39,458 bases of DNA, taken from positions 1-39,458 of the IMG/VR virus record IMGVR_UViG_3300050021_000824; one strand, written 5' to 3'. Shown in pieces: positions 1 to 39,458 of this stretch; positions within the stretch are counted from its first letter, which is position 1; every line of letters starts with the position of its first letter. The DNA comes from a virus. Under the pieces are notes generated by a model that made no database searches, had not been told where the DNA came from, and saw only the letters and a list, made by a program, of their open reading frames with translations. The position numbers and the translations under genes are program-made.

Positions 1-183
1 ATGAAGTATATAATAATAATGGAATCGGCGGGATGGACTTATTATTGGACGGGAGCGAATTGGTTTACTAATAGAAAAAAGGCTAAAGAAATTCCAACTG
101 AAGATTTACAAGGGGAACTTCAAACGGTACTAATCTATGTACAATATATGTCTCACAAACGTTTAATTATAGAGGCTTTATAA
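1..183 (+). CDS. small hypothetical protein, early region
   Basis: A 60-residue open frame beginning at the first base of the window with ATG and ending one base before the next gene. It is rich in Trp and Tyr near the N terminus and has a central Lys/Glu-rich part. I do not recognise a family. The head-to-tail spacing with the CII-like gene that follows suggests that they are co-transcribed. Because the window starts at its ATG, no ribosome binding site or promoter can be seen, and a longer upstream frame cannot be excluded. Confidence 0.5.
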   Translation: MKYIIIMESAGWTYYWTGANWFTNRKKAKEIPTEDLQGELQTVLIYVQYMSHKRLIIEAL

Positions 184-672
184 ATGGAACGGACAAAAAA
201 ACTGGACTACGTTGAATCTTTAGAGATACTTGCCAGCCGGTTGGTTATTGATAATGAAGCCAAGATACCGGTCAAGATTTTTGCGGAGATTGTAGGGAAG
301 AGCCCATCTTTAATATATAAAGCTGCCTCACCTAATGACGACACCCCTCTCAATTTCTTATGGCTTCCGGCGTTTATGAATATGACTGAGGACTACGACA
401 TCCTTGATAAGATGAATCAGTTGTGCGGGAAGCTGCCGTCGGTGGATATTCCGAGTTTCAAGATCGAGAAGGAGGAGGAGAAACAAATTACCAGGCGTTT
501 TATTAAATCGGTTCACCGGGTGAGTGAGGATTTTGAGGAGTATTTGGGACTGCCATCCAGAGTGGGGTTAAAGAATTATAAGAAATTGGCGGAGGCAGCG
601 ATTAAGGAACTTTTGATTTCGATTTGTTATGCCGAGAAAGCTTTGAAAGGAAATGGGGAGTTGGGATTATGA
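184..672 (+). CDS. phage regulatory protein, CII/CP76-like
   Basis: A 162-residue protein likely to be a DNA-binding regulator of early phage transcription. Residues 25-60 read as a helix-turn-helix (KIFAEIVGKSPSLIYKAAS), followed by an Asn/Asp-containing turn and a segment with the pattern hydrophobic-MTEDYDIL. The family known as phage regulatory CII (CP76) has the same order: a helix-turn-helix, a conserved NP/PN turn, then a TGDYRIL-type motif. The assignment is from pattern memory, not alignment. It lies directly before the transposition genes, where a Ner- or CII-type regulator would be expected. Its stop overlaps the next start as ATGA. Confidence 0.6.
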   Translation: MERTKKLDYVESLEILASRLVIDNEAKIPVKIFAEIVGKSPSLIYKAASPNDDTPLNFLWLPAFMNMTEDYDILDKMNQLCGKLPSVDIPSFKIEKEEEKQITRRFIKSVHRVSEDFEEYLGLPSRVGLKNYKKLAEAAIKELLISICYAEKALKGNGELGL

Positions 673-881
673 AGTGTTGCAGTGATTGTATCTTTTTTAT
701 AGTAACGGGTGCATGGATGACCACAGATAGGCGGGGCGGTTTAAAGGAAGATTATAAAACAGGCGATTGTAATTATAAATTTTTGCTTCCTGATAAAACC
801 CCCGATAGTATTTCGGGATTTAAGAATAGTATGAGATCAACTAGAGGGAAAGGATGTCCCTGTTTTGAAGGAAAGAAATAA
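669..881 (+). CDS. small Cys-rich phage protein
   Basis: A 70-residue protein starting at the ATG that overlaps the upstream stop (ATGA at 669-672). A frame start at 624 also exists but would overlap the previous gene by 49 bases, so 669 is preferred. Six cysteines are arranged as CCxxC near the N terminus, one in a GDC context in the middle and a final CPC pair followed by Phe, an arrangement seen in many small phage proteins thought to bind a metal. The function is unknown. Confidence 0.55.
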   Translation: MKCCSDCIFFIVTGAWMTTDRRGGLKEDYKTGDCNYKFLLPDKTPDSISGFKNSMRSTRGKGCPCFEGKK

Positions 882-1066
882 TGGATACAGAAATTATTTA
901 TGATTATAAAAATTATGACAAGATACATGTGAATAAATATGGATGCGCTGAGGGTGTGGCTGTTGAATGTATCGACCGGAGGGGATGGCTGATGGTTCAA
1001 CTGAGAAATGGCAGGAGTTTTTTAGCGAGTTACATTTCAATTATTAAGAAAATTACAGAGAGATAG
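881..1066 (+). CDS. small hypothetical protein
   Basis: A 61-residue protein whose ATG uses the last base of the previous TAA stop, indicating translational coupling. The C-terminal half alternates hydrophobic and charged residues (GWLMVQLRNGRSFLASY), consistent with a small beta-sheet fold. No family is recognised. It is the last short gene before the transposase, with a 43-base gap between them. Confidence 0.5.
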   Translation: MDTEIIYDYKNYDKIHVNKYGCAEGVAVECIDRRGWLMVQLRNGRSFLASYISIIKKITER

Positions 1067-1109
1067 CAGACATATTTTTTAACACTTTTAATACGATCGG
1101 AAATAGATC

Positions 1110-3533
1110 ATGGAACTACAAACAGGCACACAGGAAATTTGGCTCGCGGTAAGAAAGGCTGCAGAGCTGTTGGATCTGGATAAGCGAAATGTCCGGATCA
1201 ATATTTCGAAGGGCAAATATATATCACAAAAAGTTAAAGGGAATGGAGGGGAGCAATACCAGCTGCTTCTTTCTTCTTTGCCAACCGATGCCCAGGTGAA
1301 ATATTTCAAGAGTTTAATCGAGGGTAACAAAACCATGTCAGGCACTGCCGACCCGGGTTGTTCGAAACACTTGGGAAGTGGCAACTCGGCCTATCGAGCA
1401 GAAAGCTATGGAAACAAAGGGGATGAACGTATTAAAAACGCATCCCCTATCCCTCATAATTTCAGACGAGCGGGAGAAGGAAATTTTGTTGCTACTTCGG
1501 GCGCGCGTGGGGGGAATGAGGCTGGAGTGTTTAGCGAAATTGGAGCCGGAAGACCAGGAACCGGCGATGGTACGGACAGAAGGAGTGGCGGCGGATTTGG
1601 TTCGGGTGAGCAGCTGCAGCTGGAGGGAACGACGGGAATGAGTTTAGGAACGATGGATGCGGTTGCTGTGGAAGAGCCGGGTTTGATGGGGAAGATTGAT
1701 CCTGCAATGATGGACCGTGAAATCGAGATGGAACTTTATTCTTTAATGCCGAAGTGGCAGAGGGAGTATATTGATAAGCTTCTTCCTGTTATGAAAGCGG
1801 CTGAGGGTTTGAAAGGAAAGGAACTGATGAAGTTTTTGGATGCTACGCGCGCGGGCGTGGATACATGCGTAGGTTTGAAGGGGTTGAGTTACGGGAATTT
1901 TATGAAGCTGAAAAAAGAGTTTGAGGATAACGGGATCTCCGGGCTGGTACCAGGTTACGGGAAAAGAGCGGGAGCAAATAAAATTGATGATGAATCTTTT
2001 AATCATTTCAAAGATCTATACCTGAAGGAAGGGAGACCAACTTTAGACAGTTGCTGGTATGGAGCAAAGGGATATTATATCAAAAATAATCTTGGAGAAA
2101 TTCCGGAGGACTTCCCTTCCGCCATTACTTTTATGCGCAGACTTGAAAACGAGGTACCGAAAGCGGCGATCGAATTAGCCAGGCATGGGGATATGTGGTA
2201 CAATAAACATTATGCAAATTATGCCAACAGAAATTATGACGAGATTGGGATTGGCGAGGTATGGGTATCGGATCACCGGCAGCTGGATCAGGCTGCAATA
2301 GTTCATCTTCCTGATTTAACTAAAAAGGACATCAAATTATTCTTAAAATATTTTTCCAGAGATAACAGAAAAACATCTGCGCCGGTGTTTCCCTGGATTA
2401 CGGTCTGGAGAGATTTCAAGAGCGGTAAATGGATGGGATGGAATATTCATCTTGAGGATCCTAATTCTGATTTTATCTTTCAAGCTTTTTATGACGGGTG
2501 CAACAGATATGGTGTTCCGAAAGAAATCTACATCGATAACGGAAAGGATTACCGCTGTAAAGATTTTGCGGGCGGCAGGACCAGGAGAATTAAATCCGAT
2601 GTTGATACAGCGAAAGCAAACAGTTTATGCGCGATGCTGGGGATCGTAATTCATTACGCAACTCCATACGGTGCACAGACAAAACCGATTGAGAGGGATT
2701 TCAGGATCTGGAAGGAATGGCTTGATAAACAGATGCCCGGCTACAGGGGGGGAAATCATGTTGAACGTCCTGAAAAATTAAAAAAAGAAATTAAACAAGG
2801 AAAGATTGTTGACTTTGAGGAGTTAGCAGAGCTTGCAGAATATTTTGTTCAAAATGTTTTAGAAAAGTATCCATCATTTGGAAAGAATATGCTGGGGAGA
2901 TCGAGGGAAGAAGTATTTAATCTAGGATTTAAGTCTCTTCTAAGAGTTACTTCAGACGCTTTGAAAATGTGCTGCATGCGTACTTCCGGTGATCTTACGA
3001 TCAGGAGAAACGGTATTACTCTTTCGCAAAGATACAACCTTTATTATTGGGCTGAATGGATGAATCCACTAAAGGGCAGGAGCGTTTACTTACGCCGGGA
3101 TATAAATAATTATGAAGAGGCATGGGTATTTGATGCGAAGTCAAACGAGTATTTAGGTAAAGGACAATTAAACGCGCTGGATACTGCGGCACTTGCAAGA
3201 GATCCACTTACCAAGAGACAAGTTCAGGATGTTATTGCTGTAAAAGCGAGGGAGAAAAAAATATTGAAGGGGTATCAACCCCTTAATGAAATTCAGCCTT
3301 ATGAGATAGTGGAGAATTTTGCAATGGGTATTGCTGCAGGAGCGAAGGGGAATGGAGCGGGCGCAGCAGCGGGTGCGGGTTTATCGAATATAACTTTGAA
3401 GACAGATATGGATGATGTAGTATCGAAAGAAAATGAATTTAAGAGAACCGGCACATATGATATTAAGGAAATTGTTCCCAAGGGAAGTGAGAAACAGAAT
3501 TTGATAATGTTCGAATCAGATATAGAAAAATAA
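1110..3533 (+). CDS. Mu-type DDE transposase (MuA homologue)
   Basis: An 807-residue transposase that would cut the phage ends and join them to target DNA, for both integration and replicative transposition. Residues 1-70 form the N-terminal Mu-type winged DNA-binding domain (WLAVRKAAELL, then KYISQKVKGNGG). A Gly-rich linker of about 100 residues (75-180) follows. The RNase-H-like core carries the three expected acidic residues: Asp388 in WVSDHRQLD, Asp476 in IYIDNGKDY and Glu528 in KPIERDFR. Residues of about 650-740 match the Mu-type C-terminal beta-barrel, ending in basic helices. It is longer than MuA (663 residues), mostly because of the linker. It is followed by the MuB-type ATPase, the usual order. 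The catalytic triad appears intact. Confidence 0.93.
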   Translation: MELQTGTQEIWLAVRKAAELLDLDKRNVRINISKGKYISQKVKGNGGEQYQLLLSSLPTDAQVKYFKSLIEGNKTMSGTADPGCSKHLGSGNSAYRAESYGNKGDERIKNASPIPHNFRRAGEGNFVATSGARGGNEAGVFSEIGAGRPGTGDGTDRRSGGGFGSGEQLQLEGTTGMSLGTMDAVAVEEPGLMGKIDPAMMDREIEMELYSLMPKWQREYIDKLLPVMKAAEGLKGKELMKFLDATRAGVDTCVGLKGLSYGNFMKLKKEFEDNGISGLVPGYGKRAGANKIDDESFNHFKDLYLKEGRPTLDSCWYGAKGYYIKNNLGEIPEDFPSAITFMRRLENEVPKAAIELARHGDMWYNKHYANYANRNYDEIGIGEVWVSDHRQLDQAAIVHLPDLTKKDIKLFLKYFSRDNRKTSAPVFPWITVWRDFKSGKWMGWNIHLEDPNSDFIFQAFYDGCNRYGVPKEIYIDNGKDYRCKDFAGGRTRRIKSDVDTAKANSLCAMLGIVIHYATPYGAQTKPIERDFRIWKEWLDKQMPGYRGGNHVERPEKLKKEIKQGKIVDFEELAELAEYFVQNVLEKYPSFGKNMLGRSREEVFNLGFKSLLRVTSDALKMCCMRTSGDLTIRRNGITLSQRYNLYYWAEWMNPLKGRSVYLRRDINNYEEAWVFDAKSNEYLGKGQLNALDTAALARDPLTKRQVQDVIAVKAREKKILKGYQPLNEIQPYEIVENFAMGIAAGAKGNGAGAAAGAGLSNITLKTDMDDVVSKENEFKRTGTYDIKEIVPKGSEKQNLIMFESDIEK

Positions 3534-3541
3534 AACAAGGA

Positions 3542-3577
3542 CCATCCGCCTTTAGTTTGGCGACCGGGGGCGGATGG
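3542..3577 (+). promoter_or_regulatory. hairpin between transposase and ATPase genes
   Basis: A perfect 9-bp inverted repeat (CCATCCGCC at 3542-3550 and GGCGGATGG at 3569-3577) with an 18-nt loop fills most of the 81-base gap between the transposase stop and the ATPase start. No U-tract follows, so it is not a classical terminator. It could lower readthrough, protect the downstream mRNA end or affect the ratio of the two proteins. Confidence 0.5.
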
Positions 3578-3614
3578 CCAGTACTACATAACAACTACTA
3601 AGGAGTCAGCTATT

Positions 3615-4532
3615 ATGCTTGAAACAGAACGGGAAGAAATTCAGAAACAGCTACAGCACTATCTTGACACTGCTATTGTAGGAGGAAAGAAAGCCTCCAT
3701 GAACGGAGTTGCCAGAGCGATTGGCAGATCAACCGGAACAGTATCAGCATGGGTGAAGAACAAATATACGGGGAATGTTGACAACATTGATTATGACATT
3801 AAAATATTTTTGGAGAGAGAGGCTGAGCGGAATGAAACTGCACGAAACGAGATCCCTTTCTGCCAGATAAAAAATGCATTGCGGGTCTGGGATACCGCAA
3901 AAATTGCTCATCTAAACAGACAGATCTGCGTGGTATATGGAGAACCAGGATCAGGGAAGACCAGGGCAGTAAAGGAATATGCTGTAAATAATCCTGATGT
4001 TATTTTGATTGAAACTGATCCGGGATACTCACCGAAAATATTATTCAGAAATATTAACAAAGCACTGGGACTTGAGGGACTGGGGCAAATATCTGAGTTA
4101 TTCGATAATGCAGTCCAGAAACTTAAGATGACCGGCAGGCTTTTAATAGTTGATGAAGCGGAGATCCTTCCTTACAGAGCTCTTGAACTTTTACGAAGAC
4201 TGCATGACAAGGCATATATAGGGATCCTGTTAAGCGGAATGCCGAGGCTATATTATAACCTGCGCGGATTGAATGGGGAATATAAACAACTTTACTCGCG
4301 CGTGAGGACTTCAGTTAAGCTGGAAGCGCTGCGTGAGGAGGATACGGAAATGATTGTTAATGCTTTTTTGCCTGACAGAAACGGGATCTATAAAACTTTT
4401 CATAAAGTTTCTTCCGGGAACGGAAGAACACTTGAAATGCTTCTGCTGAATAGTGAATCGATAGCACGCCTGAATAAAAGAAAAATTGACGAGGCTGTTG
4501 TTGAGAAAGCTTCCACAATGTTGATGAAGTAG
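3615..4532 (+). CDS. MuB-type AAA+ target-DNA activator ATPase
   Basis: A 305-residue ATPase expected to bind target DNA, deliver it to the transposase and stimulate strand transfer. Residues 27-55 form a helix-turn-helix (NGVARAIGRSTGTVSAWVK) as in the N-terminal domain of MuB. The AAA+ core has Walker A GEPGSGKT at residues 109-116 and Walker B LLIVDEAE around Asp170-Glu171. A C-terminal helical domain ends at residue 305, close to the 312 residues of MuB. The ATG has a good ribosome binding site (AAGGAG at 3600-3605, nine bases upstream). It directly follows the transposase. Confidence 0.9.
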   Translation: MLETEREEIQKQLQHYLDTAIVGGKKASMNGVARAIGRSTGTVSAWVKNKYTGNVDNIDYDIKIFLEREAERNETARNEIPFCQIKNALRVWDTAKIAHLNRQICVVYGEPGSGKTRAVKEYAVNNPDVILIETDPGYSPKILFRNINKALGLEGLGQISELFDNAVQKLKMTGRLLIVDEAEILPYRALELLRRLHDKAYIGILLSGMPRLYYNLRGLNGEYKQLYSRVRTSVKLEALREEDTEMIVNAFLPDRNGIYKTFHKVSSGNGRTLEMLLLNSESIARLNKRKIDEAVVEKASTMLMK

Positions 4533-4541
4533 GAGGGAATA

Positions 4542-4769
4542 ATGGAAAAAGTCACAACAATAATTATTGGAAAACTCTGCGAGCAGCTGCATCCGGAAGC
4601 CAGGTCAACAAGTGAAGCCATTGACCTAACAAATGAAAGGGTGAAGCTGGTAATTGAGATTAAGAAACAATTCAATATCGATGCCAGGGAAGAGACGGAG
4701 CTCATGGCTGCATTGGAAACAGCTTCGGAGGAATGTTATGCGGAATCGCTGGAGGGGAAGGCATCATGA
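4542..4769 (+). CDS. small hypothetical early protein
   Basis: A 75-residue acidic helical protein starting nine bases after the ATPase stop, with a strong ribosome binding site (AGGAGGG) immediately upstream. No conserved motif was recognised. It ends with an ATGA overlap with the next gene, so it is part of the chain of coupled early genes. Confidence 0.55.
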   Translation: MEKVTTIIIGKLCEQLHPEARSTSEAIDLTNERVKLVIEIKKQFNIDAREETELMAALETASEECYAESLEGKAS

Positions 4770-5131
4770 GTTTAATACAAGTTTTAACCGGTGTTGAGAA
4801 GAGCGATTTAGTTTTTGAGTTCCAGGTTGACAACGAGAATCCTTTTTTAACTGCACACTGCAAGTTGATACTGGAAAATTGTGGTGTTGATCCTTCCGGA
4901 TTGTACCGGGGTGATTTGCGCAGGAAAGCGGTGGAGTTGATATCAGGTAGGCTGTTGGAGAAAGTTATCAAGGGGGAAACAATAAACGGTGCTGAAAATC
5001 TTGTAGGGCTGGGATGCATCGAAGGGACCACAGGAATAAAGTTTATTAGCATGAACGGGACGCTCGATCCAAAAGAAACAATGGTAAATATTTTATCTGA
5101 AAAAATAATGGAGCTAGAAAATGAAAATTGA
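4766..5131 (+). CDS. hypothetical early protein
   Basis: A 121-residue protein starting at the ATG overlapping the upstream stop. An upstream start at 4733 is possible but would overlap the previous gene by 37 bases and has no ribosome binding site. The sequence mixes helices with a Gly-rich middle (GLGCIEGTTG). No family is recognised. It overlaps the following coiled-coil gene by 11 bases. Confidence 0.55.
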   Translation: MSLIQVLTGVEKSDLVFEFQVDNENPFLTAHCKLILENCGVDPSGLYRGDLRRKAVELISGRLLEKVIKGETINGAENLVGLGCIEGTTGIKFISMNGTLDPKETMVNILSEKIMELENEN

Positions 5132-5480
5132 AGAGGCATTGCAGGAAAGGAAAAGTGAATTAAATAATCTCCAAACGGACATCAATAATCTGGACGGCCA
5201 GGCAGTGAAGCTGAAGGATGGAGTTTTGAAATATAATGATCTAAAAAAACAGTCATCCGATTTGAAGAAGATTTTAAAGCATAAGAAAAGAGAGTTGGAT
5301 ACGGTTTTGACGTTCTTCAATAATGTGGATCAGAGTTACGCGGATAAAATATTCCCGTTGTTTTCTAGCCTGCCGGTATCTGAAGAGAATTTGAGGGAAG
5401 AAGGGGAATTCAAGATTAAGGAAAAGCCAGGGGGAACAGATCTGAATGCTGTGGGGAAATCAGAAGTGGGAAAATTATGA
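5121..5480 (+). CDS. coiled-coil hypothetical protein
   Basis: A 119-residue protein. Residues 1-65 form a long charged helix with heptad-like spacing of Leu, Ile and Val (ELNNLQTDINNLDGQAVKL), predicting a coiled coil. The rest is Glu/Lys-rich and probably flexible. Its start lies inside the end of the previous gene and its end overlaps the next start by four bases. No function can be assigned from sequence. Confidence 0.55.
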   Translation: MKIEEALQERKSELNNLQTDINNLDGQAVKLKDGVLKYNDLKKQSSDLKKILKHKKRELDTVLTFFNNVDQSYADKIFPLFSSLPVSEENLREEGEFKIKEKPGGTDLNAVGKSEVGKL

Positions 5481-5785
5481 GCACAATAAGAATTACGAAG
5501 CGTGCGGCGGACGAGTACATAGCGAAGTTTGATCCTCAGCTGGCATCTATTGTAAATGTGTCGGAAAGGATTAAGGCTGTTGCTAAAGATCTGATCCCGG
5601 TATTTAAAAAAGCGAGATATATCAGTAAGAATGAAAAAGGGAAGTTATACAGGAGCTATGATTTGAGGATTGATATGGTCGTTATAGATGATGCTATGGT
5701 TACTTTATTTCCGCTGAGGCATGCTCTGAAGAGCGAGAAGAGACTGAATCATTCTAAACATCCTTTTGAAATGGAGAGGAATTAA
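5477..5785 (+). CDS. hypothetical early protein
   Basis: A 102-residue basic protein beginning with an ATGA overlap. It opens RITKRAADEYIAKF, continues with an amphipathic helix, then RSYDLRIDMVVIDDAMVTLFP, an alternating pattern that suggests a beta hairpin. This layout is loosely like small alpha/beta toxin or nuclease-like folds of the RelE type, but no catalytic residues can be pinned down. Treated as unknown. Confidence 0.5.
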   Translation: MSTIRITKRAADEYIAKFDPQLASIVNVSERIKAVAKDLIPVFKKARYISKNEKGKLYRSYDLRIDMVVIDDAMVTLFPLRHALKSEKRLNHSKHPFEMERN

Positions 5786-6009
5786 TGGAAGCTACAATGT
5801 TAGAGCCAGTTTACTGTTATGGGACGGTAATTAAGGAAATGCGGGAGAAGTATCCTGACCTGAACGAGATCGAGAGATTGAGGAATTATAATGAAAGGAT
5901 GTTGACGATTTCCGCGCAGGCACAAGATGCGGACAGAAGGAGCCGGGCATATAAAAAATACTGGGCATCAGAGGATCTGCTTTATATCTTTTTGAAGAGG
6001 AGGAACTGA
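5785..6009 (+). CDS. small hypothetical protein
   Basis: A 74-residue protein whose ATG begins on the last base of the upstream TAA. It is helical and rich in charged and Tyr residues, with a KEMREKYPDLNEIERL helix in the middle. No family was recognised. The next gene starts two bases after its stop. Confidence 0.5.
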   Translation: MEATMLEPVYCYGTVIKEMREKYPDLNEIERLRNYNERMLTISAQAQDADRRSRAYKKYWASEDLLYIFLKRRN

Positions 6010-6010
6010 G

Positions 6011-6265
6011 GTGAAGAACTTAACTCCCAAAAGACTGGAGAATTTGTTTACCCATCTATTCCTAATCAGAAGATTGAAGAAAAGGCTATCTACTGAAAAT
6101 TTCAATAAGGTGATTGTGGAAATGAATTTGAGCAGCGTTTTGACTGTCTATGAAATTTTTATTAAGGCAGAAAAGTCAGATAGAAAATTATGGAAGGAAG
6201 TTCTGAAGCAATGGAGAGAGGAGCAAATTGAAGTTAAGAAATCATTAACGAGTAGTGGTTTGTGA
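6011..6265 (+). CDS. small hypothetical protein, GTG start
   Basis: An 84-residue, very basic helical protein. The only reasonable start is GTG at 6011, with GAGGAACTGAG just upstream as ribosome binding site. The stop TGA overlaps the ATG of the next gene (TGATG). No motif allows a function call. Confidence 0.5.
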   Translation: MKNLTPKRLENLFTHLFLIRRLKKRLSTENFNKVIVEMNLSSVLTVYEIFIKAEKSDRKLWKEVLKQWREEQIEVKKSLTSSGL

Positions 6266-6672
6266 TGGGATTTGAGGAAAATCTTTTTAAGAAGGAATTT
6301 ATTGAGAAGAACGGAATTACTGCCGGTCTTCCTCTGTTTGATTCTGCTCCTGCAGTTTATTTGCCGGATTGGTTATGGAATGGAAAAGAAATTAAAGGCG
6401 AAATCTATACCAGGATGGCTTTGAAATTTGCCGAGGACGTTAAAGAATATTTAAGGGGAATATTGTTATTAGGCGGCCAGGCAACGGATCATGAAGTTAA
6501 AAATCTTCTTGGATGGGATTTGCATATCGTCAGTGCCAGGAGAAATGATCTTAAGAAGCTTGGGATAATATGCAGTTACCCTGGGAGAAGTAAAATGGGT
6601 CCATACGGACAGCCGAATACAATTTGGAATGTGAATTTAAATGTCTTGTATAAAAAATTAGCTGAGGTTTAG
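6265..6672 (+). CDS. winged-helix-like early protein
   Basis: A 135-residue protein starting at the ATG that overlaps the preceding TGA; a GTG one codon upstream is less likely. The C-terminal half (about residues 65-130) reads as a winged helix: a helix after GGQATDHEVKNLLGW, a recognition-like helix with VSARRNDLKKLG, then a wing with YPGRSKMGPYGQPNTIW. This is consistent with a DNA-binding accessory factor, but the specific role is unknown. Confidence 0.55.
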   Translation: MGFEENLFKKEFIEKNGITAGLPLFDSAPAVYLPDWLWNGKEIKGEIYTRMALKFAEDVKEYLRGILLLGGQATDHEVKNLLGWDLHIVSARRNDLKKLGIICSYPGRSKMGPYGQPNTIWNVNLNVLYKKLAEV

Positions 6673-6843
6673 ATGGATAAGGATATTGTAACTGCACTAT
6701 GGGTACTGATAGCTGAGGTCGTTTATCTCGGGGCAATAATATGGTGGCAAGTTTATACTATCAGAGAAAATTCTGATAAGGTAGTCGAGTTATTAAAAGG
6801 ACAAATTTCAATAATACTAAAACAAAAAGGATGTGGTAACTAA
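6673..6843 (+). CDS. small single-pass membrane protein
   Basis: A 56-residue frame starting with ATG directly after the previous TAG stop and ending just before the Gam-like gene. Residues 6-28 form one hydrophobic segment (ALWVLIAEVVYLGAIIWWQV), followed by a charged helix. It fits the tight gene packing and leaves no gap. Small membrane proteins of this sort are common in phage early regions. The function is unknown. Confidence 0.5.
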   Translation: MDKDIVTALWVLIAEVVYLGAIIWWQVYTIRENSDKVVELLKGQISIILKQKGCGN

Positions 6844-6844
6844 T

Positions 6845-7420
6845 ATGGTCGCAAAAATAAAATCAACAATAACGGATTATGTTGAACTGGGAAGACAATT
6901 CAATAGACTGGCACACTGCCAAGCTTCTTTATTGATCCAGGAAGCCAAGATGAACAAAGAAATTCTGGGAGTTAAGTCCAAATATGAGAAAAATATAAAA
7001 ATTACAATGGAAGAGAGGAATGGGTTGGTAAATGAAATCAAATTATTCTGCCTGGAGAATAAAAAGGATTTTGAAGGTGAGGTAAAGAGCAGGAAATTTT
7101 TATATGGTGTGGTTGGCTTTAAAGTGAGCAGCAAGGGTGCAATTAAAATACTGAAAAAGGCCAAGGACGGGTTTAAGAAAGCTGCAAAGGATTTCATGGA
7201 ATTGTTCGGGACTAAATATGTGAAGTTGGTCCCGGAACTTGAGAAAGATAAAATATCAGCTGACTACAGATCCGGCGTTATCAGCGATGTTATTCTTGCT
7301 TCAGTAAATCTGAAATTCAACAAGGAGCCGGAATTCTTTTACAAATTTGATTTCAAAAAGTTTGAGAAGGAAACCGGGATAAAGGTTCCAGTAAAGAAAG
7401 CGGTGAAGGGAAAGGAATGA
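6845..7420 (+). CDS. Gam-like DNA end-protection protein
   Basis: A 191-residue homologue of Mu Gam, which binds double-stranded DNA ends and blocks host exonucleases; it is related to Ku. The N-terminal half is a long helical region (about residues 5-75), with the family pattern of a QASLLIQEAKMNKEI helix followed by KYEKN. A conserved turn then follows (SRKFLYGVVGFKVSSKG), where Mu Gam has a similar GTVGFR element. The ATG at 6845 is preferred over one at 6833, which overlaps the upstream gene. Its place between transposition genes and the gp16-like gene matches Mu-like phages. Confidence 0.82.
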   Translation: MVAKIKSTITDYVELGRQFNRLAHCQASLLIQEAKMNKEILGVKSKYEKNIKITMEERNGLVNEIKLFCLENKKDFEGEVKSRKFLYGVVGFKVSSKGAIKILKKAKDGFKKAAKDFMELFGTKYVKLVPELEKDKISADYRSGVISDVILASVNLKFNKEPEFFYKFDFKKFEKETGIKVPVKKAVKGKE

Positions 7421-7596
7421 AAATAGTATTGGTTGTTCTACTGATTTTATTCATTAATGTATTGATGGCTCAGTTTGCTAAATCCACAAGAATTCTTGCC
7501 GATATTTTTAAACGGAGTGCAAAGAAAAGCAGACTCAAATGGAGAATCAAAGTTTTACCACCTCTTCATAAAAATTGCAGGTGTATATGGCTGTGA
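7417..7596 (+). CDS. small protein with N-terminal membrane or signal segment
   Basis: A 59-residue frame whose ATG overlaps the Gam stop (ATGA). Residues 2-18 are strongly hydrophobic (KIVLVVLLILFINVLMA), followed by a very basic tail that ends in a CRC-containing stretch. It could be a membrane-anchored peptide with a cytoplasmic basic tail or a small exported protein. Its end overlaps the start of the gp16-like gene by ten bases. No function can be assigned. Confidence 0.45.
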   Translation: MKIVLVVLLILFINVLMAQFAKSTRILADIFKRSAKKSRLKWRIKVLPPLHKNCRCIWL

Positions 7597-8075
7597 CAAA
7601 TAAAAATTATAGCAGGAATACTCTTCTTGGGAAGATCCATGTGGCGAAAGCGCAGCTGAAACTTTCGGATGATGATTATAGGGCGGTGCTTTCTAACTGG
7701 AGGTATTTAGGACAGGGGGATGTGATTACTTCTGCTTCGAATATGACTTGTGATCAGATGGTAGAGTTATTAAAAGTGTTTGAGGAGAAGTTCGGATGGA
7801 AGGCGCAGTCACGGAAGAAACAAAAGAAGTTTATTAAACCGTCTGTTGAGGGAGAAAGGGATTCTGCGTTTGCTACCACAGCTCAGCTGGAGAAGATTAA
7901 TCTATTATGGATTAAACATTCTACTCAGAAGGATGAAGAATCCCTCAGGAAGTTTGCTAAGAGGATCCTGCATGTAGATCTGATGCAGAGTATCCAGGCG
8001 AACCAGGTGCATATTCTTGTTAAGGCAATTGAAAATTTAGCAAGGGGAAAATCATTTAAAAAGGAAGGCGAATGA
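7587..8075 (+). CDS. gp16/GemA-like regulatory protein
   Basis: A 162-residue protein of the Mu gp16/GemA family (DUF1018). In Mu this early product alters host gene expression and DNA supercoiling. The family signature is visible: LLGKIHVAKAQLKLSDDDYRAVL at the N terminus, then a central basic linker and a C-terminal helical domain beginning TTAQLEKINLLWI. The start is ATG 7587; a TTG at 7575 would lengthen it by four residues without a better ribosome binding site. Position after Gam matches Mu-like gene order. Confidence 0.82.
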   Translation: MAVTNKNYSRNTLLGKIHVAKAQLKLSDDDYRAVLSNWRYLGQGDVITSASNMTCDQMVELLKVFEEKFGWKAQSRKKQKKFIKPSVEGERDSAFATTAQLEKINLLWIKHSTQKDEESLRKFAKRILHVDLMQSIQANQVHILVKAIENLARGKSFKKEGE

Positions 8076-8353
8076 TGAATGGATTGAGTCTAATGTTTAC
8101 AGTGATAGGAATTATTTTTTTAAGTAAGGGATTGATCGGTTATATCAATACTGTAAATGAAAGTGAAATATTAAAAAAGCATCTAGGAGCTCCGGCTGTA
8201 AAATTTATCATCGGGCTGGAAGGTAAAAAGATGAATATTCTATATTGTATTATCCACTGGTTTTTGGTCAGGGGGATGTCATTACTTGGATATGTCGAAA
8301 GTAATGGTGAAGATAAAGACAAGTGGTATTTTATTAAAAGGGAATCAAAATAA
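8072..8353 (+). CDS. small membrane protein
   Basis: A 93-residue protein with an N-terminal hydrophobic helix (residues 4-25, LSLMFTVIGIIFLSKGLIGY) and a second hydrophobic stretch around residues 54-75. The C terminus is charged. It starts with ATGATG overlapping the upstream stop and abuts the J-domain gene. The family is unknown. Confidence 0.5.
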   Translation: MMNGLSLMFTVIGIIFLSKGLIGYINTVNESEILKKHLGAPAVKFIIGLEGKKMNILYCIIHWFLVRGMSLLGYVESNGEDKDKWYFIKRESK

Positions 8354-8967
8354 TGAATAAACAAGAAGCTATACCTGCTTATCCTCTTACATGGCCGGAA
8401 GGTTATAAACGATTTAACAATAGGAAGGATTCCAGATTTGCAAGGAATTTGACCATTGCCTACGCAGCAGGTGAATTGGAAGCTGAGTTGACATTATTGG
8501 GGGTTAAAGATCCCATCCTCAGTACGAATGTTCCTTTGAAGTTAGCGGGAGGACCGAGATCAGGGTTTAATGTGGATGATCCAGGTGCTGCGGTTTACTT
8601 CAGAAGAAAAGAGAAGAATGTTGTATTAGCCTGCGATCGGTATAAGAGAGTCCAGGATAATATTCACGCAATTGCAAGGACCGTAAATTCTTTAAGACAA
8701 ATTGACAGGGATGGAGTTTCTGATTTTCTGGAGCGGGCATTTACCGGGTTTACTGCGATAGCGGAAAATGCAGGTCCTTCAAATGCGGCGTGGTGGGTGA
8801 TACTGGAGGTATCGGAAAACTGCACGATGGAGGAAGCTGAAAAAGCATGGAAGAAACAATGCAGGGAATATCATCCGGATAAGGGGAATGATTCAGGATT
8901 TATTTATGCAGTTAATGCTGCATGGGACAGAGCGAAAAAAGAGATAGCACTCAGGACTAATAACTAA
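8353..8967 (+). CDS. phage protein with C-terminal J domain
   Basis: A 204-residue protein. Residues 1-140 match a recurrent phage N-terminal region (YPLTWPEGYKR, then LGVKDPILSTNVPL and DDPGAAVYF). Residues 147-200 form a J domain with the HPD tripeptide at 174-176 inside CREYHPDKG. J domains stimulate the ATPase of DnaK-type chaperones, so this protein may recruit host DnaK to phage DNA or protein complexes, for example to remodel the transposase complex. That role is inference. The gene follows the small membrane protein and is followed by a 28-base gap. Confidence 0.8.
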   Translation: MNKQEAIPAYPLTWPEGYKRFNNRKDSRFARNLTIAYAAGELEAELTLLGVKDPILSTNVPLKLAGGPRSGFNVDDPGAAVYFRRKEKNVVLACDRYKRVQDNIHAIARTVNSLRQIDRDGVSDFLERAFTGFTAIAENAGPSNAAWWVILEVSENCTMEEAEKAWKKQCREYHPDKGNDSGFIYAVNAAWDRAKKEIALRTNN

Positions 8968-8995
8968 TTCTATAAAAATAAAACGGAGTTCAATA

Positions 8996-9259
8996 ATGAC
9001 TGAGGAAGAAAAGAAGTTTGTTAAAATGCTTACAAAGGGAGCGCGGGAAATTGGTGATTGGGTCCAGGTTATAAAATTTGGACAAGAAAAATTAATGAAG
9101 GAACAGATTTTCCTCTGGGGATTAATTGTTGATAGAGTTGAGGTTGAAATGGATTCAATAGTACCGGCAGGAATGGGGCATCCTTGTTTACCGGAAGCCC
9201 TCAATTTTGTTCTTCAAGAGTTGGGTTATCATATTATTCCAAATATCACAGACAATTAG
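8996..9259 (+). CDS. small hypothetical protein
   Basis: An 87-residue protein starting at ATG with an upstream GGAG ribosome binding site. It opens with an acidic-basic helix (TEEEKKFVKMLTKGAREIGDW) and ends with a Pro/Gly-rich section. No family is recognised. It is followed eleven bases later by the start of the gene broken by a TAA codon. Confidence 0.5.
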   Translation: MTEEEKKFVKMLTKGAREIGDWVQVIKFGQEKLMKEQIFLWGLIVDRVEVEMDSIVPAGMGHPCLPEALNFVLQELGYHIIPNITDN

Positions 9260-9270
9260 GAGAATAGATT

Positions 9271-9699
9271 ATGACATTCAGACCAACATTGAGCAAAAAA
9301 GAACGCGCTTAACGCAGACAAATTAAAGTTCAGGATAGAGAAGCCGGTCAAATAAAAAGAGGGCTGATAAAATTTACACCGGCGGGAGGGACTAAACCAG
9401 GAGCGCTTCCTGTTACCAGGGTAATTTATAAAGGCGGAGATCTATATAAGAGATTCTATGATGAGCATGGGATGAAAAGAAAGGTGTTTGATCCGGAGAT
9501 TGAAAAGCTTCAGGCTTTATGCAATGAATGGAATGATAAATATTCGAAAGGGACCCCGGTGATAGCTACTAAAGATGACGGTTCTACTTTTGAAAGCAGG
9601 ACAAAAACAATTGCTCAGGTATTGAACAATCATTCTGCAGTAATATGGCCTTCAGGAATAGCGGGTTGTTATTTGTTAGGGAGGGTGAAGGCTAAATGA
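9271..9699 (+). pseudogene. conserved phage protein interrupted by an in-frame TAA
   Basis: The ATG at 9271 has a ribosome binding site (TTAGGAGAAT) and starts a frame that reads MTFRPTLSKKERA, then TAA at 9310-9312. The same frame then stays open for 128 codons to 9699, with natural-looking sequence on both sides (KKERA, stop, RRQIKVQDREAG). The whole would make about 142 residues. The C-terminal part, with DDGSTFESRTKTIAQVLNN then WPSGIAGCYLLGRV, resembles a common small phage protein of unknown function. No in-frame ATG, GTG or TTG exists between the stop and 9472, where a shorter 75-residue product could begin without a good ribosome binding site. This is a nonsense mutation, a sequencing error or a readthrough site. 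Confidence 0.75.
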
Positions 9700-10226
9700 G
9701 AAAAGGAACGAGAAGTATATTGTTTGGTGTTCATCAATTTATATGGCATCCGATCACCGTTTACATTGCATGGATCTATTTATACCATAAACTTCCATCA
9801 TTAAAGGAAACCATTTGTATTATAATACATGATTGGGGTTATTGGGGAAAAAATAATATGGACGATGAAGAAGGCGAAACGCATCCGGAATTAGGAGCAA
9901 AAATTGCCGGTAAGATATTAGGTGATGATTATTATTGGATGTGTCTCCTGCATTCACGTCATTATGCAAAAACTCTTGGTAAGGAACCGTCTCCTTTATG
10001 CTGGGCTGATAAATTAAGTATTATAATGGAACCATATTGGCTTTATCTTCCAAGAGCATATGCCAGCGGTGAGTTATTTGAATACAGAAAAATTGCTTCA
10101 GAATTTATTTCATTAACATCTACCCATAGAGAATGGTATAAATGGGTAAGAGAAAGGCTGATTAAATTGGGTCAGGAAAGACGGGGAGACGCAGTTCCTT
10201 ATATGAGTAGAAATAATATTTACTAA
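9696..10226 (+). CDS. HD-domain-like phosphohydrolase
   Basis: A 176-residue protein with the spaced metal ligands of HD-type hydrolases: His18 in WHPI, His45-Asp46 in IIIHDWGYWG, His63 in ETHPELG, His86 and His89 in LHSRHYA, and Asp105 in CWADKLS. HD enzymes often hydrolyse phosphate esters of nucleotides, so a role in nucleotide metabolism or signalling during infection is plausible, but the substrate is not visible. It overlaps the stop of the interrupted gene by four bases (ATGA). The N terminus has a hydrophobic patch that is more likely core than membrane. Confidence 0.6.
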   Translation: MRKGTRSILFGVHQFIWHPITVYIAWIYLYHKLPSLKETICIIIHDWGYWGKNNMDDEEGETHPELGAKIAGKILGDDYYWMCLLHSRHYAKTLGKEPSPLCWADKLSIIMEPYWLYLPRAYASGELFEYRKIASEFISLTSTHREWYKWVRERLIKLGQERRGDAVPYMSRNNIY

Positions 10227-10236
10227 AGGTGATCAA

Positions 10237-10479
10237 ATGAATAATGATAATAATTCAAAACTATTTGCGGCGGGATATACAATTATCAGGAAAGATGAAT
10301 CGAGGCTTATTATAAAGAAACTATGCCGGGCTAAATCATCTGACGCGATTTCAATAACTACCGGGAAATCGTTATTAGGTCTCAGCTGGCAGGATATAGA
10401 GAAAGATTTCAAAACAAAGGCGGCTTTGAAAAGAAGGTATGATGAATTATTAAAAGATAATAGAACAATCGAAGGTTAA
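10237..10479 (+). CDS. small hypothetical protein
   Basis: An 80-residue protein with an upstream AAGGTGA ribosome binding site. The N-terminal half is beta-like (FAAGYTIIRKDESRLIIKKL) and the C-terminal half is helical, ending LKRRYDELLKD. No family was recognised. It sits two bases before the next gene in the early operon. Confidence 0.5.
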   Translation: MNNDNNSKLFAAGYTIIRKDESRLIIKKLCRAKSSDAISITTGKSLLGLSWQDIEKDFKTKAALKRRYDELLKDNRTIEG

Positions 10480-10481
10480 AG

Positions 10482-10748
10482 ATGGTATGGAATAAATATG
10501 TGGACGGCGTGGCTCCCCATAAGGAATATTTCTTTGATATCAATGGGAATAAATTTCGCGGTAACCATAACGGCAAAGGCTGGTGTTTATATAAGATCGC
10601 TAATAGTGAATGGGAAAGTGAACGTTTAATAGCCTCGGAATTGAAGAGCAAAAAACATTTACTTGTAGAAATTAGAAACTTCACGGGAATTATAACGGGG
10701 GACATTCTTATTACCGATCGGGAAGGAAAGAAACAGAGGAATTTTTGA
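10482..10748 (+). CDS. small hypothetical protein
   Basis: An 88-residue protein rich in aromatic, Gly and Asn residues in its first half (DINGNKFRGNHNGKGWCLYK), which suggests a small beta domain. Its TGA overlaps the ATG of the nucleotidyltransferase-like gene. Function unknown. Confidence 0.5.
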   Translation: MVWNKYVDGVAPHKEYFFDINGNKFRGNHNGKGWCLYKIANSEWESERLIASELKSKKHLLVEIRNFTGIITGDILITDREGKKQRNF

Positions 10749-11275
10749 TGGAATATAAAAGAGCATATGGGATTGCAAAGAAGTATTGGGAGCTGCTGAA
10801 GCCTTTCTGTGTTGAGAAGAGGTGTAGAGTGGGTGGAAGTGTTCGGAGGCTGAAGCCGGAATGCGGGGATATTGAGATCGTATGCATCCCGCTGACGATT
10901 AAAATATTCCCTCCTGGATTGTTTGTGGCTCCGAAGATTCAGAGGCATCAGGGGTTTGTTGACCTGGTGAATTCTTTTACCAAGGTAAAAGGTGAAGCGA
11001 CCGGAAAATATACTCAGAGAATGCTGCCGGAAGGAATTAAGCTGGATCTGTTTATGTGCGATGAGAGTAACTTCGGATTGATGTGGATGCTGAGGACGGG
11101 ATCTGATTTGTTTTCTAAAAGGATGGTAACGGAAATTAAGGATCGCGGGTATTATTGCTATGATGGTTATTTGTGGAAGAGCGGGAGTCATGTAATGGTT
11201 CCGGTACCTGAGGAGAAGGATTTCTTTTCTATAACGGGGATGAAATATGTTGAACCGAAAATGAGAGTGAGTTGA
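10748..11275 (+). CDS. polymerase-X-like nucleotidyltransferase
   Basis: A 175-residue protein with the palm motif of family X DNA polymerases: GGSVRR at about residues 29-34, then GDIEIV with Asp41 and Glu43, and a third acidic residue in KLDLFM (Asp100). The C-terminal part (FGLMWMLRTGSDLFSKRM) matches the polymerase thumb-like segment. It lacks the N-terminal 8-kDa domain of full-length polymerase beta. Phage proteins of this form may add or fill nucleotides at DNA gaps, which would suit repair of transposition intermediates; that is inference. The start is ATG 10748 overlapping the previous stop. Confidence 0.72.
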   Translation: MEYKRAYGIAKKYWELLKPFCVEKRCRVGGSVRRLKPECGDIEIVCIPLTIKIFPPGLFVAPKIQRHQGFVDLVNSFTKVKGEATGKYTQRMLPEGIKLDLFMCDESNFGLMWMLRTGSDLFSKRMVTEIKDRGYYCYDGYLWKSGSHVMVPVPEEKDFFSITGMKYVEPKMRVS

Positions 11276-11277
11276 TT

Positions 11278-11493
11278 ATGGAAGAGCAGGAGAAAGTTTT
11301 GTGCCCGGAATGTCCAGGTGAATTGAAGATCAGTTATCCTGATGGGTTTTTGTTCAATAGAGTTGAAGCGGAATGTTCCAGGTGCGGGTTTAAGGATTCG
11401 GATGACGGGTATTCGAACGGAGAGGCTTTTAATGCACTTATAGAACGGTTAAATAACAGGCGTAAAAAGGTGTTTTATTATGATAAGAACTGA
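11278..11493 (+). CDS. small zinc-ribbon protein, Lar-like
   Basis: A 71-residue protein with two CxxC pairs: CPEC near residue 10 and CSRCG near residue 35, followed by an acidic Asp-rich turn and a helix (SNGEAFNALIERLNNR). This architecture is typical of Lar-type restriction alleviation proteins and other small phage zinc ribbons. The exact role cannot be told from sequence. ATG 11278 is preferred over the TTG two codons upstream. It overlaps the Mor-like gene by 14 bases. Confidence 0.55.
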   Translation: MEEQEKVLCPECPGELKISYPDGFLFNRVEAECSRCGFKDSDDGYSNGEAFNALIERLNNRRKKVFYYDKN

Positions 11494-11797
11494 TTGGATT
11501 CAGGAACTTGAGTGGCAGAAGCTTCTTCCAGGTGAGATGAAAGAGGTAGCTGAAATAATTGGTATCGAGAATACTTTGAAGCTTATGGAGAAGTTTGGAA
11601 AAACTCATGTGTATTTTACCGAGAAGCCGCTGCTGGAAATGAAGAGGTTATATATCGGGCTTCATCTGAATGATGAGGATGTGAGGGCGCAGGATCTGGC
11701 AAGGATGCTGAATATGTCTGAGCGGTATGTTTTTAATGTAATAGCGGAATTGAAGAAGGAAGTGGATCAGGCGCAATTGAATATCTTTGGGAAATAA
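11480..11797 (+). CDS. Mor-like transcription activator
   Basis: A 105-residue homologue of the Mu middle operon regulator family (Mor/C). The dimerisation part is visible at residues 15-50 (EVAEIIGIENTLKLMEKFGKTHVYF), with the conserved beta-strand-like HVYF. The C-terminal helix-turn-helix follows (VRAQDLARMLNMSERYVFNVIAEL). In Mu, Mor and C bind dyad-symmetric sites upstream of middle and late promoters. Only one such gene is visible here, so it may drive the late promoters directly. The palindrome at 19203-19219 is a candidate target, by inference. Confidence 0.8.
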   Translation: MIRTDWIQELEWQKLLPGEMKEVAEIIGIENTLKLMEKFGKTHVYFTEKPLLEMKRLYIGLHLNDEDVRAQDLARMLNMSERYVFNVIAELKKEVDQAQLNIFGK

Positions 11798-11832
11798 AGT
11801 ATTTTATAGAAGTAATTATAAAGGTACCTATT

Positions 11833-12159
11833 ATGGGAGATATAAAACCGAGTAGCTTAACATTGCAAAAAGCAAATAGCGAGATCACTACTGCTATTTT
11901 ACCTTGGATGAAAGTAAGAGGGCGCATTATGGAATTAGGCTCTAAGTCGATAAAACGTTCTTCTGAAGAAGCCAAACAGATTTTAGGCGGAAGGGTTCAA
12001 AAACTTAGCGATATTATTAAAGAATTGGAAGTTTCCATTGCTGAAGATATAAAGAAGAAATATGGGGTGGAGACTGAATATCTGGACTTTGAAAAAGAGG
12101 AGCATGATCAAATGAGAAAAAACTTAGATGATATTGACAAACATTTTAGTAAAGATTAA
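11833..12159 (+). CDS. hypothetical protein at end of early operon
   Basis: A 108-residue, highly charged and mostly helical protein. It could form a coiled coil over residues 50-105 (KLSDIIKELEVSIAEDIKKK). It is the last plus-strand gene before the terminator. The 35-base gap after the Mor-like gene contains an A/T-rich stretch. No family was recognised. Confidence 0.5.
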   Translation: MGDIKPSSLTLQKANSEITTAILPWMKVRGRIMELGSKSIKRSSEEAKQILGGRVQKLSDIIKELEVSIAEDIKKKYGVETEYLDFEKEEHDQMRKNLDDIDKHFSKD

Positions 12160-12188
12160 ATCAATAGCGAGAATGTTGCGATGTTCGA

Positions 12189-12214
12189 GGGAAGCTGAGA
12201 GGCTTCCCTTTTTT
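12189..12214 (+). terminator. rho-independent terminator of early operon
   Basis: A 7-bp perfect stem (GGGAAGC at 12189-12195 and GCTTCCC at 12202-12208) with a 6-nt loop is followed by six T residues. It lies between the last early gene and the convergent packaging module. A tandem copy of TTGTCAACTT follows at about 12237-12256. The stem alone may also act on the minus strand, although no U-tract is seen in that orientation. Confidence 0.85.
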
Positions 12215-12262
12215 GTTTTAAATAGTTGGGGAAAATTTGTCAACTTTTGTCAACTTGGGGGA

Positions 12263-12835
12263 TTAGGGGGTGCGGCGCATGTAATCGGAGATGGCGAGTT
12301 TGATTTTGGTAATGTCTGAATTGTTGATTTTCAGGAAGGGACGGGCAGGAATAGTTATTGAATGAGCTTTGAAGGTCATGGCCTGTTTAATAACCCGCGC
12401 ATTTCTTGCTTTCTCCCCCATCCTTTTGAACTTACCTTTTTTATTTCCTTTGGTAAATCTCATACGTTCGTAGATTTCACTGCGGGCGGCGATGTTGATT
12501 GTGCCTCCCATCTGGAGAATACGCGCGTAGATTTTATTGGTCCCCACCTGTGCAAAATCATTTCCATACTTCTGGGTTATGGATCCTATCAGTCCTGAAG
12601 CTCCATGCCGGTTCAATATTTTACCGGGCCAAAGATGTAAGCGGGTGCGTTCTTTTATTGTGGACTTTGCAAGCTGCTGCCATTTGGTATTGCGCGCACC
12701 TTCTGTCTTGAAATTTTCTTCTACTGCAAAATTGAGTATGCCTGCGATGGTACGCATTACAGGTTTTAAGTTTTTGGACTTTTCGGCGAGTGGTTTTAAT
12801 GCATCATCTAATTCATGTATATCAATGGTGCTCAT
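12263..12835 (-). CDS. virion morphogenesis protein (Mu gpG-like)
   Basis: A 190-residue protein of the phage virion morphogenesis / tail S family, represented in Mu by gpG, involved in tail or head completion. Family-like features are the N-terminal helical region (HELDDALKPLAEKSKNL), the WQQL segment after a Lys/Asn turn, the Gly-rich YARILQMGGTI strand and the C-terminal IPARPFL motif. I chose the ATG at 12835, which gives the usual short N terminus; an in-frame ATG at 12886 would add 17 residues and overlap the upstream gene more. It is the last gene of the minus-strand module. Confidence 0.75.
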   Translation of the reverse strand: MSTIDIHELDDALKPLAEKSKNLKPVMRTIAGILNFAVEENFKTEGARNTKWQQLAKSTIKERTRLHLWPGKILNRHGASGLIGSITQKYGNDFAQVGTNKIYARILQMGGTINIAARSEIYERMRFTKGNKKGKFKRMGEKARNARVIKQAMTFKAHSITIPARPFLKINNSDITKIKLAISDYMRRTP

Positions 12836-13334
12836 AATACCGGTAGAGGGATTGAAGATTTTTAGGCGGTTCTTTGGAGCCGTCATAGACTACGAATGAT
12901 TGTATGATTTTACTATTCACAGGTTCAAGAAGTTTATTGATCATCCTAAAGGTTGAACCAGAATAGAAACTATCATCAACAAAAATAAAATTCTTTGAGT
13001 GAAGTTCCGAATGTTCTGCGATAATCAATATTGATACAATGTCGTTATTTCTGAGGCTGCCGGGTAATTTAAAAGGTTCGATAAAATAATTTTCTTTATA
13101 CCATTTGGAAAAAGCTTCTCCGAATTTTCCAGAGCAAATTATATTATCGAAAGGATCGATAACTCTTTCCGGGTATATTTTATCAGTAAGCTGTTGGAAT
13201 ATATTTTCACAGGCAAGGCAATTATCGAGCTCGTCAAAGAATGCCTGTCCTCCGGTATGCTTTTCAATTAAATGTGAAACAAGATCCGGAAGGGAAAGCT
13301 GGGAGATGTTATTAGGTTCGAGTGTTATATTCAT
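12822..13334 (-). CDS. phosphoribosyltransferase-like protein
   Basis: A 170-residue protein whose residues 116-128 read FIFVDDSFYSGST. This is the PRPP-binding loop pattern of type I phosphoribosyltransferases: hydrophobic strand, two Asp residues, then a small-residue loop ending Ser/Thr-Gly-Ser-Thr. Asp120-Asp121 and Ser125-Thr128 are the key residues. Upstream, NIICSGKFGEAFSKW could be the first loop of the fold. It overlaps the gpF-like gene by ATGA and the gpG-like gene by 14 bases, so it is co-translated with head genes. This is not part of the standard Mu morphogenesis set. The substrate is unknown; it may be a nucleotide-metabolism enzyme or a repurposed fold. Confidence 0.65.
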   Translation of the reverse strand: MNITLEPNNISQLSLPDLVSHLIEKHTGGQAFFDELDNCLACENIFQQLTDKIYPERVIDPFDNIICSGKFGEAFSKWYKENYFIEPFKLPGSLRNNDIVSILIIAEHSELHSKNFIFVDDSFYSGSTFRMINKLLEPVNSKIIQSFVVYDGSKEPPKNLQSLYRYYEHH

Positions 13335-14107
13335 TGCGCTGTCTTGTTGTATTGTTTGACGAGTGAGGAATCGAATTTGGAAAGATCGGGAGTGAAGTTT
13401 TCTTTGCCGGGATTGTAAGCCCAGCCTGGTTCGGGCTGCATATCGATAATATCACCGGAGGCGATTTTGAGTCCGAGTTCTGTAACCTCAGATTTTGATA
13501 AAGCTCTTACTCGGCACTCACAACCAAAGCCATTTGGAGGATAATTAGTATCCCAAAAAGGATCATCAAAACGCAGAACCATTCCATTTAGTTTAGCATG
13601 GTAAGGACGTTTGTTGGGACGATCGACCTGCACCCACATCCAATAGGGGCGGTCATCTGCCTCTTCAATTTGTGTTTTGTAATGACCGGCGGACATGGAG
13701 GTACGAATGTTTGTGCGGTAGATGGTTTCGAGACGGCGCGGAGATCCGAGCTGAACAATTTTATCGGGATCGACTCCGGAGGCGGTATCATAACCGGGGA
13801 CTTCACTTGCAGGAACTTTTCCCCACCAGCCCTGCTCTTTCAATAGGGGTTCGAGTTCACGTTTGAACTGATCGAATGTAATTCCATCAGTTAATGATTT
13901 AGTTACTTCATCACGGATGTCCTGAAGGATGTCGAGTTTCATTACCTTGGCAACGGTGAAAGCTTTGTTGTGCGCTGCTTCCCAGGTATCCTGCCAGTCC
14001 CATGAGAATTTAAAACCTTTGGCTTCCAGATATGCGATTGCTTTTTCCGGAGCGAGGTTAAAAAGGAATTGAAGTTCCGGCAATATGTCAGTTGGTATAT
14101 CTGGCAT
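13331..14107 (-). CDS. minor head protein, Mu gpF-like
   Basis: A 258-residue protein of the Mu gpF / SPP1 gp7 family, a minor capsid protein injected or placed at the portal. The family core is at the C-terminal half: RRLETIYRTNIRTSMSAGHY, then WVQVDRPNKRPYHAKLNG and the Cys-containing PPNGFGCECRVRALS. It abuts the portal gene (stop and start share base 14107) and overlaps the phosphoribosyltransferase-like gene, in standard Mu order portal then gpF. Confidence 0.85.
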   Translation of the reverse strand: MPDIPTDILPELQFLFNLAPEKAIAYLEAKGFKFSWDWQDTWEAAHNKAFTVAKVMKLDILQDIRDEVTKSLTDGITFDQFKRELEPLLKEQGWWGKVPASEVPGYDTASGVDPDKIVQLGSPRRLETIYRTNIRTSMSAGHYKTQIEEADDRPYWMWVQVDRPNKRPYHAKLNGMVLRFDDPFWDTNYPPNGFGCECRVRALSKSEVTELGLKIASGDIIDMQPEPGWAYNPGKENFTPDLSKFDSSLVKQYNKTAQ

Positions 14108-15900
14108 TATTGATTAGGGTTTAAGCGGCCCTGGATTTCTGCAAAGAAAAAAACTTTTGTTAAGAGATCTTCAAGCTGAGAGGTTTTCATTTTAGGAAAA
14201 AGTTCAGCAAGCTTTTTTTCTACTTCTGAAAATTCAGCAGAGTCATTTATTAATTTGATAACAGGTTTTAGTGTCTGTTCAATTTGCGTCTGCATGAGTT
14301 TTTCGGGAATGGAATTCATGATTGCAGATATAAGTTCTGCTGCAGGATCTGTTTTGGAACCTTCGGCGAAAGCGGGAACGCCGAAAGAATCGAATGATTT
14401 TGGTTTGCGGGTTTTGGAAAATAAATCTTGAAAGAAATCCACAATGGCTGTTCCGAATATTGATTTAACCGCATTGGGTTTGCCGGACAAGGAGAGATAT
14501 TTCTTTAAGTAATTAAAGTTGTCATAATCTGCATCTGTGAATTCCCGGAATGTAGGTGCGGGAGGAATGGGATTATTCGGGTCCGTTGGATTTGGATTGT
14601 TGGGATCTGCATTTGGATCTGCCGGAGGAATTATTGCATTGGGATCCGTACCGGGTTTAGGTGTAATGACTGGAGCAGGTATGGGCATATCTTCGAGATC
14701 TTCGTCTTTGAATCCATAGGTAGTCTGCAAATAAGATAATGTTAATTTTCTGCCGGATGGAGTTAAAACTTTTTCAACAAGGAGTGCGTCACGGTCAGCC
14801 TGGGCTTTGTCTACATCATCCTGACCATACAGGGAGAAGGTTGCGCGATCGGTAGAAGTAAAATTAAGATCGTAAATCCATTCAATCAAAGTATCGAATG
14901 CTTCCTGAATCATATTGCGATCTTTTAAGTGCTCGGCTGCGAGCATGTTCTCATGAACTTTTCCGGCGGCATAACTGCCACGATCACCGACTTGAGTAGT
15001 AAGTGTTTGAGTTAGAAATGCCATACTGATTTCTTCATTAGCACAATCTTTTAATCCTTTGTAAATATCAGCACTGGCACCTTTGGATGCGGATTCTTTA
15101 AGATCGACAGATGAATCATCAGGGATAACGGCGACTGCATCCTGAATCATATTGGAAAGTGTTGAGAGTAATTTGTTTGTATCCTCATTACTGGTTCCTC
15201 TCGGCTGCTTACCAATTGCCCAGGGCATGCCATATTTTTCAGCGAAGTAAAGCCAGAACTTCATACCACCATGTTTGAAGGTGATTGGCCAGAAGCATTT
15301 GCTTAGGAGAGGATCGCCATAGGGATTCTGATAAGTAGCGTTATGAGAAACGACAATGAATTTTTTATCAGGGACCGGTTCTCCAAATGTGGGATTGTTT
15401 TTTGTAAGGAAGCGAAGTTCACCCTCGACACCGAAGACAAACCACTCCTGCGGGCGTTCTACAAATTTTGCCGGCATCATAGTTTTGGGATCCCATACGG
15501 CTTCCATGATTGCGAAACCATAAGCGGGAGCATCCAGCATTTCTGAAATGCACTGGCGGATATGAAGGTTCTTAAAACAATCTTCAATTTTTTTAGCTTC
15601 ACGGGATTTTGATTTTCCGCGGCTGATTTCCCAATCCATACTTTCGACACCGGATTTTCTTTGAGCGACTACGGAGGAAATTTTTGCATCGCTGTAGAGA
15701 TCGCGGTAGACTGCAATATCCTGCCCGGTTTTTTTAAGTACGGGATCCGGATTGGGCAGGTAGCCGAACATGTTTGAAAAATACTGGAAGGAATTATCGC
15801 GCGTTCCAATTTCTTTGAAGAGCTGATCTTTAGGCATGGAGTCGAGCTCAGCAAAGGAGATAAACTTATTGGGAGAAATATAGATGCCATTTTGAGCCAT
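14107..15900 (-). CDS. portal protein, Mu gp29-like (DUF935)
   Basis: A 597-residue portal protein, the dodecameric ring through which DNA enters the head. Family features are SSVVAQRKSGVESMDWEI near residue 80, a mid-section with EKYGMPWAIGKQPRG, and GSYAAGKVHENM around residue 305. A Pro/Asn/Asp-rich linker at about residues 390-445 (many PNADPNN-type repeats) separates the portal domain from a helical C-terminal part. It is longer than Mu gp29 (about 512 residues), mainly because of this linker and tail. It lies between a short exported protein and gpF. Confidence 0.88.
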   Translation of the reverse strand: MAQNGIYISPNKFISFAELDSMPKDQLFKEIGTRDNSFQYFSNMFGYLPNPDPVLKKTGQDIAVYRDLYSDAKISSVVAQRKSGVESMDWEISRGKSKSREAKKIEDCFKNLHIRQCISEMLDAPAYGFAIMEAVWDPKTMMPAKFVERPQEWFVFGVEGELRFLTKNNPTFGEPVPDKKFIVVSHNATYQNPYGDPLLSKCFWPITFKHGGMKFWLYFAEKYGMPWAIGKQPRGTSNEDTNKLLSTLSNMIQDAVAVIPDDSSVDLKESASKGASADIYKGLKDCANEEISMAFLTQTLTTQVGDRGSYAAGKVHENMLAAEHLKDRNMIQEAFDTLIEWIYDLNFTSTDRATFSLYGQDDVDKAQADRDALLVEKVLTPSGRKLTLSYLQTTYGFKDEDLEDMPIPAPVITPKPGTDPNAIIPPADPNADPNNPNPTDPNNPIPPAPTFREFTDADYDNFNYLKKYLSLSGKPNAVKSIFGTAIVDFFQDLFSKTRKPKSFDSFGVPAFAEGSKTDPAAELISAIMNSIPEKLMQTQIEQTLKPVIKLINDSAEFSEVEKKLAELFPKMKTSQLEDLLTKVFFFAEIQGRLNPNQ

Positions 15901-15901
15901 T

Positions 15902-16156
15902 TTAAAGCCTTTTTTCAGTTTTGGGAGAAAAATCCAGATACAGGGCTGTTTTATAGGTGTTTTTGCCGTTTGGTACCCGTTTTAATTCGATTATCTGGCG
16001 GGAGTCCGTGGGATTATACGCCGAAATCAACGTGGGGCATTTGTGAGCGTTTGGGGGCAAAATCGGGAAAGTAAGAATATTCATACTTTGAGGATAAAAA
16101 TAGGAAGCCAAAATAAACAAAATTATTATCAGGGTTTTGCGGGTAAGATTATTCAT
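15902..16156 (-). CDS. small protein with signal or membrane segment
   Basis: An 84-residue protein with a basic start and a hydrophobic helix (residues 8-22, TLIIILFILASYFYPQS). Serine and Gln after the hydrophobic part are compatible with signal peptidase cleavage. The mature part is basic with no motif. It is placed between terminase and portal, an unusual site for an exported protein. It ends one base before the portal start. Confidence 0.45.
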   Translation of the reverse strand: MNNLTRKTLIIILFILASYFYPQSMNILTFPILPPNAHKCPTLISAYNPTDSRQIIELKRVPNGKNTYKTALYLDFSPKTEKRL

Positions 16157-16361
16157 AGGTTTTCTTACCGATTAAAGTTATGAAGAGGAACTCGAAATAA
16201 TAGTGAGATCCCGGTTCAGTGGAGAATGGATCCAGAGTAATGGCGAGTAATGAATAATTATGGAAGTGTCCATTCCATGGAAACACTATTGTACCCAGAG
16301 AGAATTCAAAAACAAAAAAGATAATATCGATGGCGAGTTCCAGGGGAATAAATTTTATCAT
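16149..16361 (-). CDS. small hydrophobic protein
   Basis: A 70-residue protein rich in Phe, Ile and Leu with at least one possible membrane segment (LAIDIIFFVFEFSLGTIVF). It overlaps the terminase stop and the next small gene, as expected for coupled genes. It is unrecognised and could be a membrane accessory of lysis or packaging. Confidence 0.4.
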   Translation of the reverse strand: MIKFIPLELAIDIIFFVFEFSLGTIVFPWNGHFHNYSLLAITLDPFSTEPGSHYYFEFLFITLIGKKTYE

Positions 16362-18142
16362 TCATAACCCCTGGTCATTTTGGAAGATTGACGGCGACCT
16401 GCAGAAGCGACAATGAGAGGACCGGAATTTACATCATCACCGGTGACCATGAGAGCGCCAGCCCAGAAACGATCTGCGTGTCCGATTTCATTTCCATCTG
16501 CATCAGTTTCTTTATTAACCTTAAACCTGGTATTGCCGGAATCGGTAGTTTCTTTTTTAGGCATGTGAATATCCGCCGCGAGTACTTCATCATCCGGAAC
16601 ACGAAGGGTTTTATCTTCAAACTCAGCTTTGAAACGGTAAGCCATACTTTCCTTACTGGTATTTGAAAGTACAACAGCTTCGACACGTGAACCGAATTTA
16701 TAAACAAGATCCTCAGCAAGATTTTCGCCGATTCCATTTTTATCGATACGATGGCGGCGTACACTTGGATGGCTGGTTAATATTATTAAGAGTTGTTTTT
16801 GTACCCAGAAAGGAACGCGGTATAATTCAAATATAAACCGGGTTACTTTTATGCCGAGAATTTTTTCTGCGAACCATGGGACAGTAAGATCTTTATGACG
16901 ACCTATATCAGTGCCGATATAGGATTCTTCAAATTTTTGTGAGAGGTACCAGATTTCAAAATTCTTTAGAGCTTGATGAACCCACTTACTGCGTGGATCA
17001 TCGGGACCGTAGATATAATGATCCGAATCCTGACCATCCCATTTAACCGGAATAATATCCTGAGTTAAAAGAATATTAGGCATCTGGACAGCATAGATAA
17101 GCGGATATGGAATAAAGGCGACATTATCATCTTCGGCTTTGCAGAGGAACTGCTGATTCCAAACGGATTCGTTTAAGCAATCCTTATGGATAGTATCAAT
17201 CCATTCCTTGATTTGTTCCTGAGTAGCTTTTTCACCGGGCTGCAGCTTTCCCTGTCCCTGTAAAACTTTATCGAGCAGACCATCTTTAGTGGCCTCGTAA
17301 ATATCTGTATGGTGATAACCCCAATTAGGATGTTTACCTTTTTTGCAAGCTTCTGTAAGCTGGAAGAATAGTCCTTTGCCATTTTGAGTAGAGATAACGC
17401 GGAGAGGATAACCCCATATAGTTGCGGGGAGAGCGCCTTCCCAAACTCCGAGCTGGTCTTTGTGGCGTGCAAGTTCATCAACAATCATGAAGCCCTGTTT
17501 GCCGTGAAATGCGTTAACATTACTTGCTAAAGCATTGACGCGGATAAATTCATTATTGCCGAGAGGGATACGGATTTCATACTTTAGATAGAAATCTTCT
17601 TCTTTATCATCAGGACCTATGAGAGGTTCAGAAATGAGTTCTGATACCAGGTTAAAGATCCGCGCCCACATTTCGCACGCGCGGATAAATTCTTCTGCAG
17701 CTTTTTTATCAGCTGAGGTGAACCAGATGTCGCGATCTTTCATTTTAGTTTCGAATGCCCAGAGGAGAGCTTCGAAGGCGACTGTCTGAGTACCACCGGT
17801 TCGTCTTGATTTATCACGGATGGAAATCTGGAACGGATCGTTAATCCATGCGAGCTGATAAGGGAGGAAGTAATCTATTTCTAAGTTTTGTTTAACCGCT
17901 GAGTGGTGTTTTTCCAGAATAGAGATTTCTTCCGGGGATAAAACTTTTTCCGGAGGTTTAGATTGTAGGATAGCAATATTTTTTTTATCTGCGATTTCAG
18001 AAACCTCAGATGTAATATTTATTTTGGGTGCTGCACCGGTACGAATTCTTTGTATTGCCTTGCTTAAATTGATGAGACTGCCCGGACGGGATTTTGCAGC
18101 TCGGGTTTTTTTACCGGATAATATTTTTTTCTTATCGATCAT
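16358..18142 (-). CDS. terminase large subunit, Mu gp28-like
   Basis: A 594-residue packaging motor. The adenine-binding and Walker A region is LPYQLAWINDP, then DKSRRTGGTQ, a variant P-loop typical of terminases of this type (KSRR-x-G-x-T in place of GxxxxGK). The Walker B is GFMIVDELARH with Asp-Glu. The nuclease domain has ESYIGTDIGRHKDLTV, with a first acidic ligand in GTDIG, and further acidic residues near the end (DADGNEIGHADRFWA). Mu-like phages package by headful from within host DNA. It overlaps the small terminase gene by four bases. Confidence 0.9.
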   Translation of the reverse strand: MIDKKKILSGKKTRAAKSRPGSLINLSKAIQRIRTGAAPKINITSEVSEIADKKNIAILQSKPPEKVLSPEEISILEKHHSAVKQNLEIDYFLPYQLAWINDPFQISIRDKSRRTGGTQTVAFEALLWAFETKMKDRDIWFTSADKKAAEEFIRACEMWARIFNLVSELISEPLIGPDDKEEDFYLKYEIRIPLGNNEFIRVNALASNVNAFHGKQGFMIVDELARHKDQLGVWEGALPATIWGYPLRVISTQNGKGLFFQLTEACKKGKHPNWGYHHTDIYEATKDGLLDKVLQGQGKLQPGEKATQEQIKEWIDTIHKDCLNESVWNQQFLCKAEDDNVAFIPYPLIYAVQMPNILLTQDIIPVKWDGQDSDHYIYGPDDPRSKWVHQALKNFEIWYLSQKFEESYIGTDIGRHKDLTVPWFAEKILGIKVTRFIFELYRVPFWVQKQLLIILTSHPSVRRHRIDKNGIGENLAEDLVYKFGSRVEAVVLSNTSKESMAYRFKAEFEDKTLRVPDDEVLAADIHMPKKETTDSGNTRFKVNKETDADGNEIGHADRFWAGALMVTGDDVNSGPLIVASAGRRQSSKMTRGYE

Positions 18143-18543
18143 GCTTTATCGGGGATCTTTAAAATGTTGCGGATTGCTTTTGCAATATCTTCCGGAGGTT
18201 TACGTTTAACATCTTCGTCTTTTTCTTTTACGTTAAGTTCGATGCCGAGTTTCTGGCAGATCTTAATGGCTGTTTCAACATCTTTCAGGTTTTTACTATT
18301 GTGCTCGTTCTGATATTGTTGCAGAGCGGTATTGAGCATATCGATAGCGTTATCCTGAATGTTGAGATTAGTTTCCTTGCGGGATTTAGCTTCTGCATCC
18401 CATTTGTGCTCGGTCTTCCAGTTGAAAAGAGTTTTACGGGAGACGTTATCCTTAAGAATATTTACAATTGCATCGAGGGATAATCCCTGATCGATATACA
18501 AACGCTTTGCATCTTCATAATAGATGCGTGTTTTCATACTCAT
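18139..18543 (-). CDS. small terminase subunit-like, gp27-type
   Basis: A 134-residue protein. Residues 5-45 form a helix-turn-helix (YYEDAKRLYIDQGLSLDAIVN, then VSRKTLFNWKTEHKW), as in small terminases and the Mu gp27 group. A helical oligomerisation region (NALQQYQNEHNSKNLKDVE) follows. It would recognise the pac site near the phage end and load the large subunit. Position immediately upstream of the large subunit supports this. The specific family (DUF1804 or DUF3486) is not settled from sequence alone. Confidence 0.75.
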   Translation of the reverse strand: MSMKTRIYYEDAKRLYIDQGLSLDAIVNILKDNVSRKTLFNWKTEHKWDAEAKSRKETNLNIQDNAIDMLNTALQQYQNEHNSKNLKDVETAIKICQKLGIELNVKEKDEDVKRKPPEDIAKAIRNILKIPDKA

Positions 18544-18800
18544 GATTCGTCATCCTCTATACCAAGATCCTTTTTCATCTTGGTGATCAATGCTTTTATT
18601 TTTTTGGCTTTCTGCCAGATGGAATGAAGTTCTTTCATATCCTGAAGAGTGCCTTCAAGCGGAAGTTCTAAAAAATCGACATAAACATTGAGCGATTCTC
18701 GAACGTTGATAATAAGGTTATCGGCTATGATTGTTAGTTCGCGCAGCTGACGTTCATTATCGGCTAATTTGGATTTGAGTACTGCAAGTTCGTTTGACAT
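18540..18800 (-). CDS. coiled-coil protein of packaging module
   Basis: An 86-residue helical protein: a coiled coil at residues 2-40 (LAVLKSKLADNERQLRELTIIADNL), then a basic helix (KAKKIKALITKMKKDLG). It overlaps the small terminase start by four bases. In Mu, small genes (gp25, gp26) sit here; this could be an equivalent, but no specific homology is seen. Confidence 0.5.
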   Translation of the reverse strand: MSNELAVLKSKLADNERQLRELTIIADNLIINVRESLNVYVDFLELPLEGTLQDMKELHSIWQKAKKIKALITKMKKDLGIEDDES

Positions 18801-18819
18801 TAGGCATTCATCCTTTCAA

Positions 18820-19137
18820 TTATTTTTTTTCAATTAATCTATTGTTGCTCTGAATATTTAATTCAAGCCGACCCAGGATGCCCGCAATCAATTCTTTATA
18901 CTTGGTATCTCCTTTAACAAGATCAAAAAGCTGCTTAATAAGGTTAGAATTTTCGGTAGCGAGGAGAGCATAGCGATTGTTGGCTTCTTCCTGCTGCTTA
19001 CTACTTTGTTTAAATGTATAAAACCAAATGACCAGGATAGCAATGGAGATAATTCCCTGTCCGACAAGATCCAGGACCTTTGGGTTTAGTGTTTCCTGGG
19101 CAATGAGGTATTGAACTTGTGTTAAGACTTCGTACAT
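18820..19137 (-). CDS. membrane-anchored coiled-coil protein, gp25/DUF2730-like
   Basis: A 105-residue protein with one transmembrane helix (about residues 26-44, GQGIISIAILVIWFYTF) followed by a Gln/Asn/Lys-rich coiled coil. This layout matches the Mu gp25 (DUF2730) type, a membrane-associated protein of unknown role upstream of terminase. It is the first gene of the minus-strand module, so its upstream region is the divergent promoter area. Confidence 0.5.
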   Translation of the reverse strand: MYEVLTQVQYLIAQETLNPKVLDLVGQGIISIAILVIWFYTFKQSSKQQEEANNRYALLATENSNLIKQLFDLVKGDTKYKELIAGILGRLELNIQSNNRLIEKK

Positions 19138-19202
19138 GGGGTTTGCCTGTAAAATAAAAAGTTACTTTGCAAACAAAGTTATAAGATAGATCACAGGGGT
19201 TA

Positions 19203-19219
19203 AACTGCACCGTGCAGTT
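19203..19219. promoter_or_regulatory. perfect 17-nt palindrome, operator candidate
   Basis: AACTGCAC-C-GTGCAGTT, two 8-bp arms about one central base. Including the flanking bases 19200-19222 the symmetry extends to 11-bp arms with one mismatch. Its right arm overlaps the possible -35 element at 19218, a position typical for an activator or repressor site. Confidence 0.6.
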
Positions 19220-19246
19220 GAAGAGGGAGAGGTAGTGTAATAATTT
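19218..19246 (+). promoter_or_regulatory. possible rightward late promoter
   Basis: TTGAAG (19218-19223), a 17-base spacer and TAATTT (19241-19246) resemble a sigma-70-type promoter, about 40 bases before the protease start. The -10 element is weak, as would be expected of an activator-dependent late promoter. A Bacteroidota-type promoter in the same A/T-rich stretch is possible too. Confidence 0.35.
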
Positions 19247-19286
19247 TCCGACATCGAAAAATTAAATAATTAAAAATTAAAAACAA

Positions 19287-20336
19287 ATGACGCAGATTAA
19301 ATCATATCCTAAGTGGGGTTTATTCAGGAAAGGGATTCACATATCACAGAACGGTCAAACCTTTGTTGCTGATGATGCAAAAATAAATAGCATTGTAAGT
19401 GCCACACAGAAATTTCCTTATCAGAATAATGAAATACCTGTTGTTGTTGGGCATCCGAAGAGCGATAGTCCTAAATGGGGATCGTTCCTTAAAGATAAAA
19501 TTGAACGCCTGGGTGATGAAATTTTAGGACTTCCAAATTACCTGGTTCCGGAGTTTGAGGAAAGCCTGAAGAAAAAAATGTATGATACAGTTTCAATCGC
19601 CCTCAGAGGTGATGACTCCATCAGGCATATAGCTTTACTTGGCGGCGCACCTCCAGCTGTAACGGGATTATCTCCGGTTTATTTTGGTGAAGCTGATTTA
19701 GTTATTGCATTTGCGGAGTTTAATGAATTGGAATTATCAAAATGGTGGTTCCAGGGATTGACACAATTATTAAGGGGAATAAAAAATTATCTAATTGAAG
19801 AGAAGGGGCAGGAGAAAGCCGATCTAATATTACCTGAAAGCCAAATGATTGACCTGGATAATCCCCCTGCGATATTTGGCAATATGGGGACAGCAATGAA
19901 TAATAGTTTTACTGAAAATAAAAATAAGGATATTAATATGACCCAGGAACAGATAGATGCGTTGAAAACCGAGAATGAACTTCTTAAGGCTAATGAATTA
20001 AAAGCGGTCAATGAGAAAAAACAATTGGCTTACGTTGCTTTCTGCGAAAGCGATGACATGAAAAAGAAAATCACTCCGAAAATAAAACCTGTTGTTCTTT
20101 CTATGATGGCAAAGGTTGAAGAGAGCGGAGAGATCTGTTTTTCTGAAGCTGACGGCGTTGAGAAGAAAGTTTCTGCCATAGATGAGTTTAAGAATTTATT
20201 AAAGATGCTTCCGGATGCTGTTGAGTTTAATGAAATCGCGACCAGGCATAATGCAGAAGAAACTAAGACCGGGGTTACTGCGGAAGTGAAGACAGGCCAT
20301 GATATAGCTGACCTGGTAAACAAGAAAGGAAAATAA
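19287..20336 (+). CDS. Mu-like head maturation protease with scaffold region
   Basis: A 349-residue protein of the Mu gpI protease family. The N-terminal half is the protease. Candidate catalytic residues by pattern are His56 in VVGHPKSD, Ser103 in TVSIAL and His114 in IRHIALLGG, in the order seen in capsid proteases; the assignment of individual residues is inference. The strong family signature is HIALLGGAPPAVTGL. The C-terminal third is a charged helical scaffold region that in Mu is also made separately from an internal start (gpZ); such a start exists here at 19938. It opens the rightward late operon. Confidence 0.87.
   Translation: MTQIKSYPKWGLFRKGIHISQNGQTFVADDAKINSIVSATQKFPYQNNEIPVVVGHPKSDSPKWGSFLKDKIERLGDEILGLPNYLVPEFEESLKKKMYDTVSIALRGDDSIRHIALLGGAPPAVTGLSPVYFGEADLVIAFAEFNELELSKWWFQGLTQLLRGIKNYLIEEKGQEKADLILPESQMIDLDNPPAIFGNMGTAMNNSFTENKNKDINMTQEQIDALKTENELLKANELKAVNEKKQLAYVAFCESDDMKKKITPKIKPVVLSMMAKVEESGEICFSEADGVEKKVSAIDEFKNLLKMLPDAVEFNEIATRHNAEETKTGVTAEVKTGHDIADLVNKKGK
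19938..20336 (+). CDS. nested scaffold protein from internal start
   Basis: An in-frame ATG at codon 218 of the protease gene has a ribosome binding site (AAGGA at 19926-19930, seven bases upstream) and begins MTQEQIDALKTENELLKANE, a typical scaffold coiled coil. The product would be 132 residues. Mu makes its scaffold gpZ the same way from gene I. The role would be to assemble the procapsid and then be cleaved or leave. The start site is inferred, not proved. Confidence 0.65.
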   Translation: MTQEQIDALKTENELLKANELKAVNEKKQLAYVAFCESDDMKKKITPKIKPVVLSMMAKVEESGEICFSEADGVEKKVSAIDEFKNLLKMLPDAVEFNEIATRHNAEETKTGVTAEVKTGHDIADLVNKKGK

Positions 20337-20373
20337 AAGCCTGGCCCGAGTATGTGGCAAGATGGCTGTTCTA

Positions 20374-20399
20374 AACCGGTCAAGCAAGCGTGACCGGTT
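20374..20399 (+). terminator. hairpin between protease and decoration genes
   Basis: A perfect 9-bp stem (AACCGGTCA at 20374-20382 and TGACCGGTT at 20391-20399) with an 8-nt loop, followed by CATTTTAATTG. The T-run is broken, so it is probably a leaky terminator or mRNA-stabilising hairpin that separates low-level protease from high-level capsid mRNA. Confidence 0.55.
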
Positions 20400-20456
20400 C
20401 ATTTTAATTGAAAATTTTTGGCGCTTATTACTAAATAATTATTTAATGGAGTTGAA

Positions 20457-20813
20457 ATGGATCAGAAAGGAATAGTTCAGATTGATGGCGCAGACGTTGT
20501 GTTATTCTGCGGCGAACCATCGGAATTTACATTACCCATAACTGTTGTAGCAGGATCCGGTAATCTTATAGTTGGTACGGTGCTGGGAAGAATAACTGCA
20601 TCGCACAAATATGCTCCTTATGTTGACGGACATGCAGACGGGACAGAAGTTGCGCGTGTTATTCTTTCGGAAGCAATTGATGCAACTGTGAATGATGTTA
20701 ATACATCGGCATATGTTGATGCAGTATTTAACAGAGCTGCTCTCACCGGCATTGATTTAGCGGGTGAAGAAGATTTACAGGACCGCGGAATATTTGTTAA
20801 AGATTTAGCCTGA
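20457..20813 (+). CDS. head decoration protein, lambda gpD-like
   Basis: A 118-residue protein close in size to lambda gpD (110 residues), the trimeric stabiliser on the capsid surface. Features are an N-terminal Gly/Asp region, then VVAGSGNLIVGTVLGRITASHKYAPY and EVARVILSEAIDA, the pattern of the head decoration family (PF02924). It is followed by the lambda E-type major capsid gene, as in lambda, rather than the Mu gpT capsid. The start at 20457 is preceded by a GGAG ribosome binding site. Confidence 0.8.
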   Translation: MDQKGIVQIDGADVVLFCGEPSEFTLPITVVAGSGNLIVGTVLGRITASHKYAPYVDGHADGTEVARVILSEAIDATVNDVNTSAYVDAVFNRAALTGIDLAGEEDLQDRGIFVKDLA

Positions 20814-20834
20814 GTTAATTAGGCTCCGAAGCGG

Positions 20835-20860
20835 CTGCCGGGTCGCCTTTATACCGGCAG
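20835..20860 (+). promoter_or_regulatory. hairpin before major capsid gene
   Basis: A 7-bp stem (CTGCCGG at 20835-20841 and CCGGCAG at 20854-20860) with a 12-nt loop lies between the decoration and major capsid genes. It is followed by TTGCTATTTTG, without a run long enough for a clear terminator. It could stabilise the capsid mRNA. Confidence 0.45.
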
Positions 20861-20924
20861 TTGCTATTTTGATAAAGGCAAGCAATGGATTTGAAATTAT
20901 TTTTTAATTAAAGAAGGAACGGCA

Positions 20925-21974
20925 ATGCCACCTACCATAACACCTTTCGGTTATATCTCTCTTAGTGAGAGTGTTAATAAGATTATCACGCCTAATACAT
21001 TTGTACGTGATACACTTTTTTCAAAAAGAACAATTACACATGCAACCAAGGTAATTCAGGTTGATGTGGTTATCGGTGGAAGGAAACTACTTCCATTTGT
21101 AAAACGCGGAGATCCTGCCAAAGTCATGGAACATGTCGGCAAATCAACTCAGTTAGTTGAACCGCCATCAATCAGAGCAAAAAAATTCTTCACTCCGGAT
21201 GATCTTTTGTTTAACCGCGCTTCCGGACAATCTGTTTATGTAATAGGCGGAACCGGTGATAATGCAATTCAATCAGCCCGGATGGAAAAAATCGGTCTTG
21301 AACAAAAAGAAATCAAAATGCGTCAGGACAGAACTGAAGAGTTCATGTCTTGCCAATCCATAGCTAATGGAAAGTTTACTTACCAGGCTTCAGATCTTGA
21401 ATTTGAAATTGATTTCTTAACCCCTGGTGCAAACCTGCCTGTTCTTAATGGGGGAAATAAATGGAGTGCTAAAGGTACATGCACGCCAATTGATGATGTT
21501 GCGGCCTGGAAAAAACTTATTAAGAAAGCCTGCGGTTTAATTCCTACCAGGGCGATCATGACATCTGACATCTGGACTCTATTCCAGGCTTCCCAACAGG
21601 TTCAGGATTATTTAAATAAATGGAACATCAAGATTGGCGAAATCAATACCGAAGCTAATATCATATTGATGGGCGCTGAGAAGAAAGCAAGAATCGATAA
21701 TGTCGACTATTATGTTTATGATGAATATTATGACAGTGGAGCCGGTATTTTAAGCATGATTCCTGTAACTAACTTCATTCTTGTTTCCGATGCAGCCGAT
21801 TACCGTTTGAACTACGGCGCTATTGAAGATCTGGAAGCCGGTTCCGTTATCGGAAAATATTTTTCAAAGGACTGGTTGGAGAAAGATCCTTCCGGATTGA
21901 ATATGTTAGTTGAAAGCCATCCGCTGCCAACGATACATCAACCGGACTCAATAGTTTCTGCGAAAGTAATTTAG
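20925..21974 (+). CDS. major capsid protein, lambda gpE family
   Basis: A 349-residue major head protein of the phage cap E family (PF03864), HK97 fold. It has the typical N-terminal arm (SLSESVNKIITPNTFVRDTLF), RKLLPFVKRGDPAKVM and EPPSIRAKKFFTP near residue 90, and a C-terminal half with IMTSDIWTLFQAS and KWNIKIGEI. Length is close to lambda E (341 residues). A ribosome binding site (AAGAAGGAAC) precedes the ATG. A strong terminator follows 20 bases after the stop. Confidence 0.88.
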   Translation: MPPTITPFGYISLSESVNKIITPNTFVRDTLFSKRTITHATKVIQVDVVIGGRKLLPFVKRGDPAKVMEHVGKSTQLVEPPSIRAKKFFTPDDLLFNRASGQSVYVIGGTGDNAIQSARMEKIGLEQKEIKMRQDRTEEFMSCQSIANGKFTYQASDLEFEIDFLTPGANLPVLNGGNKWSAKGTCTPIDDVAAWKKLIKKACGLIPTRAIMTSDIWTLFQASQQVQDYLNKWNIKIGEINTEANIILMGAEKKARIDNVDYYVYDEYYDSGAGILSMIPVTNFILVSDAADYRLNYGAIEDLEAGSVIGKYFSKDWLEKDPSGLNMLVESHPLPTIHQPDSIVSAKVI

Positions 21975-21993
21975 TTCATTTTAATTTTTTACG

Positions 21994-22018
21994 ATTCCCT
22001 CCCCTGCCGGGAGGGAAT
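21994..22018 (+). terminator. strong hairpin after major capsid gene
   Basis: A perfect 10-bp stem (ATTCCCTCCC at 21994-22003 and GGGAGGGAAT at 22009-22018) with a 5-nt loop lies 20 bases after the capsid stop. Only short T-runs flank it on the plus strand, while the upstream TTTAATTTTTT would serve as a tail-side A/U context. It is a probable terminator or mRNA 3' end separating the abundant capsid message from the next genes. Confidence 0.7.
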
Positions 22019-22079
22019 TTGAATGGCAAGTTTTTGTATTGATAGTTTTTTATTTAATCATTTTTTCAGGGAACAGGTT

Positions 22080-22568
22080 ATGACAAAATTTATTGGCTTT
22101 TTAATGATTGTAATGATGTTCGCAGTTATGGGTCAGCAGCTGGAGGCTCAGACTACAAAATTAACTGAGAACGGACCGTTGAATATTTCTGATCCAACAG
22201 CTTTAACTTTTCCGTATACGGGGACTATCCATCTTAACGATACAACTTATACGTGGGGGTTTGAGACGTTCAGGCTGGATCCTGTGTTTGACTGGAGCCA
22301 TTATGTTACCTATACAAATGACTCTACGAAGATAACGTATAAGCTGCAGGGATATTATAATTATACCGCTCAATGGATAACGCTCAAAACTTTATGCGTG
22401 GATTCAGCACGGAATACTTATTACGTATTGCGGGATACTTTGCAATATAACCCGGATAGTTTGAGATTAAAGATATATGGGACTCCAATTGCGTCCGGAG
22501 GTACAATTGCCAATGGCAAGCTGACTACAGTGAAGGGTGTTCTGAAGTTTAAGCCGAAAAAGAATTAG
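22080..22568 (+). CDS. exported protein of unknown function
   Basis: A 162-residue protein with a clear signal peptide (MTKFIGFLMIVMMFAVMGQQ, then LEAQ with Gln after the cleavage Ala). I prefer ATG 22080, with an upstream CAGGGAACAGG, over the frame start at 22023 that lies in the terminator. The mature part is rich in Thr, Tyr and Asn and alternates as a beta-sandwich would (YTGTIHLNDTTYTWGFETF). No family was recognised. A protein exported to the envelope in a capsid operon is unusual. Confidence 0.55.
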   Translation: MTKFIGFLMIVMMFAVMGQQLEAQTTKLTENGPLNISDPTALTFPYTGTIHLNDTTYTWGFETFRLDPVFDWSHYVTYTNDSTKITYKLQGYYNYTAQWITLKTLCVDSARNTYYVLRDTLQYNPDSLRLKIYGTPIASGGTIANGKLTTVKGVLKFKPKKN

Positions 22569-22580
22569 CGGAGTTAAACT

Positions 22581-22949
22581 ATGAAGGCTTATTTAATATC
22601 AACTATTACGCTGATCTTGCTGCTGATGCTGAACATGTATTTGACTGTGAAGAATTTTCCGGAAAATAACACCGGGACAAAAAAGGAAATGCAGCAGAAC
22701 CAGGACCAGGGACAGACTCATTCTGTTATTGCGTTTGAAAAAGATGCCATTGCAGGAGGTGCTCAGTTTATCGGGTCTAATGCCGGTATAATTAGCCGGG
22801 AGAATTCAGCGCTGCATAAACGAAACATCACGCAGAAGTTTGACAATTTATTTTTCAAGCCTTTCGGGAATACTGAACTGGCTTGTGACCAGATTTCATT
22901 TGTAGAAAATAAATACATCTTTTGGGACGCGAAGCCGGGAGGTCTTTAA
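22581..22949 (+). CDS. membrane-anchored hypothetical protein
   Basis: A 122-residue protein with one N-terminal hydrophobic helix (residues 4-22) and a Gln/Asn-rich soluble part. The anchor lacks a clean cleavage site. No family was recognised. It follows the exported protein by twelve bases and ends before the tRNA gene. Confidence 0.5.
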   Translation: MKAYLISTITLILLLMLNMYLTVKNFPENNTGTKKEMQQNQDQGQTHSVIAFEKDAIAGGAQFIGSNAGIISRENSALHKRNITQKFDNLFFKPFGNTELACDQISFVENKYIFWDAKPGGL

Positions 22950-23037
22950 AACCTCTCCAGAAGTTTCATTACACTTTAAAAGTAATGGCACAAGTAATTA
23001 GCAAATGAAATAAAGTTCTTATTAATGTTGAAAATAG

Positions 23038-23112
23038 AGAGAGGCGTGGAAGCGTGAGGCGGGCGGTTCTTTAAATGTTTTTCAGGCTGCCGGTTTGAAG
23101 TTTCACGTCTCT
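23038..23112 (+). other. structured stretch upstream of tRNA gene
   Basis: An imperfect inverted repeat: AGAGA (23038-23042), a 2-base bulge and CGTGGAA (23045-23051) pair with TTTCACG (23101-23107) and TCTCT (23108-23112), closing a loop of about 50 nt that contains further G/C-rich pairing potential. A T-rich segment follows (TTTAATTTA). It may be a terminator for the upstream genes or a processing signal for the tRNA, which starts 17 bases later. The gap 22950-23129 holds no protein gene. Confidence 0.4.
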
Positions 23113-23129
23113 TTAATTTAGGATTACAT

Positions 23130-23202
23130 CGCGGGGTGGAGAAATTGGTATCTCGCTGGGCTCATAACCCGGAGGCTACAGGTTCAAGTCCTGTTCCCGC
23201 TA
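23130..23202 (+). tRNA. tRNA-Met(CAT), initiator (fMet) type
   Basis: A 73-nt cloverleaf: acceptor 23130-23136 / 23195-23201, D stem GAGA/TCTC, anticodon stem CTGGG/CCCGG, anticodon CAT at 23163-23165, variable loop of 5 nt, T stem ACAGG/CCTGT with loop TTCAAGT, discriminator A. Three marks of bacterial initiator tRNA are present: an unpaired first base (C1 opposite U72), an A11-U24 pair in the D stem, and three consecutive G-C pairs at the end of the anticodon stem. CCA is not encoded (CTA follows). It is carried inside a phage late operon, twenty bases before the gp36-like gene. Confidence 0.88.
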
Positions 23203-23222
23203 CTAAAATTTAGAGGAAGATT

Positions 23223-23687
23223 TTGTACTGCAGTTTGAGTGATATTGAAGAGAAGTTGGATCCGGATAAGGTCATTGAATTAACTAATGATGCTAACCGG
23301 GCGATTGCCGACATCGATTTGACGGATGAGGATGATGCTTGTCTTGTTATTGTGAACTCATGCATTAAAGCTGCAGAGACGGAAATCAATACTGAACTTG
23401 GCGCGCGTTATATGGTTCCTTTTTCTGCGGTGCCTGATCAGATTGTTATCTGGTGTACGGAGATTGCCATCTATCAGCTCTTCCTGAGAAGGAGAAGGCA
23501 GTTGATGGATGAGACGGTTCTTGCACAATATAAGCTTGTTAAGACTGCCATGAAGAGGCTTGCTGACGGTTATGGAGAACTGATAGGAGCTGTGGCGATA
23601 CAGAATGAAGCAGGAAGCGGAAATATCCAGGGGAATAAAAAAGCTATTGATAAAATATTTACTAAAAAAATGACGGATCAGTTTTAG
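23223..23687 (+). CDS. head-tail connector protein, Mu gp36-like (DUF1320)
   Basis: A 154-residue protein of the Mu gp36/DUF1320 family, a small head-tail joining protein. Family features are the YCSLSDIEEKL opening, AIADIDLTDEDD, and VNSCIKAAETEINTELGARYMVPF, followed by a helical C terminus. No ATG lies near the start; TTG at 23223 with a strong GAGGAAGAT ribosome binding site just upstream is the likely initiation codon. It would usually be next to gp37, but lysis-type genes lie between them here. Confidence 0.8.
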   Translation: MYCSLSDIEEKLDPDKVIELTNDANRAIADIDLTDEDDACLVIVNSCIKAAETEINTELGARYMVPFSAVPDQIVIWCTEIAIYQLFLRRRRQLMDETVLAQYKLVKTAMKRLADGYGELIGAVAIQNEAGSGNIQGNKKAIDKIFTKKMTDQF

Positions 23688-23691
23688 GATC

Positions 23692-24453
23692 ATGGAAGAT
23701 AAATTAAAAGATACCGGGTTTGTTGGAGATCTTGAATGGATATTTAACCAGGAAGGATCCGGAACGAGGTTTTATAAATCGAGCGTTTACTTTCCTGATA
23801 ATATTTTGAATCCCACAACCAACAGCGGAATTACTATCGACCCCGGAGTTGATATTGGAAACTGCGACAGAGCGACCGCTTTGGCTGTAATGAGTTTTTA
23901 TCAAAATGAAGAATTATTGTCTTCCTCATTAAAAAGTTTATTGATAACTGCAATTGGAAAGAAAGGGAAATCTGCAGCTACATGGATGGCTGAGCATAGA
24001 AAATTTTTCAAGAATGTTTTTAATGTCCCGATTCATTTAGCAATCCAGGTATTGCAATATTATTCCGCTCCGGGTTATTGGGAGCCTCTTCAAGAGGTAA
24101 TGCCTGATCTGTTGACGATAAGCAATCCATCGCTTAAGAAGGCTGTGCATACATCTTTGCTGAGTATGGCTTATAACCGGGGATGTGCTAAAACTATTGC
24201 GCTTGCAAGAAATGCGATTACCAGGCATGACTTTAGTTTGCTGGCAGATGAGATCCTGACGGTGAAAAGCTGCAATGCGGGTTTGAACGACAGAAGAAAA
24301 GATGAAAGTCTTCTAATTAAATCTGCTTTAACCCTTGGGAACAGATTCCAGATAATAATTAATAGTGATATCAATCCCATGCCTCTTACCACAATTACAG
24401 TGGGAGATACCGAGGATTATTTATTAACTCATTTACCTGAGGTGATGGTATGA
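23692..24453 (+). CDS. endolysin, pesticin/lysozyme-like
   Basis: A 253-residue cell-wall hydrolase. Residues 15-60 carry the lysozyme-like pattern: a catalytic Glu (Glu21 in FNQEGSG), then TNSGITIDPGVDIG with Asp54, as in pesticin-type muramidases, where the motif is SGVTIGxGVDLG. A helical lobe (about residues 60-210) follows. There is no signal peptide, so it depends on the holin-like protein encoded next. The start is four bases after the gp36 stop. Confidence 0.72.
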   Translation: MEDKLKDTGFVGDLEWIFNQEGSGTRFYKSSVYFPDNILNPTTNSGITIDPGVDIGNCDRATALAVMSFYQNEELLSSSLKSLLITAIGKKGKSAATWMAEHRKFFKNVFNVPIHLAIQVLQYYSAPGYWEPLQEVMPDLLTISNPSLKKAVHTSLLSMAYNRGCAKTIALARNAITRHDFSLLADEILTVKSCNAGLNDRRKDESLLIKSALTLGNRFQIIINSDINPMPLTTITVGDTEDYLLTHLPEVMV

Positions 24454-24725
24454 GACAATCATTATCAAAATTATTTGTATGGCTAGGTAAAGCTCAGAGT
24501 GAAGATAATGAACATCCTTCCTCAATGAGAATGAATATTACTAATCTTTCTTTCCAATGGGTTAGTGTTATTTCAATAGTGACTATATGGACTGCTTATA
24601 AACATCCGGAATATATACTTGCCCTGGCCGGACTGTTAATTGGCGGGATATTGGGAGCGTTGGGCGTTAAGGCTTATCAGAAGGGAAAAGAACAGGACGT
24701 TCCGTCTCCGGAGGTGAAACAATAA
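24450..24725 (+). CDS. holin-like membrane protein
   Basis: A 91-residue protein with two hydrophobic helices (about residues 36-48 and 55-73, PEYILALAGLLIGGILGALG), a charged N terminus and a Lys/Glu-rich C terminus. It overlaps the endolysin stop by ATGA and is directly followed by the spanin-like gene. Size and topology suit a small holin, but holins have no universal sequence motif, so the call rests on context. Confidence 0.6.
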   Translation: MRQSLSKLFVWLGKAQSEDNEHPSSMRMNITNLSFQWVSVISIVTIWTAYKHPEYILALAGLLIGGILGALGVKAYQKGKEQDVPSPEVKQ

Positions 24726-25465
24726 TGCTGAAGAAATATTCACTGGCAGGGATACTTGGAATTTTAGCTCTTCACCTGTTTGGAATAATAGGCGCATGGA
24801 TAGGACGCGGCGAATGGGATAAGAGTAAGATGGCAACTGTTAATACTTCCTCAAAGGTATCATATCATAGCGTGGTGTTGAAGCAGGGTAAACCGGACAC
24901 AAGTTTTGCGTCTGTTTCTGTTCAGATAAAAGAACGGATCAGACATGGTGAAGCAGGATTTGAAAATAGTCCTGGTGTAGATAATTCGGAACCTGGGAAC
25001 CCGATGGTTATGGATCAGGGAACAGGGAATTCAGGAACGATGGATCAGGTAACTGCCGGAAGATCGGGGTTTACGAGGATCCACAAGGAAGTGACTGAAA
25101 CGGATGGAACGATTTCTTTAGATCTGAAAACTTATCCGGGTGTTGATTCTGTTGATATAGCCGCGACATACCAGGGGAAGCAAAGGGAGATTAAGCAGAC
25201 GGATACTTTGGAGAAAAAAGATTCCAGCAATACTGATACGCGCGAAGTTTTTACTATTGAACCGGCGAGCATATGGAAGCTAAACTTTGGGACATCGCAA
25301 TTTTATGGTGACGGATTCATATTGAATAAATATATAGATCTGAATTATTCGAAAAAGATATGGTTCTTTTATCTTACTGCCGGCGGCGGAGTGATGAATG
25401 AATTTGGAGCCGGGTTAAAGGACTTAAAGCTGCATACTAAAATTGAAATAGGAATATCGCTATGA
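24725..25465 (+). CDS. membrane-anchored spanin-like or lysis protein
   Basis: A 246-residue protein with one N-terminal hydrophobic segment (residues 6-27, SLAGILGILALHLFGIIGAW) and a large periplasmic part. The middle is flexible (Gly, Asn, Ser and Thr), and the end is beta-rich (about residues 180-246, SIWKLNFGTSQFYGDGF and IWFFYLTAGGG). The position after endolysin and holin suggests a spanin role in outer-membrane disruption; the beta-rich end differs from classical coiled-coil inner spanins and could interact with the outer membrane. The call is inferential. Confidence 0.45.
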   Translation: MLKKYSLAGILGILALHLFGIIGAWIGRGEWDKSKMATVNTSSKVSYHSVVLKQGKPDTSFASVSVQIKERIRHGEAGFENSPGVDNSEPGNPMVMDQGTGNSGTMDQVTAGRSGFTRIHKEVTETDGTISLDLKTYPGVDSVDIAATYQGKQREIKQTDTLEKKDSSNTDTREVFTIEPASIWKLNFGTSQFYGDGFILNKYIDLNYSKKIWFFYLTAGGGVMNEFGAGLKDLKLHTKIEIGISL

Positions 25466-25578
25466 GTTTTTTGCAGATATGCGGAGTTCTTTTTTTAGTT
25501 GAAGCCGGGGTGGCCGTTGCTCTTGTTTGTGTTAGAATAGGCTTCTGGATACATTTTAAGTTTTGGGGATGCGACTGA
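25462..25578 (+). CDS. 38-residue single-pass membrane peptide
   Basis: A small frame starting with ATG overlapping the spanin-like stop (ATGA) and ending with TGA that overlaps the next ATG (TGATG). Nearly all of it is one membrane helix (about residues 3-25, FLQICGVLFLVEAGVAVALVC). The exact overlaps on both sides favour a real coupled gene. It may be a small lysis regulator; no homology is recognised. Confidence 0.45.
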   Translation: MSFLQICGVLFLVEAGVAVALVCVRIGFWIHFKFWGCD

Positions 25579-26048
25579 TGGCTTATACAGAACCATTAAA
25601 TATTAAAGGTGCAAAGGATCTTGTTAAGACTACTCTTGAAGCCGCGATCCTGAAGCTTGAGAACCCGGAGGATGTTGTTAAAGTTGAGTATCCGCTATCG
25701 GTAGAGGAATATAAGCTTAATCAACCGAAGGGCGCATTACTAGTTTTTTACAAAGGCGGAGAATATAAGGATACCAAGTTAGAAAATGCAATTCACCAGG
25801 ACAGGAATATGCATATCGGGGTAATGGCGGTGATAAAGAAGAAGCAGAGCGGTATGGATCCCGAAGATTATATCGATTTCTGCAGGACCGCATTGACCGG
25901 ATTGGAAATAGCAGTAACCAGGGGAGATAATAAATCATTTCCGATAGCGGATGAATGGATAAAGGAAGAAGGCGGGGAATGGTGGTATATAATAACTGTT
26001 GTAATACCAACTTTAAACATTGAACAAGAAATTTTAGATAATCAATAA
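25578..26048 (+). CDS. tail completion protein, Mu gp37-like
   Basis: A 156-residue protein of the gp37 type (DUF1834 / Gp37 family), a tail terminator or completion protein. Its start is the ATG at 25578 overlapping the previous stop; an upstream TTG at 25563 is less likely. Typical features are an N-terminal helical part, the GALLVFYKGGEYKDT strand pair and a C-terminal GGEWWYIITVVIPTLN. It precedes the tail tube gene by twelve bases. Confidence 0.65.
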   Translation: MAYTEPLNIKGAKDLVKTTLEAAILKLENPEDVVKVEYPLSVEEYKLNQPKGALLVFYKGGEYKDTKLENAIHQDRNMHIGVMAVIKKKQSGMDPEDYIDFCRTALTGLEIAVTRGDNKSFPIADEWIKEEGGEWWYIITVVIPTLNIEQEILDNQ

Positions 26049-26060
26049 GAGGAAATTATC

Positions 26061-26972
26061 ATGAGTGCTGTAGGAATAAAACAAATTTTACTATGCGATA
26101 TAGGTCATTTAAGAAATGCTCCCCGATATTGCGTTGCAATGGGGATGGGAGATGCGGCAACATTTGATCGCACCGAAGTTCCGGTTAAAGGGAATAATGA
26201 TGAGGATTTTGAAGGGACGGTTAATCATAAACATTCTTTCAAAACCTTTCAGTTCGGCGCAGCTGACTTGGCTTATCTTTTATATTACTGCAAGATAGGG
26301 GGGGCAGACCTTGAGGCAGTAGGTCAGAAGATTAGTAATGGCATTTATACCGGGGTTTATGATTATACCGGTGCTAACCCGATGGGGGTTGAATTTGAAT
26401 TGCTCCAGTCATCCAAGGAAAGGTCCATACTGATAACTGCTGAAGCTGCATTTGAAACAACAACGGACCGCAATATAATGCAAAACGCTAATTCTATTGT
26501 GCCGATTGATTTAAATGCACTGGGATTAGGGCATAGAGGGGTCCAGCCCGGGAAATATGTGGCACCATCTATCTCAACGCTTTATAATCCGCAGGGAACA
26601 GCCTTATGCAATGGTTATCAAATAATTGACAGAGTATATTCAATCAAATGCGATGCTGTAAAAAAAGAATTTAACCGCAGCCAGGTAAACTGGTTGATTT
26701 TTAATTTTGTACTTACAATCGACAAAGTGAATGCATGGGAATTGGTTGAATATCTTACCAGGGACCGTAATGCTTCTTTAAGACTGGATGAGAATGCGGG
26801 CAACGGTTCTTTCTCATATATCTTCGATTCAAATTTATTCTGGAGAAAAACGGAACTGAATATTTCAAAAACAGTAGGTAATATAAAATTAACATTTAAC
26901 CGCAAAATATCTGTTGGGGATATAGCGATAGATATTATTAACAATACTTTTACTGTATCGGGACAGGTTTAA
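26061..26972 (+). CDS. probable major tail tube protein
   Basis: A 303-residue beta-rich protein located right after the gp37-like gene and far upstream of the tape measure, the standard place of the major tail protein in a non-contractile tail. It has a ribosome binding site (AGAGGAAATT). Its alternating hydrophobic strands (VEFELLQSSKERSILITAEAAFETT and VNWLIFNFVLTIDKV) fit a tube protein. There is no sheath gene nearby. I do not recognise the family by motif, so the call rests on context and composition. Confidence 0.55.
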   Translation: MSAVGIKQILLCDIGHLRNAPRYCVAMGMGDAATFDRTEVPVKGNNDEDFEGTVNHKHSFKTFQFGAADLAYLLYYCKIGGADLEAVGQKISNGIYTGVYDYTGANPMGVEFELLQSSKERSILITAEAAFETTTDRNIMQNANSIVPIDLNALGLGHRGVQPGKYVAPSISTLYNPQGTALCNGYQIIDRVYSIKCDAVKKEFNRSQVNWLIFNFVLTIDKVNAWELVEYLTRDRNASLRLDENAGNGSFSYIFDSNLFWRKTELNISKTVGNIKLTFNRKISVGDIAIDIINNTFTVSGQV

Positions 26973-27009
26973 AATATTTTAGAATTTAAAAAATTTAAGG
27001 AAAATTAAG

Positions 27010-27651
27010 ATGGCCGTAAAAGTAGTTAATATAAATGTTGATGCCAGCATATATAATACGATCGATATAGCTGATGTTGATGCAGCATATGGGAATTTAT
27101 TATTCCAAGCCCTTAGTGATGGTGCTAATGTTTTTAATAAGAGCACGGCATCGTCGGATGGAGTTATAGTTACAGGCTTAACAAAGTATACTGTTTTTAT
27201 TCCAATTCAAGATGCTCAATTACTTCGGGGTGTATCCTGCAATTATATATTGTATAGAATTGTTATGACTGCGCCAGACGGAATAAATGCTTCTTTAAGA
27301 ACATTGCAAGAAGTGGCTCACGGAACTATGACGGTTTCGAATCTCATAGGAGAAATTTCCACAGAAATTAACTATACTAATTCCGACGGGCAGAAATTTA
27401 TTACTCAGAATTATACAGCTTTACCAACTGATGATACTATTTTTGTTACAGCTGCTGCCGAGGAGACTATTACTCTGCCGGATAATACGTTAATGGTAGG
27501 AAAAAGAATTCGTATAAAAAGACTCAGCGCCAGTGTAGCGAATGTTGTGATTGAAAATCATGCTGGGGATACGATTACTACTTTAGTGGAAGGTATTCTA
27601 GATAATGTGGAGGTGGAGGCAACACCCGATGCATGGGAAATATTCAATTAA
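27010..27651 (+). CDS. structural protein with tail-fibre-like C-terminal domain
   Basis: A 213-residue protein. Residues 1-115 are beta-rich (GVIVTGLTKYTVFIPIQDAQLL). Residues 130-213 match a repeated phage fibre domain: NYTALPTDDTIFVTA, then TITLPDNTLMVGKRIRIKRL, and a final aromatic WEIFN. Such domains usually end receptor-binding or decoration proteins. No signal peptide is present, unlike the next four genes. Confidence 0.55.
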   Translation: MAVKVVNINVDASIYNTIDIADVDAAYGNLLFQALSDGANVFNKSTASSDGVIVTGLTKYTVFIPIQDAQLLRGVSCNYILYRIVMTAPDGINASLRTLQEVAHGTMTVSNLIGEISTEINYTNSDGQKFITQNYTALPTDDTIFVTAAAEETITLPDNTLMVGKRIRIKRLSASVANVVIENHAGDTITTLVEGILDNVEVEATPDAWEIFN

Positions 27652-27691
27652 TAAAAGATAATAACACAATATATCATTGGAGCGAAACAAC

Positions 27692-28078
27692 ATGGATATA
27701 AGAAAGGTATTTTTAGTAATATTATTATTCTCGGGAATAATTTTCGGGCAAAGAGAAATCTTTACCACCAGCAGGATATGGGTGTCACAAGACACTGTGA
27801 CTTCAACTACTATCGATTGGAGTTTGGGGAACGCCTTTACTAAGGGAATAACAACCGGTGCGGTCTCAATAAGTTTTACCAATACAGTTAATGGTCAACA
27901 AATTACAGTAGCTATTTATAATTCGAGTACAGCAACACTATCCTGGACTTGCTCTGGGGCAACAATATATTGGCCTGATAGAACCGTTCCAACTCAAACC
28001 ACGGGTGGTAAGACTGATGTCTATAGCTTTGTAAGAGTTGGCAACAAAATATATGGTACTGTTATACAGAATTTTTAA
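27692..28078 (+). CDS. exported beta-rich protein
   Basis: A 128-residue protein with a signal peptide (MDIRKVFLVILLFSGIIFG, then Gln-Arg at the predicted mature end). ATG 27692 with an upstream GGAG is preferred over the frame start at 27677. The mature part is Thr/Ser/Gly-rich and resembles the same fibre domain as the preceding gene (AVSISFTNTVNGQQITVAIY, then WPDRTVPTQTT), so it may be an exported relative of it. Confidence 0.55.
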   Translation: MDIRKVFLVILLFSGIIFGQREIFTTSRIWVSQDTVTSTTIDWSLGNAFTKGITTGAVSISFTNTVNGQQITVAIYNSSTATLSWTCSGATIYWPDRTVPTQTTGGKTDVYSFVRVGNKIYGTVIQNF

Positions 28079-28086
28079 GGAATAAT

Positions 28087-29571
28087 ATGAAAAAAATAAT
28101 TTTATTAATATGGTTTATTATCAGCTCAATATTGACGCAGGCGCAGTTCAATAATTTTGCTTTTATACAATCAAATATTTCACCCCCGACTTACAATGTT
28201 TGGTATGTTGATGGAGATGCAACAGGTAACGGAAATGGTTTGAGTTGGACTAATGCTTCAACTACTGTTGCAGGTTTACCATGGAGTTCCATTAATGGAG
28301 GTGATATAGTATATGTTTCTGGTGGATCTGATTCAACTGTTTACCCGAAAGATGGGGTTACAGGAAAAGTTGTTACTAGTGGAATTATCACTATCACTCA
28401 TGGCACAGATGCAGGACATAATGGAAGGGTGATTTTTGCACAATCAGGGATACCCACAGGAAGTAAAAGCTCATTTGAATTATCAGCTTGTCAGAATATT
28501 AAACTTTATGGTTTAACCTTTAAGACAGCCGTTACTGCTGCTTATGGTGAAGCTATCCTTAAAATTACTGGATGTACAAATTGCATAATAGATCACGATA
28601 CTATTTATAATAATTTATATGGACATGGTTATAATGACGGAGGAAATGGATTTGGTATTTATATGAATGGTTCGAGCGGCCATCCAAGTAAGAAGATTAC
28701 AATAACAAATAATTATATAGAGTGTTTCACCAATAATACTTTAGCAAGAGCAGATGATGGTAGAGACCCGATTTGGACAGGGAGCAACTATGGTGGACAT
28801 ACTATTATGAATAATAGTATAATTAGCCATGATGCATATACAACTAATTCCCATCCCGATTTAATTCAAATGACCAACGAAGGGTCAGATAGTAATTTCG
28901 TATTTACAGTTGCAAATAATTTCATGATGATGAAGGCAGATTCTTCATCAAACGGCCAATGTTTTTATTCTACAGTTACACTGGATAACAGATTTGAAAT
29001 TTATAATAATATAATGGTTAACTCTGCTAATCCGAGTACAGGTATAACAATACAATATATATATGGTGGTGGTGGAAGTCCACATCATACTGCAAGAATT
29101 TATAATAATACGATTATAACTAAGGGTATATTTTTAGCAATGTATGATACAGATACCTTGATGATAAAAAATAATATTTTAATAAATGCAAGTAACAGTT
29201 CCAGTCAGATTTGTATTGGTTTAGACTCACTTTCTTTCAGTGAAACACCTGTTCTTCAAGTGGATTATAACCATTATTGGAGATGGATGGGTACAAACAG
29301 TCATTTTATTAGTGCAAGATCCGGTGGTGGTACATATTATTCAGCATTCACAGACTGGAAAGCATCGAACGGGGGGATATATGATCAGCATAGTGATACT
29401 GGCTCGGTAAGTTTTGTTAATCTTTGGGGAACTAACGCTATGGATTATAAACTGACAATAGGTTCAATGGGTATAGATCAAGGAACAAATCTATCTTCAA
29501 TATTTACCAACACCTATGATGGAATTACAAGATCGGGCACGTGGGACATGGGTGCATTTGAGTTTCCCTAA
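28087..29571 (+). CDS. exported right-handed beta-helix protein
   Basis: A 494-residue protein with a signal peptide (residues 1-19, ending TQAQ) and a right-handed parallel beta-helix. The opening WYVDGDATGNGNGLSWTNAS, a GGDIVYVSGG turn and many N-N-x-I/V coils (NNYIECF, YNNIMVNS, YNNTIITK) are characteristic. The end GTWDMGAFEFP is the usual terminus of such secreted proteins in Bacteroidota. Beta-helix proteins bind or cleave polysaccharides; no catalytic residues can be identified here. Possible roles are capsule depolymerisation, host-surface modification or an unusual receptor-binding protein. Confidence 0.75.
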   Translation: MKKIILLIWFIISSILTQAQFNNFAFIQSNISPPTYNVWYVDGDATGNGNGLSWTNASTTVAGLPWSSINGGDIVYVSGGSDSTVYPKDGVTGKVVTSGIITITHGTDAGHNGRVIFAQSGIPTGSKSSFELSACQNIKLYGLTFKTAVTAAYGEAILKITGCTNCIIDHDTIYNNLYGHGYNDGGNGFGIYMNGSSGHPSKKITITNNYIECFTNNTLARADDGRDPIWTGSNYGGHTIMNNSIISHDAYTTNSHPDLIQMTNEGSDSNFVFTVANNFMMMKADSSSNGQCFYSTVTLDNRFEIYNNIMVNSANPSTGITIQYIYGGGGSPHHTARIYNNTIITKGIFLAMYDTDTLMIKNNILINASNSSSQICIGLDSLSFSETPVLQVDYNHYWRWMGTNSHFISARSGGGTYYSAFTDWKASNGGIYDQHSDTGSVSFVNLWGTNAMDYKLTIGSMGIDQGTNLSSIFTNTYDGITRSGTWDMGAFEFP

Positions 29572-29610
29572 TAAGTAAAGGAATAATCAACTTTAAATCA
29601 GAGAAAATTT

Positions 29611-30231
29611 ATGAAATTATTTAATGGAACGGGAATTATAGGACTGGGCTTGTTGATGCTGGCGCTGATGGTGTTTGCTTTTGGCGGGAGTGCGAGGGGG
29701 GCGACTGCACCGGGGGACAGCGTGTTTACTCCGCTGATGGATTACAGGGGGTTTGCTGATGAAGCCAGAACTCCAGGCGGGACCGAACATGCAAAGATGG
29801 TTTATATAACCAATCCTCAGGATATAGGTTCCGGAGGATCCGGAGGGGATGCTTCAAATGCTCATCTCGATTCTATTAAGGCTCAGGTAAACAGATTAAT
29901 CCCTTACTTAACAAATATTAAATCTGGACTGGATAGTCTTTGGTCAATTTCGGAATCAAATAACATTACAACTGCTTTAATAGATTCAGTTAATCATACT
30001 AATGATAGTTTGTTAACCACTTATACTAATTGGGTGCAATGGAGTTTCTCGGCAGATTCATCCTATGAAGTTGATTTCAATAAAAATTTTACTAATCCAA
30101 AAACATTTACCGCAGGTACAGCATATACAACGAAACCATTACCCATTAGTGGGCATGATAAATTATATATGAGAAAGAAAAGTACTTCCGCAGGATATAT
30201 GCATAGGAATCTTGTTTCGGAAGGAAAATAA
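29611..30231 (+). CDS. exported protein of unknown function
   Basis: A 206-residue protein with a strong N-terminal hydrophobic signal (GLGLLMLALMVFAFGGSARGA), cleavable after Ala. A Gly/Ser-rich linker (GSGGSGGD) follows at residues 73-81, then a helical region and a beta-rich C terminus. The leader stretch 29640-29740 is richer in G and C than its neighbours. No family was recognised. It is the third consecutive exported protein. Confidence 0.5.
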   Translation: MKLFNGTGIIGLGLLMLALMVFAFGGSARGATAPGDSVFTPLMDYRGFADEARTPGGTEHAKMVYITNPQDIGSGGSGGDASNAHLDSIKAQVNRLIPYLTNIKSGLDSLWSISESNNITTALIDSVNHTNDSLLTTYTNWVQWSFSADSSYEVDFNKNFTNPKTFTAGTAYTTKPLPISGHDKLYMRKKSTSAGYMHRNLVSEGK

Positions 30232-30233
30232 TA

Positions 30234-31106
30234 ATGAAGAAGAATTTAATATTCATATTATTTCTAACACCTATTTTGTGTTTTGGGCAAATAGTTACAG
30301 GTCAAACCCTTGGAAGTAAAAATGGAATATCAACACCTTCAAAAATATTGGGTAAAAATGGAATATTTATTCCCACAAGAAAGCAAAGCATTTCAGTTGT
30401 TGTCCCAACGGTAACAACTATTACCAAATCAGTTATTGATTTTACATCTGAAGGTGCGGGGGGCAATGTTACTTCTGATGGTGGTGCTACTGTAACAGCA
30501 AGAGGTGTTTGTTGGGGAACTTCTGCTAATCCAACTGTTTCGGGTTCTCATACAACCAATGGAACTGGTACAGGAATTTTCACAAGTACAGTGACTGGGT
30601 TAGATACCACAAGTACATGGCACTTTAGAGCTTATGCAACGAATAGTGCGGGTACAGGTTATGGTGGTGATTCTACTTTTCAAATAAGAACTAATACGCT
30701 TTTATATCATGCTTGGTTAAAGAATAGTGGTGGTAACATAATTGCCGATAACTTTATACCTGATAGACAAACAACCAATACTTTAGGTCAAGGTGTTAGC
30801 TGGAATTGTTCAGATGGTGTGTTGACGTCAGGTTGGATGGGGCATTATAACAATGAATTACAAGATGGTAGTTGGGCAATATCAGTCAATCCTAATGGTG
30901 ACGATGTAATGTTTACGGATGCAACTGGAGGCGAAGGTGGTAGCGGAATAGTTGGTTACGATAGTGGGTATTATATTAATGATTTATATACTATTGCCAC
31001 ATTATGCAATAATGATGGTGACGTTGGTTGTTACATACAGGATGGTGATGGCGTGTCAACCTTTCTTCAGGTATTTATTACTCATAAAATACCATATAAC
31101 CCATGA
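30234..31106 (+). CDS. exported protein with fibronectin-like domain
   Basis: A 290-residue protein with a signal peptide (residues 1-18, ending CFGQ). Residues 60-150 match the beta-sandwich repeat common in Bacteroidota secreted proteins: GGNVTSDGGATVTARGVCWG, then SGSHTTNGTGTG and FRAYATNSAGTGYGGDS. The C-terminal half is Gly/Asn/Asp-rich. There is no type IX sorting domain. It starts two bases after the previous stop, so it is part of the same exported block. Confidence 0.6.
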   Translation: MKKNLIFILFLTPILCFGQIVTGQTLGSKNGISTPSKILGKNGIFIPTRKQSISVVVPTVTTITKSVIDFTSEGAGGNVTSDGGATVTARGVCWGTSANPTVSGSHTTNGTGTGIFTSTVTGLDTTSTWHFRAYATNSAGTGYGGDSTFQIRTNTLLYHAWLKNSGGNIIADNFIPDRQTTNTLGQGVSWNCSDGVLTSGWMGHYNNELQDGSWAISVNPNGDDVMFTDATGGEGGSGIVGYDSGYYINDLYTIATLCNNDGDVGCYIQDGDGVSTFLQVFITHKIPYNP

Positions 31107-31139
31107 AAATGAGAGTAACTAAAATATTGAATAACTCAT

Positions 31140-31574
31140 ATGCATAATAGTGAAAAGTTTAAGTTCCTGGATAAGGACGGTAATGAGAAAGAATTTGAAT
31201 CGGTTCCTTATTCTTTTGACCTGGAAGATAATGTTCTGGTGAACCGGTTTGGAAAAGATACGTTAGAGGAGTTTGTAAGAACCCATATTCTAAATTTTAA
31301 GATAACGGCTGATCATATTAAAGAGGATTTTCCAAGGCTTCTGGTGGGTGATCTGAGTATTATAAATTTCCGCAAACAGGAAGGACAATATTATGACGAG
31401 ATGCGGAAGGTATACTATTTTTTTTTGGAATTCGATTCCAATGCACAGTTGAGGTTATCGAAACAATTAGCCGAAACCATTGCTTCGAATTTAGAGACAC
31501 TGAAAACGACTTTAGATGGAATATCGAAGACTATCTCCATTCCGGTGAGCGGAAAGAATATTATAAACAGTTAA
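31140..31574 (+). CDS. tail assembly chaperone (lambda gpG-like)
   Basis: A 144-residue acidic-basic protein directly upstream of the tape measure gene. This is where siphophages encode the chaperone that binds the tape measure protein during tail assembly. Sequence similarity to lambda gpG is not evident, but its helical C-terminal part and the long open -1 frame beneath its end fit the class. Translation shifting into that frame would make a gpGT-like product. Confidence 0.6.
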   Translation: MHNSEKFKFLDKDGNEKEFESVPYSFDLEDNVLVNRFGKDTLEEFVRTHILNFKITADHIKEDFPRLLVGDLSIINFRKQEGQYYDEMRKVYYFFLEFDSNAQLRLSKQLAETIASNLETLKTTLDGISKTISIPVSGKNIINS

Positions 31575-31732
31575 TTACTGATAATAATCCCCAGGTGCTG
31601 AAGTTCGTTAATGCTAATTTCTGCGAATGTGAGTTCACAAAATTTACTGCGAGAAAACTTACGAATACCATTTCACAAATCGAATATAATAACCACGTGA
31701 TTGAAAAAATGAAAAGAGAAAACAATGGCTGA
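31550..31732 (+). CDS. -1-frame extension of tail chaperone (gpT-like)
   Basis: The -1 frame relative to the chaperone is open from 31397 to TGA at 31730-31732 and has no good start of its own. Its sequence past the chaperone stop reads like a real protein (EYYKQLITDNNPQVLKFVNA, then FTARKLTNTISQIEYNNHV), and its stop overlaps the tape measure ATG at 31725. The most lambda-like slip site is C-GGA-AAG at 31550-31556 (lambda uses G-GGA-AAG); a run of nine T at 31418-31426 is a second candidate. The shift site is inferred. Confidence 0.6.
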   Translation, partial: RKEYYKQLITDNNPQVLKFVNANFCECEFTKFTARKLTNTISQIEYNNHVIEKMKRENNG

Positions 31733-34625
31733 TTCCGGCAATGATATAATCCTTAAACTGACTTTAGACTCAATGGAGTTTCAGGCTAAGTTAGGCATTG
31801 CGAATGAAGCAATAAACAAATCACGAGGTGAAGTTGCGGGAGTGGGGGGCAAGCTTGCTGAATGGGGAATGATAATGACCGGCTTCAATCAGACCATCCA
31901 AATGACTCAGCAGATAGTAAATGCTTTTAAGGCAGACATAATGGCCGGTACACAGGAACTGGTTTTGAAATCTAATTTCAAAGGCTCCGCAGAGGATATG
32001 GAGCTCTTCAAGAAAGCTGTTGCGGGTACTGTTACAGAGGGCGGACTTATAAAGTTATCCAACTATGCTTCTGATCTAGGGATAAATATTAAACAGCAGC
32101 CAATTCTTTTTAATCTAGCAAAACAAGCGTCTGATAAATATGGAACTTCAACGGAAGAGGGTTTTAATAAAATTATCTTAGCTTCTGAAGGATCTACCAG
32201 GGCGATTAAGAGTTTGGGTATTGAGAATAAGCTTTACCTGCAGATAGTTGCCGATATGGCAGAGGCTCACGGCGGGAAAATGGCTGATCTGGATGCGGAG
32301 ACACAAAAGCAGATCAGGCTGGATGCAATCCTGCAAGCCTCCAAGTTGACAATGAATGATGTTATCAATCAGAGACAAAATGATCATGATAAAATTGTGT
32401 CTGAGGGAATTGCCATTGAGGAGGAGAAGGAAAAGTTCGGAGCATTCATTGCAAGCGCTCTAATGCCTCTAATAACCGGTCTAAGAGAGGCTGGCGCAGT
32501 GGGTGATGGTTTGATAGGGACAATATCTGTTTCCAGTTCTACGATTATGGCTCTTCTTCCCATCCTGCTGCAATACAGGACTTACCAGGCATTAGCCAAA
32601 ACAGAAACGGTTGCAGCAACGGTTGCAGTGGAAGGAGAGAATGCAGCTTTTGCTTTAAGCGGGGCAGCTATATTGGGTGTTGTTGGTGTGCTTGCTGTTT
32701 TGGTATTGGCTTATGCAGGCCTGGAAAATGCAATGGAAGCAGTTCATAAAAGGATGCTTGACAGCACCTTTAAGAACTGGGTTGATGATATGGCCATTGA
32801 AATCGATAAGATGGATAAGAAAACTGCGGAATGGACCGCAGAGGATAATAAACGCCAAAAAGAACTGAACGATGCAAAAATTAAAAGTTATACGGAACAA
32901 TTACCCGGAACGCAATCTCAGAATATTGACCAGGAAGGAAATCCGACTGATAAGGCAGATACGGATGCCAGTAAAACTTTAAGAGATAATATTGCCTCAC
33001 TTGAATTGCAGAACAAAAAATTAGTTGAAGCGAATAAGCTGATCGGAAATAAATTAAATCCAGTTGTTGTTACTCCGCCCACTCCTCCGGACGATGCTGA
33101 AGAAAAAACCTATGAGCAAAAGGTTAAGGATTATCTGGATTATTATGAGGCGCTTGCAACGTATGATAAAAAATATCAACAGCAATACCTGGATTACTTA
33201 GATGAGCAGAAAACCTATTATACCCAGACTCTCCTGAAGAAGAGGGGAAGTATGGATGAATATTCCAATGAAGAATTGGCAATGATGAACGATGTTAACA
33301 AGAGAATTCAGAAACCTTTAGAAGATAGGAAAAAAGTAGAGGAGGAAGCGCAGAAATCTCTTAATGAATCTAAAGCTAATCTGATGAAAGAGGGTTATGA
33401 AAAGGAATCGCAGGTAGTTGACGACTGGTTAGCCGAACAAATGGAGAAGGAAGTGGACGGGGTTAATCTTTATAAGACCGATGCAAATTATAGAGCGATT
33501 ATCGATCAGGAATATGAGAATAAAAAGGGAGCCATATTTGATAAGGAACTGAAGAGAGAGCATGATGCAGAAATAGAAACTGCTAAAAAAGTTGCACAGG
33601 CAAAGATTGATGCTATGCCGGAGGGAAGTGAAAAAGAGAAAGCCACAATTGATAATACATTTACTGAAGATAAATCGGTAACGGTTGGTGATAAAAATTT
33701 ATATGCAACGGATGCTGGATACAAGTTAGCTATTGATGAGAAGTATTATAATGCCCGGCTTGCGCTGGCTAAGAAATCATTAGTTGAAAATAATGCTGTG
33801 AACGGCGCCATGCTAGCGGGCTATGATTCTTTTATGGGAAACGTTTTACGCACGGATATGAACGGAGCGGATAAGAGGAAAGCGATTCTGGACAGTGTTA
33901 AAGATTATTTGTGGCAAAAACTGACTGAAGAGCTAAAGGATATAATTATAACTAAAGGGGCGGAACTTACTATTCATACTACCACTGAAACAGCAAAATC
34001 AGCAGTTACCGCAACCGGCGTTGCCAGTAGAATAGCTCTTTTGGGAATGGAGATTGTAAAAACTTTAGCTTCCGCAGCGGCTTCTATGGTTTCTGTTGTT
34101 GCAAGCATATTTGAATGGGAAATTGGTACATTCGGTCCCTTTGCACTTCTTACCATACCTGCAAGTATTGCTGCTATAGTTGGGGTATATGATGTTGCTA
34201 AAAAAGCTTTTGGATTTGACCAGGGAGGATTATTTAAGAAAGGTCAAAGGGGTTTTATTGAGGGTAATAGAGATGAGATAATAGCTCCGGAAAAAACGTT
34301 TATTGATGTTGTTAATCAGACTATCATTCCAAAGGTTATAGGGGAGAATCCGATGCCGGTGATGAGTTTGCTAAACCAGGGAAGGGATATGATGGCAAGT
34401 TCGATAATGCAGGCGAGAAGTGCGGCAAACAGACAGGCAGATGTTTCTCAATCAGGAGGAGGGGCAAATGTTCAACTAATATTTGATAAGATGTCTTCCG
34501 ATTTTTCGAGCAAATTAGACGAGGTCATAAAAGCTTTTATCGATAAACAATGGACAATATCCGGGACGAAATTAATAACGGTACAGAATAATACTAAATT
34601 AGTTTTAAATGATCTGAGATTTTAA
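31725..34625 (+). CDS. tape measure protein
   Basis: A 966-residue protein that sets tail length. It is helical and Lys/Glu/Ala-rich, with hydrophobic segments around residues 305-335 (LSGAAILGVVGVLAVLVLAYAG) and 765-830 (ASMVSVVASIFEW, FALLTIPASIAAIVGVYDVA). The C-terminal FDQGGLFKKGQRGFIEGNRDEIIAPE pattern is typical of tape measure proteins; only part of it is quoted here as FDQGGLF and DEIIAPE. At about 0.15 nm per residue, a tail of about 140 nm would be expected. It shares one base with the next gene. Confidence 0.85.
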   Translation: MADSGNDIILKLTLDSMEFQAKLGIANEAINKSRGEVAGVGGKLAEWGMIMTGFNQTIQMTQQIVNAFKADIMAGTQELVLKSNFKGSAEDMELFKKAVAGTVTEGGLIKLSNYASDLGINIKQQPILFNLAKQASDKYGTSTEEGFNKIILASEGSTRAIKSLGIENKLYLQIVADMAEAHGGKMADLDAETQKQIRLDAILQASKLTMNDVINQRQNDHDKIVSEGIAIEEEKEKFGAFIASALMPLITGLREAGAVGDGLIGTISVSSSTIMALLPILLQYRTYQALAKTETVAATVAVEGENAAFALSGAAILGVVGVLAVLVLAYAGLENAMEAVHKRMLDSTFKNWVDDMAIEIDKMDKKTAEWTAEDNKRQKELNDAKIKSYTEQLPGTQSQNIDQEGNPTDKADTDASKTLRDNIASLELQNKKLVEANKLIGNKLNPVVVTPPTPPDDAEEKTYEQKVKDYLDYYEALATYDKKYQQQYLDYLDEQKTYYTQTLLKKRGSMDEYSNEELAMMNDVNKRIQKPLEDRKKVEEEAQKSLNESKANLMKEGYEKESQVVDDWLAEQMEKEVDGVNLYKTDANYRAIIDQEYENKKGAIFDKELKREHDAEIETAKKVAQAKIDAMPEGSEKEKATIDNTFTEDKSVTVGDKNLYATDAGYKLAIDEKYYNARLALAKKSLVENNAVNGAMLAGYDSFMGNVLRTDMNGADKRKAILDSVKDYLWQKLTEELKDIIITKGAELTIHTTTETAKSAVTATGVASRIALLGMEIVKTLASAAASMVSVVASIFEWEIGTFGPFALLTIPASIAAIVGVYDVAKKAFGFDQGGLFKKGQRGFIEGNRDEIIAPEKTFIDVVNQTIIPKVIGENPMPVMSLLNQGRDMMASSIMQARSAANRQADVSQSGGGANVQLIFDKMSSDFSSKLDEVIKAFIDKQWTISGTKLITVQNNTKLVLNDLRF

Positions 34626-35926
34626 TGTCAACAAATTTAATTATGATAGAGGGCTATTTTCCTGCAGGCAAGATTGGAATAATGCTTGATATTTATGATT
34701 CTGCATATCCAGACGATACGTTATATCCTAAACTCATTGAGATGGGTGGCTGGGAGATAGGGCTTCAGGGTGAGAATAACGATCTGTTCCAATACCCCGC
34801 CGGCTTTACTTTAAGTTTTATGTGCAACGTTTCCATTGACAGGTTTTTTGCTCTTGCCACTGAATTACAAACCAAAGAAAAAATTACTGTTGATGTTAGA
34901 AAAAACCTTATTAATATTTTCTATGGTTATATATATAACACTGAAAAGAGCATGACAATCGATTACAGGCATCAGATTATAAGCGTGAAGATTGTGGACC
35001 GGTTTGTCGAATTCAAAAATTATGATCCAAGAACAAATCCTTTCGGATATACTACCAGTGATTTTGTTTTGATAAATGATTTCATACTTGATTTATTTAA
35101 TAGGACTAATGACTTAAATCATATAAATACGATTGTTAATTTATGCCCATATGAGGCGCAGATACATGGGGATACTATCTATTATGGAGTTCAATACTGG
35201 GGGATTTGTTATGCCCGTTACTTTGGTGCGGATTCTATATATCAAGATTTATTGGAAGTTCTACAGGCTTTATTGAATTCGATTGGCTGCAAGGGTTATA
35301 TCGGTTTTGATAATAAGTTTTACATAGTTCCCAGGAATTATAGCAAAGATTTGATCCCAAAAACTTTGCCCGAAGGATCTTTTTCAGATAAGATCGAGGT
35401 TGATATAATAAGAAGAATGAAGGGGATTCAGATGTTCCTTTATACAGGTACGATTGGCGAATATAATGAGGCTGATTTGGGCCTGGTTGAGAAGGATGGA
35501 ACGGGCGCTTTAAAATATCCTGATCTGGTTGAATTCATAAGAATGGATCAGCCGGTTGGAACTATTCCTGACGGCCGTACTGTTTCTAATTTATTCTTAA
35601 AATTAGAGGGGGAATGGTACTACACCGAACCCAACCATGTAAGAAGAAAATTAGCAGGCGGAACTTATAGTGCTGATACCGCCTTATGGCAGTTAACAGG
35701 GAATGATGCATGGGCTTTAATCCAGAATGACCGTCCGCTTTTGAAGTTTAATTTTTATCCCAGCAAGACAGATGGGTATTCTAATTTGTTAACTGATTTA
35801 TCGATTGGGGATTTTTTTACCAGGAACTCGATACCTAATAAAGTGATGCATGCCCGCTGGTTAAATTATACCTGGAAGGATGATTATGTAGAAGTGGAAT
35901 CCCATGTAGAAGATATGCCTCCATGA
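34625..35926 (+). CDS. tail hub or distal tail protein
   Basis: A 433-residue protein immediately after the tape measure, the place of the distal tail or baseplate hub protein in siphophages. It is beta-rich at the N terminus (MIEGYFPAGKIGIMLDIYDS) and has a mixed middle part (LLEVLQALLNSIGCKGYIGF) resembling hub proteins that contain a small two-stranded insertion. The end is acidic (YVEVESHVEDMPP). The family call is from position and pattern. Confidence 0.55.
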   Translation: MSTNLIMIEGYFPAGKIGIMLDIYDSAYPDDTLYPKLIEMGGWEIGLQGENNDLFQYPAGFTLSFMCNVSIDRFFALATELQTKEKITVDVRKNLINIFYGYIYNTEKSMTIDYRHQIISVKIVDRFVEFKNYDPRTNPFGYTTSDFVLINDFILDLFNRTNDLNHINTIVNLCPYEAQIHGDTIYYGVQYWGICYARYFGADSIYQDLLEVLQALLNSIGCKGYIGFDNKFYIVPRNYSKDLIPKTLPEGSFSDKIEVDIIRRMKGIQMFLYTGTIGEYNEADLGLVEKDGTGALKYPDLVEFIRMDQPVGTIPDGRTVSNLFLKLEGEWYYTEPNHVRRKLAGGTYSADTALWQLTGNDAWALIQNDRPLLKFNFYPSKTDGYSNLLTDLSIGDFFTRNSIPNKVMHARWLNYTWKDDYVEVESHVEDMPP

Positions 35927-35988
35927 CTACCTTTTTAAAAACCAAGTGGAATATTGTTTAATAAAAAGATGGCAATTAACTTAATGAA

Positions 35989-36084
35989 ATGTGGGTGCTG
36001 TTGCTTTCATATCTACTGGAAACCCGGGACCAAGGGATCTGGAGAAAATGGAAATATGATTTGTTTTCAAAATGGCCGCTATAA
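35989..36084 (+). CDS. possible 31-residue membrane peptide
   Basis: A short frame, ATG 35989 to TAA 36082-36084, with an N-terminal hydrophobic segment (MWVLLLSYLL) and a basic, Trp-rich tail. No clear ribosome binding site. It overlaps the next small frame by 13 bases, as coupled phage genes often do. Low confidence; the 340-base stretch 35927-36270 otherwise holds only overlapping alternatives. Confidence 0.25.
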   Translation: MWVLLLSYLLETRDQGIWRKWKYDLFSKWPL

Positions 36085-36260
36085 CAGGAAGCATAAGCCT
36101 TTTTTCTTATTTGTTTCTGGCATGGCGAATAAGTTCTGGTCATGGATGTCCGCTGATTGCAGTGATTATAAGTTCCAAAAAGACAAATATATTAGTGAAG
36201 AAAGCAACTATTATGTGGAAAGACATAAAAGAGAAAAATCAGTTAAGAAATCACATTTAG
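36072..36260 (+). CDS. possible small membrane protein
   Basis: A 62-residue frame with a hydrophobic N-terminal half (ITGSISLFSYLFLAW, then CPLIAVIIS) and a basic C terminus. It lacks a good ribosome binding site but could be coupled to the overlapping peptide upstream. A competing longer frame at 35954-36274 looks less like a protein. The real gene in this interval is unclear. Confidence 0.35.
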   Translation: MAAITGSISLFSYLFLAWRISSGHGCPLIAVIISSKKTNILVKKATIMWKDIKEKNQLRNHI

Positions 36261-36270
36261 AGCAGGTTTT

Positions 36271-37290
36271 ATGAAGTATTTATTCATGTTATTTTTGTCT
36301 GGCATTTTATATGCACAGACAATCACCTTTGATGATCAGGGCTGGAATGCCAACCAATTGGTCGGGACAAATTTCACAATAGGTTATTTCCAATTCTCAA
36401 GTAATAAAAGTTTGCCTACTAATTATGGCTATAATCTTGACGTAAATAATATCAGCATTTATAATTTATTTACTCCAGGGGATTCTATTTCGGTTTATAC
36501 CGGGAATCTAATTAATCTGCAAAGTTTGGCCGTTTATCAGGTAAGCCAAACAAATACGGATAGTCTGCTTATAGAGGGCTGGAATGGGAATAGCAGGACC
36601 TATTCAAAAATATTTACCAACCTTAATAAATGGCAGATATTAACGCTTAATTATAATAATATCAATCGCTTCGTTTTCAAATCCAGGAATAATAATACCG
36701 CTAAAAATTTCGATTATAATTTTGACAACTTTGTTTATCAGGAGATTTCTTATACAGTGGTAGTAACTGCAAATCCGACAGCTGGAGGAAAGGTTTATGG
36801 AGGGGGCTCTTATTTGGCAGGCAGCCAGGTTCCCTTACATGCGGTTCCTTTGACTAATTATCTTTTCTCGAACTGGACGGAAAACGGAAAGGCAGTAAGC
36901 ACGATGCAGGATCCTTACATTATCTCTTTAGTCAAAGACAGAAATATTGTAGGGAATTTTATGCAGGCTGCCCCTGTTGAGTTGATGAGTTTTACCGGAA
37001 GTGTTAGCCGGAATAAGGTGAATTTGATTTGGAAGACTGCTACCGAAATAAACAATTATGGATATAATATCGAGCGTGCGGGGGCTGATGGAGTTTATGG
37101 CAAGGTGGGGTTTGTGCCGGGGCATGGGAATAGCAATATATATCATACTTATTCTTTTACGGATATACCGGGGCCAGGCGGTTATTATTACTATAGACTG
37201 AAGCAGATCGATACTGATGGAAACTTTACCTATAGCAAGGTGATTTATATTGTTATACATGCGACAATTAAACAATTAGTGGAAAAATAA
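36271..37290 (+). CDS. exported Ignavibacteriota/Bacteroidota-type surface protein
   Basis: A 339-residue protein with a signal peptide (residues 1-15, ending YAQ). Residues 18-155 form a beta-rich domain starting ITFDDQGWNANQLVG. Residues 158-232 match a divergent InlB-type repeat (VVTANPTAGGKVYGGGSY, then FSNWTENGKAVS). Residues 235-330 match the block that often precedes a type IX sorting domain in Ignavibacteriota (PVELMSFTGSV, LIWKTATEINNYGYNIERA, YRLKQIDTDGNFTYSKVI). The sorting domain itself is absent; the protein ends in HATIKQLVEK. This strongly suggests acquisition from the host. Confidence 0.75.
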   Translation: MKYLFMLFLSGILYAQTITFDDQGWNANQLVGTNFTIGYFQFSSNKSLPTNYGYNLDVNNISIYNLFTPGDSISVYTGNLINLQSLAVYQVSQTNTDSLLIEGWNGNSRTYSKIFTNLNKWQILTLNYNNINRFVFKSRNNNTAKNFDYNFDNFVYQEISYTVVVTANPTAGGKVYGGGSYLAGSQVPLHAVPLTNYLFSNWTENGKAVSTMQDPYIISLVKDRNIVGNFMQAAPVELMSFTGSVSRNKVNLIWKTATEINNYGYNIERAGADGVYGKVGFVPGHGNSNIYHTYSFTDIPGPGGYYYYRLKQIDTDGNFTYSKVIYIVIHATIKQLVEK

Positions 37291-37311
37291 AAAGAATATG
37301 TAAGGCTATCT

Positions 37312-37803
37312 ATGAAAGATTCAAAAACGACACCATTTATTATAATTCTTAAAGACTGGCGGTTAATTTTGTCCGGACTAATTGGTGTTGGATTGTTATT
37401 TTATCCATTCACTTCCCCATTGGGTTTTATCCTTTTATTTAATGCATTCGATTTGCTGGGTTACCGCAATGTGCTGGACAATGAGAACACCACTAATAAG
37501 TTCCAGGTTGCTTCATATCGTATTATGCAGATAATGTTTCAGGCTACTCTTATCGTTCTGCTATGGAGGTTCTATGCGCTTAAATATGCCATTGCCGCAG
37601 TGATGATGCATTGGTTAGGATGTTCTGATCTGTTGTTTTATATCATTGCGAATTATAGTATCAAAATTGAATGGACCTGGCTTACCTGGACACCGGTCGG
37701 CGTGATTGCAAATATATGGAAGAAAGGACTTAATGATATAGATGTTGTTTTGCAGGCTATTGCTGGCATTATTATTTATTTAATAATTATAGGGATTTTG
37801 TAA
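37312..37803 (+). CDS. multi-pass membrane protein
   Basis: A 163-residue protein with about four to five hydrophobic helices (LILSGLIGVGLLFYPF, GFILLFNAFDLLGY, IMFQATLIVLLWRFY, and a C-terminal AIAGIIIYLIIIGIL). Its last gene position in the tail operon before the methylase suggests a moron, for example a superinfection-exclusion or envelope protein, but no family was recognised. Confidence 0.5.
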   Translation: MKDSKTTPFIIILKDWRLILSGLIGVGLLFYPFTSPLGFILLFNAFDLLGYRNVLDNENTTNKFQVASYRIMQIMFQATLIVLLWRFYALKYAIAAVMMHWLGCSDLLFYIIANYSIKIEWTWLTWTPVGVIANIWKKGLNDIDVVLQAIAGIIIYLIIIGIL

Positions 37804-37844
37804 AATTGTATAGATGAAAAATATTGGGGGGGAGTTCAGCGAGG

Positions 37845-37860
37845 CTTGTTTGTAGACAGT
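37845..37860 (+). repeat. direct repeat flanking methylase gene, copy 1
   Basis: CTTGTTTGTAGACAGT here and CTTGATTTGTAGACGGT at 38939-38955 differ by one inserted base and one substitution. The two copies lie on either side of the methylase gene and its downstream structured element, and GGGAG precedes both. Confidence 0.45.
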
Positions 37861-37982
37861 GCCATCTCCTAAGCACACAGAGATTAAAATCGTTGTTTCC
37901 CCCTTCTGCTATAAGAATTTAACTTGCCTTTAAACTCTTATTTAACACTTCCCTTTTACCTTCGATAATCACAGAAAGTATT

Positions 37983-38011
37983 TTGAAAAAAGTGCTTCAC
38001 AAATTTATCAA
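37983..38011 (+). promoter_or_regulatory. possible promoter of methylase gene
   Basis: TTGAAA (37983-37988), a 17-base spacer and TATCAA (38006-38011) resemble a sigma-70-type promoter 20 bases upstream of the ATG. The -10 is imperfect. The 228-base gap before the gene supports an independent start of transcription. Confidence 0.35.
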
Positions 38012-38031
38012 TAATTTTTGGAGCATACAAA

Positions 38032-38829
38032 ATGATACCTTATATAGGTGGAAAAAGTTATCTGGCGAGCTGGATTATATCTAACTTTCCGGAGGATTAT
38101 CCGAAACTTACTTACTGCGAAGTGTTCGGAGGGGGAGGATGGGTGTTGTTCAAGAAAGAACAGTCGTTTGTTGAGATTTATAATGATCTGAATAAAGATC
38201 TTGTTAATCTGTTTACGACTATTCGTGATAATTATCCGGAGTTCTCGCACAGGGCGGAATGGTGTCTTCATTCCAGAGAGATGTTCAAGGAGGCAATTGA
38301 GAAACTTGCGGATGATGAATTTATATCTTCTGTTGAAAAGGCTATGCATTATGCTATATTGAGGGTTCAGACCTTTGCCGGTGGCAATAGCAAGAGCTGG
38401 GCATATGGTATTACCGCCGATAAGATCACTAGCGGCAAATGGCTGCCATTTATAAAGAGGCTTGAGCTGATAAATGCCCGGTTGAAAAGAGTGCAGATTG
38501 AGTGCCTGGACTTTGGAAATATAATAGAGAGGTATGACAGAAAGAGTACCTTGTTTTATCTGGATCCACCTTATGTGGACGCAGAGCATTATTATAACAC
38601 TAAGGGTGTAAATTTTGGAAGCGAAGACCATATAAGATTGGCTAAACTTCTGAAGAGGATTAAGGGCAAATTTGTCCTTAGTTATTATGAGCATCCTGAG
38701 GTGAGAAAGCTTTATAAGGGATATAGAATAATCACTAAGAATACGGTGAAACATTCGTGTGGAATTACCAAGTATAGCACGATCAGTGAGAAGCCAAAGT
38801 CAGTAGAATTATTGATTATGAATTATTAA
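38032..38829 (+). CDS. DNA adenine N6-methyltransferase (Dam/D12 class)
   Basis: A 265-residue methylase that transfers a methyl group from S-adenosylmethionine to adenine N6 in a short target. Motifs are in D12 order: PYIGGK at residues 3-8, the SAM-binding EVFGGGGW at 30-37, and catalytic DPPY at 178-181, with a target-recognition region between. The length matches Dam proteins (about 270). No partner restriction enzyme lies nearby, so it may protect phage DNA from host restriction or mark the phage ends. The target sequence is not deducible. A ribosome binding site (TTTGGAGC) precedes the ATG. Confidence 0.9.
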   Translation: MIPYIGGKSYLASWIISNFPEDYPKLTYCEVFGGGGWVLFKKEQSFVEIYNDLNKDLVNLFTTIRDNYPEFSHRAEWCLHSREMFKEAIEKLADDEFISSVEKAMHYAILRVQTFAGGNSKSWAYGITADKITSGKWLPFIKRLELINARLKRVQIECLDFGNIIERYDRKSTLFYLDPPYVDAEHYYNTKGVNFGSEDHIRLAKLLKRIKGKFVLSYYEHPEVRKLYKGYRIITKNTVKHSCGITKYSTISEKPKSVELLIMNY

Positions 38830-38940
38830 GAGCCAGTCCCGTCTTCTGCCAAGTTCAGCAGCTCCCGGCCTTACGGTGCGGGAAGGGCTGGCTCTAAGAA
38901 AAACCAGCATTTCCGGCGCATCGTGGCCGGGAGCGGAACT
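38829..38940 (+). other. structured G/C-rich element with interlocking inverted repeats
   Basis: Immediately after the methylase stop, four segments are arranged A-B-A'-B'. A (AGAGCCAG at 38829-38836, then CCC at 38838-38840) pairs with A' (GGG at 38885-38887, then CTGGCTCT at 38888-38895). B (GCTCCCGGCC at 38861-38870) pairs perfectly over 10 bp with B' (GGCCGGGAGC at 38925-38934), extended by AGTTC (38852-38856) with GAACT (38936-38940). B also has a local hairpin (TCCCG 38863-38867 with CGGGA 38879-38883). A:A' and B:B' interlock, so they form either a pseudoknot or alternative folds. No U-tract follows, so a plain terminator is unlikely. Confidence 0.6.
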
Positions 38941-38955
38941 TGATTTGTAGACGGT
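38939..38955 (+). repeat. direct repeat flanking methylase gene, copy 2
   Basis: CTTGATTTGTAGACGGT, the second imperfect copy of the repeat at 37845-37860. It begins inside the last bases of the structured element. Together they frame a unit of about 1.1 kb consisting of methylase and element. Confidence 0.45.
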
Positions 38956-39120
38956 TATAAAAATAGGTTTTTAGAGGTAGATTTGCAATTGCTTAATGCA
39001 GTTGATTATGCGGTAAAACTTGAGTATAAGAGAGGGGTATTTTAAGACCGTTTAAATGGCATTATAATAGGCATAATTGGTATGTTGAAAAGTGCGTTTT
39101 GGGAGGTTTTTGTAAGGGGA

Positions 39121-39157
39121 GAGAAATTCTCAAACCATTTGTCAGAAATTCTCAAAC
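39121..39157. promoter_or_regulatory. paired dyad sites, operator candidate
   Basis: AGAAATTCTCAAAC occurs twice, at 39122-39135 and 39144-39157, 22 bases apart (about two DNA turns). The first copy lies in the perfect odd palindrome GAGAA-A-TTCTC (39121-39131). A TTATATT (39168-39174) that could be a -10 element lies just downstream. Such tandem dyads often bind a phage repressor or transposase. The region 38956-39218 otherwise shows no gene. Confidence 0.5.
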
Positions 39158-39218
39158 TAAATGAGCGGTTATATTCAGGGTGCGAACAAAAATATTCTGT
39201 AAAAAAAACGGAGTAATT

Positions 39219-39458
39219 ATGGGTAGGTTAATTAAGAAAAGAGGCAAAACTTTTTTAAGTGGGCCTGCAGAGAATGTAGAATTTTACACAGTTGGGGGAG
39301 TGACTTATTTTAAGTCCCACACCAAAAGGCATAAAAGGAGCAGATCCAAAAGGGCAGTTTTTGATATTCTGTATAAATCTGTTCAAATTATAGGGGGAAT
39401 TGAGAAATTCCCTGTATTGAATGGACTACACCACATTTACTTTTGGCAAGCCACATAA
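39219..39458 (+). CDS. small basic hypothetical protein
   Basis: A 79-residue protein starting at ATG 39219 with a GGAG ribosome binding site at about 39209-39212. It has a Lys/Arg/His/Ser-rich centre (HTKRHKRSRSKRAVF), which suggests nucleic-acid binding, and a hydrophobic tail. An in-frame GTG at 39180 would add 13 residues but lies close to the putative -10 sequence. It ends exactly at the end of the window. It could be the last phage gene or a gene beyond the phage end; the sequence does not decide. Confidence 0.45.
   Translation: MGRLIKKRGKTFLSGPAENVEFYTVGGVTYFKSHTKRHKRSRSKRAVFDILYKSVQIIGGIEKFPVLNGLHHIYFWQAT

Follow-up and report, generated by a model that had tools for sequence, protein, structure and literature searches.

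A putative phage-owned initiator tRNA in the capsid-to-Gp36 slot of a lineage of transposable phages, preceded by a boxA-like element

Introduction

Most explanations of the tRNAs carried by phages invoke codon usage or the replacement of elongator tRNAs that have been cut. Initiator tRNAs are also found in phages, including Bradleyvirinae of Stenotrophomonas and Janthinobacterium and phages of Streptomyces and Caulobacter, in which they sometimes stand alone and near head genes; in these respects they resemble the case described here, whereas the phages that carry them, unlike this one, are not transposable. Published accounts of Pseudomonas Mu-like phages and of Leptospira transposable prophages (one paper each) make no mention of a tRNA.

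A second point of comparison is boxA. It is established that boxA prevents termination by Rho on the untranslated RNA of E. coli rRNA operons (PMC4807359, PMC10250234, PMC5725501), and boxA elements outside rRNA are known (PMC5725501). Here we describe a virus sequence of 39,458 bases (IMG/VR record IMGVR_UViG_3300050021_000824; the whole of this stretch is referred to as the window) in which an initiator-type tRNA lies among the structural genes of a transposable phage, behind a boxA-like element.

Results and discussion

Identity of the tRNA

ARAGORN, run over the whole 39,458-base window, reported a single tRNA, tRNA-Met(CAT) at 23130-23203(+), and Rfam RF00005 matched 23130-23202(+) with 57.2 bits (E 6.6e-10), indicating an intact tRNA gene:

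23130..23202, plus strand: initiator tRNA-Met (CAT) gene, CCA not encoded (ARAGORN, Rfam, initiator profile, compensatory pairs across three phage homologues)

A sequence-only reading of this DNA had assigned the tRNA to the initiator type on three hallmarks, and all three are present: the C1xU72 mismatch, A11-U24, and three G-C pairs at 29-31:39-41. In standard numbering, the acceptor stem is CGCGGGG/UCCCGCU with C1 and U72 unpaired, the D stem is GAGA/UCUC and includes A11-U24, and the anticodon arm reads CUGGG-CUCAUAA-CCCGG, so that G29, G30 and G31 pair with C41, C40 and C39; the T arm is ACAGG-UUCAAGU-CCUGU, and the discriminator A73 is followed by CTA rather than by an encoded CCA. We built three nucleotide profiles from phage-contig tRNAs, leaving the window out: an initiator profile (110 distinct phage-contig initiators), a CAT elongator profile, and a profile of other tRNAs (274 tRNAs). 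The window tRNA scored 62.3 bits against the initiator profile, versus 30.3 for CAT elongators (Met/Ile) and 26.6 for other tRNAs, which confirms its sequence-based assignment to the bacterial initiator type. It is like bacterial tRNA-fMet in its unpaired 1-72, A11-U24, G29-31:C39-41, CAU anticodon and A37, and unlike it in its U28.G42 wobble, its lack of an encoded CCA, and its Levitt pair, which is A15-U48 instead of the G15-C48 found in 105 of 114 surveyed initiators.

Genomic setting

The window carries a MuA-type transposase (phrog_310, E 2.4e-75) with an AAA_22 ATPase in the next gene, as well as Mu Gam (PF07352), GemA (PF06252), Mu Gp36 (PF07030), Phage_tail_S and an E-type major capsid protein, bearing out the earlier claim that the phage is transposable. 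With Mu-like transposable phages it thus shares the transposase, AAA ATPase, Gam, GemA, Gp36 and tail morphogenesis genes, and it differs from them in having a tRNA within the structural operon. The minus strand carries the portal and terminase genes. The capsid and tail genes are on the plus strand, as is the tRNA gene, which lies between the capsid and Gp36 genes, in agreement with its earlier placement inside that operon. The slot between these two genes comprises:

20925..21974, plus strand: major capsid protein (E type), upstream border of the slot (PF03864, E 6.5e-54; phrog_29)
21993..22019, plus strand: hairpin directly after the capsid gene (fold z -4.6)
22023..22568, plus strand: small secreted-type protein, function not assigned, inside the slot (ORF without PHROG or Pfam match)
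22581..22949, plus strand: small membrane-anchored-type protein, function not assigned, inside the slot (ORF without PHROG or Pfam match)
23223..23687, plus strand: Mu Gp36-type head-tail connector with a TTG start, downstream border of the slot (PF07030, E 1.5e-18)

No gap in the plus-strand structural operon is larger than the one containing the tRNA (22950-23222, 273 nt), and 20 bases separate the tRNA from the TTG start of the Gp36 homologue.

Elsewhere in the window, a phage protein with a DNA polymerase beta thumb domain (10745-11275; 55% identity in the relative G066, introduced below) represents a nucleotidyltransferase kept in the early region, and a secreted-type repeat protein (36271-37290) has a Divergent InlB B-repeat domain. 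The end segment of the latter resembles, by eye, proteins that we take to be common in Ignavibacteria and Bacteroidota, a hint as to the host.

Presence and absence in relatives

A capsid search with the single window protein yielded one relative, L002, which has no tRNA anywhere in its 28 kb; single Gp36 and portal protein queries recovered no relatives. We reached a second genome, G066 (IMGVR_UViG_2582580697_000003), by scanning for initiators with a U28.G42 anticodon arm and then searching those records for a transposase, and a third, L166 (IMGVR_UViG_3300048592_001373), through a capsid alignment search, which made its selection independent of tRNAs. The genes of G066 are collinear with the window over the whole genome. 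In both of these phages the interval from the capsid protein gene to Gp36 contains a lone initiator tRNA, even though their capsid proteins are 42% and 48% identical to that of the window, and the hairpin directly after the capsid gene is at the same place in both (z about -3.7) and hence is kept in all three tRNA carriers. That two such distant relatives share the arrangement makes the tRNA look like a genuine part of the phage rather than stray host DNA.

No tRNA is present at the capsid-Gp36 locus in L002, L168, L169 and L170, that is, in four of the seven relatives, so that its presence is patchy and the tRNA is not essential. In the capsid tree the carriers do not form one clade: G066 and L166 group with the tRNA-less L168, and the window stands apart. 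This pattern may reflect ancestral presence followed by losses or repeated gain at one site, and the shared slot and motif (described below) favour the former.

With or without a tRNA, the locus in these relatives consists of phage head genes and not of a host chromosome fragment, one of two outcomes that the sequence-only reading had said would count against it; the other, an elongator or Ile(CAT) score, did not occur either (30 bits versus 62 for the initiator profile). An origin as a host fragment, a misassembly or an elongator/Ile(CAT) tRNA is consequently exceedingly improbable, given these scores, the phage head genes on both sides and the repetition of the arrangement in relatives.

Relatives also bear on the suggestion that the tRNA serves weak start codons such as the TTG of the downstream gene. 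This gene starts at the TTG at 23223, with an in-frame TAG at 23211, AGAGGAAG before the TTG and the next ATG at codon index 63, and the window TTG-Tyr-Cys-Ser-Leu aligns with ATG-Tyr-Ser-Ser-Leu in G066 Gp36. The start is ATG in L166 as well, so both tRNA-bearing relatives dispense with the weak start; the tRNA does not go with it, the suggestion is not supported, and the TTG looks like a local change in the window sequence.

Selection on the tRNA

None of the 20 stem pairs is broken in any of the three phage tRNAs (window, G066 and L166; 60 of 60 stem cells paired), and six of them are altered on both sides, a number equalled or exceeded by only 1 of 500 shuffles. When partners were slid by 1-3 columns as a control, at most one pair was doubly changed. 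Positions 1 and 72 do not pair in any of the three (C.U in the window and G066, A.A in L166), A11-U24 and the three G-C pairs 29-31:39-41 are invariant, and both the CUCAUAA anticodon loop and its stem are canonical throughout. The U28.G42 wobble is found in all three, versus 6 of 118 in the survey, and since it was part of the pattern that found G066, the only carriers unaffected by this bias are the window and L166.

These data bear on the view that the tRNA is a captured host gene carried as a neutral passenger. Phages readily pick up tRNAs, and the sequence is host-like (89% identical to a Spirochaetota chromosomal initiator in a D-arm pattern scan of genome contigs), so an ultimate host origin long ago is likely. 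Recent neutral capture, however, does not fit the shared slot, occupied in spite of 42-48% capsid identity, or the compensatory changes, and we regard the passenger explanation as improbable.

Similarly improbable, in our estimation, is that the cloverleaf is kept mainly as a punctuation signal at which RNase P and RNase Z would cut between the abundant capsid message and the downstream genes. Such a signal would be expected where the tRNA is found in all three phages, after the capsid gene and before Gp36, and the tRNA-less gaps are either fully coding (L169, L170) or rich in other hairpins (L002). Any tRNA would suffice for this purpose, but the three phages all carry initiators that have lost none of the initiator marks, and the retention of these marks while the rest of the molecule drifts argues for use as an initiator and not as a processing signal alone.

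The main rival to the explanation that we favour below is a role in anti-defence, in which the phage tRNA replaces a host initiator that has been destroyed or modified by a toxin such as a VapC-type nuclease. According to work cited in PMC10264068, VapC toxins of enterobacteria and Leptospira attack initiator tRNA, and the same paper carries the proposals that phage tRNAs counter tRNA depletion and that loop changes are a mark of nuclease evasion. The attack on initiators reported there, taken together with the depletion proposal, lends this rival some weight, and a patchy presence among relatives would fit an advantage that depends on host defences. Against it, the canonical loop and stem in all three phages give no sign of resistance changes, and Shigella phages tend not to encode tRNA-fMet (PMC10264068). 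We consider the replacement of a toxin-cut initiator unlikely, while ranking it above the passenger and punctuation views.

A boxA-like element upstream

Two elements precede the tRNA within the gap:

23015..23032, plus strand: boxA-like element GTTCTTATTAATGTTGAA (shared with relatives; match to rrn boxA; pattern enrichment)
23038..23114, plus strand: long hairpin separating boxA from the tRNA; its upper part contains a second GTTCTTTAA core at 23066 (fold)

A GTTCTT-type motif lies upstream of the tRNA in the window (position 23015, AAAGTTCTTATTAATGTTGAAAATAG), in G066 (CGTGTTCTTACAAATATTGAATTTAAAT) and in L166 (AAAGTTCTTTAAGTATTGAAAATAAAAAT), and L002 has it in the same gap without a tRNA (ATAGTTCTTATACATTTTGAAAAATC), which suggests that its role may concern the untranslated gap rather than the tRNA itself. 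We compared it with rRNA operons on Bacteroidota plasmids, and the motif of the window and its relatives closely matches the rRNA boxA of Persicobacter (AAAAGTTCTTTGAATGAATGTTCG before 16S and AGAAGTTCTTTGACATATTGAGAGAGC farther downstream, beyond the 16S gene) and of Flavobacterium (AAAAGTTCATTGACATATTGAG). This match fits a host within the Bacteroidota/Chlorobiota/Ignavibacteriota group. The likeness to rRNA boxA and lambdoid nut boxA extends to the GTTCTT core and to flanks as in the Bacteroidota rrn spacer boxA AAGTTCTTTGACATATTGAG, and the motif is near the gamma-proteobacterial consensus GYTCTTTAANA (PMC5725501). Unlike those elements, it is located amid the genes of a phage late operon, ahead of a tRNA.

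The pattern GTTCTTWN6TTGAA matches twice in the window against 0.04 expected, and across 176 loci it is found in five distinct places, three of them in the capsid-Gp36 gap. A boxA core lies within 120 nt upstream of all three tRNAs, for which chance gives about 1e-4, a value for a motif that was noticed first and tested after. Upstream of 136 survey initiators there are 8 core matches (0.50 versus 0.23 per kb in the background), three of which belong to the window lineage; phage initiators do not in general come with a boxA core. The other match to the pattern in the window, at 25486-25503, falls in a separate non-coding gap of the late operon that precedes the gene at 25563.

A few bases separate the end of the motif from the tRNA in G066 and L166; in the window the two are set apart by a strong hairpin. 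The fold of 23028-23129 has -33.6 kcal/mol (z -3.9), and the long pre-tRNA hairpin, found in this form in the window only, could be a processing or terminator structure. We looked for a sigma-70 promoter or a simple terminator before the window tRNA and found neither. The corresponding gap of L002 contains about 280 nt of non-coding, strongly folding RNA behind the boxA-like motif (L002:11915-12195; z -4.9 for the second half), for which Rfam gave no match.

Initiator tRNAs in other phages

The canonical initiator pattern occurs in at least 117 IMG/VR stretches. Among the matches listed, 48 of 115 analysed were away from contig ends with at most two tRNAs in the sequence examined, and their neighbours included head, packaging, tail and integrase genes. 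Many phage contigs of 15-60 kb have a lone initiator, so the earlier statement that initiator tRNAs are known in a few large phages was too narrow. INPHARED contributed 49 records with similar sequences, including a lone tRNA-fMet in Bradleyvirinae phages of 58-62 kb.

Searching contigs with a transposase profile revealed two further, unrelated lineages of transposable phages with an internal lone initiator. The tRNA of G007 (L133:14038-14113, IMGVR_UViG_3300002461_000293) has U28.G42 in a genome whose gene content is unrelated to that of the window, and lies between an early ORF without assigned function and the lysis/packaging genes. The other lineage, G061/G063 (L163:11713-11788, L165:8840-8915), is of Bacteroidota type, and a Bacteroidota-type TAnnTTTG promoter element TATATTTG ends 9 bases upstream of its lone initiator tRNA. 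Among the initiators of non-transposable phages, three annotated solo examples (L123, L124, L126) showed no boxA element in the 130 nt upstream.

Other contigs yielded variants of the theme. L137, L139, L140, L141, L145 and L152 are related and have in common an odd initiator-type tRNA (TGTCAGGGTAGAGCAG...), the sole tRNA in the sequence examined. The tRNA-Met at L004:10959-11031 lies 5 bases after a head-tail connector gene and has an initiator-like D arm; we did not count it as a solo initiator because its positions 1 and 72 are U1-A72 and just one of the three diagnostic pairs in the anticodon stem is G-C, features that would suit a hybrid or decayed initiator. The tRNA of L073/G030, beside host genes ahead of a prophage repressor, was rejected as a phage gene and assigned to host flank.

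Phage initiator tRNAs are thus already known, and the conserved slot with its boxA-like element is the new part; we found no description of this combination in the open-access full-text literature.

A proposed role in late translation initiation

We favour, with moderate confidence, a functional initiator tRNA owned by the phage, co-transcribed with the late genes, helped across its gap by boxA antitermination and used to top up the initiator pool, in a capsid-Gp36 slot probably kept in a lineage of transposable phages of Bacteroidota/Ignavibacteriota-group hosts. This explanation builds on features read from sequence comparison, namely the initiator identity, the slot in three phages, the covariation of the cloverleaf, the boxA-like element in front and the shared strand. 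The tRNA would be transcribed as part of the late operon, and the boxA-like element would load host NusB/S10, allowing RNA polymerase to traverse the long, untranslated and structured gap with Rho termination averted. The tRNA would then be excised by RNase P and RNase Z, or by enzymes like them, leaving a separate capsid message and a message from Gp36 onward, and host enzymes would supply CCA, methionine and the formyl group. An additional initiator could in this way raise the capacity for translation starts during bulk synthesis of structural proteins.

Bolder, and entertained only tentatively, is the idea of a dedicated initiation module, in which a late-operon initiator tRNA behind a copied rRNA boxA would couple structural transcription to the rRNA-type Nus machinery, and would either raise initiation capacity or outlast defences that disable the host initiator.

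A lone initiator cannot serve codon compensation, and it therefore offers a clean test of initiation capacity, defence bypass and transcript processing. This question can be tested in a temperate phage thanks to the conserved slot and the boxA-like element, which together may point to rRNA-type antitermination in a phage late operon.
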